Source: Planosporangium thailandense
GTDB taxonomy: Bacteria > Actinomycetota > Actinomycetes > Mycobacteriales > Micromonosporaceae
DNA: 64,000 nucleotides
Assembly (NCBI RefSeq): GCF_011947195.1
Contig: NZ_JAATVY010000025.1
Location: forward strand, 1-64,000
Reading direction: 5' to 3'
The position numbers were made by a program, and so were the translations under genes. Position 1 is the first letter of the stretch; each line of letters starts with the position of its first letter. This document shows, in pieces, positions 1 to 64,000 of the stretch. Under the pieces are notes generated by a model. That model made no database searches and had not been told where the DNA came from. It worked only from the letters and a program-made list of their open reading frames with translations.

Positions 1-248
1 GTTTCGCCGATACGGTAGCGAGCGGGGTTGAATTCGCGCCACCCCGGGTTGATCTTTGTGGATAGAACTTGTCAGTTCCGGCGTCAACGGCCACGAGGGG
101 TAGTGCTGCGCTTATTCGCCGTGTCCCTGGCTGGCGGCATTTCCGGGTACCGATTACCAACGGCAAGCTTTCGCTTACCTGAATCCGCCAGCCGCTGGCG
201 TACCCAAGGGCGGGCCGGCGGCCGATCGGCTGGGCCGGGGTACCGCAC
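1..248. other. Non-coding left edge with a candidate structured RNA
   Basis: No convincing gene is visible here. The stretch 129-193 is closed by a perfect 9-bp inverted repeat (129-137 with 185-193). Inside it lies a second hairpin, 162-168 with 173-179, which on the minus strand has a GAAA tetraloop. This geometry would suit a leader RNA of a minus-strand gene lying to the left of the window. I compared it by eye with the conserved cores of the c-di-GMP-I and c-di-AMP riboswitches and neither fits, so no class is assigned. It could also be chance pairing in GC-rich DNA. Confidence 0.25.
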
Positions 249-288
249 AGCAGAAACCCGCGCCGGACTGTCGGCGCGGGTTTCTGCT
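249..288 (-). terminator. Perfect 16-bp hairpin terminator
   Basis: The arms 249-264 and 273-288 are exact reverse complements around an 8-nt loop. The hairpin starts 15 bases beyond the stop codon of the minus-strand gene at 303-827, the position expected of its intrinsic terminator. The arm sequence is also capable of stopping transcription coming from the left. Confidence 0.8.
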
Positions 289-302
289 ATGTGCGCGGAG
301 CG

Positions 303-827
303 CTATGAGCTCTTGGCGGACGGGATGATGTGGGTGGCGCCCATGCCCAGCCGGCGCACCGCCAGTTCGGCGGCCTGCGCGGTGAGGTTGCGGGCGTCAG
401 CGACGTTCCAGCCGTCGCCGGCCGCGTACGTCGCGCCGACCCAGGTCGGGTGCAGCACCGGGATGATGGCGCGCATCACCGCGGCGAAGGCGTCACCGTC
501 GGCCACGCTGTCGAAGGTGGTGACCGTGACGATCGTGCCGTCCAGCGTGCAGGTGCCCTGGTCGTGGTACCGGTAGACGGACTGGTCGTGCCTGGCTGCC
601 TGCTTGAACTCGGTGCAGTTCATGTCCCGGGCCAGCGAGGCAGCCGGCTGCCCCAGGTACTTCGGCTGGTTGAACCGCGCCACGAGCTGCGGAGCTCCCC
701 ACCCGATCAGGCCCGCGACAACCGCCAGCACGACGGCCGCGCCGACGACCCGCAGCCGGGAGCCACCGTCACCCGCGAAACCGGTGGTACCGGTGGGGCT
801 TACTGGAGCTTCCTGAACTGCAACCAC
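303..827 (-). CDS. Membrane-anchored hypothetical protein
   Basis: This 174-residue protein matches no family I recognise. It has a short charged cytoplasmic N-terminus, one hydrophobic segment at about residues 27-46 and an extracytoplasmic C-terminal domain of about 125 residues with two cysteines (in MNCTEF and GTCTLDG) that could pair as a disulphide. The start is a GTG preceded at 7 nt by GGGGAG. The gene is monocistronic: hairpins lie at 929-961 upstream and 249-288 downstream. A GACCG-AG-CGGTC dyad near 880-895 is a possible operator. The topology suggests a type II membrane protein with a sensor-like or structural external domain, and no enzymatic motif is visible. Confidence 0.75.
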   Translation of the reverse strand: MVAVQEAPVSPTGTTGFAGDGGSRLRVVGAAVVLAVVAGLIGWGAPQLVARFNQPKYLGQPAASLARDMNCTEFKQAARHDQSVYRYHDQGTCTLDGTIVTVTTFDSVADGDAFAAVMRAIIPVLHPTWVGATYAAGDGWNVADARNLTAQAAELAVRRLGMGATHIIPSAKSS

Positions 828-928
828 GCTTTACTCCCCAGGAATGTGTCGGTTGTTTCCGGGACATAGTTAATTTTATTGACCGAGCGGTCGGAGTTCT
901 GTCGTCTGACCGGTCCGGCGTCACCGGC

Positions 929-961
929 GACAGGCCAGGGCCGTCGAGACCCTGGCCTGTC
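929..961 (-). terminator. Perfect 12-bp hairpin terminator
   Basis: The arms 929-940 and 950-961 are exact reverse complements with a 9-nt loop. The hairpin lies just past the stop codon (979-981) of the DUF2334 gene and separates it from the next minus-strand gene. Confidence 0.8.
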
Positions 962-978
962 CCGGATGGCGCCCCGCG

Positions 979-3438
979 CTACATTCCGGACGCCGGTACG
1001 AACGTGTAACCGTCGGCCTGGACGCCCTCGACGATCGTCTTCAGGTAGCTGACGTCGAGGTACGGGTGGAAGAAGAAGCTCGCGACCCCGTCGCGTACCG
1101 CCGTGTTCAACTGCGCGGTCGCGAGGATGTCGGCCGGCAGGCGCGGCGGGTGGTTGTTGTACCACTCCAGCTCGACATTGCCGAGGTTCTCCGGCACCAC
1201 CAGGACGCCGTAGATGTCGCGCACGGTGTACGGGAAGAACTGCCCGACGATCCGCGAGTAGTCGAGCGTCCCGCCGCTCAGCACGCCCGACGGGTACAGC
1301 CCGCGGTCGTAGCGCACCTGGAACGACGCCGCGACCGCCTTGTTGTCCGCGCCGCTGCCGGCGTAGTGCGGGAACTCGAACATGGTCGGCTTCGCCAGGC
1401 CGGCCGCGGTGAAGGCCGCGAGGCCGTCGTTGATCCGGCCCTGCGCCCACGCCTGCGAGTCCTCGCTGACCGGCCCGTCGTAGACGACGGTGTTCGTGTC
1501 ATCGATGTGCGCGCGGTAGAACTCGAAGTCGTCGGCGCTGACGCCGTTGTACGGGTTCGGCACGTTGCTGTACTGGTGCGTGTAGCCGTGCATCAGCAGC
1601 GTCCCGCCGTGCGACTGCATGTACTTCAGCTCCGCCACGACCTGCGGACGTTGGGCCAGCGTGTAGTCCTCGGGGGAACCGCTCGAGTTCGCGCCGTTCG
1701 GGTCCCGGTAGCGCGGATAGACCGCGACCGAGAACGGAACACCCTTGCTGTACAGGTAGTTCGTCATCGCCCGCAGCTGCGCCGGGTCGGCGTCCGGGCC
1801 CACGTCCTCGAGCCGGACCAGCGCCCGGTGCCGCACCGGCGTCGCCGGCGCTAGGACGTCGATGAGCAGGTCGGCGAAGGCGACGTAGCGGTCGTCGGCG
1901 GTCATGTACGCGTACGGGATCTCGCCGAGGTACGTGAAGTTGCCCGACCGGACGCCCCAGGACATCGTGGTTCCGTCCGCCCGGACGGCCTGCCCGACCG
2001 GGGTCGCCTTGGCCGGGTCGCTGATCGACGTGTCCATGATGCCGGCACCGTTCTGCGGGTCCCGGGTGAAGGCCTTGCCCTTGTAGTCGACCGTCGACAC
2101 CGCGGCGAAGTCGAAGCCGGTCCAGGTGAACCCGTGGTCCGCCGCGAAGCCGGGGGCGCGGGCGGTCAGCTGCCAGATGTTGTCGTACATCCAGATGACC
2201 GGCTTGGTGGTGGCCGCGATGTCGTCGAGGAACGCGATCGGCAGCGGCTCGTCGTACGTGGAACCGACGTATACGACCGCCGAGAAGCTCGCCAGCTCAC
2301 CGGCCGAGTAGTCGGCCGCGGGCTGGGCGGTCCAGTCACCGAAGTGCGAGGCGAGGTTCGCCGTCAGGATCGCGTACTGCTCGCCGAGGAACGCGTACGG
2401 CCCGGTGCTGTCGTACACGACGAGCGTCCTGCCGCCGGTGCCGGGGATCCCGGCACCGGAGGTGGCCCCCTTCAGCGGTGCCGATGGGGTGGTGAACACC
2501 GCCGCGCCGGACGGATCGGAGACGTTGTCGGCCGCGTCGAGCGCCTTGACGGTGATGGTGTACGTGGTCGACGGGGTCAGCCCGGTCAGCGTGACGGCGG
2601 GGGTGGTCGTGGTGACCACCGATGGGCCGCCGGAGACTTCGTACGCCACGACACCGACCGCGTCGGTCGACGGTGTCCAGGTGAGGTCGGCGGTGGTCGC
2701 GGTGACGGCGCCGACGGTCGGCGTGCCCGGGACCGTCGGCGGCGTCGTGTCCGGTACCGCTGGCGGGGCCGCCGTCGTGAACGTCACCGCGTCGGACGCC
2801 GGCGAGAGGTTTCCGGCCGCGTCCATGGCTTTGACCGTGATGGAGTAGGTGGTCGCCGGGGTGAGCCCGGTCAGGGTCGTCGCGGCGACGGGAGGGGCGC
2901 CGGTGACCGTGGCGATGGGCGTCGTGCTCGCGCCGTTGAAAAGCTGGTACGCGGTGACCCCCACGTTGTCCGTCGACGCGCCCCAGGTGAGGGTGGCCGA
3001 CGAGGCGTCGGGCGCCCCGGCGACGGGCGTACCCGGCCTGGTGGGCGGCGCGGTGTCGGAGACGGACCCGACGGTGAAGGACCAGATGTACGGGCTGCTC
3101 AACACGCCCGAGGCGTCCTTGAGCTTGATGGTGATGGTGTATCGGGTGCTGCTGGTCAGCACGCCGCGCGGGGTGAACGTGACGGTCTTCGTCGCCGCGT
3201 CGTATCTGGTGTACCCCGACACGTCCGCCCCGCCGACCGTCTTGACGAACGAGTACCGAAGCGACGTCGGATTGATCGCGGCGCCGAAGGTGGCGGTGGG
3301 GTGGACCGTGGTGGCGTTGCCGGTGGTCCCGTTCCCGGGCGTCACCGCCACCACGTCCGGCGTGGCGGCGAAGGCTGGCGTGCTCAAGCCACCCGCGACG
3401 GCAACGCCGGCCGTCGCGAACACGAGCAGCTTCAACAT
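979..3438 (-). CDS. Secreted Ig/FnIII-domain protein with C-terminal DUF2334
   Basis: The protein has about 819 residues when started at the ATG giving MLKLLVFATAGVAVAGG, a classic signal peptide with an AFA cleavage site. The reading frame stays open 35 codons further upstream, and a GTG three codons before this ATG is an alternative start. After the signal come an SbsA-type Ig-like domain (about residues 25-125), two fibronectin type III repeats (about 135-225 and 235-320), and a catalytic-looking region of about 490 residues. The C-terminal part carries the DUF2334 signature, a polysaccharide-deacetylase-like fold, including ALVRLEDVGPDAD and LLMHGYTHQY with plausible metal-binding Asp and His. 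It is likely an exported carbohydrate-active or cell-wall-modifying enzyme, with the FnIII modules acting as spacers. Substrate unknown. The gene follows the collagen-like gene but a hairpin separates them. Confidence 0.8.
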   Translation of the reverse strand: MLKLLVFATAGVAVAGGLSTPAFAATPDVVAVTPGNGTTGNATTVHPTATFGAAINPTSLRYSFVKTVGGADVSGYTRYDAATKTVTFTPRGVLTSSTRYTITIKLKDASGVLSSPYIWSFTVGSVSDTAPPTRPGTPVAGAPDASSATLTWGASTDNVGVTAYQLFNGASTTPIATVTGAPPVAATTLTGLTPATTYSITVKAMDAAGNLSPASDAVTFTTAAPPAVPDTTPPTVPGTPTVGAVTATTADLTWTPSTDAVGVVAYEVSGGPSVVTTTTPAVTLTGLTPSTTYTITVKALDAADNVSDPSGAAVFTTPSAPLKGATSGAGIPGTGGRTLVVYDSTGPYAFLGEQYAILTANLASHFGDWTAQPAADYSAGELASFSAVVYVGSTYDEPLPIAFLDDIAATTKPVIWMYDNIWQLTARAPGFAADHGFTWTGFDFAAVSTVDYKGKAFTRDPQNGAGIMDTSISDPAKATPVGQAVRADGTTMSWGVRSGNFTYLGEIPYAYMTADDRYVAFADLLIDVLAPATPVRHRALVRLEDVGPDADPAQLRAMTNYLYSKGVPFSVAVYPRYRDPNGANSSGSPEDYTLAQRPQVVAELKYMQSHGGTLLMHGYTHQYSNVPNPYNGVSADDFEFYRAHIDDTNTVVYDGPVSEDSQAWAQGRINDGLAAFTAAGLAKPTMFEFPHYAGSGADNKAVAASFQVRYDRGLYPSGVLSGGTLDYSRIVGQFFPYTVRDIYGVLVVPENLGNVELEWYNNHPPRLPADILATAQLNTAVRDGVASFFFHPYLDVSYLKTIVEGVQADGYTFVPASGM

Positions 3439-3494
3439 GGTTCGCACTCTTGTCTCGTTCCTGTCGAGGATGTGCACCGTCGCATGTGGAGAGA

Positions 3495-3535
3495 AGCCCG
3501 GGGGGGTGGTGGTGCGGTCCGCCACCCCCCGGGCT
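3495..3535 (-). terminator. GC-rich hairpin terminator after the collagen-like gene
   Basis: The arm 3495-3509 pairs with 3521-3535 over about 14 bp with one extra G (seven Gs against six Cs). It begins 9 bases beyond the stop codon of the collagen-like gene, so it probably ends or attenuates that transcript before the DUF2334 gene. Confidence 0.7.
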
Positions 3536-3543
3536 CCGCGCAA

Positions 3544-5310
3544 CTAGCTGATCTTGGCCGACCAGGCGATGTTCGCGTTGGCCACGTTGCTGCTGCTCGG
3601 GGTGGCCTTGAGCTCGATCAGGTCACCGGTGGCGACGGACACCGAGTGGGCGGCGTCGCCGCAGCTCTTGACCGCGCTGCCGGAGACGGTGCAGGTGATC
3701 CCGGTGTCGGCGCCGTTCTTGCGGATCATGAAGGTCCAGGTGTAGCTGCTCCCCGGCGCCGCGGTGAGGGCCACGTTCAGGCCCGAGAGGGTACCCGCGA
3801 CCGCGGCCGGCTGCTGCGCGGCCGACTCTGATGTGGACGCGCCCAGGTACATGTAGTACGGGCTGGTCGACGTGGGGTTCAGCACGGCCATCGACGAACC
3901 CTGCAGCATGGTCGCGCCGGTCGCGCCGGTCGCGCCTGCCGGACCGGCCGGACCCGCCGGACCGGCCGGACCCGCGGCGCCGGTGTCGCCCTTGGGGCCC
4001 TGCGGACCGGTGGCGCCGTCCTTGCCGTGCAGGGACGCGATCCACTCCTCGGGGGTACCCGAGAAGAGCCCACTGTCGACAGCCAGCTGGTACGCGTCCT
4101 GGCCGTCGGTACCGTGGCCGACCAGCGACTGCAGCCAGTCCTGAACCGAACCGATCGACGGGTCGTTGGCGAGGGCGATGTCGTAGGCGCTCGCGCCGGC
4201 GATGCCCTGCAGGCCCTGCGGACCCTGGGGTCCGGTGTCGCCCTTGTCGCCCTTGTCGCCCTTTTCGCCCTGAGGGCCCTGGGGGCCTACGGCGCCGTCC
4301 TTGCCGTCAGCGCCGGGGATGCCGGGCACGCCCTGGGGGCCCTGGGGCCCGGTGTCGCCCTTGTCGCCCTTGTCGCCCTTCTCGCCCTGCGGGCCCTGGG
4401 GTCCGGTGTCGCCCTTGTCGCCCTGGGCGCCGGTGTCGCCCTTGTCGCCCTGCGGGCCCTGGGCGCCCGTGTCGCCCTTGTCGCCCTGGGCGCCGGTGTC
4501 GCCCTTGTCGCCCTGCGGGCCCTGGGCGCCCGTGTCGCCCTTCTCGCCCTGCGGACCGACCGCGCCGTCCTTGCCGTCAGCGCCGGGGATGCCGGGAACG
4601 CCCTGCGGGCCCTGGGCGCCGGTGTCGCCCTTCTCGCCCTGCGGGCCCTGGGGCCCGGTGTCGCCCTTTTCGCCCTGCGGGCCCTGGGCGCCGGTGTCGC
4701 CCTTTTCGCCCTGCGGGCCCTGGGGCCCGGTGTCGCCCTTTTCGCCCTGGGGACCCTGGGGGCCTACGGCGCCGTCCTTGCCGTCAGCGCCGGGGATGCC
4801 GGGAACGCCCTGCGGGCCCTGGGCGCCGGTGTCACCCTTGTCGCCCTTCGCGCCCTGTGGGCCCGTCGGACCCTGCGGACCAGCCGGGCCGGTCGCGCCG
4901 GTCGCGCCCTTCGGACCAGCCGGGCCGGTCGCGCCGGTGGTGCCCTTCGGTCCAACCGGGCCGGTCGCGCCGGTGGTGCCCTTCGGACCAGCCGGCCCGG
5001 TCGCGCCGGTGGCGCCCTTCGGACCAGCCGGCCCGGTCGCGCCGGTGGCGCCCTTGGGGCCAGCCGGGCCGGTCGCACCTCGCGGACCCGTGTTGTTCCA
5101 GTTGATCGTCTGCTCGCCGCTCCTGCATCGGGTGCCGCGCTGGTAGTCGATGACGCGCAGGGCGCCGGTGCTGGTGTTACGGCAACCCGTGATGACACCG
5201 GTACTGCTGTTCGGCACGGACGCGTAGGCCGCAGCCGACCCGACTCCGACCAGAACTGCCGCGGCCGTCGCGGAAATGGCCGCTAACTTGCGCTTCTTTG
5301 ACTGGAACAC
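3544..5310 (-). CDS. Secreted collagen-like (GXY-repeat) protein
   Basis: The protein has 588 residues and starts at a GTG with AGGAG 8 nt upstream. A Sec signal peptide (residues 1-30) is followed by a short domain with two cysteines (GCRNTST...GTRC), the N-terminal module often seen in actinobacterial collagen-like proteins. Uninterrupted Gly-X-Y triplets fill about residues 75-370. The early part is of the GPAGPKGAT type, and the later part is rich in GDKGDT and GPQGPQG charged triplets. Two AY-x-A...EW-x-x-SL-x-G modules interrupt the helix at about 372-440, a short GXY tail follows, and a beta-rich 121-residue C-terminal domain (468-588) may nucleate trimerisation. Predicted to form a triple-helical surface fibre. 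No LPXTG sorting signal is visible. Confidence 0.9.
4201..5088 (-). repeat. Tandem GXY-coding repeat region
   Basis: About 900 bases made of 9-bp multiples encode collagen triplets. A longer cassette coding for [16 protein letters not shown] occurs three times (near 4290, 4560 and 4770) with almost identical DNA, showing expansion by duplication. The tract is prone to slippage and to assembly error, so its exact length should be treated with caution. The very long open frames on the opposite strand here are by-products of this periodic composition. Confidence 0.85.
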
Positions 5311-5360
5311 AGACGATCTCCTGTTTCAGTACGGACGACAAAAGTGAAATGGCGCTACGG

Positions 5361-5558
5361 CTATTTCGAGCCGACGACGACCCTTTCCAGGGGCTTCGCC
5401 CGGGGTGGGGGAGGCGGCGCCTGAACTTGGCCGTCCCGGGGCGAGGCCTGCTTGGTGTCGTTGGGGTGGTGCGCCTTGTCCGACAACGTGAGCGCCGCGG
5501 ACGCGATACCCAGCGCCGCCACGACGGCGGCCAGAACCAATGCGGCCTTCTTCTTCAC
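5361..5558 (-). CDS. Small exported or membrane-anchored protein
   Basis: This 65-residue protein starts at a GTG with AGGAG 5 nt upstream. The codons upstream of that GTG are also open but lack a ribosome binding site. It consists of a KKK start, a hydrophobic segment (about residues 4-25, signal peptide or anchor), and a short proline-rich tail (PPPPPR). No family is recognised. It lies 50 bases upstream of the collagen-like gene on the same strand and may be co-transcribed with it, so a role in surface assembly or anchoring is possible. That is inference from position only. Confidence 0.6.
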   Translation of the reverse strand: MKKKAALVLAAVVAALGIASAALTLSDKAHHPNDTKQASPRDGQVQAPPPPPRAKPLERVVVGSK

Positions 5559-6087
5559 AGATTCTCCTGGCACGATTGCGCGTGAAATGCCGACCGAAAT
5601 CGGCGGCCAGAGGCCACCTCGGTGATCGGCGAACCTGATCAGACGGAAGAGGCGCGGATATCCGACCGCGCATGAACAGGTGACAGGGTGGCGACGGATG
5701 TCATGGCATCTCCCGGGCGCGTCAGTGGTACGGGCTCGGTTTCGCCACTAGCTCCCTGCCGGACCTAAGGGCGACCATGTGTGCGCCCGGCAGATCAATG
5801 CATTCCCGGTAGTCCGGTGCTGGACTGTTGCATCAAGGTAGCGATTCGGTTGCGGTGGCGCTGTCAGCAGCCAGGGCCTACCGATATCGGACGCTCGGAT
5901 GACAACGAATGGTCAACGGGCTCACTGCACCCAGGTCAGTCGCTATCGGTCGGTGCGGCAGCCGGGCAACCCCACCTGGCCGTCGTGGCGCCGGCCGAGC
6001 CGCTGAGGAGCGCCTTGTGTGGCCGGTCGGACGCGAGCGACCATCACCCGAACGACATTGAGCCGCCGGCGGCGACCAGACCGATGG
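5559..6087. other. Intergenic region with a candidate structured leader RNA
   Basis: No gene is supported in these 529 bases. The block 5713-5790 is enclosed by a perfect 8-bp inverted repeat (5713-5720 with 5783-5790). It contains two inner helices, 5724-5728 with 5745-5749 and 5754-5757 with 5768-5771, giving a three-way-junction layout. It lies 155-230 bases upstream of the GTG start of the small exported protein and could be its 5' leader. No known riboswitch core was recognised. The rest of the region is unremarkable and probably holds the promoter of the minus-strand surface-protein genes. Confidence 0.3.
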
Positions 6088-6720
6088 TCAGAGGATTCCG
6101 AGCTGGTTGGCGTGCGCGAGTGCCTCCACCCGGTTGCGGGCGCCGAGCTTCTCCATGGCGCGCTGCAGGTACGTCTTGACCGTGTTGCGGGTCAATCCGA
6201 GCGCGGCGGCGATCTCCGGGTTGGTCTGGCCCATGGCTACGTGTCGGAGGATCTCGTACTCGCGGCGGGTCAGCCCATGCTCGCGCAGCTTGCGATCGAG
6301 CAGGACTCCGCCGTCGTGCCCGGTGTTCGCGTAGACCACGCGTTCGCCGTCGGCGACCCGCCGGATCGCGTCGACAAGATCCGCCTGTTCGGTGTCCTTC
6401 ACGACGACGCCGTGCGCCCCGGCGGCGAGGGCGGCGTCCAGCGCGGCGTGGTCGGGGTAGGCGGTAAAGACGATGATCTTCACTGCCGGGTTCTGGGCCA
6501 GCAGCGCACGGATCGTCTCGGGGGCCAGCATGTCCGGTAGGCGCAGATCGAGCAGGACCACGTCAGGGCGGGTCTGGCCCGCCGCGTTGAGGGCTTCCGA
6601 AGCGCAGCGGGCGTAGCCGGCGACCGTGACGAACGTGGTGCGCTGGAGTGCCAGCGACACCCCGTCGAGGACCACCGGGTGGTCGTCGACGACCAGGACG
6701 CGCAGGGCCGGCGTGCTCAT
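6088..6720 (-). CDS. NarL/LuxR-family response regulator
   Basis: The protein has 210 residues, starting at the ATG that overlaps the stop of the kinase gene (ATGA). The N-terminal receiver domain has the acidic pair D12-D13, the phospho-acceptor D58 (in VVLLDLR) and a conserved Lys in VVVKD. The C-terminal LuxR-type helix-turn-helix spans about 148-210 (LTRREYEILRHVAMG, NTVKTYLQRAMEKLG). It is the partner of the adjacent sensor kinase. Because the pair follows a monocarboxylate symporter gene on the same strand, it may control carboxylate uptake. Targets are not evident from the sequence. Confidence 0.93.
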   Translation of the reverse strand: MSTPALRVLVVDDHPVVLDGVSLALQRTTFVTVAGYARCASEALNAAGQTRPDVVLLDLRLPDMLAPETIRALLAQNPAVKIIVFTAYPDHAALDAALAAGAHGVVVKDTEQADLVDAIRRVADGERVVYANTGHDGGVLLDRKLREHGLTRREYEILRHVAMGQTNPEIAAALGLTRNTVKTYLQRAMEKLGARNRVEALAHANQLGIL

Positions 6721-7871
6721 GCGGGTACCCACGCCTGCACCGTCACCCCACCGTCGTCGTTTTCGCCGACCGTGAGCGTGCCGCCGATGCGCGCGAGCCG
6801 ATCGGAGGCCGCGGCCAGGCCGAGGCCGCGAGGGCAGGGTCGGTCGGTAGCGATGCCCTCCCCGTCGTCGGAGACGGTGACCGTGACGCCGTCGCGGGCC
6901 GCGAAGGCGCTGACCACGACAGAGTGCGCCCGGGCGTGCTTTTCCACGTTGAGCAGCGCCTCACGGGCGGCGTCGGCGAGCGCGCGGATACGGGTGGGAG
7001 CCAGGCTGGGTAGCTCGGTCAGGGTGATCATCCGGGCGATGACGCCGGTACGCTCGGAGAAGGCCCGGCAGTGCTCGCGCAGCGCGACGCCCAGGGCGAC
7101 CCGCTCGGGTGGCGTGCTGAGCACGTGGAGCGACCCGCGCAGGGCCGCGCTGGCTTCGCTGGCTTGCTGGTCGATCATGGCCAGTCGGGCGCGTACCGTT
7201 TCGTCGAGATTGGGCTCGTCGCGCAGTAGCCGGATGCCGGCTCCGAGAGTGAACAGCATCGCGCCGACGGTGTCGTGCAGTTCGAGCGCCAACCGTCGGC
7301 GCTCCTCGTGGGCGGCCACTTCGGCGGCGTGCCGGGCGCGCTCGGCGACGACCTGAGCGGCCGCCATCCGCGCGGCCACCTGCTCGAACGCGTGGATGGC
7401 ACGGTCGTCGTAGCGGCGGCTGTAGCGGTCCGCGCCATAGAGGACGCCGAGGAGGCGGCCGTCGTGCAGGATCGGCGCGGCGATCATCGCGTGCACTCCT
7501 TCGGCAGCTACGTGCGGTACGAAGTCCAGGCCGATCTCCGGCGATTCCCGGTAGTCGCTGACCCACAGGGGGCGGCGGCCCATCAGGACCTTGCCGCCCA
7601 GTCCCGCACCGGCCGGCACGATGAGCCCGTCGGCCACGCCGGTGTGGTCGTTCACGAAATCGCCGAGTACGAGCTGTTCCGGGCCACGGGGCGAGCCGAT
7701 CCACGCGACCTCGACACCGGTCAACGTCGGCACGGTGGACGACAGGCGCCGCATCGCCGCGGAGCGGTCGAGCAGCGCCAGGATTTCGGCGAACTCCTCG
7801 TCCAGTTCGGCGAGCAGGTCGTGCCGGGGACGCCCGTTCCTGCGACGGCCCGCATTGGACATTGTGGCCAT
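6717..7871 (-). CDS. GAF-domain sensor histidine kinase (NarX/DegS type)
   Basis: The 384-residue protein is soluble, with no membrane segment. A GAF domain (about 35-175) is followed by a HisKA_3 dimerisation helix with the phospho-acceptor H199 in LALELHDTVG. The HATPase domain has an N-box (EALLNVEKHARA), a G1 box (DDGEGI) and GLGLA. The GAF domain suggests sensing of a cytoplasmic small molecule. The gene overlaps the response regulator by 4 bases, the usual arrangement for a cognate pair, and lies 161 bases downstream of the symporter gene. The gap probably holds its own promoter. Confidence 0.92.
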   Translation of the reverse strand: MATMSNAGRRRNGRPRHDLLAELDEEFAEILALLDRSAAMRRLSSTVPTLTGVEVAWIGSPRGPEQLVLGDFVNDHTGVADGLIVPAGAGLGGKVLMGRRPLWVSDYRESPEIGLDFVPHVAAEGVHAMIAAPILHDGRLLGVLYGADRYSRRYDDRAIHAFEQVAARMAAAQVVAERARHAAEVAAHEERRRLALELHDTVGAMLFTLGAGIRLLRDEPNLDETVRARLAMIDQQASEASAALRGSLHVLSTPPERVALGVALREHCRAFSERTGVIARMITLTELPSLAPTRIRALADAAREALLNVEKHARAHSVVVSAFAARDGVTVTVSDDGEGIATDRPCPRGLGLAAASDRLARIGGTLTVGENDDGGVTVQAWVPA

Positions 7872-8032
7872 GCCCTTCGATCGAATAACCGGTTGTCAGA
7901 GCCGGTCGGTACCGGCCAGCGGCGGTTGGTGAGGGACCTCGAGCCGCCATTTTTCACCTGTTCACGGACTGTCTGGTACCTCCGGATGGAGGAGATCTGC
8001 GGCTGCATCCGCCAACCGCCGTGCCGTAGGGA

Positions 8033-9703
8033 CTATCCCGACCGTGCGGCGACAGCCAGTTCGCCGTCGGAGAGCTCGGAGAGCTTGTCGATGCGCGGAT
8101 CTCCCGCGTCGGCGGTGTAGTCCTCCGGACGCGTGCGATCGTGCCCCGTCGGGACACCGGCGGCCCGGAGTACGACGGTGGCGGCGATCGCGACGACGAG
8201 ATTAAGTAGAAAGGCGACGAAGCCGGCATAAACCGTTACTTGGGTATCGAGCCCGAAATGCCACAGTGGATACGAGGAGCCGCCCCAGTGGGCCCGGATG
8301 ATGGCGCCGTGTGGACCGCCGCGCTCGGGAATCTGGTAGATCATGACGATGCCGGCGAGCAGGCCCACGATCAGACCGGCGGTCAGCCCCCAGCGGTGCA
8401 GCCAACGGGTGTACAGGCCGAGGATGACCGTCGGCACCACCTGCATGATGACGACCCCTCCGATGAGCTGCATGTCGATGGAGAACTGGGGGTCGAGAAA
8501 GAGGACGAGCGACACCGCCCCGAACTTCACCAGCAGCGAGACCACCTTGCTCACCCGCGCTTCCTGCGCGGCGGTCGCCTCGGGGTGGATGAACTCCCGG
8601 TAGACGTTGCGGGCGAACAGGTTTGCCGCACCGATCGCCATGATGGCGGCCGGCACCAGAGCCGCGATCCCGATCGTCGCGAACGCCACTCCGGCGAACC
8701 AGGGTGGTCCGATCTGGTCGAACAGCCGCGGAACCACGGTGTTGAGGTCGCCGATCCTGCCGTGTGCGGGGTCGGCGCCGACCGGCTGGACATCCTCGGT
8801 CAGGGCGATATAGCCGAGCAGACAGAGCATGCCGAGCAGGATCGAGAACACCGGCAGGGCGATCATGTTGTGTTTGACGGTTGTCCGGCTGCGGGCGGCC
8901 AGTAGGCCGGTCATGGCGTGTGGGTACATGAAGGTGCCCAGGGCTGAGCCGATCGCCAGCGTGATGAAGTTGAGGTGCTGGTTGGAGTTCAGCAGCAGGC
9001 CGGCCATTGTGGATCCGGTCTCGTCGAACCTGGCGGCCGTGCGGTGGAATACGTTCCCCCAGCCGCCCTGGGCGAACGGCAGCACCAGGACCGCCGCGAC
9101 GATCGTGAAGCAGACCAGAGCGTCCTTGACGAGCGCGATCAGTGCGGGTGCGCGCAGGCCGGCCCGGTAGGTGTAGATGGCCAGTACCAGGAAGGCGAGG
9201 GTGACCGGCCACCGCCCGGTCAGGCCCATGGTCTTGAACACCGCCTCGATGCCCACCATGTTCAGCGCGACGTAGGGGATGGTGGCGACGATGCTGGTGA
9301 GCGCTACGAGCAGGGCCAGCGTGGGCGAGGCGAACCGGGCACGTACGAAGTCGGAGGTGGTGACGAAGCCGTGTACGTGCGATACGGACCATAATCGCAA
9401 CAGCGGCAGGAAGAGCAGCGGATAGCCCATGACCGTGTACGGCACGGCGAAGAAGCCCACCGCGCCGGCGCCGAACATCAGCGCTGGCAGCGCTACGAAG
9501 GTGTACGCGGTGTAGAGGTCGCCGCCGAGCAGGAACCAGGTGTTCCAGGAGCCGAAGCTACGCCCGCCCAACCCCCACTCGTCCAGTGAATCCAACGTGT
9601 GCGGGCGGCGCCATCGGGCGCTGGCGAAGCCGAGCACGGTGACCGTCGCGAAGAGGATGACGAAGATGACGAACTGGGGGTAGTGGTCCTGAAACCGGGG
9701 CAC
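8033..9703 (-). CDS. Sodium:solute symporter, monocarboxylate permease (MctP-like)
   Basis: The 556-residue protein has about 13 hydrophobic segments, typical of the SSS family. The segment with EWGLGGRSFG and FLLGGDLYTAYTF resembles the MctP/ActP monocarboxylate permeases that take up acetate, pyruvate, lactate or propionate with Na+ or H+. It starts at a GTG 3 nt after the stop of the DUF3311 gene, so the two are translationally coupled. DUF3311 proteins are the usual small partners of such symporters in actinobacteria. The two-component system downstream may regulate it. Confidence 0.9.
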   Translation of the reverse strand: MPRFQDHYPQFVIFVILFATVTVLGFASARWRRPHTLDSLDEWGLGGRSFGSWNTWFLLGGDLYTAYTFVALPALMFGAGAVGFFAVPYTVMGYPLLFLPLLRLWSVSHVHGFVTTSDFVRARFASPTLALLVALTSIVATIPYVALNMVGIEAVFKTMGLTGRWPVTLAFLVLAIYTYRAGLRAPALIALVKDALVCFTIVAAVLVLPFAQGGWGNVFHRTAARFDETGSTMAGLLLNSNQHLNFITLAIGSALGTFMYPHAMTGLLAARSRTTVKHNMIALPVFSILLGMLCLLGYIALTEDVQPVGADPAHGRIGDLNTVVPRLFDQIGPPWFAGVAFATIGIAALVPAAIMAIGAANLFARNVYREFIHPEATAAQEARVSKVVSLLVKFGAVSLVLFLDPQFSIDMQLIGGVVIMQVVPTVILGLYTRWLHRWGLTAGLIVGLLAGIVMIYQIPERGGPHGAIIRAHWGGSSYPLWHFGLDTQVTVYAGFVAFLLNLVVAIAATVVLRAAGVPTGHDRTRPEDYTADAGDPRIDKLSELSDGELAVAARSG

Positions 9704-9706
9704 CGC

Positions 9707-10180
9707 TCACCGCCCTCGCTTCGTCGCGAGGTGCACGGCCAACATGCAGGCCGTGGCAACCACGTTCAGCGACAGGGGGAACCAGTAGAAAAATGGCATA
9801 CCGCCCAGAACTGGCTCCATGTGGTTGTAGTAAGGACTGAGCAGCGACGCGACGACCGGCACGAGCAGCAGCCAGTACCAACCGCTACGGCCGCTGTGGC
9901 GCTTGATGACGGCATCCGTGCGGGGGTGCGCGGAACCGGTGTCGCGACGGGGCTCCCGCAGCCCCCACGTCTCAGGTGCTCGCCACTGGTCCGGCTCGGC
10001 GCCCGCGTCGTAGCGGTGTCGCCCGTCGGGCGCCGGCGGCGCGTGGTGTCCGGGACGGGCCGCGTGGGACGGTGCCGGCGGTACGCCGACGGGTCGGGCC
10101 GCGGAGGTCCTTTCACTGAAGGGGCTGCCGTCCCAGCGCGCTCCTGGTGCCCGGCCGACCGGGCGGGGGGTGTCGTACAT
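9707..10180 (-). CDS. DUF3311 small membrane protein, symporter partner
   Basis: The protein has 157 residues. The first 95 or so are Pro/Arg/Gly-rich and low complexity. The C-terminal part has two membrane helices (WYWLLLVPVVASLLSPYYN and FFYWFPLSLNVVATACML) around the MEPVLGGMPFFYW motif typical of DUF3311. It is coded immediately before the SSS symporter with a 3-nt gap. The long disordered N-terminus is unusual for the family, and a later start would give a more typical short protein, though no internal Met or strong ribosome binding site supports one. Confidence 0.75.
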   Translation of the reverse strand: MYDTPRPVGRAPGARWDGSPFSERTSAARPVGVPPAPSHAARPGHHAPPAPDGRHRYDAGAEPDQWRAPETWGLREPRRDTGSAHPRTDAVIKRHSGRSGWYWLLLVPVVASLLSPYYNHMEPVLGGMPFFYWFPLSLNVVATACMLAVHLATKRGR

Positions 10181-10709
10181 GGCGGGCGGTCTCTTTCACA
10201 GGCGAGGTGGGCGACGGACCAGGCAGCCCCGGGCGCGCGGCGGTGTCGGCCGAGGTGGGGTCGCTCAGCGGGGCGCGGTGGGCCGGCACGGCCGACGTCT
10301 TGGGGTCTTGATCGTCGGTCGCGTGCGGCCGCGCGGCTTACGCGGTCATCGTTGCGCAGATCATGATGCGGCGACATCTCCGTATGGAGACTTGTCTAAA
10401 AGGGGCTGTGAATAACGGCGCGGGAGCCGTGGTCGCCGAGGTCGGGCGGTCCCCGTGCCCGCCGATCGGGCTACGGCACACCCCACGCCGGTCGGCGTTG
10501 CCGTCTCCACATGGAGATCTCGCGATGGGCTCCGCGAATGATACGAAGTCGGACGCACGGCGGGTGTCCGTACAGCACGGCGGCGACCCGTGGGCGGTCG
10601 TCACGACCGCGCCGCCCTACGGCCGTGCAGGCGCGGAGGTCCCTCGCTCGCTCCGCCCGGCCGGCCATACCCGGACGGAGCCGGCGAAGCGCGTGGCTAG
10701 GATGCCCGC
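10181..10709. promoter_or_regulatory. Divergent intergenic region with two matching palindromes
   Basis: These 529 bases between the DUF3311 gene (leftward) and the HD-domain gene (rightward) have no supported gene. Two near-identical 14-bp dyads, TCTCC-N4-GGAGA, lie at 10377-10390 (spacer GTAT) and 10504-10517 (spacer ACAT), 127 bp apart. Their flanks are also related in inverted orientation. They look like operators for one dimeric repressor, perhaps with looping. No regulator of the PadR or TetR kind that might bind them is coded nearby. Confidence 0.45.
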
Positions 10710-11396
10710 ATGCTGCCCAAGCTGGAGCCTTTCGCGAACCACCACGGCCGGGACGTCACCGGCCGTCTCCCGGACGCCGCGTCCGTCGTCGGTATCTCCG
10801 CGCTGCCGCCCGCGCACGACGTCATCTGGCAGCGGGCGGCCCCGTACCTCGCCGTCCGCAACAACGACGAGCACACCATCTACTCGTACGGCCTGGCGCG
10901 GGCGCTGGTCGACCTGCACCCGGACGCTGATCCCGAGGTCGTCCTGCCCGGCATCCTCCTGCACGACACCGGCTGGTCCGCCGCGCCCGCGGACGAGGTC
11001 CTCACGGCGATCGCGCCCGGCGGGAACCGGCCCGACCTGGTGCTGCTCCACGAGAAGGAGGGCGCCCGCATCGGCCGCGAGATCCTCGAGGAGGTCGGCC
11101 ACGACGCCGCCCGGATCGAGGAGATCGTCGGGATCATCGACGGCCACGACTCGCGGCACGAGGCGCTGTCCCTGAACGACGCCCTCGTCAAGGACGCGGA
11201 CAAGCTGTGGCGCCTGACGCCGCACGGCGTGGACACGGTGATGGACTGGTTCGGGTTGACCCGGGAACAGGCGCACCGCCTCATCGGCAGCCGGGTACAC
11301 GATCACCTCTTCACCGACGCCGCGCGGACGATGGCGCGCGCGCTCGCTGCCGTCGCCTGGGTCGACGCCAGTGAGCAACGGGTGAAGCTGGGCTGA
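10710..11396 (+). CDS. HD-domain phosphohydrolase, paralogue 1 (CreD-like candidate)
   Basis: The 228-residue protein is a metal-dependent HD-superfamily hydrolase with H55 (NDEHTIY), the HD pair H85-D86 (GILLHDTGW), H146-D147 (IDGHDSRH) and D162 (VKDADKLW). It is paralogous to the protein at 18977-19645, with the same motifs in the same order. Both bracket a P450 / split-PEP-synthase cluster resembling the p-cresol cre genes of Corynebacterium, where a phosphohydrolase (CreD) removes the protecting phosphate after P450 oxidation. One or both paralogues are therefore likely aryl-phosphate phosphohydrolases. That CreD is itself an HD protein is from memory and uncertain. Confidence 0.85.
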   Translation: MLPKLEPFANHHGRDVTGRLPDAASVVGISALPPAHDVIWQRAAPYLAVRNNDEHTIYSYGLARALVDLHPDADPEVVLPGILLHDTGWSAAPADEVLTAIAPGGNRPDLVLLHEKEGARIGREILEEVGHDAARIEEIVGIIDGHDSRHEALSLNDALVKDADKLWRLTPHGVDTVMDWFGLTREQAHRLIGSRVHDHLFTDAARTMARALAAVAWVDASEQRVKLG

Positions 11397-11415
11397 GCGG
11401 AGGCATCCGCCGCCC

Positions 11416-12189
11416 ATGCCTCGTCAGCGGTTGGCCGGCCAGTCGGTCACGTCCCGAGTACTCGCCATCCTGGCGGCGTTCGAGGTCGGGCCGTCTTCGC
11501 TGTCGCTGACCCAGATCGCCGAATCGGCCGGGCTTTCGCTGCCCACCGCCCACCGGCTGGTCAATGAGCTGACCGAGTGGGGTGCGCTGCAGCGTGACCC
11601 GACCGGCCGGTACCAGGTGGGCCTGCGGCTGTGGGAGGTCGCCCAGCACGGCGGGCGGCAGCTCCGCGAGGCCGCCCGGCCGTACCTGCAGGATCTCTTC
11701 TCACTCACCCAGGAGACCTCGCACCTCGCCGTACGCGAGGGCCGGGAGGCCCTCTACATCGACCGGGTCTACTCGTCCAAGCGCGTGCCGCGGGCCTCGC
11801 GCGTCGGTGGCCGGCTTCCCCTGCACGCCACCGCCGTCGGCAAGGTCCTGCTGGCGTACGAGGAACGGTGGGTGCAGGAGGCGTACGTCGCCGGGCCCTT
11901 GGAGGCTCCGACGGCGCGCACGCACGTTCATCCGGGTCGGTTTCTCGAGGAGCTGGATCGGATCAAGGAGCAGGGCCACGCGACGACCTTCGAAGAGGTG
12001 CGGCCCGGGGCGTGTTCCATCGCCGTCCCGGTGCTGAAAGGCCCGGACACGGCGGTCGCGGCGCTCGGGCTGTCCCTGCTGTCCGCCCAGGCCGCGCAGA
12101 TGGCCCGTCACCTTCCCGCCCTCCAGGGCGTCGCCGGACGGATCGCTTCGGCGATCGACCGCCGATGGATCACCGGCGTAGTTCCGTAA
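11416..12189 (+). CDS. IclR-family transcriptional regulator of the cre-like cluster
   Basis: The 257-residue protein has an N-terminal winged helix (about 12-70, LSLTQIAESAGLSLPTAHRL) and the C-terminal IclR effector domain (about 80-250, with LPLHATAVGKVLLA and CSIAVPV). It starts at an ATG 19 bases after the HD-domain gene. The GGAGG upstream is rather far away (about 12 nt). It precedes the P450 gene with an intervening region that holds a palindrome at 12223-12239, so it is the likely local regulator, responding to a phenolic substrate or product. Confidence 0.88.
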   Translation: MPRQRLAGQSVTSRVLAILAAFEVGPSSLSLTQIAESAGLSLPTAHRLVNELTEWGALQRDPTGRYQVGLRLWEVAQHGGRQLREAARPYLQDLFSLTQETSHLAVREGREALYIDRVYSSKRVPRASRVGGRLPLHATAVGKVLLAYEERWVQEAYVAGPLEAPTARTHVHPGRFLEELDRIKEQGHATTFEEVRPGACSIAVPVLKGPDTAVAALGLSLLSAQAAQMARHLPALQGVAGRIASAIDRRWITGVVP

Positions 12190-12222
12190 ACGCACGCCGC
12201 GGCTGCTGAAGGTGCCAACTCA

Positions 12223-12239
12223 CTTTCATTCAATGAAAG
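12223..12239. promoter_or_regulatory. Candidate IclR operator ahead of the P450 gene
   Basis: The 17-bp dyad CTTTCATT-C-AATGAAAG is nearly perfect and unusually AT-rich for its surroundings. It lies between the IclR gene and the P450 operon, about 75 bases upstream of the GTG chosen as the P450 start. It is a good candidate site for the adjacent IclR protein. Confidence 0.55.
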
Positions 12240-12314
12240 GACCGCGTTGTGGTGCGGTTGTCCACGCCCAAGGATGGGTGCGTCAGGTCACAGTCCACGG
12301 CACAAGGGAGCACC

Positions 12315-13577
12315 GTGTCACACCCCTTGCCAACCACGGCCGGCGCGCCCACCGGGTGTCCCGCTCACCACGGTTACGAGCCTTTCGCGCAGCAGAACCC
12401 CTTTCCTGCGTACGCGGCGCTGCGGACCGAGGAGCCGGTCATGTACGACGAGCGCATCGGCTACTGGGTGGTGACCCGGTACGACGACGTCAAGGCCGTC
12501 TTCGACGACTGGGAGACCTTCAGCAGCGAGAACGCGCAGGCACCGGTTCGTGAGCGGGGCGCCGAGGCGAAGCGGATCATGGCCGAAGGTGGGTTCACCG
12601 CATACTCGGGGCTCTCGGCGCGGGTACCCCCGGAGCACACCCGCATCCGCAAGATCGTCGCTCGCGCGTTCACCCCCCGGCGCTACAAGGCCCTCGAACC
12701 GGCCATCCGGGCCAACGTGGTACGCGAGATCGAGACGATGCTGCGGCGGCCCGACCGTACCGGCGACCTGGTCGCCGACCTCGCCTACGAGCTGCCGACC
12801 GTCACCATTCTGACGCTGATCGGCGCGGACACCTCCCAGATCGACACGTACAAGCGCTGGTCGGACTCGCGGGGAGCGATGACGTGGGGTGACCTGAGCG
12901 ACGAGGAGCAGATCCCGCACGCGCACAACCTCGTCGAGTACTGGCAGGAGTGCCTCCGACTGGTCGAGGAGGCCCACCGGACCCACCCGGACAGCCTGGT
13001 CGGTGACCTGGTCCGGGCGCAGGAGGCCGGCGAGGAGATCACCGACCACGAGATCGCCTCGGTCTGCTACAGCCTGCTCTTCGCCGGTCACGAGACCACC
13101 ACGACGCTGATCTCCAACGCGCTGCGCGTGCTGCTCGCCCACCCCGAGCAGTGGCGGCAGGTGGTCGAGGACCCGAAGAAGATCTCCGCCGCCGTCGAGG
13201 AGGTCCTGCGCTACAGCCCGTCGATCGTGGCCTGGCGCCGCCGCGCCAAGCGGGACGCCGTCGTGGGGGGAGTGGAGATCCCCGCCGGCGCCAATCTCCT
13301 GCTGGTGATGGGCTCGGCGAACCGGGACGAGAGCCACTTCGAAGCGCCCGAGGTCTTCGACATCTCGCGGCCCAACGCCCGCGAGCACCTGGCCTTCGGC
13401 TACGGCATCCACTACTGCCTCGGCAACATGCTGGCGAAGCTCCAGGCCAAGGTCGCCATCGAGGAGGTCGCGCGGCTCGCGCCCGGCCTGCGGCTCGTCG
13501 ACGCCGACGCCATCGAGTTCGGCCACAACCTCTCCTTCCGCGCCCCCGTCCGCGTCCCTGTCACCTGGGAGGCCTGA
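12315..13577 (+). CDS. Cytochrome P450 (CreJ-like)
   Basis: The 420-residue bacterial class I P450 has the I-helix AGHET (257-261), E296-x-x-R299, and the heme loop FGYGIHYCLG with Cys368 as axial ligand. The start is taken as the GTG at 12315, with GGGAG 6 nt upstream, because the frame before it encodes no P450 sequence. A ferredoxin and ferredoxin reductase follow in the same cluster, giving a complete three-part monooxygenase. Next to a split PEP-synthase-like pair and HD phosphohydrolases, it most resembles CreJ of Corynebacterium, which hydroxylates the methyl group of phosphorylated p-cresol. Substrate assignment is by context. Confidence 0.9.
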   Translation: MSHPLPTTAGAPTGCPAHHGYEPFAQQNPFPAYAALRTEEPVMYDERIGYWVVTRYDDVKAVFDDWETFSSENAQAPVRERGAEAKRIMAEGGFTAYSGLSARVPPEHTRIRKIVARAFTPRRYKALEPAIRANVVREIETMLRRPDRTGDLVADLAYELPTVTILTLIGADTSQIDTYKRWSDSRGAMTWGDLSDEEQIPHAHNLVEYWQECLRLVEEAHRTHPDSLVGDLVRAQEAGEEITDHEIASVCYSLLFAGHETTTTLISNALRVLLAHPEQWRQVVEDPKKISAAVEEVLRYSPSIVAWRRRAKRDAVVGGVEIPAGANLLLVMGSANRDESHFEAPEVFDISRPNAREHLAFGYGIHYCLGNMLAKLQAKVAIEEVARLAPGLRLVDADAIEFGHNLSFRAPVRVPVTWEA

Positions 13578-13578
13578 C

Positions 13579-14670
13579 GTGCAGGACACCCCGTACATCC
13601 AGTTCTTCGACGGCGGGAGCGAGCCGACGCACGCGCTGCTGGGCGGCAAGTGCGCCTCGCTGGTCACCATGACCGCCGCCGGCATGCCGGTCCCGCCGGG
13701 CTTCGCCGTCACCACCGCCCACTACGACGAGGTCGTCCACCGCTCGGGCATGGCCGCGGCGATCCAGGCCGAACTGGCCGGGCTCGACTACCACGACGTG
13801 GCCGCCGTCGACGCCGCGTCCGCGCGCATCCGGGAGCAGATCGCGTCCCGGGAGATCCCGGCCGACCTGCGGGCGCAGGTCCTGGCCGCCTACGACGCGC
13901 TGCAGTCCCGCTTCGCCGACGAGGTGCCCGTCGCCGTGCGCTCGTCGGCGACCGCGGAGGACCTGCCCGACGCCAGCTTCGCCGGGCAGCAGGACACGTA
14001 CCTGTGGGTGCGTGGCCGCGACGCGGTACTGGAGCACATCCGGCGCTGCTGGGCATCGCTGTACACCTGCCGGGCCATCCTCTACCGCTTGAAGAACGGC
14101 ATCCCCGACGAGGGGCTGTCGATGGCCGTCGCCGTGCAGAAGATGGTGAACTCCCGCGTCGCCGGCGTGGCCATGACGATCGATCCGACCAGCGGGGACC
14201 GATCCAAGATCACGATCGACGCCTCGTACGGGGTGGGGGAGATGGTGGTCTCCGGTCAGGTCACCCCCGACAACATCGTCCTGGACAAGGTCATGCTGTG
14301 CGTGGTCGCCGAGACGATCGGCGACAAGCACGCCGAGCTCGTACCCGACGTCGCGGCGGGCCGACTCGTGGAGCGCGCGGTCGATGCGGAGCGTCGCCGG
14401 CGGCGCTGCCTCACCGCCGAGGAGGTCACCGCGATCGCCCGCATGGCCAAGCGGGCCGAGAAGCACTACTGCTGTCCCCAGGACGTCGAGTGGGCCCTTG
14501 ACGCGGACCTGCCGCCGGGGCAGGACCTGCTGCTCCTGCAGGCCCGCCCCGAGACGGTCCACTCCGCGGGCTCCGGCAGGAAGGAGGCGCCGGCGCCCGC
14601 GCCGGCTGTCCCCGGGTTCAACCTCTCCGGCATCACCTCGATGCTCACCGCTGGACTCGGCAAGGTCTGA
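13579..14670 (+). CDS. PEP-synthase-like ATP-binding subunit (CreH/I-type)
   Basis: The 363-residue protein corresponds to the N-terminal, ATP-grasp-like nucleotide-binding domain of PEP synthase / pyruvate phosphate dikinase (GGKCASLVTMTAAGMPVPPG, VAVRSSATAEDLPDASFAGQ). It lacks the phosphohistidine and PEP/pyruvate domains. It starts at a GTG one base after the P450 stop with GGGAGG upstream. The partner domain is coded by the next gene. The same division is known for phenylphosphate synthase of Thauera and for the CreHI pair, which phosphorylate phenols using ATP. It likely phosphorylates the hydroxyl of p-cresol or another alkylphenol. Confidence 0.88.
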   Translation: MQDTPYIQFFDGGSEPTHALLGGKCASLVTMTAAGMPVPPGFAVTTAHYDEVVHRSGMAAAIQAELAGLDYHDVAAVDAASARIREQIASREIPADLRAQVLAAYDALQSRFADEVPVAVRSSATAEDLPDASFAGQQDTYLWVRGRDAVLEHIRRCWASLYTCRAILYRLKNGIPDEGLSMAVAVQKMVNSRVAGVAMTIDPTSGDRSKITIDASYGVGEMVVSGQVTPDNIVLDKVMLCVVAETIGDKHAELVPDVAAGRLVERAVDAERRRRRCLTAEEVTAIARMAKRAEKHYCCPQDVEWALDADLPPGQDLLLLQARPETVHSAGSGRKEAPAPAPAVPGFNLSGITSMLTAGLGKV

Positions 14671-14752
14671 TCCAGCCCGCACCACCGCACTTCCGCGAAC
14701 CGGCGAGCGCCGGCTCGTGTCCTCACGTCCCTGCCCACGACAGGAACCGCCA

Positions 14753-16582
14753 ATGACAGCAGTGCAGCCGTCTTTGAAGTCCTTCCCGAAGCCCTCCGAG
14801 CTTCCGGTGCCTCCGGGCGCGGAGGGGTGGGAGGAGCTCTATCCGTACAACCTCGTCTTTCGCAACGGCAGCGGTGCCGAGGACGAGAAGTTCTGGTTCT
14901 GCGACAGCCAGCACTGGCCGACCGTCTTCAAGCCGTTCGAGACCATCGGCGGTGAGTTCGCGGTCAAGTGCCTGGGCCAGTACAACGCCCGCCACCTGAT
15001 CATCCCGGTGGCGAACGGGATCGAGTTCAAGATCCACCTGGGCTACCTGTACATGAGCCCGATCCCGGTACCGGAGGAGCAGATCCCGGCACGCGTACCC
15101 GAGTTCGAGCGCCGCGTCGGCCACTACTTCCAGAACTGGGACAGCCTGCTCGAGAAGTGGCGGCAGAAGGTGCGCGCCACGATCGACGAGATGGAGGGGC
15201 TGACCTTCAAGCCCCTGCCGGAGATGGTGCCGTTCGACGACATCCTCAGCGGCAAGGCCAAGGACGGCTCCGAGGTCCTCATGGAGGGCTACGACCGGCT
15301 GATCCAGCTCTGCTACCAGAACTGGCAGTACCACTTCGAGTTCCTCAACCTCGGCTACCTCGCGTACCTGGACTTCTTCAGCTTCTGCAAGCAGGTCTTC
15401 CCCGGCATCCCCGACCAGGCCATCGCCAAGATGGTCCAGGGCGTGGACATGGAGCTGTTCCGGCCCGACGACGAGCTGAAGAAGCTCGCCACCCTGGCGG
15501 TGCGGCTCGGCCTGCAGTCCGCGTTCGCCGACACCGACGACGTCCCCGGTACCCTCGCGCGCGTCGCCGAGGCCGCCGGCGGCCGGGAGTGGCTGGACGC
15601 CTACATGGCCGCGCAGGACCCATGGTTCAACTTCACCATCGGCAACGGCTTCTACGGCCACGACGAGTACTGGATCGAGCACCAGGAGATCCCGCTCGGC
15701 TTCATCAAGGACTACATCCGCCGGCTGGAGCAGGGCGAGCAGATCATGCGTCCGGTCGACGAGCTGATCGCCGAGCGCGACCGCATCGTCTCCGAGTACC
15801 GCGAACTGCTCGACGGCGAGCAGCTGGCCCAGTTCGACGCCAAGCGGGGGCTCGCCGCGACGGCGTACCCGTACGTGGAGAACCACAACTTCTACATCGA
15901 GCACTGGACCATGGGCGTCTTCTGGCGCAAGGTCCGCGAGCTGAGCGCCGTCTTCGTCGCGGCCGGCTTCTGGGCCGACCGCGACGACATCCTGTACCTG
16001 ACCCGGGGTGAGGTCCGCGAGGCACTGTTCGACTACGTCTGCGGCTGGGGCGTCGGCACCGAGGCGACCGGGCCGCACTACTGGCCGGCCGAGATCGAGC
16101 GCCGCCGGGCGATCATCGACGCGCTGAAGACCCAGCGTCCGCAGCCGGCGTTGAACACGCCGCCGGCCCAGATCACCGAGCCGTTCACGATGATGCTCTA
16201 CGGCATCACCACCGAGCAGGTGCAGCAGTGGCTGGCCGGCGATGACGAGGGCGGCGACGGCGCCATCACCGGTATGGCGGCCTCGCCCGGCGTGGTCGAG
16301 GGGATCGCCCGCGTCGTGACCAGCGCCGACCAGCTCAGCGAGGTGCAGCAGGACGAGATCCTGGTGGCCACCATCACCGCGCCCTCCTGGGGACCGATCT
16401 TCGGCAAGATCAAGGCGACCGTCACCGACATCGGCGGCATGATGAGCCACGCCGCGATCGTCTGCCGCGAGTACGGGCTGCCGGCCGTGACCGGAACCGG
16501 GCGCGCGTCGACCACCATCAGAACCGGTCAGCGGATCCGGGTCGACGGTTCGGCCGGCCGCGTCGAGATCCTCTCGGACTGA
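14753..16582 (+). CDS. PEP-synthase-like phosphohistidine subunit (CreH/I-type)
   Basis: The 609-residue protein complements the preceding gene. Its C-terminal mobile domain carries the phosphohistidine motif GGMMSHAAIVCREYG, with H566 as the predicted phosphoryl carrier. The large N-terminal part (about 1-500) has no similarity I recognise outside phenol-phosphorylating enzymes and presumably binds the phenolic acceptor. The chosen ATG follows a weak CAGGAA site, and the open frame upstream of it overlaps the previous gene. Together the two proteins would transfer the beta-phosphate of ATP to the phenol, protecting it before P450 oxidation. The 82-base spacer between the two genes is the longest gap inside this operon. 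Confidence 0.87.
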   Translation: MTAVQPSLKSFPKPSELPVPPGAEGWEELYPYNLVFRNGSGAEDEKFWFCDSQHWPTVFKPFETIGGEFAVKCLGQYNARHLIIPVANGIEFKIHLGYLYMSPIPVPEEQIPARVPEFERRVGHYFQNWDSLLEKWRQKVRATIDEMEGLTFKPLPEMVPFDDILSGKAKDGSEVLMEGYDRLIQLCYQNWQYHFEFLNLGYLAYLDFFSFCKQVFPGIPDQAIAKMVQGVDMELFRPDDELKKLATLAVRLGLQSAFADTDDVPGTLARVAEAAGGREWLDAYMAAQDPWFNFTIGNGFYGHDEYWIEHQEIPLGFIKDYIRRLEQGEQIMRPVDELIAERDRIVSEYRELLDGEQLAQFDAKRGLAATAYPYVENHNFYIEHWTMGVFWRKVRELSAVFVAAGFWADRDDILYLTRGEVREALFDYVCGWGVGTEATGPHYWPAEIERRRAIIDALKTQRPQPALNTPPAQITEPFTMMLYGITTEQVQQWLAGDDEGGDGAITGMAASPGVVEGIARVVTSADQLSEVQQDEILVATITAPSWGPIFGKIKATVTDIGGMMSHAAIVCREYGLPAVTGTGRASTTIRTGQRIRVDGSAGRVEILSD

Positions 16583-16585
16583 TCG

Positions 16586-17350
16586 ATGCCGAACCGGAGC
16601 GCCGAAGGCGCCGGCCGCACCGTCCTCGTGACGGGCGCGGCCGGCGGCCTCGGCCGCAGCTTCGCCCTGGGCTTCGCCGACCGCGGGTACCGCGTCGCCG
16701 TCGCCGACGTCGACACGGCCGGGGTCGCCGAGACCGCCCGGCTCGTCGAACAGCAGGGGGCAACTGCCTGGCACGGCCGGCTGGACGTGACCTCGCCGGA
16801 GTCGGTCACCGAGGTCTCGGCGGGCGTCGCCGCGTTCGGGGACGGCCGAATCGACGTCGTCGTCAACAACGCCGCCATCTACGCCGGCCTCCACCGCGCG
16901 CCACTGGAGGAACTTGACCCGGCGGAGTGGGACCGGGTGATGGCGGTCAACCTCAAGGGCCCCTGGCTGGTCGTACGCGCCTGCAGCCCGTACCTGGGCG
17001 AGGGGGCGCGGGTGATCAACCTGTCGTCGGCCACCGTGTACAGCGGGTCGGAGAACTGGCTGCACTACGTCGCGTCGAAGGGCGGGGTCATCGCCCTCAC
17101 CCGCGTCATGGCGAAGGAGTTGGGACGCCGTTCCATCACGGTCAACGCCATCGCGCCCGGGTTCACGCTCACCGAGGCCAGCTACGGCCTCATGGAAAAC
17201 GCCGAGCAGTACGGGGTCGACCGCGGCGCGCTGCGCCGACCCAGCCGGCCGGAAGACATCGTCGGGGCCGCGCTGTTCCTCGCCGGCCCGGACAGCGCCT
17301 ACATGACGGGCCAGACGCTCGTCGTCGACGGCGGCCGGCAGTTCATCTGA
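16586..17350 (+). CDS. Short-chain dehydrogenase/reductase (CreG-like candidate)
   Basis: The 254-residue classical SDR has the NAD-binding TGAAGGLG motif, NNAA, a catalytic Ser in NLSSATVYS, YVASK (Tyr and Lys) and a GQTLVVDGG C-terminus. It lies 3 bases after the phosphotransferase gene. In the inferred pathway it would oxidise 4-hydroxybenzyl alcohol, released after dephosphorylation, to the aldehyde, the step assigned to CreG in Corynebacterium. Substrate assignment is by context. Confidence 0.85.
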   Translation: MPNRSAEGAGRTVLVTGAAGGLGRSFALGFADRGYRVAVADVDTAGVAETARLVEQQGATAWHGRLDVTSPESVTEVSAGVAAFGDGRIDVVVNNAAIYAGLHRAPLEELDPAEWDRVMAVNLKGPWLVVRACSPYLGEGARVINLSSATVYSGSENWLHYVASKGGVIALTRVMAKELGRRSITVNAIAPGFTLTEASYGLMENAEQYGVDRGALRRPSRPEDIVGAALFLAGPDSAYMTGQTLVVDGGRQFI

Positions 17351-17367
17351 GCAAGGAGATAACGGAC

Positions 17368-17688
17368 ATGCCCAAGGTCACCTTCACCGACCACGCCGGG
17401 GAGACCCGCGCCATCGACGCCAACCCCGGCGACTCGGTCATGGAGACCGCGGTGCGCAACGGCGTTCCGGGAATCGTGGCCGAATGCGGGGGGTCGCTGT
17501 CCTGCGCCACCTGCCACGTGATCGTCGACCCCGCCGACTTCGCCTCGCTGCCGCCGATGGAGGAGATGGAGGACGAGATGCTCTACGGCACGGCCGTCGA
17601 GCGGCGGGAGACCTCCCGGCTGAGCTGCCAGATCAGGATCACCGAGGACCTGGATCTGCACGTGACCACGCCAGAGACGCAGGTCTGA
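17368..17688 (+). CDS. 2Fe-2S ferredoxin (putidaredoxin/adrenodoxin type, CreF-like)
   Basis: The 106-residue protein has the cluster ligands C40, C46, C49 and C87 in the spacing C-x5-C-x2-C...C typical of vertebrate-type [2Fe-2S] ferredoxins that feed P450s. A clear AAGGAG lies 11 nt before the ATG. It sits between the SDR and ferredoxin-reductase genes and most likely shuttles electrons from the reductase to the P450 coded upstream. Confidence 0.95.
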   Translation: MPKVTFTDHAGETRAIDANPGDSVMETAVRNGVPGIVAECGGSLSCATCHVIVDPADFASLPPMEEMEDEMLYGTAVERRETSRLSCQIRITEDLDLHVTTPETQV

Positions 17689-17690
17689 GC

Positions 17691-18980
17691 ATGTCGCGCG
17701 ACGGACTGCTGATCGTCGGCGCCTCCCAGGCGGGGGTGCAGCTGGCCGTGTCGCTGCGGGCGCTCGGCCACGACGGGCCGATCACGCTGGTGGGGGAGGA
17801 GAACCATCGCCCGTACCAGCGGCCGGCGCTGTCGAAGGAGTTCCTCCAGGGCCTGATCAGCAAGGAGTCCCTGATCTTCCGGAGTGAAGCGTACTGGGCC
17901 GAACACCGGATCAGAGTCGTGAAGAACGAGCGCATCGTCCAGATCGGAAAGTCCGACGACGGCTCGGGTACGGCGTACGCGGAGTCGGGCGCGGCGTTCG
18001 ACTTCGAGCGGCTGGCGCTCACCGTCGGCGCCCGTGCCCGGCGGCTGGAGATCCCCGGGGCCGACCTGGCCGGTGTCCTCTACCTGCGCAACGCCGACGA
18101 CGCCCTGGAGCTCAAGGCGCGCGCTCCCGAAGCCGGCGACGTGGTGGTCATCGGCGGCGGATTCATCGGTCTCGAGGCGGCGGCCAGCCTGACCAAGATG
18201 GGCAAGCGGGTGACCGTGCTGGAGGCCGGCCCCCGGCTGGTCGGCCGCGCGGTCGGGCCGGAGATGTCGGAGTACCTGCGGGCGTACCACGCGGAGCGGG
18301 GGATCGAGATCGTCCTGGACGCGCAGGTGACGCGGCTCGTGCCCGCCGACTCCGGCGCTGCCGTCGGTGGCGTGCAACTGGCCGACGGGCGGGTCGTTCC
18401 GGCCGACATCGTGCTCATCGGCATCGGGGTCGTCCCGAACACCGAGCTGGCGTCAACCCTCGGCCTGGAGTGCGACGACGGGATCCGGGTCGACCGGTAC
18501 GCGCTGACGTCCGACGGCGTCACCATCGCCGTCGGCGACTGCGCCAACCTGCCCAACCCCGTGCCCGGCGCGCCGCCCGGCGACCGGATCCGCTTCGAGA
18601 GCGTCAACAACGCCGTCGAGCAGGCCAAGGTGGCCGCCTACGCGATCACCGGCCGCAAGGAGGAGTACGCCGGCATCCCCTGGTTCTGGTCGAATCAGGG
18701 AGCCCTCAAGCTGCAGATCGCCGGTCTGTCGCGCGGCTACGACCGGACCGTGGTCCGCCGCGACGACACCCGCGGGAAGTTCTCGGTGCTGTACTACCGG
18801 GGCGACCGGATCCTCGCCGCGGACTGTGTCAATGCCCCCCTCGATTTCATGGCTGTCAAGGCCGCGCTCGCCGACGGGTCGGTCATTCCGTACGAGCAGG
18901 CGGCCGACCCCACGGTGCCACTGAAGAAGATCACGGTCGCGGCGGATGCGCCCCGGGAGACAAGGAACGAGCTGACATGA
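17691..18980 (+). CDS. FAD-dependent ferredoxin reductase (CreE-like)
   Basis: The 429-residue protein of the putidaredoxin/rhodocoxin reductase family has an N-terminal FAD motif (LLIVGASQAGVQLA), a second dinucleotide fold for NAD(P)H (VVIGGGFIGLEAA), the TSDGVTIAVGDCANL motif and a C-terminal reductase domain (IPWFWSNQG). It starts 2 bases after the ferredoxin stop. It would pass electrons from NAD(P)H to the ferredoxin and then to the P450. Its stop overlaps the start of the following HD-domain gene (ATGA). Confidence 0.93.
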   Translation: MSRDGLLIVGASQAGVQLAVSLRALGHDGPITLVGEENHRPYQRPALSKEFLQGLISKESLIFRSEAYWAEHRIRVVKNERIVQIGKSDDGSGTAYAESGAAFDFERLALTVGARARRLEIPGADLAGVLYLRNADDALELKARAPEAGDVVVIGGGFIGLEAAASLTKMGKRVTVLEAGPRLVGRAVGPEMSEYLRAYHAERGIEIVLDAQVTRLVPADSGAAVGGVQLADGRVVPADIVLIGIGVVPNTELASTLGLECDDGIRVDRYALTSDGVTIAVGDCANLPNPVPGAPPGDRIRFESVNNAVEQAKVAAYAITGRKEEYAGIPWFWSNQGALKLQIAGLSRGYDRTVVRRDDTRGKFSVLYYRGDRILAADCVNAPLDFMAVKAALADGSVIPYEQAADPTVPLKKITVAADAPRETRNELT

Positions 18981-19645
18981 GAACGGAACTGCCTCCGACG
19001 CCGGTCGTCACCTCGCGTCCGGTCGACACGTCGCCGATCTCGCTCACCCCGCCGGCCGGGGCCGACCTCGACCCGATCTGGGCGGCCGTGGTCCCCGAGA
19101 CGCGCACCCGCAGCAACGACATCCACCTGCCGATCTCCCTGGCCTACGCCGAGCGGCTCTGTGCCGCCTACCCGGACGCGGATCGCCTGGTGGTCCGGGT
19201 GGCGATTCTGCTGCACGACACCGGCTGGGGCCGGGTGGACGAGGACCGCATCCTGAGCGAGGGCTTCAGCGGGGACTGGCGCAAGGCCGCCATCCGGTAC
19301 GAGCACGAGAAGCAGGGCTGCGTCATCGCCCGGGAGGTTCTCCCACCGCTGGGCTACGCCCCGGAGTTCGTCGACGCGGTGGTCGACATCATCGACGGCC
19401 ACGACACCCGCAAGGAGGCCAGGACCCTGGAGGACGCCCTGGTCCGCGACGCCGACCGGCTGTGGCGGTTCGACCACGCGGGCATCGCGCTGGCGTCCGG
19501 CTGGTTCAAGATGGATCCCGCCACCTACTGCGACCGGCTCGCCAGCGAGATCGTGCCCGAGCTGCTCACCGAGGCGGCGATCGCCATCGCCCACGCTGAG
19601 CTCCGGCGGTCGCAGGACCTGCTCAAGACGGCCGTCCTGCGATGA
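18977..19645 (+). CDS. HD-domain phosphohydrolase, paralogue 2 (CreD-like candidate)
   Basis: The 222-residue HD-superfamily protein has H50 (NDIHLPI), H80-D81 (AILLHDTGWG), IDGHDTRK and VRDADRLW, matching the motif layout of the protein at 10710-11396. It is coupled at both ends by ATGA overlaps, to ferredoxin reductase and to aldehyde dehydrogenase, so it belongs firmly to this operon. Its predicted job is removal of phosphate from the oxidised aryl phosphate. Two such paralogues in one cluster may divide work between substrates or oxidation states, or one may be a proofreading hydrolase for unoxidised phosphate ester. Confidence 0.85.
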   Translation: MRTELPPTPVVTSRPVDTSPISLTPPAGADLDPIWAAVVPETRTRSNDIHLPISLAYAERLCAAYPDADRLVVRVAILLHDTGWGRVDEDRILSEGFSGDWRKAAIRYEHEKQGCVIAREVLPPLGYAPEFVDAVVDIIDGHDTRKEARTLEDALVRDADRLWRFDHAGIALASGWFKMDPATYCDRLASEIVPELLTEAAIAIAHAELRRSQDLLKTAVLR

Positions 19646-21123
19646 CCGCCGCACAGCTCGACCGCCGGGGCGCGCTGGCGCTGCCGTACACGCACGTAAC
19701 CGACCTCTACATCGACGGCGCCTGGCGCGCGTCGGCGAGCGCGGCGCGTCTCGACGTCGTCGATCCGGCCACGGAAGAGGTGTGGGGATCGGTACCGGAC
19801 GCCAGCCCGGTCGATGTCGACGCGGCCCTGGCCGCTGCCGACCGGGCCTTCCACGAGGGCCCGTGGCCCCGCCTGACGCCGTCCGAGCGCGCCGGGTACC
19901 TGCTGCGGATCGCCGACGAGATCGAGCGCCGCGCCGAGGTGATGGCGGAGACCAACACGCGGGAGAACGGCTCGCCGATCGCCGAGACCAGGGGAGCCGC
20001 CGCGAACGCCGCCGGCATCCTGCGGTACTTCGCCGGCCTGTCCGCGTACCTCGAGGCCGAAGACGTCCGGGCGTTCCCGGCCGGCGGGGCGGAGTCGCTG
20101 GTGCGGCGCGACCCCGTCGGGGTCAGCGTCCTGATCGCGCCGTGGAACTTTCCGATCAACCTCGTGGTCGTGAAGCTCGCGCCCGCCCTGCTGGCCGGCT
20201 GCCCCGTGGTGATCAAACCGGCCGAGTCCACGCCGCTGTCCGTCCGCTTCGTCATCGAGGCGGTCGAGGCGGCCGGGGTTCCGGCGGGGGTGGTCAACGT
20301 CGTGACCGGGGCGGGGACCGTGGGGGAGGCCCTGGTCCGGCATCCGTTGACCGCGAAGGTCGCGTTCACCGGGTCGACCGCGGTGGGCCGGCGGATCGCC
20401 GCCGCCTGCGGCGAGCTGCTGCGGCCGGTCACCCTGGAGCTCGGCGGCAAGTCGTCGGCGATCGTGCTGCCGGACGCGGTTCTGGAGCAGGTGTCGGGCG
20501 TACTCATCCGCTCCTGCCTGCGTAACACCGGGCAGACCTGCTACATCTCGACCCGGATCCTCGCGCCCGCCGAGCGCTACGACGAGGTCGTGGACATGGT
20601 GACCCGGACGGTGGCGGCCGGGAAGCTCGGGGATCCCTTCGACTCCGACACCGTCTTCGGTCCGCTGGCCACGCGCGAGCAGTACGAGACCGTGCTCGGG
20701 TTCCTGGCTTCCGCCCGGGAGGAAGGGGCCCGGGTCACCACCGGAGGGCGGCCGGCGCAGGTCGACCGCGGCTGGTTCGTCGAGCCCACCGTGCTCGCCG
20801 ACGTCACCCCGGACATGCGGGTGGCGCGGGAAGAGATCTTCGGCCCGGTCGTCACGGTGCTCCGGTACGACACGGTCGACGAGGCCGTGCAGATCGCCAA
20901 CGGCACCGGGTACGGGCTGGGCGGCATCGTGTTCTCGTCGGACCCTGACGCGGCGTTGGCGGTGGCCGAGCGGATGGACACCGGATCGGTCGGCATCAAC
21001 TTCTTCGCCTCCAACCACAGCGCCCCGTTCGGCGGTCGGCACGACTCCGGGCTCGGCGTGGAGTACGGGATCGAGGGGCTGTCGGCGTACCTGGCCTACA
21101 AGTCCATCCACCGCCGGCGGTGA
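19642..21123 (+). CDS. Aldehyde dehydrogenase (CreC-like)
   Basis: The 493-residue member of the ALDH superfamily has N169 (PWNFP), the glutamate E266 (TLELGGK) and the catalytic C300 (RNTGQTCYIS). It overlaps the HD-domain gene by 4 bases. In context it would oxidise 4-hydroxybenzaldehyde to 4-hydroxybenzoate with NAD(P)+, feeding PobA and the protocatechuate branch coded downstream. Its 3' end overlaps the convergent LysR gene by 28 bases. Confidence 0.9.
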   Translation: MTAAQLDRRGALALPYTHVTDLYIDGAWRASASAARLDVVDPATEEVWGSVPDASPVDVDAALAAADRAFHEGPWPRLTPSERAGYLLRIADEIERRAEVMAETNTRENGSPIAETRGAAANAAGILRYFAGLSAYLEAEDVRAFPAGGAESLVRRDPVGVSVLIAPWNFPINLVVVKLAPALLAGCPVVIKPAESTPLSVRFVIEAVEAAGVPAGVVNVVTGAGTVGEALVRHPLTAKVAFTGSTAVGRRIAAACGELLRPVTLELGGKSSAIVLPDAVLEQVSGVLIRSCLRNTGQTCYISTRILAPAERYDEVVDMVTRTVAAGKLGDPFDSDTVFGPLATREQYETVLGFLASAREEGARVTTGGRPAQVDRGWFVEPTVLADVTPDMRVAREEIFGPVVTVLRYDTVDEAVQIANGTGYGLGGIVFSSDPDAALAVAERMDTGSVGINFFASNHSAPFGGRHDSGLGVEYGIEGLSAYLAYKSIHRRR

Positions 21124-22022
21124 ACCGGACCGGCCCGGGCCGGGATCTCCCGTTTGATGCAGTCCCGGAAATCGGCCACCAGGTCGGACCGGTCGTCGCG
21201 GCGCCAGACGGCGGCGAGTTCGACGGTGCGCGGGGTCCCGCGCAGGGGCCGGAGGGTGACGCCGGACCGGTTCAGGGTGGCCACCGACTCGGGGACGATG
21301 GCCAGCCCGATCCCGGCGGCGACCAGGCCGAGCACGGTCTGGATCAGCCAGACGCCCTGCTGGGCGACCTCGGGGGCGATCCCGGCTTCGGTGAACAGCT
21401 CGGTGATGCGGGCGTGCAGCCCGGGAACGTCGTGCTGCTCCGGCATGACGAACGGTTCGTGCCGGACGTCGCGCAGGTCGACCGGGCCGGTGTTGACGGC
21501 GGGATGATCGGTCGGCAGGGCGAGGAGCAGTCGCTCGGTGGACAGCCGGTACGAGGTGAGTTCCGGGTCGCTCACCGGCAGGTAGAGCAGGGCGACGTCG
21601 AGCTGCCGATCGTGCAGGGCGCGGACCAGCGCGTCCGGCCCCATCTCGCGCAGCACCAGCTCGACGCCGGGGTGATCGGCCCGGAAGGACCGGATGAGGT
21701 GGGGCAGGTCGCCGTTGGCGGCCGACGGGACGAAACCGATCGACAGCACACCCCGCGCGCCGTCGCCGACCCGGCGGACCATGCGGACCGTCTGGTCGAG
21801 GTCGGCGAGCAGGCGTCGCGCTTCGGGCAGCAGCGCCTGCCCGGCGTCGGTGAGCCGGATCGCCCGGCGGGACCGGTCGAACAGGGCCACGCCCAGCTCG
21901 TTCTCCAGCAGGCCGATCTGATGGCTCAGGGGCGGCTGGGCCATGTGGAGCCGTTCCGCTGCCCGCGTGAAGCTGAGCTCCTCGGCAACGGCTACGAAGT
22001 ACTTCAATCGCCGGTACTGCAC
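21096..22022 (-). CDS. LysR-family regulator of the pca genes
   Basis: The 308-residue protein has an N-terminal winged HTH (about 1-60, LSFTRAAERLHMAQPPLSHQI) and an effector-binding domain like CatR/BenM/PcaQ. It starts at a GTG and is transcribed divergently from pcaI across an 82-base gap, the standard LysR layout, so activation of pcaIJF by a pathway intermediate is the natural inference. The 3' end runs 28 bases into the convergent aldehyde dehydrogenase gene. Confidence 0.9.
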   Translation of the reverse strand: MQYRRLKYFVAVAEELSFTRAAERLHMAQPPLSHQIGLLENELGVALFDRSRRAIRLTDAGQALLPEARRLLADLDQTVRMVRRVGDGARGVLSIGFVPSAANGDLPHLIRSFRADHPGVELVLREMGPDALVRALHDRQLDVALLYLPVSDPELTSYRLSTERLLLALPTDHPAVNTGPVDLRDVRHEPFVMPEQHDVPGLHARITELFTEAGIAPEVAQQGVWLIQTVLGLVAAGIGLAIVPESVATLNRSGVTLRPLRGTPRTVELAAVWRRDDRSDLVADFRDCIKREIPARAGPVHRRRWMDL

Positions 22023-22049
22023 GGGGCAAGTCTAGATGGAATCGGTATA

Positions 22050-22098
22050 GGTAGCTAGCAACCAGATCTTTGAAGTATCGGCCGGTCGGTAGCACAAT
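22050..22098 (+). promoter_or_regulatory. LysR-box and promoter of pcaIJF, possibly leaderless
   Basis: An imperfect dyad, GGTAGC-TA-GCAACC (22050-22063), contains a T-N11-A LysR box (T22052, A22064). It is followed by a -35-like TTGAAG (22070-22075) and a -10-like CACAAT (22093-22098) with a 17-bp spacer. The pcaI ATG begins 7 bases after the -10 and has no ribosome binding site, which suggests that transcription starts at or next to the A of the ATG. Confidence 0.5.
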
Positions 22099-22104
22099 CA
22101 CGGC

Positions 22105-22809
22105 ATGTCCCAGACGAATTCGGCGACCCGCGATCGATCGCTGGTACGCGGCGCCGCGGAGGCGGTCGCCCTCATCCGGCCGGGTGCCACGTTGATGGTG
22201 GGCGGGTTCGGGCTGGTCGGAGCGCCGCTCACGGTGATCGAGGCGCTCTGCGAGAGCCCGGACGCCCGCGACCTGACCGTGATCAGCAACAACCTGGGGG
22301 AGCCCGGCAGGGGCCTCGGCCGGCTGCTGCTCGAGGGCCGCGTGCGCAAGGCGATCGGGTCCTACTTCACCAGCAACCCGGACGTCGTCCGGGCCCACGC
22401 CGAGGGGCGGCTGGAGATCGACCTGCTGCCGCAGGGGACCCTGGCCGAGTCGATCCGCGCCGGGGGCGCCGGGATCGGCGGCTTCTACACCAAGACGGGC
22501 CTGGGCACCCTGCTGGGCGAGGGGTGCGAGGAGCGGGTGATCCGCGGCGAGCGGTACCTGTTCCGGGAGAGCCTGCACGCCGACGTCGCGCTCGTACGGG
22601 CGCGCGTCGCCGATGAGCTGGGAAACCTCGTCTACTCCAAGACCGCCCGCAACTTCAACCCCGACATGGCCACCGCGGCCGATCTCGTCATCGCGGAGGT
22701 CGACGAGATCGTCCCGGTCGGGGCCCTCGACCCGGAGGCGATCGTGACGCCGCACCTGTTCGTGGACCACCTCGTGCTGAGCACGACCGCGAGGGGAGCC
22801 GGGAAGTGA
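22105..22809 (+). CDS. pcaI: 3-oxoadipate CoA-transferase subunit A
   Basis: The 234-residue family I CoA-transferase alpha subunit has GGFGLVGAPL near the N-terminus and GGAGIGGFYTKTGLGT in the middle. It transfers CoA from succinyl-CoA to 3-oxoadipate. It overlaps subunit B by 4 bases (GTGA). Family members also include succinyl-CoA:3-ketoacid transferases, but linkage to thiolase and pcaHGBL supports the 3-oxoadipate assignment. The start has no upstream Shine-Dalgarno sequence. Confidence 0.9.
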   Translation: MSQTNSATRDRSLVRGAAEAVALIRPGATLMVGGFGLVGAPLTVIEALCESPDARDLTVISNNLGEPGRGLGRLLLEGRVRKAIGSYFTSNPDVVRAHAEGRLEIDLLPQGTLAESIRAGGAGIGGFYTKTGLGTLLGEGCEERVIRGERYLFRESLHADVALVRARVADELGNLVYSKTARNFNPDMATAADLVIAEVDEIVPVGALDPEAIVTPHLFVDHLVLSTTARGAGK

Positions 22810-23480
22810 GCGACGTCCAGAACCGCATCGCCGCCCGCGTCGTTCCGCACATCCCGCCCGGCGCCGTGGTCAACCTGGGTATCGGCATCCCCACGCTGGT
22901 GGCCGACCACCTGCCCGACGCCGACGCCGTGTTCCTGCAGACCGAGAACGGCCTGCTCGGTGTCGGCCCGACGCCGGCGCCCGAGGACGTCGACCCCGAC
23001 CTGGTGCACGCGGGCAAGCAGCCGGTCACCGCGCGGCCGGGCGCGTCGTACTTCGCCAGCTCCGCCTCGTTCGGGATGATCCGTGGCGGGCACGTCGGGA
23101 TCGCCGTGCTGGGCGCGCTGCAGATCGACGCCCAGGGCCGGATCGCGAACTGGGCGCTGCCCGGCAAGCCGGTACTCGGTGTCGGCGGCGCGATGGACCT
23201 GCTCGTGGGCGCCAAGCGCGTGATCGTCGCCACCACACACACGGCCAAGGACGGGTCGGCCAAGATCGTCGCTGAGTGCACCTTCCCGCTGACCGCGCTG
23301 CGCCCCGTCGACGTCGTCGTCACCGAGGCGGCGACGTTCACCGTTGAGAACGGCGAACTCGTCCTCGTCGACCTGGCCGACGGCGTGACCCTCGACTGGG
23401 TGCGCGAGCACACCGCAGCCCCGTTCCGCACGGCCCTGCGAAACCCCGCCCGCCATGAGGAGAGCATCGACCATGCGTGA
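22806..23480 (+). CDS. pcaJ: 3-oxoadipate CoA-transferase subunit B
   Basis: The 224-residue beta subunit of family I CoA-transferase has the catalytic glutamate in the FLQTENGLLGVGP motif, which forms the glutamyl-CoA thioester, and GGAMDLLVGAKRV. It starts at a GTG overlapping the pcaI stop. Its stop lies inside the 5' end of the thiolase gene. Confidence 0.9.
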   Translation: MSDVQNRIAARVVPHIPPGAVVNLGIGIPTLVADHLPDADAVFLQTENGLLGVGPTPAPEDVDPDLVHAGKQPVTARPGASYFASSASFGMIRGGHVGIAVLGALQIDAQGRIANWALPGKPVLGVGGAMDLLVGAKRVIVATTHTAKDGSAKIVAECTFPLTALRPVDVVVTEAATFTVENGELVLVDLADGVTLDWVREHTAAPFRTALRNPARHEESIDHA

Positions 23481-24684
23481 CGCCGTCATCTGTGAACCGT
23501 TGCGGACCCCGGTCGGGGCCTTCGGCGGGTCGCTGCGGGACGTGCCGGCCCACGAGCTGGCGGCCACCGTGATCCGGGCCCTGCTGAGGCGCACCGGGCT
23601 GCCGCCGGAGGCGGTGGACGACGTCGTCCTCGGCCACTGCTACCCGACCATGGACGCGCCCGCGATCGGCCGGGTCGCCGCGCTCGACGCGGGCCTGCCG
23701 GTGAGCGTCACCGGAATCCAGATCGACCGGCGGTGCGGCTCCGGGCTGCAGGCCGTGCTGTACGCGGCCATGCAGGTGCAGACCGGCGCCTCGGACGTGG
23801 TGCTGGCCGGCGGGGCGGAGTCGATGTCGAACGCGCCGTTCTACTCGACCTCGATGCGCTGGGGCGCCAAGGCCGGGCCGGGCGTGATGCTGCACGACGC
23901 GCTGGCGCGCGGCCGGGTCACCGCAGGCGGCAAGAACCACCCGGTGCCCGGCGGCATGTTGGAGACCGCGGAGAACCTGCGCCGGGAGTACGCCATCAGC
24001 CGTGCCGACCAGGACGAGTACGCGGTGCGCAGCCATCAGCGGGCGGCCGCGGCCGCCGCGGCGGGCCGGTTCGCCCACGAGATCGTCCCGGTGACGGTGA
24101 AGGGCCGCAAGGGCGACACGGTCGTCGACCGCGACGAGCACATCCGCCCCGACTCCACGGTGGACAAGCTCGCCACGCTGCGCCCGATCCTCGGCCGCGA
24201 CGACCCGGCGGCGACCGTGACGGCCGGCAACGCGTCCGGTCAGAACGACGGCGCCGCGATCTGCGTGGTGACCCACCCGGCCCGGGCCGCCGAGCTCGGG
24301 CTGCGACCGCTGGCCCGGCTGGTCTCCGCAGGGCTCGGCGGGGTGCCGCCGGCGACGATGGGCATCGGCCCGGTACCGGCGACCGCGAAGGCGCTCGCCG
24401 CCGCGGAGCTGACGCTCGCCGACATCGACCTCATCGAGCTCAACGAGGCGTTCGCCGCGCAGGTACTGGCCTGCACCACGGAGTGGAAGTTCACCCGGGC
24501 CGACTTCGACCGGCTCAACGTCAACGGGTCGGGCATCTCGCTCGGACACCCGGTCGGCGCGACCGGCGGTCGGATTCTGGCCACCCTGACCCGGGAGATG
24601 GCCCGCCGCGACGCCCGGTACGGGCTGGAGACGATGTGCATCGGCGGCGGACAGGGGCTGGCCGCGATCTTTGAGCGGGTCTGA
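23473..24684 (+). CDS. pcaF: 3-oxoadipyl-CoA thiolase
   Basis: The 403-residue thiolase has the acylation cysteine in IDRRCGSGLQAV, the NEAF motif and the C-terminal GLETMCIGGGQG that contains the second active-site Cys. The ATG at 23473 overlaps pcaJ by 8 bases and has GAGGAG upstream. It cleaves 3-oxoadipyl-CoA to acetyl-CoA and succinyl-CoA, the last step of the beta-ketoadipate pathway. General acetyl-CoA acyltransferases look similar, and context decides the assignment. Confidence 0.92.
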   Translation: MRDAVICEPLRTPVGAFGGSLRDVPAHELAATVIRALLRRTGLPPEAVDDVVLGHCYPTMDAPAIGRVAALDAGLPVSVTGIQIDRRCGSGLQAVLYAAMQVQTGASDVVLAGGAESMSNAPFYSTSMRWGAKAGPGVMLHDALARGRVTAGGKNHPVPGGMLETAENLRREYAISRADQDEYAVRSHQRAAAAAAAGRFAHEIVPVTVKGRKGDTVVDRDEHIRPDSTVDKLATLRPILGRDDPAATVTAGNASGQNDGAAICVVTHPARAAELGLRPLARLVSAGLGGVPPATMGIGPVPATAKALAAAELTLADIDLIELNEAFAAQVLACTTEWKFTRADFDRLNVNGSGISLGHPVGATGGRILATLTREMARRDARYGLETMCIGGGQGLAAIFERV

Positions 24685-24694
24685 CGCGCGGGCA

Positions 24695-24770
24695 AGATCC
24701 GCGCAAGAAGTGAGATATTGCAGCCATACGCGCCGTTGAGGCAACAAAGAGTGACTCTCTGCGCGGATCT
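24695..24770. terminator. Long-loop inverted repeat between convergent genes
   Basis: An exact 11-bp inverted repeat (24695-24705 with 24760-24770) encloses 54 bases between pcaF and the convergent regulator gene. The right arm reaches into the regulator's stop codon. It may act as a bidirectional terminator, although the loop is longer than is typical. Confidence 0.35.
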
Positions 24771-26466
24771 ACGGCAGCCGCAACGGTGTCCGCCCTGAGA
24801 TCGCGCGCAGATCGGCTTCGATGTGGGACGCGGTCCGGCGCAGGGCAGGCAGGAGAGTGGCGCAGGTGTGCTCGACGGTGCCGCGCCCGGTGTGGGTGGA
24901 GAGGTTCACCGCAGCCACCACCCGGCCGCTGACGTCGCGCACCGGTACGGCGATCGAGCGCAGCCCCTCGTCCAGCTCCTCCTCGACCAGCGCGTACCCG
25001 CGCTCGGCCGTCTCCCGCAGGATCCGCGCCAGCGCCTCCGGGTCGGTGACGGTGCGTCGCGTCAACGGCCGCAGGTCGGCGCCGCGCAGCCGGGCCGCGC
25101 GTTCCCGCTCGTCCAGCCCGGCCAGGAGCACCCGCCCCATCGACGTCGCGTAGGCGGGGAAGCGGGTGCCGGTGGTGATGTCGACGCTCATGATCCGGTA
25201 GGTGGGGACCCGGGCCACGTAGCGGATGTCGTCGCCGTCCAGGACGGTCGCCGACGCGGACTCGTGGATCTCCGCTACCAGGAGCTCCAGGTGGGGTTGG
25301 ACGATCTGGGCGAAGCTGAGGCCCGACAGGTGGGCGTAGCCGAGTTCGAGGACCCGGGGCAGCAGCCGGAACAGCCGCCCGTCGGACTCCACGTAGCCGA
25401 GCTGCTGGAGGCTGAGCAGGGATCGCCGCGCGGTGGCGCGCGGAAGTCCGGTGGTGGCTGCCACCTCGGACAGGGTGCGCCCGCCCGCGGCCAGGCCGAG
25501 CGAGGTCAGCGTGGCCAGCCCCCGCGCCAGCGACTGCAGGAAGTCCGCTCCCAGCTCCTGCTTCGCGATCAGTGAGGTATCGGTGGCGGCAGCGGGGTGG
25601 GGCGGGGCGCCCCGGTGTCGGACGGCGTCGGCCAGGGCCCGCTCCATGGCGGCGGCCTCCTCGCGCAGCCTGGGCAGCACGGCGGCGGCGAGTGACGCCA
25701 CGGTGTGCCGGCTGGTGTGGCTGACCACGCTGACCGCGCACACCGTTCGCCCCGATGGGTCCGTCACCGGGACCGCCACGGCGATCAGGCCCGGCTCGAC
25801 GAGCTGGTCGTCGGCGGCCCAGCCGCGCTCGGCGGCTTCGGCGGTGCGTCGGGCGAAGTCCGACTCGACGAGGTACGGGTCGCTGTCGGCCGGGCGGGCG
25901 GGGACCGCGGGGAAGGTGGCGTCGCGGGGGTCGGCGGCCCGGCGCCGCCGCCAGGCCTCCCACTGCTGGCTGGTCCATCCGCGGGCGAACAGCGCACCCG
26001 GCGCGCAACGCTCCGCGGGTAGCAGGTCGCCGATGCGGAAAGCCAGTGACATGGTCCGCCGGCGGGAGATCCTCGTGACGAAACGGACGCCGCCCCCGTC
26101 GGGTACCGCGATCGAGACCGATTCGTCGAACTCGCCGGCGAGCCGCTCGGCACGCGGTCCGAGGGCGTCGGGGATACCGCAGCCGGCCAGGTACGCGTTA
26201 CCCAGTTCCAGCAGTCGGGGCGTGAGCTCCACCTCGCGGCCCGTCGCCCGGAGGTAGCCCAGCCGGACGAGCGTGCCGACGACCCGGTCGACCGTGGCCC
26301 GCGCGAGGCCGGTCAGGTGTACCAGGTCGCTGGGGCGAAGCCGGTGTTCGCCGGGGGCGGACATGGCCCGCAGCACGGCCAGGCCGCGTTCGAGCGGCCC
26401 GACCACCGGCTCGTCGGGGGAGCCGGCCGGAGTCTCGGCCGGGACGCTCGCGTCGATGCCGGTCAT
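24769..26466 (-). CDS. pcaR: Tandem (double) IclR-family regulator, PcaR-like
   Basis: This 565-residue protein is about twice the usual IclR length (about 260). It contains two complete IclR units in one chain: HTH at about 25-85 (LRPSDLVHLTGLARATVDR) with effector domain to about 275, then HTH at about 310-370 (RTLSEVAATTGLPRATARR) with effector domain to the end. The second unit has canonical signatures (YATSMGRVLLAGL, LRSIAVPVRD). The start is the ATG at 26466, with GGGAG about 9 nt upstream. It is divergent from pcaH across a region with a six-copy repeat array, so it is the likely regulator of pcaHGBL-pobA and of itself. A covalent dimer of HTHs would suit the repeated operator. Confidence 0.88.
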   Translation of the reverse strand: MTGIDASVPAETPAGSPDEPVVGPLERGLAVLRAMSAPGEHRLRPSDLVHLTGLARATVDRVVGTLVRLGYLRATGREVELTPRLLELGNAYLAGCGIPDALGPRAERLAGEFDESVSIAVPDGGGVRFVTRISRRRTMSLAFRIGDLLPAERCAPGALFARGWTSQQWEAWRRRRAADPRDATFPAVPARPADSDPYLVESDFARRTAEAAERGWAADDQLVEPGLIAVAVPVTDPSGRTVCAVSVVSHTSRHTVASLAAAVLPRLREEAAAMERALADAVRHRGAPPHPAAATDTSLIAKQELGADFLQSLARGLATLTSLGLAAGGRTLSEVAATTGLPRATARRSLLSLQQLGYVESDGRLFRLLPRVLELGYAHLSGLSFAQIVQPHLELLVAEIHESASATVLDGDDIRYVARVPTYRIMSVDITTGTRFPAYATSMGRVLLAGLDERERAARLRGADLRPLTRRTVTDPEALARILRETAERGYALVEEELDEGLRSIAVPVRDVSGRVVAAVNLSTHTGRGTVEHTCATLLPALRRTASHIEADLRAISGRTPLRLP

Positions 26467-26593
26467 TGGAGTGCTCCCTGGTCTGGCTGCGCACCGTGGA
26501 ACCGCGGGTGACCCCGGGGGAAATTCCGCCGGTGGGATTGTTGACACCCGCCCGGTGGCGGGCGGAAACTCGTGACGCAAATTATGAACTAAA

Positions 26594-26711
26594 GTTCACT
26601 TTGCGAACAAGACTGAAAATCGCGAACAAGACTGAAAATCGCGAACGAGACCTGCAAGCCCGCGAACGAGACCTGCAAGCCCGCGAACAAGACCTGCAAC
26701 CCGCGAACAAG
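26594..26711. repeat. Six-copy operator-like array in the pcaR-pcaH region
   Basis: The 9-mer GCGAAC(A/G)AG begins at 26603, 26622, 26641, 26662, 26683 and 26703, giving spacings of 19, 19, 21, 21 and 20 bp, close to two helical turns. The bases between copies are conserved pairwise (ACTGAAAAT twice, ACCTGCAAG twice). At the left end, GTTCAC-TTT-GCGAAC makes the first copy one half of a near-palindrome. This recalls PcaU/PobR (IclR-family) operators, which combine a palindrome with an extra direct repeat, but with more copies. It lies between the divergent starts of the double IclR gene and pcaH, so it is the likely binding platform for that regulator. Confidence 0.75.
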
Positions 26712-26819
26712 GGCGATGTCGGCCAGGGCCCCCCGGCACCCGAACTGCTGACGGGCACCGTGCGCCGCACCGGCTCCGTACCCCCCACACCGGCCGCCTG
26801 AGCCTGCATGGAGACCCAC

Positions 26820-27614
26820 ATGACCACATCTATCGAGCGGGTGTCCGCGGCGCCGCTCGGCCAGGCCGACATCGACCGCGAGATGGCCGAGCTGCGGCGC
26901 ACCGCCGACGCGGCAGGCAACGGAGCGCCCGCCCCGCTCCACCCGTCCCGTGACTACCCTCCGTACCGCAGCAGCGTGCTGCGCCACCCCAAACAGCCCC
27001 TCGTCGTGGTCCGCGACCCCGAGGCGGTTGAGCTGACCGGGCCGGTCTTCGGCGTCACCGACGTCACCGACCTCGACTCCGACCTCACCCGGCAGCACGT
27101 CGGCGAGCCGCTCGGCGAGCGGATCACCGTGACCGGCCGGGTCCTCGACCGCCAGGGCCGGCCGGTGCGCGGCCAGCTCGTCGAGATCTGGCAGGCGAAC
27201 GCGTCCGGCCGGTACGCCCACCAGCGCGACCAGCACCCGGCACCCCTCGACCCCAACTTCACCGGTGTCGGCCGCTGCCTGACCGACGACGAGGGTCGTT
27301 ACCACTTCACGACGATCAAGCCGGGCCCGTACCCGTGGCGCAACCACCTCAACGCCTGGCGGCCGGCCCACATCCACTTCTCGCTGTTCGGCACGGCGTT
27401 CACCCAGCGGCTCGTCACCCAGATGTACTTCCCCGGCGATCCGCTGTTCTCGTTCGACCCGATCTACCAGTCCATCACCGACGAGCGGGCGCGGGAGCGC
27501 CTCATCGCCACCTACGACCACGACCAGTCCAGCCCCGAGTGGTCGCTGGGCTACCGCTGGGACATCGTCCTCGACGGCCCGGCGGCGACCTGGATCGAGG
27601 AGGGCCGGTCATGA
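26820..27614 (+). CDS. pcaH: Protocatechuate 3,4-dioxygenase beta subunit
   Basis: The 264-residue intradiol dioxygenase subunit that holds the non-heme Fe(III) has the family signature LVEIWQANASGRY, the ligand tyrosines (GRY, and YPWRN), and two His in HIHFSLFG. The ATG at 26820 is preferred to the one four codons earlier because GGAG lies 6 nt upstream of it. It overlaps pcaG by 4 bases. The enzyme opens the ring of protocatechuate to 3-carboxy-cis,cis-muconate. Confidence 0.95.
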   Translation: MTTSIERVSAAPLGQADIDREMAELRRTADAAGNGAPAPLHPSRDYPPYRSSVLRHPKQPLVVVRDPEAVELTGPVFGVTDVTDLDSDLTRQHVGEPLGERITVTGRVLDRQGRPVRGQLVEIWQANASGRYAHQRDQHPAPLDPNFTGVGRCLTDDEGRYHFTTIKPGPYPWRNHLNAWRPAHIHFSLFGTAFTQRLVTQMYFPGDPLFSFDPIYQSITDERARERLIATYDHDQSSPEWSLGYRWDIVLDGPAATWIEEGRS

Positions 27615-28168
27615 CAGCTCCCACCCCGTCCCAGACCGTCGGCCCGTTCTACGGGTACGCGCTTCCGTTCCCCGGGGGCGGCGACGTCGCCCCGGCCGGG
27701 CACCCCGACACCATCACCGTCCACGGGTACGTCTACGACGGCGCCGGGCAGCCGATCCCTGACTCCCTGCTGGAGTTCTGGCAGGCCGGCCCGGACGGTT
27801 CGACGGCCGGCGCGCCCGGCTCGCTGCGCCGGGACCCCGTGACCGGCGCGGTCCTCGGCCGCAACGGCGTCGACTTCACCGGGTTCGGCCGGGTGCCCAC
27901 CGACGCCGACGGGCACTACGCGCTGCGTACGCTGCCGCCCGGCACCCCCGGCTACCTGTCGGTGTGCGTCTTCGCCCGTGGCCTGCTGCACCACCTGTTC
28001 ACCAGGATCTACCTGCCGGAGAGCGCCGAGGACCAGCTACTCGCGTCGCTGGAGCCCCGGCGCCGCGCCACCCTTATCGCGCGGCCCGAGCGCGACCGGG
28101 TGTACCGCTTCGACATCCGCGTGCAGGGCGGACCCGAGGAAGAGACGGTCTTCCTTGACTTCGGCTGA
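27611..28168 (+). CDS. pcaG: Protocatechuate 3,4-dioxygenase alpha subunit
   Basis: The 185-residue protein contains PSQTVGPFYGYALPF near the N-terminus, typical of PcaG, and LLEFWQAGPDG, the alpha-subunit counterpart of the iron-site motif. It forms the heteromeric dioxygenase with PcaH. It is coupled to pcaH by an ATGA overlap and extends 14 bases into pcaB. Confidence 0.95.
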   Translation: MTAPTPSQTVGPFYGYALPFPGGGDVAPAGHPDTITVHGYVYDGAGQPIPDSLLEFWQAGPDGSTAGAPGSLRRDPVTGAVLGRNGVDFTGFGRVPTDADGHYALRTLPPGTPGYLSVCVFARGLLHHLFTRIYLPESAEDQLLASLEPRRRATLIARPERDRVYRFDIRVQGGPEEETVFLDFG

Positions 28169-29531
28169 GCTCTCCGGCGCCGACCTCGGCCTGCTGTCCC
28201 CGGTACGCGCCGGGTCGGCGGCTGAGGTGGCCACCGGCGACGCCGCGTTCCTGCAGGCCATGCTGGACGCCGAGGCGGCGCTCACCCGGGCGCAGGCGGC
28301 GCTCGGGCTCGCCCCGGCGTCGGCGGCCACCGCGGTCGGCGCGGCAGCGGCCGCCGACCGGTACGACCTGCGGGGTATCGCGGCGCGCGCCCGCTCCGGC
28401 GGCAATCCGGTCATCCCGCTCGTCGCCGACCTCACCGCCGCTGTCGCCGAGCGCGACCCGGACGCCGCCGGGTACGTGCACCGCGGCGCGACCAGCCAGG
28501 ACATCCTCGACACCGCGGCGATGCTGGTCGCCCGGCGCACCCTGGCCCCGATGCTGGGCGACCTCGACCGCACGGCAGCCGCGCTCGCCCGGCTCGCCGC
28601 GGAGCACCGGGACACCCCGATGCCCGGCCGTACCCTCACCCAGCACGCGGTGCCCACCACGTTCGGGCTCAAGGCCGCCGGCTGGCGCAGCCTGGTGCTG
28701 GACGCCCGTGACCGGCTGCACGCAGTACGGGAGTCGTTGCCGGCGCAGCTCGGCGGCGCGGCGGGAACGCTCGCCGCGTTCGGCGAGTCCGGCGCTGACG
28801 GCCTGTCGCTCCTTGCGCGGTTCGCCCGCGAGACCGGCCTCGCCGAGCCCGTTCTTCCGTGGCACACCCTGCGCACCCCCGTCGCCGACCTCGCGGCGGC
28901 CCTGGCGTTCACCGCGGGGGCGCTCGGCAAGCTCGCCGCCGACGTGCTGGTGCTGTCGCGTACCGAGATCGGCGAGGTTGCCGAGGGCAGCGGCGGCGGC
29001 TCGTCGGCGATGCCGCACAAGAGCAATCCGGTGCGCGCCACCCTCATCGCCGCCACGGCACGTCAGGTGCCGGCGCTGGCCGCCGTGCTGTTCGGCGCCG
29101 TCGCCGCCGAGGACGAGCGCCCGTCGGGCGCCTGGCACGCCGAGTGGCAGACCCTGCGCGAGGCGCTGCGGCTGACCGGTGGCGCCGCCCGGGACGCCGC
29201 CGAGCTGGCCGAAGGCCTGCGGGTACGCCCGGACCGGATGCGTGCCCACCTCGACCTCACCGGCGGGCTGATCGTGTCGGAGCGGCTGAGCGCGGCGCTT
29301 GTCGCGAAGGTCGGCCGGGCCAACGCCAAGGAGATCGTCGCCCGCGCCTCCCGGCGCGCCGTGGCCGGGGGGATCGGCCTCGATGCGGCCCTGGCCGACG
29401 AGCCCGCGCTCGCCGGCATGCTGGACCCCGACCGGCTGCGCGAACTGACCGATCCCACCGGCTACCTCGGCTCGGCCGTCGCGCTCACCGACCGGGCGCT
29501 GCGGCGCGAGCCCTCTGGAGAGACGACATGA
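28155..29531 (+). CDS. pcaB: 3-carboxy-cis,cis-muconate cycloisomerase
   Basis: The 458-residue member of the fumarase/aspartase superfamily has the HRGATSQDILDTA region and the signature GSSAMPHKSNPVRA. No ATG or GTG is available near the family start. A TTG at 28155 inside the end of pcaG, preceded by GAGGAAGAG, is chosen. The enzyme lactonises carboxymuconate to 4-carboxymuconolactone. The 3' end overlaps pcaL by 4 bases. Confidence 0.9.
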   Translation: MTSAELSGADLGLLSPVRAGSAAEVATGDAAFLQAMLDAEAALTRAQAALGLAPASAATAVGAAAAADRYDLRGIAARARSGGNPVIPLVADLTAAVAERDPDAAGYVHRGATSQDILDTAAMLVARRTLAPMLGDLDRTAAALARLAAEHRDTPMPGRTLTQHAVPTTFGLKAAGWRSLVLDARDRLHAVRESLPAQLGGAAGTLAAFGESGADGLSLLARFARETGLAEPVLPWHTLRTPVADLAAALAFTAGALGKLAADVLVLSRTEIGEVAEGSGGGSSAMPHKSNPVRATLIAATARQVPALAAVLFGAVAAEDERPSGAWHAEWQTLREALRLTGGAARDAAELAEGLRVRPDRMRAHLDLTGGLIVSERLSAALVAKVGRANAKEIVARASRRAVAGGIGLDAALADEPALAGMLDPDRLRELTDPTGYLGSAVALTDRALRREPSGETT

Positions 29532-30715
29532 CCGCCCTTCTGCACCACCGCCTCGACGGCCCGGAAGGCGCGCCGCCGCTGATCCTCGGCCCGTCGCTGG
29601 GGACCTCCCTGGCGGTGTGGGAGCCGTCGCTGCCCGAGCTCGCCCGTACGCACCGGGTGCTGCGCTTCGACCTGCCCGGCCACGGCGGCTCGGCAGCCAC
29701 CGGCACCACGACCGTCGAAGGCCTGGCCCGGCTCGTCCTCGACCTCACCGACCACTATGGATGGCAGCGGTTCGGGTACGCGGGCATCTCGCTGGGCGGC
29801 GCGATCGGCGCGTACCTCGCGCTGCACCACCCCGACCGGGTCGCGAACCTCGCGATGGTCTGTTCGTCCGCCCGATTCGGCGAACCGCAGGGGTGGCACG
29901 ACCGGGCCGCCCTGGTGCGCGCCGAGGGCACGAAGGCCGTGGCCGACGCGACCCCCGGCCGCTGGTTCACCGCCTCCTTCGCCGAGTCCCCACGCGCGAA
30001 AGCGCTCGTCGGCGACCTTCTCGCCGCCGACGCTGCCGGGTACGCCGCCTGCTGCGACGCGCTCGCCGCCTACGACCTGCGCGCTGAGCTGCCCCGGATC
30101 GCCGTGCCCACCCTGGTGGTCGCCGGCCGCGAGGACCCGGCCACCCCACCCGCCCACGCCCGTGAGCTCGCCGACGGCATTCCCGGCGCGAGCCTGCTCG
30201 AGGTGGCCGGCGCCGCGCACCTGGCCGGGGTGGAGAAGCCCGAGGTCGTGACCGCGGCGCTGAGCCAGCACCTCGCCGCCTCGCCCGCGCCCAGCGCGGA
30301 CCGGGCGCGGCACGCCGCCGGCATGGCCGTGCGCCGGGCCGTCCTCGGCGACGCCCACGTGGACCGGGCCACCGCCAACACGACCGCTTTCACCACGGAC
30401 TTCCAGGACTTCATCACCCGGTACGCGTGGGGCGAGATCTGGACCCGCCCCGGCCTGGACCGCCGCACCCGGTCCTGCATCACCATGACCGCGCTGGTCG
30501 CCCACGGCCACCTGGACGAGCTGGCCATGCACGTACGAGCCGCCCTACGCAACGGACTGACGCCGCAGGAGATCGCCGAGGTCCTGCTGCAGGTCGGCGT
30601 GTACTGCGGCGTACCGGCCGCGAACGCCGCCTTCGGCGTCGCCCAGCGCACCCTCCGCGATGAGGGAATCGAGCCGGGCTTCCCTGCCACGAAACACCCC
30701 TCCGGGAGGAACTGA
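29528..30715 (+). CDS. pcaL: Fused 3-oxoadipate enol-lactonase / 4-carboxymuconolactone decarboxylase
   Basis: The 395-residue fusion has an N-terminal alpha/beta hydrolase (PcaD part, about 1-255) with the nucleophile Ser in YAGISLGGAIG, an acid in AGREDPATP and a His in GAAHLAG. After a short linker, the C-terminal PcaC part (about 265-385) carries the carboxymuconolactone decarboxylase core (TRSCITMTALVAHGHLDEL). This fusion (PcaL) is known from Streptomyces and Rhodococcus. It performs the two steps to 3-oxoadipate. It is coupled to pcaB (ATGA) and to pobA (TGATG). Confidence 0.95.
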   Translation: MTALLHHRLDGPEGAPPLILGPSLGTSLAVWEPSLPELARTHRVLRFDLPGHGGSAATGTTTVEGLARLVLDLTDHYGWQRFGYAGISLGGAIGAYLALHHPDRVANLAMVCSSARFGEPQGWHDRAALVRAEGTKAVADATPGRWFTASFAESPRAKALVGDLLAADAAGYAACCDALAAYDLRAELPRIAVPTLVVAGREDPATPPAHARELADGIPGASLLEVAGAAHLAGVEKPEVVTAALSQHLAASPAPSADRARHAAGMAVRRAVLGDAHVDRATANTTAFTTDFQDFITRYAWGEIWTRPGLDRRTRSCITMTALVAHGHLDELAMHVRAALRNGLTPQEIAEVLLQVGVYCGVPAANAAFGVAQRTLRDEGIEPGFPATKHPSGRN

Positions 30716-31893
30716 TGCGTACCACCGTCGGCATCGTCGGCGGCGGCCCGGCAGGGCTGCTGCTCGCCCGACTGCTCCACCAGGCCGGGATCGACTGCGT
30801 GCTCCTGGAGTGCCGCGACCGCGCCTACGTCGAGCAGCGTCAGCGTGCCGGCATCCTCGAGCAGGGCACCATCGACGTGCTGCGGGCCTGCGGCGCGGGC
30901 GACCGCATGGACCGCGAGGGGCTCGTCCACGACGGCATCGAGCTCCACTTCGACGGCCGGCGCCACCGCATCGACTTCCCGGCCCTGACCGGCGGTCGCA
31001 GCGTGATGGTGTACGCCCAGACCGAGGTCGTGAAGGACCTCATCGCCCTGCAGTTGGCCGACGGCGCGCCACTGCTGTTCGAGGCCCAGGTCACCGCCGT
31101 CGAGGGGGCCGACACCGACAGCCCGGTCATCCGCTTCACCCACGAGGGCCGCGAGCAGACCCTGCGGTGCGACTATGTGGTCGGCTGCGACGGCTTCCAC
31201 GGCGTCGCCCGGCACGCCATCCCCGACGGCGCGCGGCGGACCTTCGAGCGGACCTACCCGTACTCGTGGCTGGGCATCCTCGCCGACGTGGCACCGTCCA
31301 ACGACGAGCTGATCTACGCGCACTCCGAACGCGGCTTCGCCCTGCTGAGCATGCGCTCACCCGTCGTGAGCCGGCTGTACCTGCAGGTCCCCAACGACAC
31401 CGACCCGCACGCCTGGTCCGACGAGCGGATCTGGGACGAGCTCGACGCCCGGTTCGCCCTCCGCGACGGCGGCTGGAAGCTGCAGCGCGGCCCGATCACC
31501 AGCAAGTCCGTCACCCCGATGCGCAGCTTCGTCGCCGAACCGATGCGGTACGGGCGGGTCTTCCTCGCCGGCGACGCCGCCCACATCGTGCCGCCCACCG
31601 GCGCCAAGGGGCTCAACCTGGCCGTCGCCGACGTCGTCGTGCTCGCCCGGGCCTTCGCCCACCTGCACACCGCCGGCTCCACCTCGCTGCTCGACGCCTA
31701 CTCCGACACCTGCCTGCGGCGGGTGTGGCGGGCCGAGCACTTCTCGTACTTCATGACCACCACGCTGCACCCCGACCCGGCACAGTCCCCGTTCGACACC
31801 CGTCTGCAGATCGCGCAGCTGGATCGCATCGCCACGTCCACCGCCGCCGCGACCGAGCTGGCGGAGAACTACACCGGTCTGCCGATCGGCTGA
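30715..31893 (+). CDS. pobA: 4-hydroxybenzoate 3-monooxygenase
   Basis: The 392-residue flavoprotein aromatic hydroxylase has GIVGGGPAGLLLARL (FAD), a DG motif region (VVGCDGFHG), and FLAGDAAHIVPPTGAKGLN near the flavin. The length matches PobA (about 390-395). It hydroxylates 4-hydroxybenzoate to protocatechuate with NAD(P)H. It is coded as the last gene of the pcaHGBL operon with a 1-base stop-start overlap, linking the cre-like module (which ends at 4-hydroxybenzoate) to ring cleavage. Confidence 0.95.
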   Translation: MRTTVGIVGGGPAGLLLARLLHQAGIDCVLLECRDRAYVEQRQRAGILEQGTIDVLRACGAGDRMDREGLVHDGIELHFDGRRHRIDFPALTGGRSVMVYAQTEVVKDLIALQLADGAPLLFEAQVTAVEGADTDSPVIRFTHEGREQTLRCDYVVGCDGFHGVARHAIPDGARRTFERTYPYSWLGILADVAPSNDELIYAHSERGFALLSMRSPVVSRLYLQVPNDTDPHAWSDERIWDELDARFALRDGGWKLQRGPITSKSVTPMRSFVAEPMRYGRVFLAGDAAHIVPPTGAKGLNLAVADVVVLARAFAHLHTAGSTSLLDAYSDTCLRRVWRAEHFSYFMTTTLHPDPAQSPFDTRLQIAQLDRIATSTAAATELAENYTGLPIG

Positions 31894-31911
31894 GGGCCCG
31901 CCGGGTGGCGG

Positions 31912-32217
31912 TCAGCGCGGAGCGCGGCGGTCTGCGGCGGCGTACGAAACCGCGGCGGTGAGCGCCGAGACGGCCAGCACGGAGGGCCAGGCGCCGATGC
32001 GCTTCGCCAGCGGGTGCGACAGGCCGAAGGCCCCGACGTAGGTCGCGACCAGCGCTGCGGTCACGGCCGGGCTCGTCCGCCGGGCCCACTCCCGTCCCGC
32101 CAGCACACCGCCCGCCGCAAGGACCGCGCCGCCGAGGGACCGGTTACCGGTCCGGCGGGCGAGCTGCCAGCCGCCGATGAGGGAGCCTGCGGTGACCGCC
32201 GAGGTGGGGAGGCGCAT
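31912..32217 (-). CDS. Small hypothetical membrane protein
   Basis: About 101 residues from the ATG at 32217 (MRLPTSAVTAGSLIGGW), which is preferred to an upstream start by the family-like N-terminus. There are three hydrophobic stretches (about 10-20, 33-43 and 55-95) with short basic loops and no catalytic motif. It is convergent with pobA, and no function is assigned. It follows the GntR gene on the same strand at 58 bases and may share its transcript. Confidence 0.55.
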   Translation of the reverse strand: MRLPTSAVTAGSLIGGWQLARRTGNRSLGGAVLAAGGVLAGREWARRTSPAVTAALVATYVGAFGLSHPLAKRIGAWPSVLAVSALTAAVSYAAADRRAPR

Positions 32218-32275
32218 GACACGACCGTACACCGCTGGTGGATCGCCCGCGCCCGAAGCCGGTGCTGATCCGAGC

Positions 32276-33022
32276 TCACCGACTGACGGTCCGCGCTGAC
32301 CGGGTTCGACCGCTCTTCGGCGCTGGGGTGTCCGCCAGGGCGGCCAGTACCTCGTCGTGTGCCTGGTCTATGTGGGCTGCCATCGCCGCGGCTGCCTCGT
32401 CCGGGTCATGCCGGGAGATGGCGTTGATGATGGTGGAGTGTCCGCGGATGGAGGATTCGTGGAACACGCGGAACTCGCGTAGGTCCAACCACGAGAAGGC
32501 GGCGGCGCGCGCGTCTTCGACCGACTGGCGAAGCATCATGTTGCCGCTCATCGCGGCCACCGTGAGGTGGAACTCCGAGTCGGCCCGCCGGAAACTGTCC
32601 ACATCGGAGCTTGCTGCCAGCGACTCCTGGCACGACAGAAGCTGCGCGATCTGATCCTCGGAGCCGCGCTGCGCCGCGAGTCTGGCGGCCATGGTCTCCA
32701 CCGCCATGCGGTACTCGAACACCTCGCCGACCTCGGCCTTGTACTCCTCGCCGAGCTTGTCCAGGCTCGTGGCTCCCGCGGCGACCACGGAACCGCTGCT
32801 GCCACGCCTGGTGACCAGCAGCCCTTCTCCCTGTAGGACCCTGAGCGCTTCCCGGACGGTCACCCGGGACACCTCGAGCCGGTCGGCCAGCGTGCGCTCG
32901 GAGGGTAGCCGCTCTCCGGGCAGGACAACGCCCAGGGCAATGGCTCGGCGTAGCCGGTCGACGACGGCCGCGTAGGCGGGCGGCGTATGGAGCGGCGCAA
33001 GGAGGATGTCTTCGCTCGTCAT
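32276..33022 (-). CDS. GntR-family (FadR subfamily) regulator
   Basis: The 248-residue protein has an N-terminal winged helix (about 15-80, LPSERTLADRLEVSRVTVRE) and an all-helical FCD effector domain (about 95-235) with the usual metal/ligand histidines. The ATG at 33022 is chosen over an upstream GTG. It is divergent from the gamma-glutamyl hydrolase gene across only 42 bases, so it very likely represses the adjoining amine catabolism operon (33065-38161), with a substrate-derived carboxylate as inducer. Confidence 0.88.
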   Translation of the reverse strand: MTSEDILLAPLHTPPAYAAVVDRLRRAIALGVVLPGERLPSERTLADRLEVSRVTVREALRVLQGEGLLVTRRGSSGSVVAAGATSLDKLGEEYKAEVGEVFEYRMAVETMAARLAAQRGSEDQIAQLLSCQESLAASSDVDSFRRADSEFHLTVAAMSGNMMLRQSVEDARAAAFSWLDLREFRVFHESSIRGHSTIINAISRHDPDEAAAAMAAHIDQAHDEVLAALADTPAPKSGRTRSARTVSR

Positions 33023-33064
33023 GGCTCTTGCATCGTACCGCACATGGTCCTACTGTCTGCTGGT

Positions 33065-33844
33065 ATGCAAATCAGACCAAGGGCCGCCAGGCCGGTCATC
33101 GGTATCGGTGGTGTCCTCACAACCGCGACGTGGGGTTTCTGGACCCAGCCGGCGGTCCTGGTCGCCGAGACCTACCTCAGCGCGGTGCGGGTGGCGGGAG
33201 GTTCGCCGGTGATCCTGCCGCCGGCTGACGCAGCCGATCCGGCCGATCTCCTCGCCGCCGTGGATGGGGTGCTGCTGGCCGGCGGCAACGACGTGTGCGC
33301 GGATCTGTACGGGCAGACGGCCGGCGTCCGCATGGAGGAAGTGACCCGCGAGCGGGACCTGTTCGAGCTGGCGATCGCACGCTACGCGTTCGAGCACGAC
33401 GTTCCGGTGCTGGGCATCTGCCGCGGCCTGCAGATCCTCAATGTGGCCGCCGGTGGGACGCTGCACCAGCACCTCCTCGACGCGGGGTTTGCCGAGCACC
33501 GCCCGGCGCCCGGCCGCCTTGACGAGGCAGCCAACCACGGGCTGCGGGTCGCGCCCGACAGCCTGTTGGGGCGCTGCGGGATGGCCGAGCGGTGCCAGGT
33601 CAATTCCCACCACCACCAAGGAGTGGACACAGTGGGCGTCGGTGGGCGGGTCGTGGCCTGCTCGGTACCCGACGGGGCGGTGGAGGCTGTCGAGTGGCCG
33701 GCCCAGCGGTTCGCCCTCGGAGTGCAGTGGCATGCCGAGAGTCCCGCAATGCCTGGCATCTTCGATGGGTTCGTACGCGCGGCCGCCGAGCGGTTGTCGG
33801 CTTCAGCGGCCTGTGAACCGAGCATGGCCCGGGGGGCGGCGTGA
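33065..33844 (+). CDS. Gamma-glutamyl-GABA hydrolase-like amidotransferase (peptidase C26, PuuD-like)
   Basis: The 259-residue class I glutamine-amidotransferase-fold hydrolase has the nucleophile C119 in GICRGLQ and the His/Glu pair H223/E225 in GVQWHAES. It is like PuuD, which removes the glutamyl group from gamma-glutamyl-GABA in polyamine breakdown. An alternative ATG lies 7 codons upstream. Neither start has a good ribosome binding site, so the mRNA may be leaderless. The glutamine-synthetase-like gene of the same cluster would form the gamma-glutamyl bond that this enzyme later breaks. Confidence 0.88.
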   Translation: MQIRPRAARPVIGIGGVLTTATWGFWTQPAVLVAETYLSAVRVAGGSPVILPPADAADPADLLAAVDGVLLAGGNDVCADLYGQTAGVRMEEVTRERDLFELAIARYAFEHDVPVLGICRGLQILNVAAGGTLHQHLLDAGFAEHRPAPGRLDEAANHGLRVAPDSLLGRCGMAERCQVNSHHHQGVDTVGVGGRVVACSVPDGAVEAVEWPAQRFALGVQWHAESPAMPGIFDGFVRAAAERLSASAACEPSMARGAA

Positions 33845-33928
33845 TCCACGAGGCCATGGAGTCCGCGTTCGTGTCCACCACCCCATGACGTCCCCAGCAA
33901 TGTCTACCGGCAGGCAGGAAACAGTCCT

Positions 33929-35116
33929 ATGACAATCTCCCCGTTCGCCAACCACCTTCCCGTCAAGATCCAGTTCGGGGAAGGAACCGCCCTGCAGCTG
34001 CCGAAGCTGCTTCAAGATATCGGCGCGGACCGGGTAGTGGTGCTGTTGGATGAGGGGATCGAGCAGTACAACCCGGCCGTGGCGCAGGTACTTGACGCGC
34101 TGCGGGCCTCGGCGCTGACGGTGACACGGGTGAGCAAACCGGCGGGGGAGCCGACCATCGCGATGATCGACGCGGCGACCGCCCGCATCCGTGAGGCCGC
34201 AGCCGACGCGGTGGTCGCGCTCGGCGGCGGCTCGGTGATCGACACCGCGAAGGCCGCTCGGCTGTGTGTCCAGCTCGGCTGTACCTTCGGAGAATTCCTG
34301 GCCTCGGCGCTGACCTATCCAGCGCCGGACATCCCACTCATCGCCGTACCGACCACGGCGGGGACCGGCTCGGAGGTCTCTGGCGGCTCTGTTGTCTCCG
34401 ACCCCGAAACCGGCCGCAAGGCGGGCATCGCCAACCCCCACCTTCGCCCACAGCATGCCGTGATCGATCCGCAGCTGACCTGGAGCATGCCCCCGTCGAT
34501 GACGGCCAACACCGGCATCGACGCCCTCGCGCAGGCGATAGCGGCGGTGGTCGCCAAGGTACGAACGCCGATCGGGGATGCCATCGCCCTGGAGGCGGTT
34601 CGGTTGATGGGCGATTCGCTCCTTGCCGCGTACCTGGACGGCGGCGACCGGGTCGCCCGGTCGAGGATGGCGTGCGGAAGCATGATGGCCGGCCTGGCCA
34701 TGAACATCTCCGACTGCACCGCGGAACACTCCCTCGGCCAGGCGATCGGAGGACTGACCGGCGCCGCGCACGGGCTGACCGTCGGGCTGGTGCTGGCTGA
34801 AACGCTCGAGCGAGAGCGGCAGTTCGTCCCGGATCGGCTCGAACGGGTAGCGGACGCGCTGGGTGTGCCGCCCGACGGCACCCACGACGGGTCGCGCGCC
34901 GTGGCGGGCATCCGCAACCTGCTGGCCAACCTGGGCTTTCCGGTCCTCAGCGGCCTCGGCATCACCGAGACCGATCTGGACCGACTCACCGACCTCGCCC
35001 TGGCTGACTACTTCCTGACCATGTCACCGCATCCGTGGAGCAGGCAGGAGGTGCGCGGCGCGTTCGCGTCCGCCCTCGCGCTGCAGTCACGGCAGCCCGC
35101 TGTGGTAGCCGGATAA
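33929..35116 (+). CDS. Iron-containing alcohol dehydrogenase family protein with altered metal site
   Basis: The 395-residue group III ADH-fold protein has the NAD-binding GGGS (99-102) and PTTAGTGSE (141-149). The family normally has one Asp and three His as metal ligands. Here D198 and H281 are present, but the expected His at 202 and 271 are both Gln (GIDALAQAI and LGQAIGG). H267 lies near and might substitute. The protein could bind a different metal or act without one. It would oxidise or reduce an alcohol/aldehyde produced in the monooxygenase pathway. It lies 84 bases after the hydrolase gene and 10 before the monooxygenase gene. Confidence 0.85.
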   Translation: MTISPFANHLPVKIQFGEGTALQLPKLLQDIGADRVVVLLDEGIEQYNPAVAQVLDALRASALTVTRVSKPAGEPTIAMIDAATARIREAAADAVVALGGGSVIDTAKAARLCVQLGCTFGEFLASALTYPAPDIPLIAVPTTAGTGSEVSGGSVVSDPETGRKAGIANPHLRPQHAVIDPQLTWSMPPSMTANTGIDALAQAIAAVVAKVRTPIGDAIALEAVRLMGDSLLAAYLDGGDRVARSRMACGSMMAGLAMNISDCTAEHSLGQAIGGLTGAAHGLTVGLVLAETLERERQFVPDRLERVADALGVPPDGTHDGSRAVAGIRNLLANLGFPVLSGLGITETDLDRLTDLALADYFLTMSPHPWSRQEVRGAFASALALQSRQPAVVAG

Positions 35117-35126
35117 AGGAGCCGGG

Positions 35127-36779
35127 ATGACCTTCACACAATCGTCCACGCCCGCCGACCGGATCGACGTCGTCATCGTCGGCGCCGGCTTCTCCGGCCT
35201 GTACATGTTGCACCGGCTGCGCGGCTTGGGCATGACGGCACGGGTGATCGAGCGGGCCCACGGCGTCGGCGGCACCTGGTACTGGAACCGGTATCCCGGC
35301 GCGCGCTGCGACATCGAGAGCCTCGACTACTGCTACTCCTTCGATGAGGACCTGGTCCAGGAGTGGCGCTGGAGCGAGCGGTACGCGACCCAACCGGAGA
35401 TCCTGCGGTACCTCGAGCACGTCGCCGACCGGTTCGACCTGCGCCGGGACATCACGTTCGGCACCAGCGTGGTCGCCGCGGACTGGGACGAGTCCCGCAA
35501 CGTCTGGATGCTGCGTTGCGACACCGGCGAGACGGTCACCGCCACCTACTGCGTGATGGCCACCGGATGCCTGTCCACGACCAAGAAGCCGGACTTCCCG
35601 GGACTGTCGACCTTCCGCGGGCAGTGGTACCACACCGGTCAGTGGCCGCACGAGCCGGTGGACTTCTCCGGCAAGACCGTCGCGGTGGTGGGCACCGGCT
35701 CCTCGGCGATCCAGGCCATCCCGCAGATCGCCAAGCAGGCCGAGCGGCTGTACGTGCTGCAACGCACCCCCAACTACAGCATGCCGGCACAGAACCGGTT
35801 GCTGTCGGCCGACGAGGTCCGGGAGGCTCTGCGCGACTTCCGGGAGCGTCGGCGGCTCTGCGAGGAGTCCGAGGCCGGCACCCCGCTCGCACCGCCGACC
35901 CTGGCCACGTACGAGGTGCCGCCCGAGCAGCGGAGCGCCCGCTACGAGGAAGGCTGGCGACGCGGCGGGATCAGCTCGCTGTCCTTCGCCTTCACGGACT
36001 TCTTCACCGACGAGGAGGCGAACCGGCAGGCCCAGGACTTCGCGCGGGCGAAGATACGCCAGATCGTGCGGGATCCGAAGGTGGCCGAGCTGCTCTGCCC
36101 GAGGCATCACATCGGTACCAAGCGCACCTGTACCGACATCGGCTACTTCGAGACCTACAACCGCGACAACGTCGAGCTCGTCGACGTCCGTGACAATCCG
36201 ATTCAGGAGATCACGCCGACCGGGATCCGGCTTTCCGTCCGGACCATCGACGTGGACGTCATCGTCTTCGCGATCGGCTTCGACGCCATGACCGGAGCCC
36301 TCACCGAGATAGCGATCCGGGGGGTCGACGGACAAGCGCTGCAGGACAAGTGGACGCACGGGCCACTCACCCTGCTCGGGCTGCAGACCGCCGGCTTTCC
36401 GAACCTGTTCATGATCACAGGGCCCGGCAGCCCCTCGGTACTGAGCAACATGGTGGTCTCCATCGAACAGCACGTCGACTGGGTGGCGGACTGCCTGGCC
36501 TACCTGCGCGACCGGGGCGTCGACCGGATCGAGGCCACCGTGGAAGCGGAGGAGCGGTGGATGCGTCACGTCGCCGAGCTGGCCGCCGGAACCCTCTACC
36601 CCCGGGCCAACTCCTGGTACGTGGGGGCCAACATCCCCGGCAAGCCGCGCGTCTTCATGCCGTATGTGGCGGGCTGTGGCCAGTACCGCCGGGAGTGTGA
36701 AGAGATCGTCAACTCCGGATACACGGGCTTCGTTCTCGGCGAGACTGCGGAGTTGCACAACGAGGAGGTCAACGCATGA
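35127..36779 (+). CDS. Baeyer-Villiger-type flavin monooxygenase
   Basis: The 550-residue protein has an N-terminal FAD motif (VIVGAGFSGLYMLHR), the Baeyer-Villiger fingerprint FxGxxxHxxxWP at 163-174 (FRGQWYHTGQWP) and an NADPH-binding fold with GTGSSA (189-194). Length and motifs fit cyclohexanone/phenylacetone monooxygenases. It would insert oxygen beside a ketone to give an ester, or oxidise an amine nitrogen. An esterase coded at 40068 could hydrolyse such an ester. It overlaps the glutamine-synthetase-like gene by 4 bases. Confidence 0.92.
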   Translation: MTFTQSSTPADRIDVVIVGAGFSGLYMLHRLRGLGMTARVIERAHGVGGTWYWNRYPGARCDIESLDYCYSFDEDLVQEWRWSERYATQPEILRYLEHVADRFDLRRDITFGTSVVAADWDESRNVWMLRCDTGETVTATYCVMATGCLSTTKKPDFPGLSTFRGQWYHTGQWPHEPVDFSGKTVAVVGTGSSAIQAIPQIAKQAERLYVLQRTPNYSMPAQNRLLSADEVREALRDFRERRRLCEESEAGTPLAPPTLATYEVPPEQRSARYEEGWRRGGISSLSFAFTDFFTDEEANRQAQDFARAKIRQIVRDPKVAELLCPRHHIGTKRTCTDIGYFETYNRDNVELVDVRDNPIQEITPTGIRLSVRTIDVDVIVFAIGFDAMTGALTEIAIRGVDGQALQDKWTHGPLTLLGLQTAGFPNLFMITGPGSPSVLSNMVVSIEQHVDWVADCLAYLRDRGVDRIEATVEAEERWMRHVAELAAGTLYPRANSWYVGANIPGKPRVFMPYVAGCGQYRRECEEIVNSGYTGFVLGETAELHNEEVNA

Positions 36780-38161
36780 CCAACGTGGGCACTGATGTGA
36801 TGGCGTTCCTCGAGCAGCACGCCGTCGACACCGTCGTGCTGGGAGGCTGCGACACGCACGGCGTCATGCGCGGTAAGCGCCTGCCCGTGGCGGAGCTGCC
36901 GAGGGTACTGGAGCACGGACTCGCCCTCTGTGACGTCTTCTGGGTGATGCATGTCGACGAGTCCGACCTGGTGCCGCGGCCCGAGGGGCACGTCGGGTAC
37001 TTTCCCACGGAGCGGCTCGGCTACCCCGACATCTTTGCCACCGTTGACCCGAGCACCGTGCGGATCGTCCCGTGGCACAAGGGCACCGCCCTGATGCTGT
37101 GCGACTGGGAGCTTCCCCACGGCGCCGGACCGGTTCCCATCGCTCCCCGGACCGTCCTGCGCCGGGTCGTGGAGCGGGCGCGAGAGATGGGCTACGAACC
37201 GCTCAGCGCGCTGGAACTGGAGTTCTACCTCCTGCGCGAGCCCACCGGCACCACGCACCACAAGCGGGCGGCCGAGCTGGTCCCGCTGCAGGACCAGCCG
37301 AGCACCTACGGGGTGGTCCTGGGATCGCAGCAGGAGAACATCGCCTCGCTCATCAGGTCGATGATGCTCCAGTACGGTCTCCCCATCGAGGCGTGCAACC
37401 CCGAGACCGGCCCCGGTCAGTTCGAGATCAACCTCCGGTACGCCTCCAGTCTGCAGGCCGCCGACAACGCCTTTCTGTTCAAGTCCGCGGTCAAGGAGGT
37501 CGCCGCACAACAGGGCCTGCTCGCCACGTTCATGGCCAAGCCGAACTCCGCCTGGGCGGGCAACAGCTGCCACATCCACGCCAGTCTGCGCGACAGCCAG
37601 GACAACGGGGTGTTCTACGACGAGGCGGCGCCGCGCCAGATCTCGGACACCTTGCGCTACTTCGTCGGCGGCGTGCTGGCGACGATGCGCGAGTTCACGG
37701 CGTTGATGGCGCCGACCCCGAACTCCTACCGCCGCTACGTCCCGTACTCGTGGGCCGGCACGACCGCTACGTGGGGCATCGACAACAGGTCCGCCGGTCT
37801 TCGGGTCATCTGCGAGGGGGACAAGGGGACCCGGGTCGAGCACCGCCAGCCCGGCGGCGACGCCAACCCGTACATCGCCACGGCGGCAGTGCTGGCCGGC
37901 GGTCTCTACGGAATCGCGGAGCAGATCGAGCCCGCGGACCTCACCGACACGGACGTGTACGGTCTGCCCGCCGGCCAGGTGCCGGCCCTTCCGGACAACC
38001 TCGGCGCGGCGGTCGAGCTGCTGGCCGCCAGCACGACCGCGCGCAAATGGCTCGGTGACGACTTCGTCGACCACTACGTGGCCATGAAACGAGCGGAGCT
38101 GCGGGCGCAGGCCACCGCCGTTACCGACTGGGAGGTCAGCCGCTACCTCGAGTCCATGTGA
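36776..38161 (+). CDS. Glutamine-synthetase-family gamma-glutamyl-amine ligase
   Basis: The 461-residue protein has the GS catalytic fold: ELEFYL, QFEINLRY, GNSCHIHASL and EHRQPGGDANPY. It is shorter and more divergent than housekeeping GlnA and resembles PuuA, IpuC and GlnA3/4-type enzymes that join glutamate to polyamines, alkylamines or ethanolamine. Found with a gamma-glutamyl hydrolase, a monooxygenase and a permease, it probably activates an imported amine by gamma-glutamylation. It is the last gene of the operon, with a hairpin terminator 31 bases downstream. Confidence 0.88.
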   Translation: MTNVGTDVMAFLEQHAVDTVVLGGCDTHGVMRGKRLPVAELPRVLEHGLALCDVFWVMHVDESDLVPRPEGHVGYFPTERLGYPDIFATVDPSTVRIVPWHKGTALMLCDWELPHGAGPVPIAPRTVLRRVVERAREMGYEPLSALELEFYLLREPTGTTHHKRAAELVPLQDQPSTYGVVLGSQQENIASLIRSMMLQYGLPIEACNPETGPGQFEINLRYASSLQAADNAFLFKSAVKEVAAQQGLLATFMAKPNSAWAGNSCHIHASLRDSQDNGVFYDEAAPRQISDTLRYFVGGVLATMREFTALMAPTPNSYRRYVPYSWAGTTATWGIDNRSAGLRVICEGDKGTRVEHRQPGGDANPYIATAAVLAGGLYGIAEQIEPADLTDTDVYGLPAGQVPALPDNLGAAVELLAASTTARKWLGDDFVDHYVAMKRAELRAQATAVTDWEVSRYLESM

Positions 38162-38191
38162 AATCGCCGCGCGACCCCAGGAGTTCCACCC

Positions 38192-38227
38192 GCCGGCACC
38201 ACGAGTGAACGCCTCGTCGGTGCCGGC
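38192..38227 (+). terminator. Hairpin terminator of the amine operon
   Basis: Arms 38192-38205 and 38213-38227 pair over 14 bp with a single bulged C (38218) and a 7-nt loop. It follows the glutamine-synthetase-like gene by 31 bases and precedes the permease promoter region. Confidence 0.75.
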
Positions 38228-38319
38228 AGCTAGCCGGTCTCTGCCACGCCCCGAGCCGGCCTACACCCACGCGAAGACCGTGACGTCCTTGGAGCAGCGT
38301 TGTAGAGGAGCAGGTGTAC

Positions 38320-39888
38320 ATGCAAGAGCCCACCGAACGTCAAACCCACGGGGAGCTGAGGGCCTCACCGCACGGTGAAATCACCCCTGCCCAGGTCGAA
38401 GAGGAAGCCACCCTGCGCCGGGCGGCGATCGACTGGAAGCAAGTCGCGATCCTATCGGTGGCCGGCTGTGGACCAGCCTCGGTCATCGCCTTGAACCTGC
38501 AGTTCATGGGACAGTTCGCCGGCACAGCGCTCGTCCTGGCCTTCGTGCTGGTCTGGCCCGGGATCCTGCTGCTGGTCAACACCTTCGCGGAGTTCTCGAA
38601 GCGGTTGCCGACCTCCGGTGGCCTCTACACCTGGAACTCACGCGCCTGGGGCGTCAACGTGGGCTTCGTCTACGGATGGACCTTCATCGGCGCCTACCTG
38701 GTCTTCTCCGCAGCCGGGTTCGCGGTCTTCGGAGGCTGGGTCGAAGAGTGGTTGAAGGCGCAGTTCCATGTCCATGCCCCCTGGTGGATCTTCACCTTCC
38801 TGGCGCTCGCCTACGTCTGCACCCTTGCCTACCTGGGCATCACGCAGTCTCTGCACGCCGCGCTGACCCTGCTCGGATTCGAGATGGTCGTGCTGACCGC
38901 GCTGGCCGTGTGGATCTTCATCGACGGGCCCAAGACCGGGCCGAGCTTCGGGCTCCTGCCGTTCCACGTGTCGTCTGCCGGGACCCTCGGCTGGGGCGGG
39001 ATCGGGTTGGCCATGACCTACGCCGTGCTCTCCCACGTGGGTATCGAGGAAGGCGCCACCCTCGGCCTCGAGGTGAAGGATCCCAAACGAGGAATCCCGC
39101 GTGGCTTGTGGGTCGCGGCCATCGTGGTCCCGGTCTTCTACGTGGTGATCTCCTACGCGATGGTCTACGGCTACGGTGCGGACAAGATGAAACAGTTCGG
39201 CGTCGACCCCGCGCCCCTGCAGACCATCGCGCAGTCCTACTGGGGCCAGTTCGGACTGTTCATCGTCGTTCTCGCCACGGTCAGCAGCATCCTGGCCTTC
39301 AGCCAGACCGCGTTCATCGCCGGTGCCCGGGTGCTTTACACGCTGGGTCGCGAGCAGGTGCTGCCCTCCGTTCTCGGCCGGGTCTCCGCGCGCCAGACCC
39401 CGGGGGTGGCCATCGCGGTCATGGGTGTGCTCTCCATGGCGCTCGGCGTGCCCCTCGCGTTTCTCACCGGGCCGTTCAACGTCTGGGGCTACTTCGGGTT
39501 TCTCATCTCGATCGCGTTCCTGGTGTCCTACACCTTCACCAACCTCGGCCTGATCCGGTACACCCGTGCGATCGGGGAGTTCCACTGGTTCCGCCACGGT
39601 GTCCTGGGCCTGGTGGGGTCTGTGGTGTTCCTCTATCCGCTGTACAAAACGGTGTGGCCGCTGCAGAGCGGGATCTACGGAGCGCTGCCATTTGTCTACG
39701 TCGGCTGGATCGTCGTCGGTGTCGGCCTGATGCTCCACACCCGCAGCAGGCGGCCCGAGGTGATGGAGCGCATCGGCAGTTCCCTCGCGGAGGGGGACGA
39801 CCCCACCGTAGAGTCAGCCACCTCCCACGCGGTGCCTGCGAGTACCCGGGAGCGACGGCGGAGCACAGAACTGGCCGAAGAGGCCTGA
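38320..39888 (+). CDS. APC-family amino acid/amine permease
   Basis: The 522-residue protein has twelve predicted membrane segments, an N-terminal cytoplasmic stretch of about 45 residues and a charged C-terminal tail. The first-helix motif (VAGCGPASVIALN) and the EEGATLGLEVKDPKR loop place it in the amino acid-polyamine-organocation superfamily. The ATG at 38320 is chosen because AGAGGAG lies 9 nt upstream, while a GTG six bases earlier is too close to it. It probably imports the amine handled by the preceding operon. Confidence 0.88.
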   Translation: MQEPTERQTHGELRASPHGEITPAQVEEEATLRRAAIDWKQVAILSVAGCGPASVIALNLQFMGQFAGTALVLAFVLVWPGILLLVNTFAEFSKRLPTSGGLYTWNSRAWGVNVGFVYGWTFIGAYLVFSAAGFAVFGGWVEEWLKAQFHVHAPWWIFTFLALAYVCTLAYLGITQSLHAALTLLGFEMVVLTALAVWIFIDGPKTGPSFGLLPFHVSSAGTLGWGGIGLAMTYAVLSHVGIEEGATLGLEVKDPKRGIPRGLWVAAIVVPVFYVVISYAMVYGYGADKMKQFGVDPAPLQTIAQSYWGQFGLFIVVLATVSSILAFSQTAFIAGARVLYTLGREQVLPSVLGRVSARQTPGVAIAVMGVLSMALGVPLAFLTGPFNVWGYFGFLISIAFLVSYTFTNLGLIRYTRAIGEFHWFRHGVLGLVGSVVFLYPLYKTVWPLQSGIYGALPFVYVGWIVVGVGLMLHTRSRRPEVMERIGSSLAEGDDPTVESATSHAVPASTRERRRSTELAEEA

Positions 39889-39925
39889 CAGGTCCCCGAG
39901 CTCAGACGGTCGGTGACGGGCTCAA

Positions 39926-39962
39926 CGGGGGTGTCGTTCCTCGACCGGGAACGACACCCCCG
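39926..39962 (+). terminator. Perfect 15-bp hairpin terminator
   Basis: Arms 39926-39940 and 39948-39962 are exact reverse complements with a 7-nt loop, 37 bases after the permease stop. There is no U-tract, as is usual in high-GC actinobacteria. Confidence 0.8.
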
Positions 39963-40067
39963 GCAGGGGAGTACCGGACGGGTTGGCGTGACGAGCCCAG
40001 ATCCGCAGGTGTCGCGTCCCGCCCGCCATCTGAACAACGGCGCGCGCTTCGACGCGGAAGGACCGGA

Positions 40068-40997
40068 ATGCCGTTACACACAGTAGCCCAGCAGGTGTTG
40101 GACGCCCTCGCCGCGTCGGGACGCCCGAACGCTCACCTGCTGCCGGTGGAGATCGCCCGGGCGAATTTCGAGGCCGACTACGCGGCACTCGCACGGGTTC
40201 CGGTCGCCGGGGTACGGAACCTCGTCATCCCCACGCGTGACGGCGGCACGATCCCCGCCCGCCTCTATCTTCCCCACGAGTCTGCCGGGCTTCCCCTCGT
40301 GGTCTACTTCCATGGCGGCGGATGGCTGCTCGGCAGCATCGACTCCCATGACGTGGTTACCCGGAAACTGGCCCGTGCCGCTGGGTGCGCGGTGCTCAGC
40401 GTCGGATACCGTCGCGGACCCGAAGCCAGGTTCCCCGCTGCGGTCCACGATGCCGTCGACGCGGTGCGGTGGTCGGTGAGCGCCGCCGACGAACTCGGGG
40501 TGGACGCATCCCGGCTCGCTGTCGCGGGCGACAGCGCGGGCGGAAACCTTGCCACGGTCGCCGCTGCGGTGCTGCGCGACGACGGCGATCATTCGATCAC
40601 CTTTCAGCTTCTGGTCTATCCCGTAACCACGTGCGACCTCACCGTCGGCTTCGACATGGCCTACGAGGGTCACCTGCTGTACCGGGACGAGATGCAGTGG
40701 CACCAGGACAATTACCTCAGCCGGCCGGAGGACAGGTACGACCCGAGAGTCTCACCGCTCCTGGGCAACCTGGCCGGCCTGCCACCGACGGCCGTCGTCC
40801 TCGCCGAGTGCGACCCCATCCGGCCGCAAGGCGTGGCCTACGCGCAGGCGCTGCGCCGCGCGGGCGTCCCTGTCGTGGTGTATGAATCGGAAGCGCTCAT
40901 GCACGGGTTCTTCGGGCTCGACGAGGTGTTCAGCGAGGCGGACCAGGCAATGATCTTTGCCGGCCAGCAGTTGTCGGCCGCGTTCGGCGCCGCGTAG
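40068..40997 (+). CDS. HSL-family alpha/beta-hydrolase (esterase)
   Basis: The 309-residue hormone-sensitive-lipase-family hydrolase has the oxyanion motif HGGG (82-85), the nucleophile S156 in GDSAGGN, D249 in ECDPI and H279 in LMHGFF. GGAAGG lies 5-6 nt before the ATG. Beside a Baeyer-Villiger-type monooxygenase gene, hydrolysis of the ester product is a natural role, yielding an alcohol for the ADH-family protein and an acid. It is outside the operon, behind a terminator, so co-regulation is not certain. Confidence 0.9.
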   Translation: MPLHTVAQQVLDALAASGRPNAHLLPVEIARANFEADYAALARVPVAGVRNLVIPTRDGGTIPARLYLPHESAGLPLVVYFHGGGWLLGSIDSHDVVTRKLARAAGCAVLSVGYRRGPEARFPAAVHDAVDAVRWSVSAADELGVDASRLAVAGDSAGGNLATVAAAVLRDDGDHSITFQLLVYPVTTCDLTVGFDMAYEGHLLYRDEMQWHQDNYLSRPEDRYDPRVSPLLGNLAGLPPTAVVLAECDPIRPQGVAYAQALRRAGVPVVVYESEALMHGFFGLDEVFSEADQAMIFAGQQLSAAFGAA

Positions 40998-41163
40998 GGA
41001 GGGGCGCGGCCGACCACGCCGCCATGGACCGCCTGGTAAGTGTCGCGCCGGTGGGTACCTGGCGTCTGGGGGCGGTCGGAGGCGTCTCGGCGCTGCACCG
41101 GCACGGACGCCGGTGCCGAGGAGCAAGCACGCCGGTGCCGAGAAGATCGCCTCTTGACCAGGG

Positions 41164-41177
41164 CGCAAACGTTTGCG
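41164..41177. promoter_or_regulatory. LacI-type operator upstream of the asparaginase gene
   Basis: CGCAAACGTTTGCG is a perfect 14-bp palindrome with the AACGTT core and central CpG typical of LacI-family sites. It lies 43 bases upstream of the asparaginase GTG. Similar cores occur at 44322-44339 in front of the LacI gene and the NCS1 permease gene. Confidence 0.8.
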
Positions 41178-41219
41178 TAGCGTCAGTGCAATCGTTCTCG
41201 ACGGGACGGAGGCTGCCGA

Positions 41220-42188
41220 GTGCCCAGGGCCTGTTTAGTGGCGACCGGTGGCACGATCGCGAGTCGTGCCGGTGCGGGCGGGCGCGTTGCGAGCGCCCGA
41301 GGGCAAGACCTGTTGGCGCAGACGACCGTACCGCGAGGTATCACGGTGACGGTGCACGACGTGCCCGCACGCGGCAGCTTCGCCTGGTCACTCGCCGACC
41401 TGCGCGCGATCGTCCACCGCATCCGCGCGGCGCTCGACGACGAGGTGAGCGGCGTCGTGGTCACCCACGGGACGGACACCATGGAGGAGACGGTCTTCCT
41501 GGCCTCACTGCTGATCGACGACGACCGGCCGGTGGTTTTCACCGGTGCGCAGCGGCCGTTCGACGACCCTGCCCCGGACGGTCCGGCGAACCTGGCCGAT
41601 GCGCTCGCCGTCGCCACCAGCGACCATGCCCGCGGTCGCGGGCCGCTGCTGTGCTTCGACGGTCACGCGTTCGCGGCCCGTGGCGTGCGTAAGGTCGAGA
41701 CGTTGGGCTCACATGCGTTCGACGCGCCGGGGCGGGGGCCGGTCCTGCGGGTGGCGAACGGGTCGGTCCTGCCGCTCACCGCTCCGGGACGGCCTCCGGT
41801 GCTGCCGGCCGATCCCGGCGAGCTGGCGCGGGTGGATGTGATCAGCATGTACGTGGGGGCGGACGCCGCGCTGCTGCGAGCCGCGGCTGCCGCCGGCGCG
41901 CGGGGGATCGTCCTCGCCGCGTTCGGCGTCGGCAACGCCAACGACGAGGTCGTCGACGCGGTGCGCACCCTCACCGAGACCGGTGTGCCGGTCCTGGTCT
42001 GCTCGCGCGTGCCGTCGGGGCCGGTCTCCCCGCTCTACGGCGGGGGCGGTGGGGTCGACCTCGCGCGCGCCGGCGCCGTCTTCGCATCCGATCTCAGCCC
42101 CTGGCAGGCGCGGCTACTGCTGTCGGCAGCGCTCGCCGTCGCGCCGGAGGACCCGGTCCGGGTCGTCTCCGCGCACCTACCCGATTAA
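41220..42188 (+). CDS. L-asparaginase family amidohydrolase
   Basis: The 322-residue type I/II asparaginase has T12 in ATGGTIAS, H83-GTD-86 with the second active-site Thr-Asp pair, and the conserved Lys in RGVRKVETLGS. It starts at a GTG with GGAGG 7 nt upstream. No signal peptide is visible, so it acts in the cytoplasm. Under a LacI operator and next to ureide/imide hydrolases, its true substrate may be a related amide such as a half-amide released from an imide, but ordinary asparagine hydrolysis is equally possible. Confidence 0.9.
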   Translation: MPRACLVATGGTIASRAGAGGRVASARGQDLLAQTTVPRGITVTVHDVPARGSFAWSLADLRAIVHRIRAALDDEVSGVVVTHGTDTMEETVFLASLLIDDDRPVVFTGAQRPFDDPAPDGPANLADALAVATSDHARGRGPLLCFDGHAFAARGVRKVETLGSHAFDAPGRGPVLRVANGSVLPLTAPGRPPVLPADPGELARVDVISMYVGADAALLRAAAAAGARGIVLAAFGVGNANDEVVDAVRTLTETGVPVLVCSRVPSGPVSPLYGGGGGVDLARAGAVFASDLSPWQARLLLSAALAVAPEDPVRVVSAHLPD

Positions 42189-42256
42189 CCGCTCCGCGGC
42201 CGTCTGCGCTGTGAATGACCGGGGTCGCGGACCGTGCCCGTGAAATGGAGGAAACG

Positions 42257-43144
42257 TTGAGCAAAGAGATCCTGGTGTCGTACGGGGTCGACATCGACGC
42301 CGTCGGTGGTTGGCTCGGCTCCTACGGTGGGGAGAACTCACCGGACGACATCTCGCGCGGCATGTTCGCCGGGGAGGTCGGGGTGCCCAGGTTGCTGGAG
42401 CTGTTCCGCCGCTACCAGCTCACCCAGACGTTCTTCTGGCCCGGACACTCGATCGAGACGTTCCCGGAGCAGTTCGACGCCTGCGTCGCCGCCGGGCACG
42501 AGATCGGGGTGCACGGGTACAGCCACGAGAATCCGATCGCGATGAGCCGCGAGCAGGAGATCGCCGTCCTCGACCGGTGCGTCACGCTGATCGCCGAGCG
42601 GGCCGGGAAGGCGCCGACCGGGTACGTCGCGCCGTGGTGGGAGTTCAGCCCGATCACGAACGAGCTGCTGCTCGACCGCGGTATCAAGTACGACCACTCG
42701 CTCATGCACCGTGACTTCGAGCCGTACTACGTCCGGGTCGGGGACAACTGGACCAAGATCGACTATGAGGGTGCCGCCGAGGACTGGATGAAGCCTCTGG
42801 TCCGGGGTGAGGAGACCGATCTCGTCGAGATCCCGGCCAACTGGTACCTCGACGACCTGCCGCCGATGATGTTCATCAAGGCCAGCCCGAACAGCCACGG
42901 CTTCGTCAACCCGCGCGACATCGAGCAGATGTGGCGGGACCAGTTCGACTGGGTGTACCGCGAGAACGACTACGCCGTCTTCACGATGACGATCCACCCC
43001 GACGTGTCGGGCCGACCGCAGGTGCTGTTGATGCACGAACGGCTGATCGAGTACATCAGCGGCCACGAGGGTGTCCGCTGGGTGACCTTCGACCAGATCG
43101 CCGACGACTTCGTCCGGCGCAACCCCCGCAAGGCGAACCGGTAA
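42257..43144 (+). CDS. NodB-family deacetylase / cyclic-imide hydrolase-like protein
   Basis: The 295-residue protein is of the group including Helicobacter PgdA, PuuE allantoinase and the cyclic imide hydrolase (imidase) of Pseudomonas. The N-terminal [29 protein letters not shown] and [13 protein letters not shown] carry the metal Asp and His residues. The TTG at 42257 with GGAGGA just upstream is preferred to an ATG four codons earlier. No signal peptide is present, which argues against a cell-wall substrate and for a soluble imide or ureide. It shares an operon with asparaginase. Confidence 0.85.
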
Positions 43145-43156
43145 CCGTCGGGCGCT

Positions 43157-43189
43157 CCGCGGCGGCAGCGCACGGCGGTGCCGCCGCGG
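43157..43189. terminator. Bidirectional hairpin terminator
   Basis: Arms 43157-43167 and 43179-43189 are exact 11-bp reverse complements with an 11-nt loop. The hairpin sits between the convergent deacetylase and LacI genes and can serve both. Confidence 0.75.
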
Positions 43190-43206
43190 TGACCACCTGG
43201 CGGTGT

Positions 43207-44250
43207 CTACCTCACCCCGGGCGGGGCGACGGTGGAGGAACGCACGACGAGCTCCACCGGTAGCTTCACCGACCCGACCTCCTCGTTACCCATGAGGCGC
43301 AGGAGCCGGTGCACCGCGGTGGCGCCCATGACGCGTGGCTGGGTCCGGATGGACGTGAGCGGAACGGGGAGCTGTGCCGACACGTCCGCGTCGTTGAAGC
43401 CGACGACCGACAGCCCGGTCGGAACGGTGATGCCGAGATCGCGGGCGACGCCGAGCGCGCCGATCGCGGCGTCGTCGTTGATGGCGAATATCGCCGTGGG
43501 CCGGTCCTTGTCGCCCAGGATCACGCGCGCGGCTTCGACGCCTCCGTTGACGCCGAATCCGGACGGCACGATGAGGCGCCGGTCCTGCCTGAGGCCCGCT
43601 TCCTTGAGCCCGTCGAGGAAGCCCGCGACCCGCTCGCTCGCGGTGCTCGCGTCCTTCGGTCCGGCGATGATCCCGCAGCGCTGGTGACCCAGCTCGACGA
43701 GGTGGCGGGCGGCCAGTCGGCCGCCCTCGTAGTCGTCGCTGGTCACGGACGGTAGATCGGTGTCGGCGTGCCGGCTGAGCAGCAGCACGGGGGTGTTGCC
43801 GACGTTGAGCGAGGCCAGGAACGGCGGGCCGGGCCGACGGAGTCCGCTAAGGATCAACCCGTCCACGTAACGGCCCACGACGAGGTTGATCGCCTTCTTC
43901 ATCGCGACCAGGTCGTCCTCGGGGCTGGACAGCAGGACGGAGTACCCGGCCTCCTCGGCCGCCTGTTGGACGCCCTGGTACATCTTGGCGATGACGCCGT
44001 CGGTGAGTCGGGGCATCACCGCGCCCAGGACGCCGGTCCGGCGGGTGCGCAGGCTCGCGGCCCACGGATTGGGCTGATAACCGAGCTCGCGGGCGGTCTC
44101 CCGGATCTTCAGCGCGACGTCCGACCAGCCGTCCGGTGGTGGGGCCTGACGCAGGACGCGGGACACCGTGGACACGTGCACACCGGTCCGACGGGCGATC
44201 TCCTTGAGCGTCACCCCACGGCGGCTCACGCCCTCCGCGTCAAGACTCAT
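43207..44250 (-). CDS. LacI-family transcriptional regulator
   Basis: The 347-residue protein has an N-terminal HTH (VTLKEIARRTGVHVSTVSRVL), hinge helix (NPWAASLRTRRT) and a periplasmic-binding-protein-like effector domain. It is divergent from the NCS1 permease gene. Its own promoter region contains two AACGTT-core dyads, and the same core is palindromic upstream of the asparaginase gene. It therefore probably represses itself, the permease-carbamoylase-hydantoinase operon and the asparaginase-deacetylase operon. Confidence 0.93.
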   Translation of the reverse strand: MSLDAEGVSRRGVTLKEIARRTGVHVSTVSRVLRQAPPPDGWSDVALKIRETARELGYQPNPWAASLRTRRTGVLGAVMPRLTDGVIAKMYQGVQQAAEEAGYSVLLSSPEDDLVAMKKAINLVVGRYVDGLILSGLRRPGPPFLASLNVGNTPVLLLSRHADTDLPSVTSDDYEGGRLAARHLVELGHQRCGIIAGPKDASTASERVAGFLDGLKEAGLRQDRRLIVPSGFGVNGGVEAARVILGDKDRPTAIFAINDDAAIGALGVARDLGITVPTGLSVVGFNDADVSAQLPVPLTSIRTQPRVMGATAVHRLLRLMGNEEVGSVKLPVELVVRSSTVAPPGVR

Positions 44251-44687
44251 CGTCCACCTTTCCGGGAAGACCTTGACTGTTCCGTCCCGTGGTCCTTAGT
44301 GTACGTGAACCAGGTCACGAGAACGTTTGCGCGAACGTTAGCACGCAATGGTCGGCGGCCCCGCTCAGGGGAGCCGGCGTTACGAAGACGTTGTTCGCGG
44401 GCGGACGGATACGCCGCGAGCACCCTTTCCCGGCAGCCCGGTCAGGGCTGCGAGCCCACGGATGAAAGTGACGGCCTTCGCGGCCGGCGACCGCAGAACC
44501 GCAAACCGCACAACCGGAGGAACGCAACTCCTCAGTCGGCAAACCGAAGGTGACGGACACACTCCCACGTTGATGGGCCTTCCCTGCGACTGCCGCACAA
44601 CAAAGGACGTCCCGCGGGCGTCCGAGCTGTCATCCAGCCGAAGCCACCGCAGACGGTGTAGCTCATGGGAATCCGAAGGATTTAGAG
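44251..44687. promoter_or_regulatory. Divergent control region with double LacI operator and long permease leader
   Basis: Two AACGTT cores (44322-44327 and 44334-44339) lie 12 bp apart in overlapping dyads, matching the site at 41164. Downstream the permease gene has a leader of up to about 340 bases with several hairpins, for example around 44430-44450 (GCAGCCC/GGGCTGC) and a UUCG-type loop near 44470-44490. I saw no known riboswitch core and no credible gene in this stretch. Confidence 0.6.
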
Positions 44688-46160
44688 ATGGCGACAACCG
44701 TGCCGCAGAACTCCAAGTTATACAACGAAGACATCGCCCCGAGATCCGAGGCCGGTCACTGGAAGGCCTGGGACCTGTTCGCCTGGTGGATGTCCGCCTG
44801 GCACAGCCTCGGTGGCTACGCCATGGCGGTCGGCCTGATCGTCCTGGGCATCAGCGGTTGGCAGATGGCCGTCGGCCTGATCGTCGGCCTGGTGATCATT
44901 TACTTGTTCAGCAACCTGATGGGTGCCGCCGGCCAGAAGGTCGGTGTGCCGTTCCCCGTGTTCGCGCGGATCTCCTTCGGCGTGTACGGCGCGAACATTC
45001 CCGCCATCCTGCGTGCGATCGTCGCGGTCGCCTGGTACGGCATCCAGACCTACCTGGCCTCCGCCGCGGTCATGCTGCTGATCGTCAAGGTGTTCCCGTC
45101 CGCCAAGGGGATGACGACGGCCTCCTTCCTCGGGCTGTCCGGGCTGGGCTGGCTCTGCTTCCTGGTGCTCTGGGCGGCTCAGCTCGCTGTGCTGTGGCGA
45201 GGCATGGAAGCCGTGCGGAAGCTGTCCGACTTCGCGGGGACGACGATCTGGGTGGCGATGATCGCCCTGGCCGTGTGGGTACTCAACCGGGCGCACTGGA
45301 GCCTGAACTGGAACTACCGGGAGGCCGTCAGCAACGCGCCGGGAGGCACCTTCGTCGCCCTGCTCGGCGCAATCTTCATCACCACCGCCTATATGGGCGG
45401 TCCCATGCTGAACTTCGCCGACTTCACCCGGTTGGCACCCAACGCCCGCGACGTGCGGCGGGGCAACCAGCTCGGACTCCTCCTCAACGGTGTGGCGTTC
45501 GGCGTCGTCTCGGTCGTCATCGCACTGGCCTCGGTGAAGGTGTACGGGAAGGCGGTGACCGACCCGCTGCAGATGCTGGCCGACATGGACAGCGTCGCGA
45601 TGCTGTTGGTCGCGATCATCTCGGTGGCGATCGCCACCGTCGGCATCAACATCATTCTCAACTTCGTCTCGCCGGCCTACGACTTCGCCAACGCGGCACC
45701 GAAGTACATCAGCTTCCGCACCGGCGGCGTCATCACCGCGGTGCTCGCTCTGCTGGTCATGCCGTGGAAGCTCTACTCGAACCCCATCGCCGTGAACTAC
45801 TTCATCGGCGGTGTGGGTGCGACCATGGGCCCGCTGCTGGGCATCACGCTGGTCGACTACTACCTGGTCCGGCGCGGGGTCGTGGACGTCGCGGCGCTGT
45901 ACTCCGACGATCCGAACGGGCCGTACTTCTACCGGAAGGGCTTCAACCGCAAGGCGATCGTGAGCCTGGTGATCGCCGGGGTGGCCGCGCTGGCCGCGGC
46001 GTACGTTCCCGCGTTGAGCGTGCTCGCCCACTTCTCCTGGCCCATCGGGGTGCTGCTCGGCGGCGTGAGCTACTACCTCCTCAACGGGGCCGAACGGGCG
46101 GCGCTCGCACCCAGACCCGCGCCGGCGGTTGTCGCAAGTGGAGAGTCCGTGGCGTCGTAG
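44688..46160 (+). CDS. NCS1-family nucleobase/hydantoin permease
   Basis: The 490-residue protein has about twelve membrane segments and NCS1 features (ARISFGVYGANIPAILRAIVA with W-Y-G-I-Q-T in helix 3, GPMLNFADFTR, and LLGITLVDYYLVRRG). This family includes the Mhp1 benzyl-hydantoin transporter, allantoin, cytosine and uracil permeases. With hydantoinase and carbamoylases coded directly downstream, a hydantoin or ureide is the likely cargo. It is the first gene of the LacI-controlled operon. Confidence 0.92.
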   Translation: MATTVPQNSKLYNEDIAPRSEAGHWKAWDLFAWWMSAWHSLGGYAMAVGLIVLGISGWQMAVGLIVGLVIIYLFSNLMGAAGQKVGVPFPVFARISFGVYGANIPAILRAIVAVAWYGIQTYLASAAVMLLIVKVFPSAKGMTTASFLGLSGLGWLCFLVLWAAQLAVLWRGMEAVRKLSDFAGTTIWVAMIALAVWVLNRAHWSLNWNYREAVSNAPGGTFVALLGAIFITTAYMGGPMLNFADFTRLAPNARDVRRGNQLGLLLNGVAFGVVSVVIALASVKVYGKAVTDPLQMLADMDSVAMLLVAIISVAIATVGINIILNFVSPAYDFANAAPKYISFRTGGVITAVLALLVMPWKLYSNPIAVNYFIGGVGATMGPLLGITLVDYYLVRRGVVDVAALYSDDPNGPYFYRKGFNRKAIVSLVIAGVAALAAAYVPALSVLAHFSWPIGVLLGGVSYYLLNGAERAALAPRPAPAVVASGESVAS

Positions 46161-46181
46161 GACGCGCAAAGGAATAGGTTC

Positions 46182-47447
46182 ATGATGAATCGCAGCAGGA
46201 ACCTGGCCGCTGCTCAGATCGACCGCCTCACCGCCGACCTGCACGCCCTTGCGGAGTTCGTGGATGCGTCGATGCCCGGCTGGACCCGGCGCGCTCTCGC
46301 CGAGCCCTATCGGGAGTCGAGGTCCTGGGTCGCCGCGCTGATGAAGTCGGCGGGTCTGGAGGTGTCCCGGGACAAGGCGGGCAACATCCTCGGACGGCTC
46401 CCCGGTCAGGGGAGCCGTCCGGGGGCCCTGGTCACCGGATCACACACGGACTCCGTGGTCGGCGGCGGTCGGTTCGACGGAATCTGCGGGGTGCTCGGCG
46501 CGATCGAGGCCGCACGCTGTCTTCAGGAGTCGGGCGTCCAGCTCGTTCACGACCTCCTGGTCGTCGACTTCTTCGGCGAGGAGACGAACGACTTCGGCTT
46601 CGGCTGCTTCGGCAGTCGTGCGGCGGCCGAGGGGATCCCGGAGTCGTTCCTCGACCGTCGCGACCAGGACGACGTGCCACTGCACGAGCGGCTGGCCGTG
46701 GACGGGATCGATCCCGGCGAGATCGGTACGCCGGTGTGGGTGCCCGGCACGGTGAAGGCGTTCGTCGAGCTCCACGTCGAGCAGGGGCCGACGCTCGCCG
46801 AGCAGAACCTGCCGATCGGGGTAGTCACCGCGATCACCGGGATCGAACGGCTCATCGCCCGGTTCCTCGGCCGCGCCGACCACGCCGGGACGCGGGCGAT
46901 GACCGACCGCCGGGACGCCATGGTGGCCGCGGCGCAGGCCGTACTCGCCATCCAGCGGACCGGCTGCGAAGCGCCCGTGCACGGCGTGGCGACGACGACG
47001 AAGGTGGAGAACGCCAACCCGTCGCCGAACGTCGTCGCGTCCCGGGTGACGTTGCAGAGCGAGCTACGCAGCATCGACGCATCCTGGTTGCACGGCGCCC
47101 GCCGCCGGGTCTCGGAGCAGATCCTGGAGGCGGCCCAGGCATGCGGGGTCGACGTCGAGGTCGACTGGTCGACCGACAACGAGGTCGTACCGACCGACCT
47201 GGTCGTGCAGGACACCACCGCCGGTGTGCTCGACGGACTCGGCATCCCGTGGATGCCCATCCCCAGCGGGGCGACACACGACGCGGTGCACATGGCGACG
47301 CTCGCGCCGGCCGGAATGATCTTCATCCCGTCCCGTAACGGCGGGATCAGCCACTCACCGGACGAGTGGACCGACGCGCAGGACATCGCCACCGGCGTCG
47401 ACGCGCTGGCCGCCACCCTCGTCGCGCTCGACCGCACGGTCGCCTGA
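46182..47447 (+). CDS. Zn-dependent M20-family N-carbamoyl-L-amino-acid hydrolase / allantoate amidohydrolase
   Basis: The 421-residue protein has metal-site motifs SHTDSVVGGGRFDGICGV, FFGEETNDFGFGCFGSR and VELHVEQGPTLAE, diagnostic of the HyuC/AmaB/AllC group. ATG codons at 46182 and 46185 are both possible behind AAAGGAA. It removes the carbamoyl group from N-carbamoyl amino acids or attacks allantoate. Its stereopreference is typically L, complementary to the D-carbamoylase-like enzyme that follows. Confidence 0.9.
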   Translation: MMNRSRNLAAAQIDRLTADLHALAEFVDASMPGWTRRALAEPYRESRSWVAALMKSAGLEVSRDKAGNILGRLPGQGSRPGALVTGSHTDSVVGGGRFDGICGVLGAIEAARCLQESGVQLVHDLLVVDFFGEETNDFGFGCFGSRAAAEGIPESFLDRRDQDDVPLHERLAVDGIDPGEIGTPVWVPGTVKAFVELHVEQGPTLAEQNLPIGVVTAITGIERLIARFLGRADHAGTRAMTDRRDAMVAAAQAVLAIQRTGCEAPVHGVATTTKVENANPSPNVVASRVTLQSELRSIDASWLHGARRRVSEQILEAAQACGVDVEVDWSTDNEVVPTDLVVQDTTAGVLDGLGIPWMPIPSGATHDAVHMATLAPAGMIFIPSRNGGISHSPDEWTDAQDIATGVDALAATLVALDRTVA

Positions 47448-47489
47448 CGCGCCGACCTCCCGACAACGTGACAGAAAGCGGGTACTGAC

Positions 47490-48455
47490 ATGAGAATCGC
47501 GGTCGCCCAGGTCGGCGGGATCCAGCTGTCAGAAACGCGCAGGGCGGTCGTGGGCCGTCTCGCGAACCTGCTCGAGCAGGCCGCCGACCAGCGTGCGGAC
47601 CTGGTCGTCTTTCCGGAACTGACCCTCACGACGTTCTTCCCCCGGTACTGGTACGACGACGCCGCGGAGGCCGACCGGTTCTTCGAGCGCAGCATGCCGG
47701 GCGACGACGTCGCCCCGCTCTTCGAACTGGCAGCGGACCGAGGTGTGGCGTTCTACCTCGGGTACGCGGAGATCGATCCGCGGGGACGGCGCTTCAACAC
47801 GTCGATCCTGGTCGACAGGTCAGGCCGGATCGTCGGCAAGTACCGCAAGATCCATCTGCCCGGCCACGCGGAGCGGCTCGACGACGTACCCGCCCAGCAT
47901 GCCGAGAAGCGGTACTTCGAGGTGGGAGACCTCGGCTTCGGGGTGTTCGACGTCGACGGCGTGAAGGTCGGCATGTGCCTGTGCAACGACCGCCGGTGGC
48001 CTGAGGTCTACCGCTGCCTGTCCCTGCAGGGGGCCGAGGTCGTCGTCCTGGGCTACAACACGCCGGTCTTCGTGCCGGGGTGGCAGGAGGAGCCGCACGC
48101 CAAGATGTTCACCCACCTCCTGTCGCTTCAGGCGGGCGCGTACCAGAACTCCGTGTGGGTGGCGGCCGCCGCGAAGTGCGGTTACGAGGACGGCCACCAC
48201 ATGATCGGCGGTTCGGCGATCGTGGCGCCGAGCGGGGAGATCGTCGCGAAGGCGCGCTCCGAGGGCGAGGAGCTCATCGTCGCCGACGTCGACCTGGGCC
48301 TCAGCGAGATCTACCGCACCAGTGTCTTCAACTTCGCCGCCCACCGCCGGCCCGAGCATTACCGCCTCATCGTCGACCGGGTGGGTCGCGGCGAGCCGGT
48401 CCCCGTGTCGTTCGACCAGCCCCCGGTCACAACCGCTGCTAGGAGAGACGCATGA
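47490..48455 (+). CDS. N-carbamoyl-D-amino-acid hydrolase (nitrilase superfamily)
   Basis: The 321-residue protein has the Glu-Lys-Cys triad E43, K120 and C165 (CNDRRWPE). Segments such as FPELTLTTFFPR, GKYRKIHLPGH and GDLGF closely match Agrobacterium D-carbamoylase, which converts N-carbamoyl-D-amino acids to D-amino acids, CO2 and ammonia. It overlaps the hydantoinase gene by 4 bases, the classic hydantoinase-carbamoylase pairing. Confidence 0.92.
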   Translation: MRIAVAQVGGIQLSETRRAVVGRLANLLEQAADQRADLVVFPELTLTTFFPRYWYDDAAEADRFFERSMPGDDVAPLFELAADRGVAFYLGYAEIDPRGRRFNTSILVDRSGRIVGKYRKIHLPGHAERLDDVPAQHAEKRYFEVGDLGFGVFDVDGVKVGMCLCNDRRWPEVYRCLSLQGAEVVVLGYNTPVFVPGWQEEPHAKMFTHLLSLQAGAYQNSVWVAAAAKCGYEDGHHMIGGSAIVAPSGEIVAKARSEGEELIVADVDLGLSEIYRTSVFNFAAHRRPEHYRLIVDRVGRGEPVPVSFDQPPVTTAARRDA

Positions 48456-49834
48456 ACAAGATTCTGCTTGAAGGTGGAACGGTAGTCAGCTCCGCAGGCC
48501 GTACGACCTGCGACGTCCTTGTCGTCGACGACCGGATCGAGGCGGTCGGGGACTTCTCCAACGTGCCGCTCGGCGAGGTCGAACGGGTGGACTGCCGCGG
48601 CAGGTACGTGCTGCCCGGCGGCGTGGACGTACACACCCACATCGACTCACCGATGATGGGCACCAACACCGCCGACGATTTCGAGTCCGGGACCAAGGCC
48701 GCGGCGGTCGGCGGCACGACCACGATCGTCGACTTCGCCATGCAGCCCGCGGGGCACCGCCTGCTGGACTCCCTGGAGGCCCACCACCGCAAGGCCCAGG
48801 GCAAGGCCGTCATCGACTACGGCTTCCACATGTGCATCACCGATCTGTACGAGGGCGCGACCAAGGAGTTCGCCGACGTCGCGACCGCCGGGGTCACCAG
48901 CTTCAAGGTATTCATGGCCTACCGGGGTTCGCTGATGCTGCACGACGGCGAGATGTACGACGTCCTGCGGGCCGCCAACCGCGTCGGCTCCCAGGTGTGC
49001 GTGCACGCGGAGAACGGTGACGTCATCGACCGGATCGCCGACGACCTCATCGCCGCCGGGAAGACCGGCCCGGCCACGCACGAGATCGCCCGGCCGCCGT
49101 CCACCGAGGTGGAGGCGGTACAGCGGGCAATCATGATCTCGAAGCTGGCCGGGACGCCGATCTACTTCGTCCACCTGTCCACCGAGGGCGCGGTCGCCGC
49201 GCTCAGCGCCGCCCAGGCTGACGGCCTCCCGGTCGCCGGCGAGAGCTGCACCCACTACCTCGCGCTCGATCGCAGCGTGTACGACGAGCCGGGCTTCCTG
49301 CCGGCGAAGGCCGTGCTCACCCCGCCCCTGCGTACCAAGGAGCACCAGGATGCGCTGTGGCGCGGGATCGCCGCGGGCTCGTTGAGCGTCGTCAGCTCCG
49401 ACCACTGCCCGTTCTGCCTGGAGGAGAAGCAGCGGCTCGGCGGGGACGACTTCCGGAAGATCCCGAACGGCGGGCCGGGCGTCGAGCAGCGCATGAGCGT
49501 CATGTACGGCCGTGGTGTCGCCGAGGGCCGCATCACGTTGGAGAAGTTCGTGGACGTGACCTCCACCGCGCCCGCCAAGCAGTTCGGGCTGTTCCCGAAG
49601 AAGGGCAGCGTGACCCCGGGTTCCGACGCCGACATCATCGTCCTCGACCCCAACGGCGAGACGGCGATCTCCGCGGCCACCCAGACGCAGGCCGTCGACT
49701 ACAGCCTGTACGAGGGCTGGAAGCTGCCGGGCCGGATCGACGCGGTCTACTCCCGCGGCGAGCTGATCGCCAGCAACGGCAAGTACGTCGGGCGTGAGGG
49801 GCGCGGGAACTTCATCGCGCGGGCGTCGCTGTAA
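48452..49834 (+). CDS. D-hydantoinase / dihydropyrimidinase
   Basis: The 460-residue cyclic amidohydrolase has H61 and H63, the carboxylated K152 (TSFKVFMAY), H185, H241 and the SDHCPF motif forming the binuclear Zn site, plus NGGPGVEQR of the hydantoinase/dihydropyrimidinase group. It opens 5-substituted hydantoins or dihydropyrimidines to N-carbamoyl amino acids. It is coupled to the D-carbamoylase gene. A strong hairpin follows directly after its stop. Confidence 0.93.
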   Translation: MNKILLEGGTVVSSAGRTTCDVLVVDDRIEAVGDFSNVPLGEVERVDCRGRYVLPGGVDVHTHIDSPMMGTNTADDFESGTKAAAVGGTTTIVDFAMQPAGHRLLDSLEAHHRKAQGKAVIDYGFHMCITDLYEGATKEFADVATAGVTSFKVFMAYRGSLMLHDGEMYDVLRAANRVGSQVCVHAENGDVIDRIADDLIAAGKTGPATHEIARPPSTEVEAVQRAIMISKLAGTPIYFVHLSTEGAVAALSAAQADGLPVAGESCTHYLALDRSVYDEPGFLPAKAVLTPPLRTKEHQDALWRGIAAGSLSVVSSDHCPFCLEEKQRLGGDDFRKIPNGGPGVEQRMSVMYGRGVAEGRITLEKFVDVTSTAPAKQFGLFPKKGSVTPGSDADIIVLDPNGETAISAATQTQAVDYSLYEGWKLPGRIDAVYSRGELIASNGKYVGREGRGNFIARASL

Positions 49835-49843
49835 CAGGCCTTT

Positions 49844-49878
49844 CGCCGCGGGTGGCCGGATCCCGGTCACCCGCGGCG
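49844..49878 (+). terminator. Hairpin between the hydantoinase and beta-ureidopropionase genes
   Basis: Arms 49844-49854 and 49868-49878 are exact, and the pairing continues inward for five more base pairs (one G-U) to a 3-nt loop. It lies 10 bases after the hydantoinase stop. It may end the operon or reduce expression of the downstream amidase gene. Confidence 0.7.
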
Positions 49879-49921
49879 ACCAACCACCGATGACAACGAG
49901 GACAACCGAGGAGAAGCCGAC

Positions 49922-50758
49922 ATGACGACGGTGCGCGCGGCTCTGGTGCAGGCCGCCTGGACGGGGGACAAAGAAAGCATGATCTCCCACCACGAGGAGC
50001 GGGCGTACGAGGCGGCCGCGGCGGGTGCCCAGGTCATCTGCTTCCAGGAGCTGTTCTACGGTCCGTACTTCTGCCAGGTGCAGGACACCAGGTACTACGA
50101 GTACACCGAGGCCATCCCCGGCCCGACCACCCAGCGCTTCCAGGCCATCGCCAAGGAGCTCGGTCTGGTCATGGTGCTGCCGATGTACGAGGAGGAGCAG
50201 CCGGGAGTCCTTTACAACACCGCCGCCGTGGTCGACGCGGACGGCAGGTACCTCGGCAAGTACCGCAAGCAACACCTCCCGCACGTGAACGGTTTCTGGG
50301 AGAAGTTCTACTTCCGTCCGGGCAACGGTGGATACCCGGTGTTCGACACCGCGGTCGGCAAGGTCGGGGTCTACATCTGCTACGACCGCCACTTCCCGGA
50401 GGGCTGGCGGGCGCTCGGACTGAACGGCGCGCAGATCGTGTTCAACCCCAGCGCCACCAGCGCGGGCCTGTCGGAGTACCTGTGGAAGCTGGAGCAGCCC
50501 GCCGCGGCGGTCGCCAACGAGTACTACGTCGGCGCCATCAACCGCGTCGGTATCGAGGAGCTCGGCGACGACGACTTCTACGGCAGCTCCTACTTCGTCG
50601 ACCCGGAAGGCGCGTTCGTGGGCGACGTCGGCGACCGCAGCACGAACGAGTTGATCGTTCGTGACCTGGACATGGACCTCATCCAGACCGTCCGCAACCG
50701 CTGGGCCTTCTACCGCGACCGCCGTCCGGACGCGTACGCGGACCTCGTCCGCCCGTGA
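49922..50758 (+). CDS. Beta-ureidopropionase-like carbon-nitrogen hydrolase
   Basis: The 278-residue nitrilase-superfamily protein has the triad E43 (FQELFYGPYF), K116 (GKYRKQHLP) and C153 (ICYDRHFPEG). It resembles bacterial beta-ureidopropionases and N-carbamoylputrescine amidases. With a dihydropyrimidinase-like enzyme coded upstream it would hydrolyse N-carbamoyl-beta-alanine or a related ureido acid. It differs from the D-carbamoylase coded at 47490, so the cluster carries three carbamoyl-cleaving enzymes. No dihydropyrimidine dehydrogenase gene is present. Confidence 0.9.
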   Translation: MTTVRAALVQAAWTGDKESMISHHEERAYEAAAAGAQVICFQELFYGPYFCQVQDTRYYEYTEAIPGPTTQRFQAIAKELGLVMVLPMYEEEQPGVLYNTAAVVDADGRYLGKYRKQHLPHVNGFWEKFYFRPGNGGYPVFDTAVGKVGVYICYDRHFPEGWRALGLNGAQIVFNPSATSAGLSEYLWKLEQPAAAVANEYYVGAINRVGIEELGDDDFYGSSYFVDPEGAFVGDVGDRSTNELIVRDLDMDLIQTVRNRWAFYRDRRPDAYADLVRP

Positions 50759-50768
50759 TCGGCGTCGG

Positions 50769-50798
50769 CTGACGCCTGTCCATGGCACCGGCTATAGT
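50769..50798 (+). promoter_or_regulatory. Putative promoter of the riboswitch-sdaA transcript
   Basis: CTGACG (50769-50774) and TATAGT (50793-50798) make a reasonable -35/-10 pair with an 18-bp spacer, placing the transcript start near 50805, about 30 bases before the glycine riboswitch. Confidence 0.5.
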
Positions 50799-50835
50799 CA
50801 CGATGAACAAGTACATATTGCGCTGTTCGAACCGC

Positions 50836-51020
50836 AGCGGGAGAGTCCATGCCGATCGGGCATGGCGCCGAAGGAGCAACTCTCCCCAGAATCTCTCAGG
50901 CACAATGACCGCCGCGGCGAGGCGACTCTGGAAAGACAGGGCCCGTGCGTCCTGCGCCAACGGTGCAAACCGCTCATACCGGGCGGTGAAGCTCTCAGGC
51001 CGTGATGACAGAGGGGGAGG
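50836..51020 (+). ncRNA. Tandem glycine riboswitch
   Basis: Both aptamers are recognisable. Aptamer 1 (about 50836-50938) has GGGAGAG, the core GCCGAAGGAGCAA, AATCTCTCAGGCA, GACCG and GACTCTGGAAAG. Aptamer 2 (about 50940-51020) has GCGCCAACGGTGCAA, GAAGCTCTCAGGC and GACAGAGGGGG. This is the full tandem arrangement. Downstream, GGGGGAGG (around 51013) can pair with CCTCCC (around 51065), which lies next to the ribosome binding site of a short leader ORF, suggesting translational or folding control of the sdaA operon. Confidence 0.93.
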
Positions 51021-51072
51021 TTACCCACCACGGCTGCGCATCCGCGGAGCCACGACCAGGGGAGCCTCCCGA

Positions 51073-51155
51073 ATGACGCAACCGGTGTCCAGGCAGACGC
51101 CTCTTCAAGGCAGCCACGCCCCGCTCGGCGCCACGGTCGGGAAGGGTGGCGTCTG

Positions 51156-51156
<1 letters not shown>
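51073..51156 (+). CDS. 27-codon leader ORF coupled to sdaA
   Basis: An ATG at 51073 with GGGGAG about 7 nt upstream opens a 27-codon frame ([12 protein letters not shown]...GKGGV) whose TGA overlaps the sdaA ATG as TGATG. It lies just after the glycine riboswitch, and its ribosome binding site is in the region that can pair with the end of aptamer 2. It may be a coupling peptide through which the riboswitch controls sdaA translation. The peptide itself resembles nothing known and may only matter by being translated. Confidence 0.4.
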
Positions 51157-52526
<1,370 letters not shown>

Positions 52527-52561
52527 GGTTCACCGACAGAATCGACAGAAAGGTGCCAGCC

Positions 52562-54130
52562 GTGCCAGACATCCGCGTGACCGGTGAGCCCGTCGACCGC
52601 CAGGAGGAGGTGCTCACCCCGGCGGCGCTGGAGTTCGTCGCCGACCTCCACGCTCGTTTCGGGGCACGGCGCAAGGAGTTGCTCGCACGGCGGCGGGAGC
52701 GCCGCGCGGAGATCGCCCGAACCGGGCGGCTGGACTTCCTGCCGGAGACGGCGGAGGTGCGCCGGGCCGAGTGGCGGGTGGCGCCGGCGCCCGCGGACCT
52801 CACCGACCGGCGCGTGGAGATCACCGGCCCCACCGACCGCAAGATGGCGATCAACGCGCTCAACTCCGGGGCCCGGGTATGGCTCGCCGACCTCGAGGAC
52901 GCCAACACCCCGCACTGGCGCAACGTCTCGGGGGGCCAGGTCAACCTGGCCGACGCGGTCCGCCGTACCCTCTCGTACCGCTCCCCGGAAGGCAAGCGGT
53001 ACGAGCTGGGCGACCACCCGTACCCGACGATCGTGATGCGGCCCCGCGGCTGGCACCTCGACGAGCGGCACCTCCTCGTCGACGGCGAACCGGTGGCGGG
53101 GGCGTTCGTCGACTTCGGACTGTACTTCCATCACAACGCGGCCGAGCTGCTCGCCCGCGGCAGCGGTCCGTACTTCTACCTGCCCAAGACGGAGAGCCAC
53201 CTGGAGGCCCGGCTGTGGAACGACGTGTTCGTCCACGCCCAGCAGGCGCTCGGGATCCCGGTCGGCACCGTCCGGGCCACGGTCCTCATCGAGACGATCA
53301 CCGCGGCGTTCGAGATGGACGAGATCCTGTACGAGCTGCGCGACCACGCCTCCGGTCTCAACGCCGGCCGCTGGGACTACCTGTTCAGCATCATCAAGAA
53401 CTTCCGGGATGCCGGGCCGGCGTTCGTGCTGCCCGACCGGGGAGCGGTCACCATGACGGCGCCGATGATGCGTGCGTACACCGAACTGCTGGTCTCGACC
53501 GGCCACCGCCGTGGCGCGTTCGCGATGGGCGGGATGGCGGCCTTCATTCCGAGCCGGCGCGACCCGGAGGTCAACGAGCGGGCGCTGACGAAGGTCCGCG
53601 AGGACAAGGAGCGCGAGGCACGTGACGGCTTCGACGGTTCGTGGGTGGCCCACCCCGACCTCGTGCCGGTGTGCCGGGAGGTCTTCGACCGGGTCCTCGG
53701 CGACCGGCCCAACCAGGTCGACCGGCTGCGGGACGACGTGCGGGTGGCGGCCTCCGATCTGCTGAACGTCCGCGCGACCCCCGGCCGCGCCACCGAGCAG
53801 GGCCTGCGCGACAACGTCTCGGTGGCCCTGCGGTACCTCGACGCGTGGCTGCGCGGCAGCGGCGCCGTCGGGATCAACAACCTCATGGAGGACGCCGCCA
53901 CCGCCGAGATCTCGCGGTCGCAGATCTGGCAGTGGCTGCACAACGGCGTCGTCCTGGACACCGGCGCACCGGTAACCGCCGACCTCGTCCGGCGGATCCT
54001 CGACGAGACCGGCGGTGACCGGGTCGACGGCGGCAGCTTCACCGAGGCGCGCGACCTCTTCGAGCGGGTGGCGCTCGCCGACGACTTCGCCGATTTCCTC
54101 ACCGTGCCCGCCTACGAGCTGATCGACTGA
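52562..54130 (+). CDS. aceB: Malate synthase A
   Basis: The 522-residue protein has malate synthase motifs such as [42 protein letters not shown] and [16 protein letters not shown] 52562 is chosen because AGAAAGG lies about 9 nt upstream. GTG codons at 52520 and 52553 are in frame too. It condenses glyoxylate with acetyl-CoA to malate. As it probably shares a transcript with sdaA, it may also be under glycine control. The following gene starts 7 bases later. Confidence 0.93.
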
Positions 54131-54137
54131 GGCGGGC

Positions 54138-55424
54138 ATGGCCATCGACAGCGGCCGGCTCGTGCTGGACGAGGCCCTGTTCGGCGAGCTCGACGTGCGG
54201 CTCGCCGAGACGGACACCCGGCTCGCCCGGGACTACCCGGGCGACCCCGGCACCCGGCAGCCGGTGCACACCGTGTACGTGCCGGCCGACCGGTTTCGCG
54301 GCGGCACCGTGGCCGACTGGGGCCGCACGGCGCTCGCGCTGCTCGACGAGCACGCCCCGGACGCCGCCGCGTTGGCGGCGGCCACCGGAATCGACCCGGC
54401 CGTGGTGGCGCAGGTCTTCGACCGGGTCCGCGCGAAGCTGGCGACCGAGCCGATCGAGGACCTGCGGGTGGACTTCGAAGACGGGTACGGCTGGCGCGGC
54501 GACGGTACGGAGGACGCGGCCGCCCTCGCCACCGCCGACGCGCTGGCCGACCGCCCTGGCGCGCCGTTCTTCGGGATCCGGTTCAAGTGCCTCGAGCGGG
54601 CCAGCCGCCGACGCGGGCTGCGCACGCTCGACCTCGTCCTCGCCCGGCTGCTCGACCGGCGGGGCGCCGACGGACTGCCGCCCGGGTTCGTGGTCACCCT
54701 GCCGAAGGTCACCGCCGTCGAACAGGTCGAGGCCATGGTGACGGTCTGCCGGTGGCTGGAGGACGCCCACGGGCTGCCCGACGGGCGGCTGCGGTTCGAG
54801 ATCCAGGTGGAGACGCCGCAGTCCATCCTCGCGTCCGACGGGACGGCGGCGGTGGCCCGGATGGTGCACGCGGCCGCCGGACGCTGCGCCGGACTGCACT
54901 ACGGAACCTACGACTACAGCGCCTCGGTGGGCGTGGCCGCCGCGTACCAGAGCATGGACCACCCTGCCGCCGACCACGCCAAGGCGGTCATGCAGGTCGC
55001 GGCGGCCGGTACCGGCGTGCGGTGCTCCGACGGCTCGACCAACGTGCTGCCGGTCGGCGGTACCGCGGAGGTACACGCGGCGTGGCGGCTGCACGCCCGG
55101 CTGGTCCGCCGGTCCCTCGAGCGCGGCTTCTACCAGGGCTGGGACCTGCACCCGGGGCACCTGCCGACCCGGTTTCTCGCCACGTACGCGTTCTTCCGCG
55201 CCGGCTTCGGTGCGGCCGCGGCGCGGCTCGCCGCGTACACCCGGCGGGCGGAGTCCGGGGTGCTGGACGAGCCGGCGACGGCGCTCGCCCTCGCCGGTTT
55301 CCTGACGCGTGGCCTGGACTGCGGTGCGCTCGACGAGCCCGAGGTACGGGCGGCGACCGGCCTGGACCGGACCGCGCTGGAGGAGGTGGCGCGGCGTCGC
55401 TCCGGGGTCGGTGGAGGCTCGTGA
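54138..55424 (+). CDS. DUF6986 / CitE-like aldolase-lyase family protein
   Basis: The 428-residue TIM-barrel protein of the HpcH/CitE class has VDFEDGYGWRGD (metal-binding Asp/Glu), VVTLPKVTAVEQVEAM and RFEIQVETPQSI. Proteins of this kind are commonly coded beside malate synthase in Streptomyces and relatives. A role in glyoxylate or short acyl-CoA metabolism is likely, but the reaction is not known to me. The gene is translationally close to aceB (7 bases) and convergent with the dehydrogenase gene. Confidence 0.8.
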   Translation: MAIDSGRLVLDEALFGELDVRLAETDTRLARDYPGDPGTRQPVHTVYVPADRFRGGTVADWGRTALALLDEHAPDAAALAAATGIDPAVVAQVFDRVRAKLATEPIEDLRVDFEDGYGWRGDGTEDAAALATADALADRPGAPFFGIRFKCLERASRRRGLRTLDLVLARLLDRRGADGLPPGFVVTLPKVTAVEQVEAMVTVCRWLEDAHGLPDGRLRFEIQVETPQSILASDGTAAVARMVHAAAGRCAGLHYGTYDYSASVGVAAAYQSMDHPAADHAKAVMQVAAAGTGVRCSDGSTNVLPVGGTAEVHAAWRLHARLVRRSLERGFYQGWDLHPGHLPTRFLATYAFFRAGFGAAAARLAAYTRRAESGVLDEPATALALAGFLTRGLDCGALDEPEVRAATGLDRTALEEVARRRSGVGGGS

Positions 55425-55443
55425 TCCGGGTTTCCGGCCACGG

Positions 55444-56448
55444 TCACGAAATCGGGTCGTCGCGATCCGACTGGCCGGGGGAGGCGAGTACGCGCACCGG
55501 CGCGCCGGCGAGGAACGCGGCGATGTCCTCGACGACGTGCGCGAACCACGTCCGGTACGTGTCCTCGGTGACATAGCCGATGTGCGGGGTCGCCAGGACG
55601 TTGTCCAGGTGGCGGAAGGGGTGGTCCGGCGGTAGCGGCTCGTCGGTGAAGACATCCAGGGCGGCGCCGGCGATCCACCGCTCGCCGCACGCGCGTGCCA
55701 GGGCGGACTCGTCGCAGATCGGGCCGCGGCTGGTGTTGATGAGCCACGCGGTGCGCTTCATCCGCCTCAGCTGCTGCGGCCCGATGAGCCCGCGCGTGCG
55801 CTCCGACAGCACGAGGTGGATGGTGACGAAGTCGGACTCGGCCAGCACCTGATCGAGGGAGACGGCGAGTTCGGCGCCGACCTGCGCGCACCGCTCCTCG
55901 GTGAGGTGCTGGCTCCAGGCGAGGACCCGCATGCCGAACGCGCGGGCCACCACCGCGACCTGCGTGCCGAGGCGGCCCAGGCCGAGAACGCCGAGCGTGC
56001 GCCCGCGCAGTTCGGTGCCGAGGGTGGTCATCCAGCCGCCGGCGCGGACATTCGAGAGCTCGACGTCGATGCGCCGGGCGCAGGCCAGCAGCAGGGCCCA
56101 CGTCCGCTCGGCGGTCGCGAGGCCCGATCCGCCCGTTCCGCACACCGTGATGCCGAGCTCCCGGCACGCCGCCAGGTCGATGGCGGTGTTACGCGGCCCC
56201 GTGGTGACGAGCAGCCGCAACCGCGGCAGCCGCGCGAGGGTGGTGCGGGGGAAGGGCGTGCGCTCCCGCATCGCCACCACCACGGGGTACTGCCGCAGCG
56301 CCTCGACCACGGCGGCCTCCGACCGTAGGTGTTCCCGGAGCGCGGTGACCTCGACCGTACCGGCCAGCGACGACCAGTCGGCGCTGCGCAGAGCCACCCC
56401 CTGGTAGTCGTCGAGGACGGCGACGCGCAGGGGACGTTCGACGGTCAT
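55444..56448 (-). CDS. D-2-hydroxyacid dehydrogenase
   Basis: The 334-residue protein has a Rossmann motif (LGVLGLGRLGTQVA) and catalytic residues in INTSRGPICDE (Arg), an intervening Glu and TPHIGYVTEDTY (His). It probably interconverts a 2-oxoacid such as glyoxylate, hydroxypyruvate or tartronate semialdehyde with its 2-hydroxy acid using NAD(P)H, which fits the neighbouring glyoxylate/serine genes. It is coupled to the IclR gene by an ATGA overlap. Confidence 0.88.
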   Translation of the reverse strand: MTVERPLRVAVLDDYQGVALRSADWSSLAGTVEVTALREHLRSEAAVVEALRQYPVVVAMRERTPFPRTTLARLPRLRLLVTTGPRNTAIDLAACRELGITVCGTGGSGLATAERTWALLLACARRIDVELSNVRAGGWMTTLGTELRGRTLGVLGLGRLGTQVAVVARAFGMRVLAWSQHLTEERCAQVGAELAVSLDQVLAESDFVTIHLVLSERTRGLIGPQQLRRMKRTAWLINTSRGPICDESALARACGERWIAGAALDVFTDEPLPPDHPFRHLDNVLATPHIGYVTEDTYRTWFAHVVEDIAAFLAGAPVRVLASPGQSDRDDPIS

Positions 56449-57230
56449 GACACCGCCCGTGCCCCGTCGAAGCCGATGTCCCGGGAAACGGCGTCGGCGG
56501 TCGCCACCAGGTGCGGGACGAACTCCTCGCGGAGGCTCTCCAGGGAGACCCGGGCGGCGTTCGCCGACACGTTGATCGCTGCGATGACCGCGCCGGAGGC
56601 GTCGCGGACCGGAGCCGCCGCCGACCGTACCCCCTCCTCGCGCTCACCGTCGACCACGGCGTACCCCTGCTGGCGTACCCGCTCGAGCTCGGCGCGCAGG
56701 GCCTCGGCGTCGTCGATCGTGCGCGGGGTGAGCTTGCGCAGCTCGACGCCGTCGAGGTACGCCTGGAGCCGTTCCGGCGGGAGCGCGGCGAGGAGGACGC
56801 GGCCCATCGACGTCGGGTACGCGGGCAGTCGCGATCCCACGCTCAGGGTGATCGACATGCTGCGTGCGGCGGGCACGCGTGCGAGGTAGACGATCTCGCT
56901 CGCGTCGAGGGTCGCCATGGAGCAGGACTCCAGCAGCTTGTCGGCGAGCGCCCGCATGTGCGGCTGCGCTCGCTCGGCCACCGGCTGCGAGTTCAGGTAC
57001 CCGTAACCGAGCCGCAGCACGTGCGGGGTGAGCCGGAACTCGCGCCCGGTTGACTCGGCGAAGCCGAGACGCGTGAACGTCAGCAGGATCCGGCGCGCGG
57101 TGGCCCGGGTGAGCCCCGTGAGCTGGGCAGCCTCACTGACGGTCACCGTGGGATGTTCAGCCGAGAATGCCTGGAGAAGCCGGAAGGCCTTTTCTACCGA
57201 ATCGATGACGTCCGGATCCTCTCGCGACAT
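56445..57230 (-). CDS. IclR-family transcriptional regulator
   Basis: The 261-residue protein has an N-terminal winged helix (VTVSEAAQLTGLTRATARR) and an IclR effector domain (YPTSMGRVLLAAL, VRSAAAPVRD). It resembles the second unit of the double IclR protein coded at 24769-26466. It is co-transcribed with the dehydrogenase gene. Direct repeats of GACGAAC in front of the DctA-like gene at 58072-58097 have the 19-bp spacing seen in the pca operator array and are candidate sites. Confidence 0.9.
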   Translation of the reverse strand: MSREDPDVIDSVEKAFRLLQAFSAEHPTVTVSEAAQLTGLTRATARRILLTFTRLGFAESTGREFRLTPHVLRLGYGYLNSQPVAERAQPHMRALADKLLESCSMATLDASEIVYLARVPAARSMSITLSVGSRLPAYPTSMGRVLLAALPPERLQAYLDGVELRKLTPRTIDDAEALRAELERVRQQGYAVVDGEREEGVRSAAAPVRDASGAVIAAINVSANAARVSLESLREEFVPHLVATADAVSRDIGFDGARAVS

Positions 57231-57324
57231 CGCCCCCGCTCCTCTGCACGCTCCGGCCCGACACGCCTCGGGTTCGCAGGCAATTATGCGGTCTGCCGGT
57301 CGCGGCGGAGAACGGCGTCCATGG

Positions 57325-57969
57325 TCAGGACCGGTGCGCCGGCTCGAAGGCGCGGTGGAAGGCGAAGACGCGACGCTCGCGCGCCGTGACCGACCGCATC
57401 AGCTCGTCGCGCCGAGGGGTCGAGGTGGCGTGACGGTACGCGGCGGTCTCCAGTGGCGTGATGTCGGCGAGTTCGTGGAACGCCAGGAACGTCGGGGCGT
57501 CCCCGTCGGCGAGCCGGTATCTGCGCGTGCGCAGCCAGCCGGGGATCGCGTGCAGCAGCGGGATGTGCTCTTCGAGGTACCAGGAGTGCAGGGCGGGCTC
57601 CCGGTCGGCCGGCACCGACATGGACGTGCACACCACGACCGGCGGTGACCCCTCGATGCTGCCGTGCTCGTCGATCAGTTCGTACACCCGTCGGTCCAGC
57701 ACCGCGAGGCGGTCGATGACGGCCTGCTCGCGCGGGCTGCGCCGGTCTCGCAGCGCCCGGTAGGCCGGGGTGGCCAGGACATCGAGATCGATGTCGTAGG
57801 CGGCCAGCCAGGTCGGCGTCGTCCCGTCGGTGGCGCGGAAACGCCTTCCGGTGTGGACGCCCGCCAGCGCCATGCGGGCCGGGGCGTGCTCGCCGTCGTA
57901 CCAGTCGTGGAACTCCGCGGCCGGAACGGATCCCTGTTCCGACAGGACGAAGAGTAGCCCCGCTGCCAT
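57325..57969 (-). CDS. Tandem dimeric alpha/beta-barrel (EthD-like) protein
   Basis: The 214-residue protein is composed of two similar halves of about 100 residues, each opening with a W-Y-x-x-E-H-x-P motif (WYDGEHAPARMAL and WYLEEHIPLLHAI). This is typical of ferredoxin-like dimeric alpha/beta-barrel proteins such as EthD or muconolactone isomerase relatives. No enzymatic function can be assigned. Neighbouring genes for a carboxymuconolactone-decarboxylase-family protein and a lactonase suggest a role in an aromatic or lactone pathway. It is divergent from the DctA-like gene. Confidence 0.75.
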   Translation of the reverse strand: MAAGLLFVLSEQGSVPAAEFHDWYDGEHAPARMALAGVHTGRRFRATDGTTPTWLAAYDIDLDVLATPAYRALRDRRSPREQAVIDRLAVLDRRVYELIDEHGSIEGSPPVVVCTSMSVPADREPALHSWYLEEHIPLLHAIPGWLRTRRYRLADGDAPTFLAFHELADITPLETAAYRHATSTPRRDELMRSVTARERRVFAFHRAFEPAHRS

Positions 57970-58032
57970 TCACAACCTCCACAACGCGTAGCGCCTCAGG
58001 GGTACGCCGACCGTGCGTACCAGCCACACCTC

Positions 58033-58097
58033 TTGACAGCGGGCGTGCGACCCGTGCCACTATGTGCGTCTGACGAACTTGTGTACGCAGGACGAAC
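58033..58097 (+). promoter_or_regulatory. Promoter and direct repeats upstream of the DctA-like gene
   Basis: A perfect -35 TTGACA (58033-58038) is followed by CACTAT (58058-58063) at 19 bp. Downstream, GACGAAC occurs twice (58072-58078 and 58091-58097), the copies beginning 19 bp apart, and these overlap the expected transcript start. The repeats resemble the GCGAAC units of the pcaR-pcaH array and may bind the nearby IclR protein as a repressor. Confidence 0.5.
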
Positions 58098-58113
58098 AAA
58101 AGGATGGTAGCTC

Positions 58114-59442
58114 ATGGCTTGTGCTGCTGGCGTGGCCAAGCGGGCGTTCACCTCCCGGCTGTACGTCACGGTCCTCGTGGCGATCGTGCTGGGCGCGGTG
58201 GTGGGCCTCGCATTCCCGGATGCCGGCGTGTCGCTGCAACCGCTCGGCGACACCTTCATTGCAATGATCCGCATGCTCATCGGCCCGGTGGTCTTCTGCA
58301 CGATCGTCACCGGCATCGCGTCCGCGGGGCACCTGACCAGCGTCGGCCGGATCGGGGTCAAGGCGCTGGTCTACTTCGAGGTGGTCACCACGCTCGCCCT
58401 CATCGTCGGCCTGGTGGTGATGGACCTCGTCGGCCCCGGCCGCGGGGTCCATGCCCACCCGTCCGACCTGCATCTGACCGGCAGCGCGAAGGGCTACGTC
58501 AGCGCCGCGGGCAGCGAGCACTGGTACGACTTCCTGGTCAACATCGTCCCCAAGACCGTCGTCAGCGCGTTCGTCGAGGGCAACGTGCTCCAGGTGCTGT
58601 TCGTCGCCATCCTGTTCGCCATCGCCGTCAAGCTCCTCGGTGACCGCGGTACGCCGATCATCGCGGCGGTCGAGCGCGTCGGTGAGGTCTTCTTCGGCAT
58701 CGTGAAGATGGTCATGTACTTCTCGCCGGTCGGCGCCTTCGGCGCGATGGCCTTCGCGGTGGGCAAGTTCGGCGGGCGTACGCTGTCGAGCCTCGGCAGC
58801 TTCATCGGGCTGTTCTGGGCCGTGGGCATCCTCTTCGGACTGGTCGTCTTCGGTGCCGTCGCCCGGCTCTGTGGACTTCGCATCCTCAAGCTCTACAGCT
58901 ACTTCAAGGACGAGCTCCTCATCACGCTCGGTACGGCGAACTATGAGGCGGTCATGCCCCGGCTCATCGAGAAGCTCGAGCGGCTGGGGTGCCCCAAGCG
59001 CGTGGTCAGCCTCGTCGTCCCCGCCGGCTACGCCTTCAACGGCGACGGTGTCTGCCTCTACCTCGGGTTCGCGTCCCTGTTCATCGCGCAGGCGTTCGGC
59101 GTGGACATGTCGCTGTGGCAGCAGATCGGGCTGCTCGCCGTCTTCCTCATCACGTCGAAGGGCAGCGCCGGCGTCGCCGGTTCCGGCTTCATCATCCTCG
59201 CCGCGACCCTGTCGACCACCGGCTCGGTGCCGGTCGTCGGGATCATGCTCATCCTCGGCATCGACCGCTTCCTGTCCACCATGCGCGGGCTGGTCAGCCT
59301 CGGCGGCCAGATCCTGGGCAGCCTCGTGGTCAGCCGTTGGGAGGGCGTCCTGGACGTCGCCCACGCCCGCGGCGTGCTGAACGGCGAGCCCCCGGCCGCG
59401 GCGCCGCCCGCGGAGCACGCCGCGGTCGGCGCCGCGGTGTAG
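58114..59442 (+). CDS. DctA-like dicarboxylate/amino acid:cation symporter
   Basis: The 442-residue member of the DAACS family has about eight helices plus two re-entrant loops. The second conserved block SKGSAGVAGSGFIILAATL is present. The usual serine-rich HP1 motif is replaced by TAN (274-276, GTANYEAVMPRL), and the usual GYSFNLDG reads GYAFNGDG, so substrate or cation preference may differ from classical C4-dicarboxylate DctA. AAAGGATGG precedes the ATG. It is the first gene of a four-gene operon with a CMD protein, an SDR and a lactonase-like hydrolase, and probably imports their substrate. Confidence 0.88.
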   Translation: MACAAGVAKRAFTSRLYVTVLVAIVLGAVVGLAFPDAGVSLQPLGDTFIAMIRMLIGPVVFCTIVTGIASAGHLTSVGRIGVKALVYFEVVTTLALIVGLVVMDLVGPGRGVHAHPSDLHLTGSAKGYVSAAGSEHWYDFLVNIVPKTVVSAFVEGNVLQVLFVAILFAIAVKLLGDRGTPIIAAVERVGEVFFGIVKMVMYFSPVGAFGAMAFAVGKFGGRTLSSLGSFIGLFWAVGILFGLVVFGAVARLCGLRILKLYSYFKDELLITLGTANYEAVMPRLIEKLERLGCPKRVVSLVVPAGYAFNGDGVCLYLGFASLFIAQAFGVDMSLWQQIGLLAVFLITSKGSAGVAGSGFIILAATLSTTGSVPVVGIMLILGIDRFLSTMRGLVSLGGQILGSLVVSRWEGVLDVAHARGVLNGEPPAAAPPAEHAAVGAAV

Positions 59443-59496
59443 CGGCCGAGCCCAGCCCAGCCGCGTGCCCCGTCCTCGATCCAGCTAGGAGAGAAA

Positions 59497-60027
59497 ATGC
59501 CCAGGCTGCCGTACGCAGCAGACGCCAGTGAGACCGCCGACCGGATGCGAGCGCGCCGGGGTGGCAGGCTGACCCCGCTCGACCGGCTGCTGCTGCACAG
59601 CCCGCCGGTGGCCGACGGCTGGAACCGGCTTCTCGGCGCGATCCGATCCGAATCGACCCTGCCCGACGACATCAGGGAGCTCGTGATCCTGCGGGTCGCC
59701 GTCATCAACCGCGCCGAGTACGAGTGGGCGGCCCACGAGCCGCTGGCGCGGCGCGGCGGGCTGGGCGACGCGCACCTGGCGGTCCTGCGGGACGAGGGCG
59801 AGCCCGCCGTGCTCGCCCCCGCCCAGCGAGCGGCCCTCGCCTACGCCGACGCCATGACCCGCGACGTGGAGGTTCCCGACGAGCTCTTCGACGTCCTGGG
59901 CGAGCACTTCGACCAGCGGCAGATCGTCGAGCTGACCGCGACCGTGGGCGCCTACAACCTGGTCTCGCGGTTCCTTGTCGCCATGCAGATCACACCGGCG
60001 GACCGGGCGGCGGAGGCGCGGGCATGA
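59497..60027 (+). CDS. Carboxymuconolactone decarboxylase (CMD) family protein
   Basis: The 176-residue all-helical AhpD-like protein has the core REL-x-ILR-x-A...AEYEWAAHEPLAR. The Cys pair of peroxidase-type AhpD is absent, and Glu and His are retained, as in the decarboxylase branch. It is not the pathway PcaC, which is fused in PcaL. It may act on a related lactone acid. It overlaps the SDR gene by 4 bases. Confidence 0.85.
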   Translation: MPRLPYAADASETADRMRARRGGRLTPLDRLLLHSPPVADGWNRLLGAIRSESTLPDDIRELVILRVAVINRAEYEWAAHEPLARRGGLGDAHLAVLRDEGEPAVLAPAQRAALAYADAMTRDVEVPDELFDVLGEHFDQRQIVELTATVGAYNLVSRFLVAMQITPADRAAEARA

Positions 60028-60824
60028 GCGGGCGGCTCGCGGACAAGGTCGCCATCGTCACCGGCGCCGGCAGCGTGGGGCCCGGCTGGGGCAACGGCCG
60101 CGCGATCGCCGTCATCTTCGCCCGGGAGGGCGCGACCGTCGTGGCGGTGGATCGCAACGCGGACGCCCTCGCCCCGACGGTCGACGCGATCCGTGGCGAA
60201 GGCGGCCGGGTCGAACCTCGGGTCTGCGACGTGACCGACAGCGCGTCGGTCGCCGCGCTGATCGACGAGGTCCGGCGCGACCTCGGGCGCATCGACGTCC
60301 TGGTCAACAACGTCGGAGGCTCGCACCCCGGCGGCCCGGCACAGCTCACGGAGGAAGCCTGGGCCGCCCAGCTGGACCTCAACCTCACCAGCGTCTACCG
60401 CATGTGCCGGCATGTGCTCCCGGTGATGCGGCAGCAGCGGGCCGGGTCCATCGTCAACATCGCCTCGACCTCGGGGATCCGCTGGACCGGTTCCCCGCAG
60501 GTGGGCTACGCGGCCGCCAAGGCGGGGGTCATCCAGCTGTCCCGCGTGGTCGCGGTACAGCATGCCCCCGACGGGATCCGAGTCAACACCGTCGTACCCG
60601 GGCAACTGCACACCCCGATGGTCGAGGCCCGGCTCGCGCACCAGCGGGCCGGCGGCGACGTGCAGGCGCTACTGCAGCAACGCCAGGCCCGCATCCCGCT
60701 CGGCTTCGCCGGCGACGGCAGGGACACCGCCTATGCCGCGCTCTTCCTCGCCTCGGACGAGGCCCGGTTCATCACGGGTACGGAGATCGTGGTGGACGGC
60801 GGGATGACGGCGCGCTGCGACTGA
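60024..60824 (+). CDS. Short-chain dehydrogenase/reductase
   Basis: The 266-residue classical SDR has TGAGSVGPGWGNG (a longer cofactor loop than usual), NNVGG, NIASTSG, a catalytic Tyr and Lys in YAAAKAG and the ITGTEIVVDGG ending. It is coupled to the CMD-family gene upstream. It would oxidise or reduce an alcohol or ketone in the pathway of this operon. Substrate unknown. Confidence 0.87.
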   Translation: MSGRLADKVAIVTGAGSVGPGWGNGRAIAVIFAREGATVVAVDRNADALAPTVDAIRGEGGRVEPRVCDVTDSASVAALIDEVRRDLGRIDVLVNNVGGSHPGGPAQLTEEAWAAQLDLNLTSVYRMCRHVLPVMRQQRAGSIVNIASTSGIRWTGSPQVGYAAAKAGVIQLSRVVAVQHAPDGIRVNTVVPGQLHTPMVEARLAHQRAGGDVQALLQQRQARIPLGFAGDGRDTAYAALFLASDEARFITGTEIVVDGGMTARCD

Positions 60825-60836
60825 AAGGACGACCGC

Positions 60837-61724
60837 ATGAGTGAGATCAGCCCCAACTGCCCACCGCCTGTCGACAACCCGAAGCGCCCCGGTCTCGCGC
60901 TGCCGGCGTTCAGCTGTGACTCGCACTGCCACGTCTTCGGGCCCTCGGACATCTTCCCCTTCGCCCCCGAGCGCACCTTCACACCGGTGGACGTGCCCCG
61001 GCAACGGCTGCGGCGTCTGCACGACTTCCTCGGGTTCGATCGGGCGGTCATCGTGCAGTCCGCGTGCCACGGCACCGACCACGCGGCGCTGCTGGACGCC
61101 CTGGAGACGTCCGGAGGGCGCTACCGGGGCGTCGCGCTGGTGACGCCCACGACTAACCCCGACGAGATCGCCCGGCTGGACGCCGCCGGCGTGTGCGGCG
61201 CGCGCCTGAACTTCCTTCCGCACCTCGGCGGCGCGCCGTCGAAGGAGACGATGGACGCCGTCCTCCGCCTCGTGCGGCCGTACGGATGGCACATATCGGT
61301 GCACGTGGCCGGCACCGGAATCACCGACTACGCCGACTTCATCAGGACGATCGACGTGCCGGTCGTCATCGATCACATGGCCCGCGTCGACGTTCGCGAC
61401 GGCCTCGACACCGAGCATGTCGCTTCGCTGCTCGCGCTGCTCGACACGGGCAATGTGTGGGTCAAGCTGAGCGGCGTCGACCGGTTGTCCGCCCGGTCCG
61501 AAGGGCCGTACGAGAGCGCCGTCGTGCTCGCTGCCCTGCTCGCACGGCACGCGCCCGACCGCGTCGTGTGGGGCACCGACTTCCCGCACCCGAACATCAC
61601 AGGTTCGGCGCCGGACGACGGGGTCCTTGTCGACCTCATCGCCGAGATAGCGCCGGACGAGGGTCTGCGGCACAAGCTGCTGGTCACCAACCCGGCCGAG
61701 CTGTTCCGTTTCCGGCAGGCGTAG
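60837..61724 (+). CDS. LigI-like lactonase / amidohydrolase-2 family protein
   Basis: The 295-residue TIM-barrel hydrolase has FSCDSHCHVFGP (H30, H32), IVQSACHGTDHAALLDAL and VWGTDFPHPN. This pattern is closest to 2-pyrone-4,6-dicarboxylate lactonase (LigI) of protocatechuate 4,5-cleavage pathways. Other members of the family hydrolyse lactones such as fuconolactone. Together with the DctA-like carrier and the CMD and SDR proteins it suggests breakdown of a lactone or aromatic di/tricarboxylate. It is the last gene before a terminator. Confidence 0.85.
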   Translation: MSEISPNCPPPVDNPKRPGLALPAFSCDSHCHVFGPSDIFPFAPERTFTPVDVPRQRLRRLHDFLGFDRAVIVQSACHGTDHAALLDALETSGGRYRGVALVTPTTNPDEIARLDAAGVCGARLNFLPHLGGAPSKETMDAVLRLVRPYGWHISVHVAGTGITDYADFIRTIDVPVVIDHMARVDVRDGLDTEHVASLLALLDTGNVWVKLSGVDRLSARSEGPYESAVVLAALLARHAPDRVVWGTDFPHPNITGSAPDDGVLVDLIAEIAPDEGLRHKLLVTNPAELFRFRQA

Positions 61725-61776
61725 ATCCGAAACGCGCCGACGGGGTGCCAGGACGCATCCGTCCGGTCCCGTCGCT

Positions 61777-61808
61777 CGCGGCGGCCGCCGATCGGGGTGG
61801 CCGCCGCG
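61777..61808 (+). terminator. Perfect 10-bp GC hairpin terminator
   Basis: Arms 61777-61786 and 61799-61808 are exact reverse complements with a 12-nt loop, 52 bases after the lactonase-like gene. Confidence 0.7.
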
Positions 61809-62550
61809 ACGCTGCCGCCGATCCCGCGACCGCGCGGTGAATGGGGCCCGTTCACAAGGGCGTAGGGCGCTCCGCACGACGGCTGGCTGGCGGGGACCGG
61901 ACCGGCGCTTACGGCCGAAGGTGCCCCGGCGTCGAACCCAGATGTGACCAGCGTCACTCGAATGTGTCACCATGGCGTAGAGGGCTGTCGATATACCGAA
62001 CGTGCTGGAGATGGTCGGGATCTCGCCCGTTCCGGGCACCAGCCTCAACTCCAGGGTGAGCCGGACCGGTGCCCGGCGCCGTGGTTGGTCGATCGCTGGG
62101 CCCCTGCAAGGAGCAGGTGGGCGGCGGTCGGGGCGATCCGTCGCCGGGTGCGCGGGCGGCGGGCGGTGGTACGCCCGCCGGCCGCGGTGCCACTCCTGGC
62201 CGCGCGTCGCGGTCACTCTGCGTACTGTAAACATTCATTGTTGAGGATGGAATTGACGTTTGCTAGCTTCGGGGAGCAGAAGCAATACACGGGGGTGGTC
62301 TTTTGCTTCGGCCTTTTGGCAGACGTAGTCGAGGACGCTGCACTGGCGCTCCTAGCGGTTTTCTATCGGCGTGGTCCGCGCACTGACTGATTGGTGCTGG
62401 TGATATTTGCCAGCGGTACCGCGACCACTTCGTGTCCTGCCGCAACCACCGACATCGAGAAATTCCGTCCGTCGTTTCGCGGGTAATCGCTGCCCGCCAC
62501 CGGTCGGGTTTACGGGCTCGACATTTCGCCGTACAACGGGGAGTGGTGGA
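61809..62550. other. Long intergenic region upstream of folE
   Basis: No gene is supported in about 740 bases. A perfect 9-bp inverted repeat (62032-62040 with 62068-62076, 27-nt loop) may be a regulatory hairpin. AT-rich stretches occur around 62225-62260 and 62280-62310, where promoters for folE could lie. Its lower GC and lack of coding bias mark a boundary between the catabolic operons and the folE unit. Confidence 0.4.
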
Positions 62551-63165
62551 TTGAATAACTGTGGTCCGTCCATCGAATCATCGGCTCTGGTCGACGTCCC
62601 TGCCGCCGAGAGATCGGTTGCGTCCCTGCTATCCGCGCTCGGTGCCAATCTCGATGACGAGGCGCTGCAGCAGACCCCCCGCCGCGTGGTGGCGGCGTAC
62701 CGGGAGTTGCTCGTGCCACAGGACTTCGAGGCCACGACGTTCCCCAACAGCGAGGGCTACGACGAACTCGTCCTGGTCCGGGCGATCCCCTTCCGATCCC
62801 TGTGCGCGCACCACCTGCTGCCGTTCACCGGGCTGGCGCATGTGGCATACCTGCCCGGCGATCGGATTCTCGGCCTGTCGAAGCTGGCCCGGGTGGTCGA
62901 GTTCTGCTCCCGCGGATTCCAGGTCCAGGAGCGGGTGACCTGGCAGATCGCGGAGTGGCTGGAGAAGAACGTCGAGCCCGTCGGCGTCGGCGTGGTGATC
63001 GATGCTCAGCACAGCTGCATGGCCGTGCGTGGTGTACGGGCCGTCGGTTCCTGGACGACCACCACGGCCATGCGCGGCGTGCTGCGGCAGGACCCCGAGC
63101 GTCGGCGCGAGTTCCTGAGCGCCATCGAGGCCGATCGGTCGCGGGCGGTCGGGGTGGCGTGTTGA
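62551..63165 (+). CDS. folE: GTP cyclohydrolase I
   Basis: The 204-residue protein has zinc ligands C85 and H88 (SLCAHHLLPF) and C156 (DAQHSCMAVRG), with the catalytic region GLSKLARVVEFCSRGFQVQE. A TTG at 62551 with GGGGAG about 7 nt upstream is the preferred start. The frame upstream is non-coding in character. It makes 7,8-dihydroneopterin triphosphate from GTP for folate or pterin-type cofactors. It overlaps an adenylation-enzyme gene rather than other fol genes, so it may be a second copy serving specialised metabolism. Confidence 0.92.
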   Translation: MNNCGPSIESSALVDVPAAERSVASLLSALGANLDDEALQQTPRRVVAAYRELLVPQDFEATTFPNSEGYDELVLVRAIPFRSLCAHHLLPFTGLAHVAYLPGDRILGLSKLARVVEFCSRGFQVQERVTWQIAEWLEKNVEPVGVGVVIDAQHSCMAVRGVRAVGSWTTTTAMRGVLRQDPERRREFLSAIEADRSRAVGVAC

Positions 63166-64000
63166 CGCACGATCTGGCCGCGTTGTGCCTGGGGTTGATC
63201 GGCCGGCCGGTGCACCCCCACCAGGTCGCCATCCGGGCGGCCGACCAGACGCTCACGCACGCCGACGTGGCCGACCGGGTACGGGCCGGGGCGTCCTTTC
63301 TGGCTTCCCGCGGCGTCGGCGTGGGGAGCCTCGTCGGGGTACCCGCGGCGCGTTCGGCGCGGACCGTCATCGACGTGCTGGCGGTGCTCGCGGCGAGATG
63401 CGCCTTCGTCGTGGTCGACGAGCCGCAGTGGCTGGGGTCCCGGCTTCGGGAGAGGTTGTGCGGGGTGCTCGGACACGACACTCACGGGCGGTGGGTGCTC
63501 ACGCCGATCGACGCCCCGGCCGCCGCCGCGCCGCCCCCCTTGCCCGGCCGCCAAGGGGACGGGGCGGCATACGTCATGAGCACCTCCGGCAGCACCGGCG
63601 AGCCGAAGGAGACCGTCGTCACCAGGGGCGGCCTGCGTCACGTGTTCGGTGCGCTGCACGACCTGCTCGGGTCGACCGTACCCCCGGCCGCCCGGTGGAC
63701 GCAGTTGCATCCGCTGACCTTCGGGTTCGCGATGTGCGAGATCCTCGGGGCGATTACGTTCGGCGGCGAGCTGACCATCGTCGAGCGGGAGTCGCCACTC
63801 ACTCTCGACGGGCTGCTGGTCGCGCTGGGCGCTGGCGGCCCCCGCGTCGTCTGCCTCACCCCGTCGGAACTGGCGCTGCTGGTGCGGCGCCTCGAGCGCG
63901 ACGTCGCGGTGCCCCTGCCCTCGCACGTGCTGCTGAGCGGGGAACCGATGCACCGTGCGCCCGTGGACAGGCTGTTCCGGCTGCCCGGCGGGCATGCGGT
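63159..64000 (+). CDS. AMP-binding (adenylation) enzyme, 5' part
   Basis: An open frame runs to the window edge (at least 280 codons), starting at a GTG (63159) or TTG (63162) that overlaps the folE stop. The product begins VLTHDLAALCLGLIGRPV. It contains an A2-like segment (LAVLAARCAFVVVDEPQW), the ATP-binding A3 motif MSTSGSTGEPKETVVT and a later LSGEP motif, as in NRPS adenylation domains and acyl-CoA ligases. It is truncated only by the window. The stop-start overlap with folE implies co-translation. Substrate cannot be read because the pocket region lies partly outside. Confidence 0.85.
   Translation, partial: MLTHDLAALCLGLIGRPVHPHQVAIRAADQTLTHADVADRVRAGASFLASRGVGVGSLVGVPAARSARTVIDVLAVLAARCAFVVVDEPQWLGSRLRERLCGVLGHDTHGRWVLTPIDAPAAAAPPPLPGRQGDGAAYVMSTSGSTGEPKETVVTRGGLRHVFGALHDLLGSTVPPAARWTQLHPLTFGFAMCEILGAITFGGELTIVERESPLTLDGLLVALGAGGPRVVCLTPSELALLVRRLERDVAVPLPSHVLLSGEPMHRAPVDRLFRLPGGHA

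Follow-up and report, generated by a model that had tools for sequence, protein, structure and literature searches.

A putative three-box PcaR operator with a tandemly expanded outer box between pcaR and pcaH of Planosporangium thailandense

Between the divergent genes pcaR and pcaH of Planosporangium thailandense, the motif GCGAACRAG stands six times in a row, which raises the question of whether the whole series is an operator on which the neighboring regulator assembles, or whether only part of it is a switch site and the remainder has another origin. As the original prediction had it, the motif starts, in exact form each time and on the plus strand, at 26603, 26622, 26641, 26662, 26683, and 26703 (spacing 19, 19, 21, 21, and 20 bp), and it recurs in exact form once more, at 51744, in the window, that is, in the whole 64,000-nucleotide stretch analyzed here. 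The two neighbors named by that prediction were recovered by family searches, with TIGR02431 (PcaR/PcaU/PobR) matching the minus-strand product of 24769–26466 at 449 bits in two stretches and TIGR02422 matching the plus-strand gene that opens at 26808. The genes that frame the question are as follows.

24769 to 26466, minus strand: pcaR, encoding a double-IclR PcaR of 565 aa with two winged HTH and two effector domains (Pfam, TIGR02431)
26808 to 27614, plus strand: pcaH, first gene of an operon that ends in pobA (TIGR02422, 373 bits)
30715 to 31893: pobA, matching the NCBIfam 4-hydroxybenzoate 3-monooxygenase family

Pfam HTH_IclR and IclR_C each match PcaR in two stretches, and an AlphaFold (AF2) model built from three sequences displays two IclR units at moderate confidence (mean pLDDT 67.6, pTM 0.54). 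The PcaR proteins of the two sister species are 81% and 78% identical to that of the window. Across 30 double-PcaR loci (L001–L003, L031, L032, and L036–L060), both HTH recognition helices are kept, and are unlike each other, in 20 of the 20 readable rows (TGL[AP]R[AS]T[VI]DR in the N half, L[PAT]RA[TS][AV]RR in the C half), a count that includes the window's own locus (L001) and leaves out the ten loci in the wrong frame (L037, L043, L044, L047, L049, L050, L053, L054, L058, and L059). On the operon side, the start of pcaH lies more likely at 26820, after a GGAG, than at 26808, and the intervening pcaG, pcaB, and pcaL bear names given by reading the open reading frames, without family search. 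The gene order of the pcaH operon is the same in one of the sister species (G002), at 85–89% identity.

The first of the six copies turned out to belong to a conserved three-box site, GAAC-TAAA-GTTC-ACTTT-GCGAAC (26586–26608, or GAAC-N4-GTTC-N5-GCGAAC), of which it is the third box, and this agrees with the earlier reading of the region as an IclR-type (PcaR) operator. The near-palindrome GTTCAC-TTT-GCGAAC reported at the leftmost copy is likewise present, at 26594–26608. Absent from that description was box 1, a GAAC that starts 19 bp before the GAAC of copy 1 and forms TGAAC-TAAA-GTTCA with box 2. The boxes alternate in direction and offer both pair types, and the site stands between the divergent pcaR, the gene of an IclR-family regulator, and pcaH, which opens a probable target operon. 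The elements of the site and of its putative promoter are listed below.

26586 to 26589, plus strand: operator box 1, GAAC, with a T before it; the exact core is also found in both sister species (G001, G002), L031, L032, and others
26594 to 26597, minus strand: operator box 2, the inverted box, GTTC on the plus strand, pairing with box 1 (N4) and box 3 (N5)
26603 to 26608, plus strand: operator box 3, GCGAAC, which is array copy 1, conserved in relatives and the sole array copy with an inverted partner
26541 to 26546, plus strand: putative −35 element TTGACA of the pcaH-operon promoter, placed by sequence and conservation
26565 to 26570, plus strand: putative −10 element GAAACT, 18 nt after the −35, placed by comparing relatives' promoters by eye

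The core is shared with relatives that have the same regulator, standing in exact form at 13 of the 30 double-PcaR loci (the window, the two sister species, and ten more), and it counts against the core reading that no exact core was found in the stretch read at the other 17, two of which (L049 and L055) have near matches. In one sister species (G001), the core sits between pcaR and a pobA 93% identical to the window's, and in the other (G002) its neighbors are pcaR and a gene of CoA-transferase-like appearance by eye, although tblastn with pcaI and pcaJ of the window had no match there. Species vary in which gene comes first after the operator, and the leader that follows the array (26712–26760) can be aligned with the surroundings of the pobA start in G001, so that pobA may once have adjoined the operator. 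At a larger scale, the core was detected in 121 of the 250 genomes of the window's family, some of which must be chance matches since the reversed control matches in about 7 of the 250, and in 57 of the 295 genomes of genus g78 (probably Streptomyces), at 69 places, with the reversed pattern in none of the 295; g78 places devoid of a TTGAC at promoter distance (e.g., L108, L120, L122, L128, and L135) are probably not operators. As for other places in the window, a second PcaR-like IclR protein, encoded on the minus strand at 56472–57218, shares 44% identity with the second half of PcaR, and near its gene lies a three-box-like site (58075–58097, plus strand) with two mismatches, a kind of match that also arises by chance; a similar pair of PcaR-like gene and three-box-like site is found in contig C22 of G001.

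The core is also tied to a promoter-like element. A TTGAC lies 30–55 nt before box 1 in 59 of the 78 distinct core sites compared, many of these loci having been fetched by the operator pattern and none by the promoter. In the window, the core begins 45 nt after the start of TTGAC, an arrangement of TTGAC and core shared by many relatives with the double regulator, and stands 15 nt downstream of the putative −10, between the divergent pcaR and pcaH; transcription might start near 26577, which is a guess. A generic sigma-70 scan returned no promoter in 26400–26900, so it is conservation that places the −35 and −10 elements. Since the site would lie downstream of the −10, repression would be its natural mode. 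On this basis, the conserved element at 26586–26608 appears to be a known kind of switch site, an ordinary three-box operator for an operon that degrades aromatic acids from plants, with PcaR as its presumed binder. PcaR free of inducer would most likely occupy 26586–26608 and block transcription of the pcaH–pobA operon, an aromatic compound of the pathway would release it and let the operon be transcribed, and PcaR at the core would probably also affect the divergent pcaR.

The core further hints that operator and regulator architecture may change together. Of the 12 promoter-linked cores at double-PcaR loci, where TTGAC lies 39–49 nt upstream, 11 show GTTCA in box 2 and 11 show a T in front of box 1, when two single-PcaR loci (L017 and L022) read AGAAC...GTTCG with TTGAC 37–38 nt upstream; a further locus of G001 (L070) reads GTTCG, at the same 37–38 nt. 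The 19 promoter-linked family sites found by pattern, at which the regulators are unchecked, carry a G at this box-2 position without exception. A counter-example to the link between double PcaR and GTTCA is L046, a double-PcaR core without TTGAC that reads GTTCG, and phylogeny confounds the association, although G001 has both types. These observations suggest that the core beside a double-IclR PcaR differs slightly from the one beside a single-IclR PcaR, in which case the role of the second HTH would become testable.

Turning to the other five copies, their origin can be read from the comparison with the sister species, as summarized by two features.

26603 to 26702, plus strand: net tandem expansion of 100 bp, five units of 19, 19, 21, 21, and 20 bp, delimited by comparison with the G001 leader
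26703 to 26711, plus strand: last array copy, GCGAACAAG, with the ancestral leader directly after it

Copies 2–6 are a tandem expansion of a unit of about 20 bp that starts with box 3. Tandem Repeats Finder (TRF) reports a tandem repeat at 26603–26711 (period 21, 5.4 copies, 89% matches). As the original prediction did not note, the copies are embedded in longer units: a pair of identical 19-mers, a pair of identical 21-mers, a single 20-mer, and, at the end, an incomplete unit. With 26603–26702 omitted, the window aligns better to the G001 leader (score 123, up from 89) and hardly better to that of G002 (64.5, up from 63). Downstream of the last copy, 16 of 25 positions agree with the G001 flank that follows its single box 3 (shuffle p 0.0006; gapped p 0.001), when downstream of the first copy 9 of 25 do (gapped p 0.92), which is no match. 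Because the stretch is missing from both sisters, a net expansion starting at box 3 is a more economical account than loss of the stretch twice, and what was found is what defines a minisatellite, that is, head-to-tail near-identical units inserted relative to the unexpanded G001 leader. The leader of L032 carries an unrelated GGGATC-like run, which indicates that such leaders tolerate slippage. The count of six comes from one draft genome of the species, so that the copy number could be mis-assembled, and the genus sample comprises four genomes, one per species. The window harbors another long tandem-repeat region, at 4193–5089, with periods of 9, 27, 36, 63, and 117 bp and a collagen-like appearance by eye.

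Rarity was dropped as an argument in favor of the array. A triple pattern, GCGAAC-N12-16-GCGAAC-N12-16-GCGAAC, has four overlapping matches in the 7.0-Mb genome, every one inside the array, with none on the opposite strand and none in the reversed control; however, GCGAAC triplets at similar spacing occur at least once in 93 of 394 genomes of the class, with an 18-bp period in many of those listed. An array of this kind therefore proves nothing by itself, and its place and register are what matter.

The original prediction went further than an operator, proposing that all six copies face the same side of the DNA and that six of them would allow cooperative, filament-like binding. The geometry speaks against it. 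At 10.5 bp per turn, the phases of the copies relative to copy 1 are 0, −69, −137, −137, −137, and −171 degrees, values that depend on the helical repeat chosen (10.3 and 10.7 bp were also computed); they span 171 degrees, and only copies 3–5 share a face, in phase with each other and out of phase with the core. Nor does each copy have the partner half-site that a six-copy cooperative operator would provide, since an inverted GTTC at an allowed distance accompanies copy 1 only, copies 2–6 matching at most two of its four bases at the spacings tried, which leaves these five as lone half-sites. The GCGAAC boxes themselves are intact in all six copies. Over the first five units, variable columns number 0 of 6 in the box and 6 of 13 elsewhere (p 0.063), or 8 of 15 elsewhere with gap columns (p 0.032) and 6 of 15 under another alignment (p 0.092), a post hoc comparison in which the motif had been picked as conserved and few independent changes are involved.

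Such an operator would also be expected to keep its array in relatives. The two sister species lack it, having no further box 17–23 bp after box 3, and their alignment to the window covers promoter and core only. A core with an extra box was found in 3 of the 250 genomes of the window's family, the window's own included, and a core with a further GYGAAC 17–23 bp on was found in 1 of the 295 g78 genomes, where TTGAC is missing and no operator is recognizable. Absence from every relative, which the original prediction named as evidence against itself, holds for copies 2–6 in the two sisters and fails where a single extra box is concerned. In Streptomyces varsoviensis (L031), a further GCGAAC stands at 21 bp and another at 34 bp after box 3, in a leader, between the core and the gene divergent to pcaR, that has 8 GAAC per 100 nt for 1.3 expected and in other respects does not resemble the window's array. 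In G013, a genome from a different genus of the family (L143, around position 1500, minus strand), GCTTGCGAACAC is repeated at 19 bp, a duplicate of box 3 that apparently arose independently of the window's array, at a core between permease-like and CoA-transferase-like genes (both by eye). Over the 59 of 78 core sites with TTGAC 30–55 nt upstream, an extra GCGMAC occurs within 100 nt at 12, giving 18 copies against 7.3 expected, of which the window alone gives 5, and L142 and L143 are part of this count as the result of a search for an extra box. The attractive idea of a matched double-IclR protein and repeat array does not generalize, as L031 is the only one of the 12 other exact-core double-PcaR loci with a further GCGMAC at 17–23 bp.

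Two explanations weigh these observations differently. We consider it fairly probable that PcaR represses through the core and that the array is a minisatellite born of slippage, neutral or weakly auxiliary. Replication slippage would have amplified the unit starting with box 3, adding five units (100 bp) of pcaH leader, and the added copies, as lone half-sites, would most likely have no effect or offer PcaR weak auxiliary places to dock, without any cooperative filament. Counting against neutrality are the six intact boxes, the near-19-bp spacing, and the extra boxes in L031 and L143. A second explanation, possible in our view though doubtful, makes a working multi-site operator of the array: a PcaR dimer would present four HTH domains, the core would hold three of them, the remaining HTH or further PcaR would settle on the extra boxes, and copy number would tune repression. 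The two distinct helices kept in all readable double-PcaR rows would suit it, as would extra boxes that prolong the 19-bp step from box 1 to box 3, near which the array spacing stays, copies 3–5 that are in phase, and the recurrence of an extra box in L143 (19 bp) and L031 (21 bp). Tandem IclR sites with 18–22 nt between centers are moreover described for 94 groups in the available portion of PMC8222616, but those sites are palindromic, when copies 2–6 have no inverted partners and drift in phase against the core, and the array is absent from both sisters.

Two further readings take the repeats out of the realm of DNA binding. The array lies downstream of the putative promoter and should be transcribed, so that the repeats could act in RNA, as a 5′ leader element of the pcaH mRNA that is structured or bound by a protein or small RNA; we rejected this very improbable idea since the leader fold is no more stable than those of shuffled sequences (z −0.43; 62 of 200 shuffles at least as stable), and what was amplified is a DNA operator box that relatives have kept. 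The least probable reading of all, a coding repeat within a small protein on either strand, could appeal to open frames of 111 aa (plus) and 112 aa (minus) across the array, yet the 19- and 20-bp units shift the frame, no Pfam family matches at the curated cut-off, and the stretch is missing from G001, and it was likewise rejected. The first long open frame, its start being taken as the first ATG or GTG with 100 codons, unverified, comes 199 nt after box 3 in the window, against 2 to 119 nt elsewhere among the sites compared.

From the perspective of regulatory evolution, the locus offers a natural test of what added direct half-sites do for an IclR-family regulator, the sisters sharing promoter, core, and regulator without the array. 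A bolder proposal, which we hold to be rather unlikely, is that a half-site array of variable copy number works as a rheostat: the two HTHs would read TGAAC (boxes 1 and 2) and GCGAAC (box 3), respectively, and amplification of GCGAAC alone would alter the strength or cooperativity of pca repression. If this were true, slippage could tune a catabolic switch with the core left untouched.

Bacterial minisatellites, or variable-number tandem repeats, occur in promoters and leaders. The window's array resembles them in its near-identical 19–21-bp units, its place in a noncoding leader, and its absence from sister species, and differs from them in that its unit contains the recognition box of a regulator. 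On tandem repeats or cooperative half-sites at IclR operators, our literature searches found nothing in print, and the articles listed among those retrieved with "two IclR" concern other subjects, as far as their titles and the beginnings of their abstracts tell. Among regulators of the IclR family, the operators of PcaU, PobR, and HmgR consist, according to the available portion of PMC8222616, of a palindrome with an external direct half-site, and PcaU binding needs the third box; the geometry of the window's core agrees with these three-box sites, but in the window the outer box has been multiplied to six. Titles in the reference list of PMC8222616 describe PcaU and PobR as activators, when the window's site lies downstream of the putative −10. 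In Rhodococcus opacus, an IclR-type PcaR is reported to repress pcaH, its domain number being unstated in the portion of PMC9582017 at hand. The PcaR motif of Corynebacterium glutamicum, GTTCGC-N3-GCGAAC (Brinkrolf 2006, as cited in the same portion of PMC8222616), is like boxes 2 and 3 of the window (GTTCAC-TTT-GCGAAC), from which the window's locus departs by an extra box 1, one changed base in box 2, a double-IclR regulator, and the tandem expansion. Finally, the tandem IclR sites described in that portion of PMC8222616 and the array presented here have about two helical turns between copies in common, but the former are tandem palindromes and the latter tandem half-sites.
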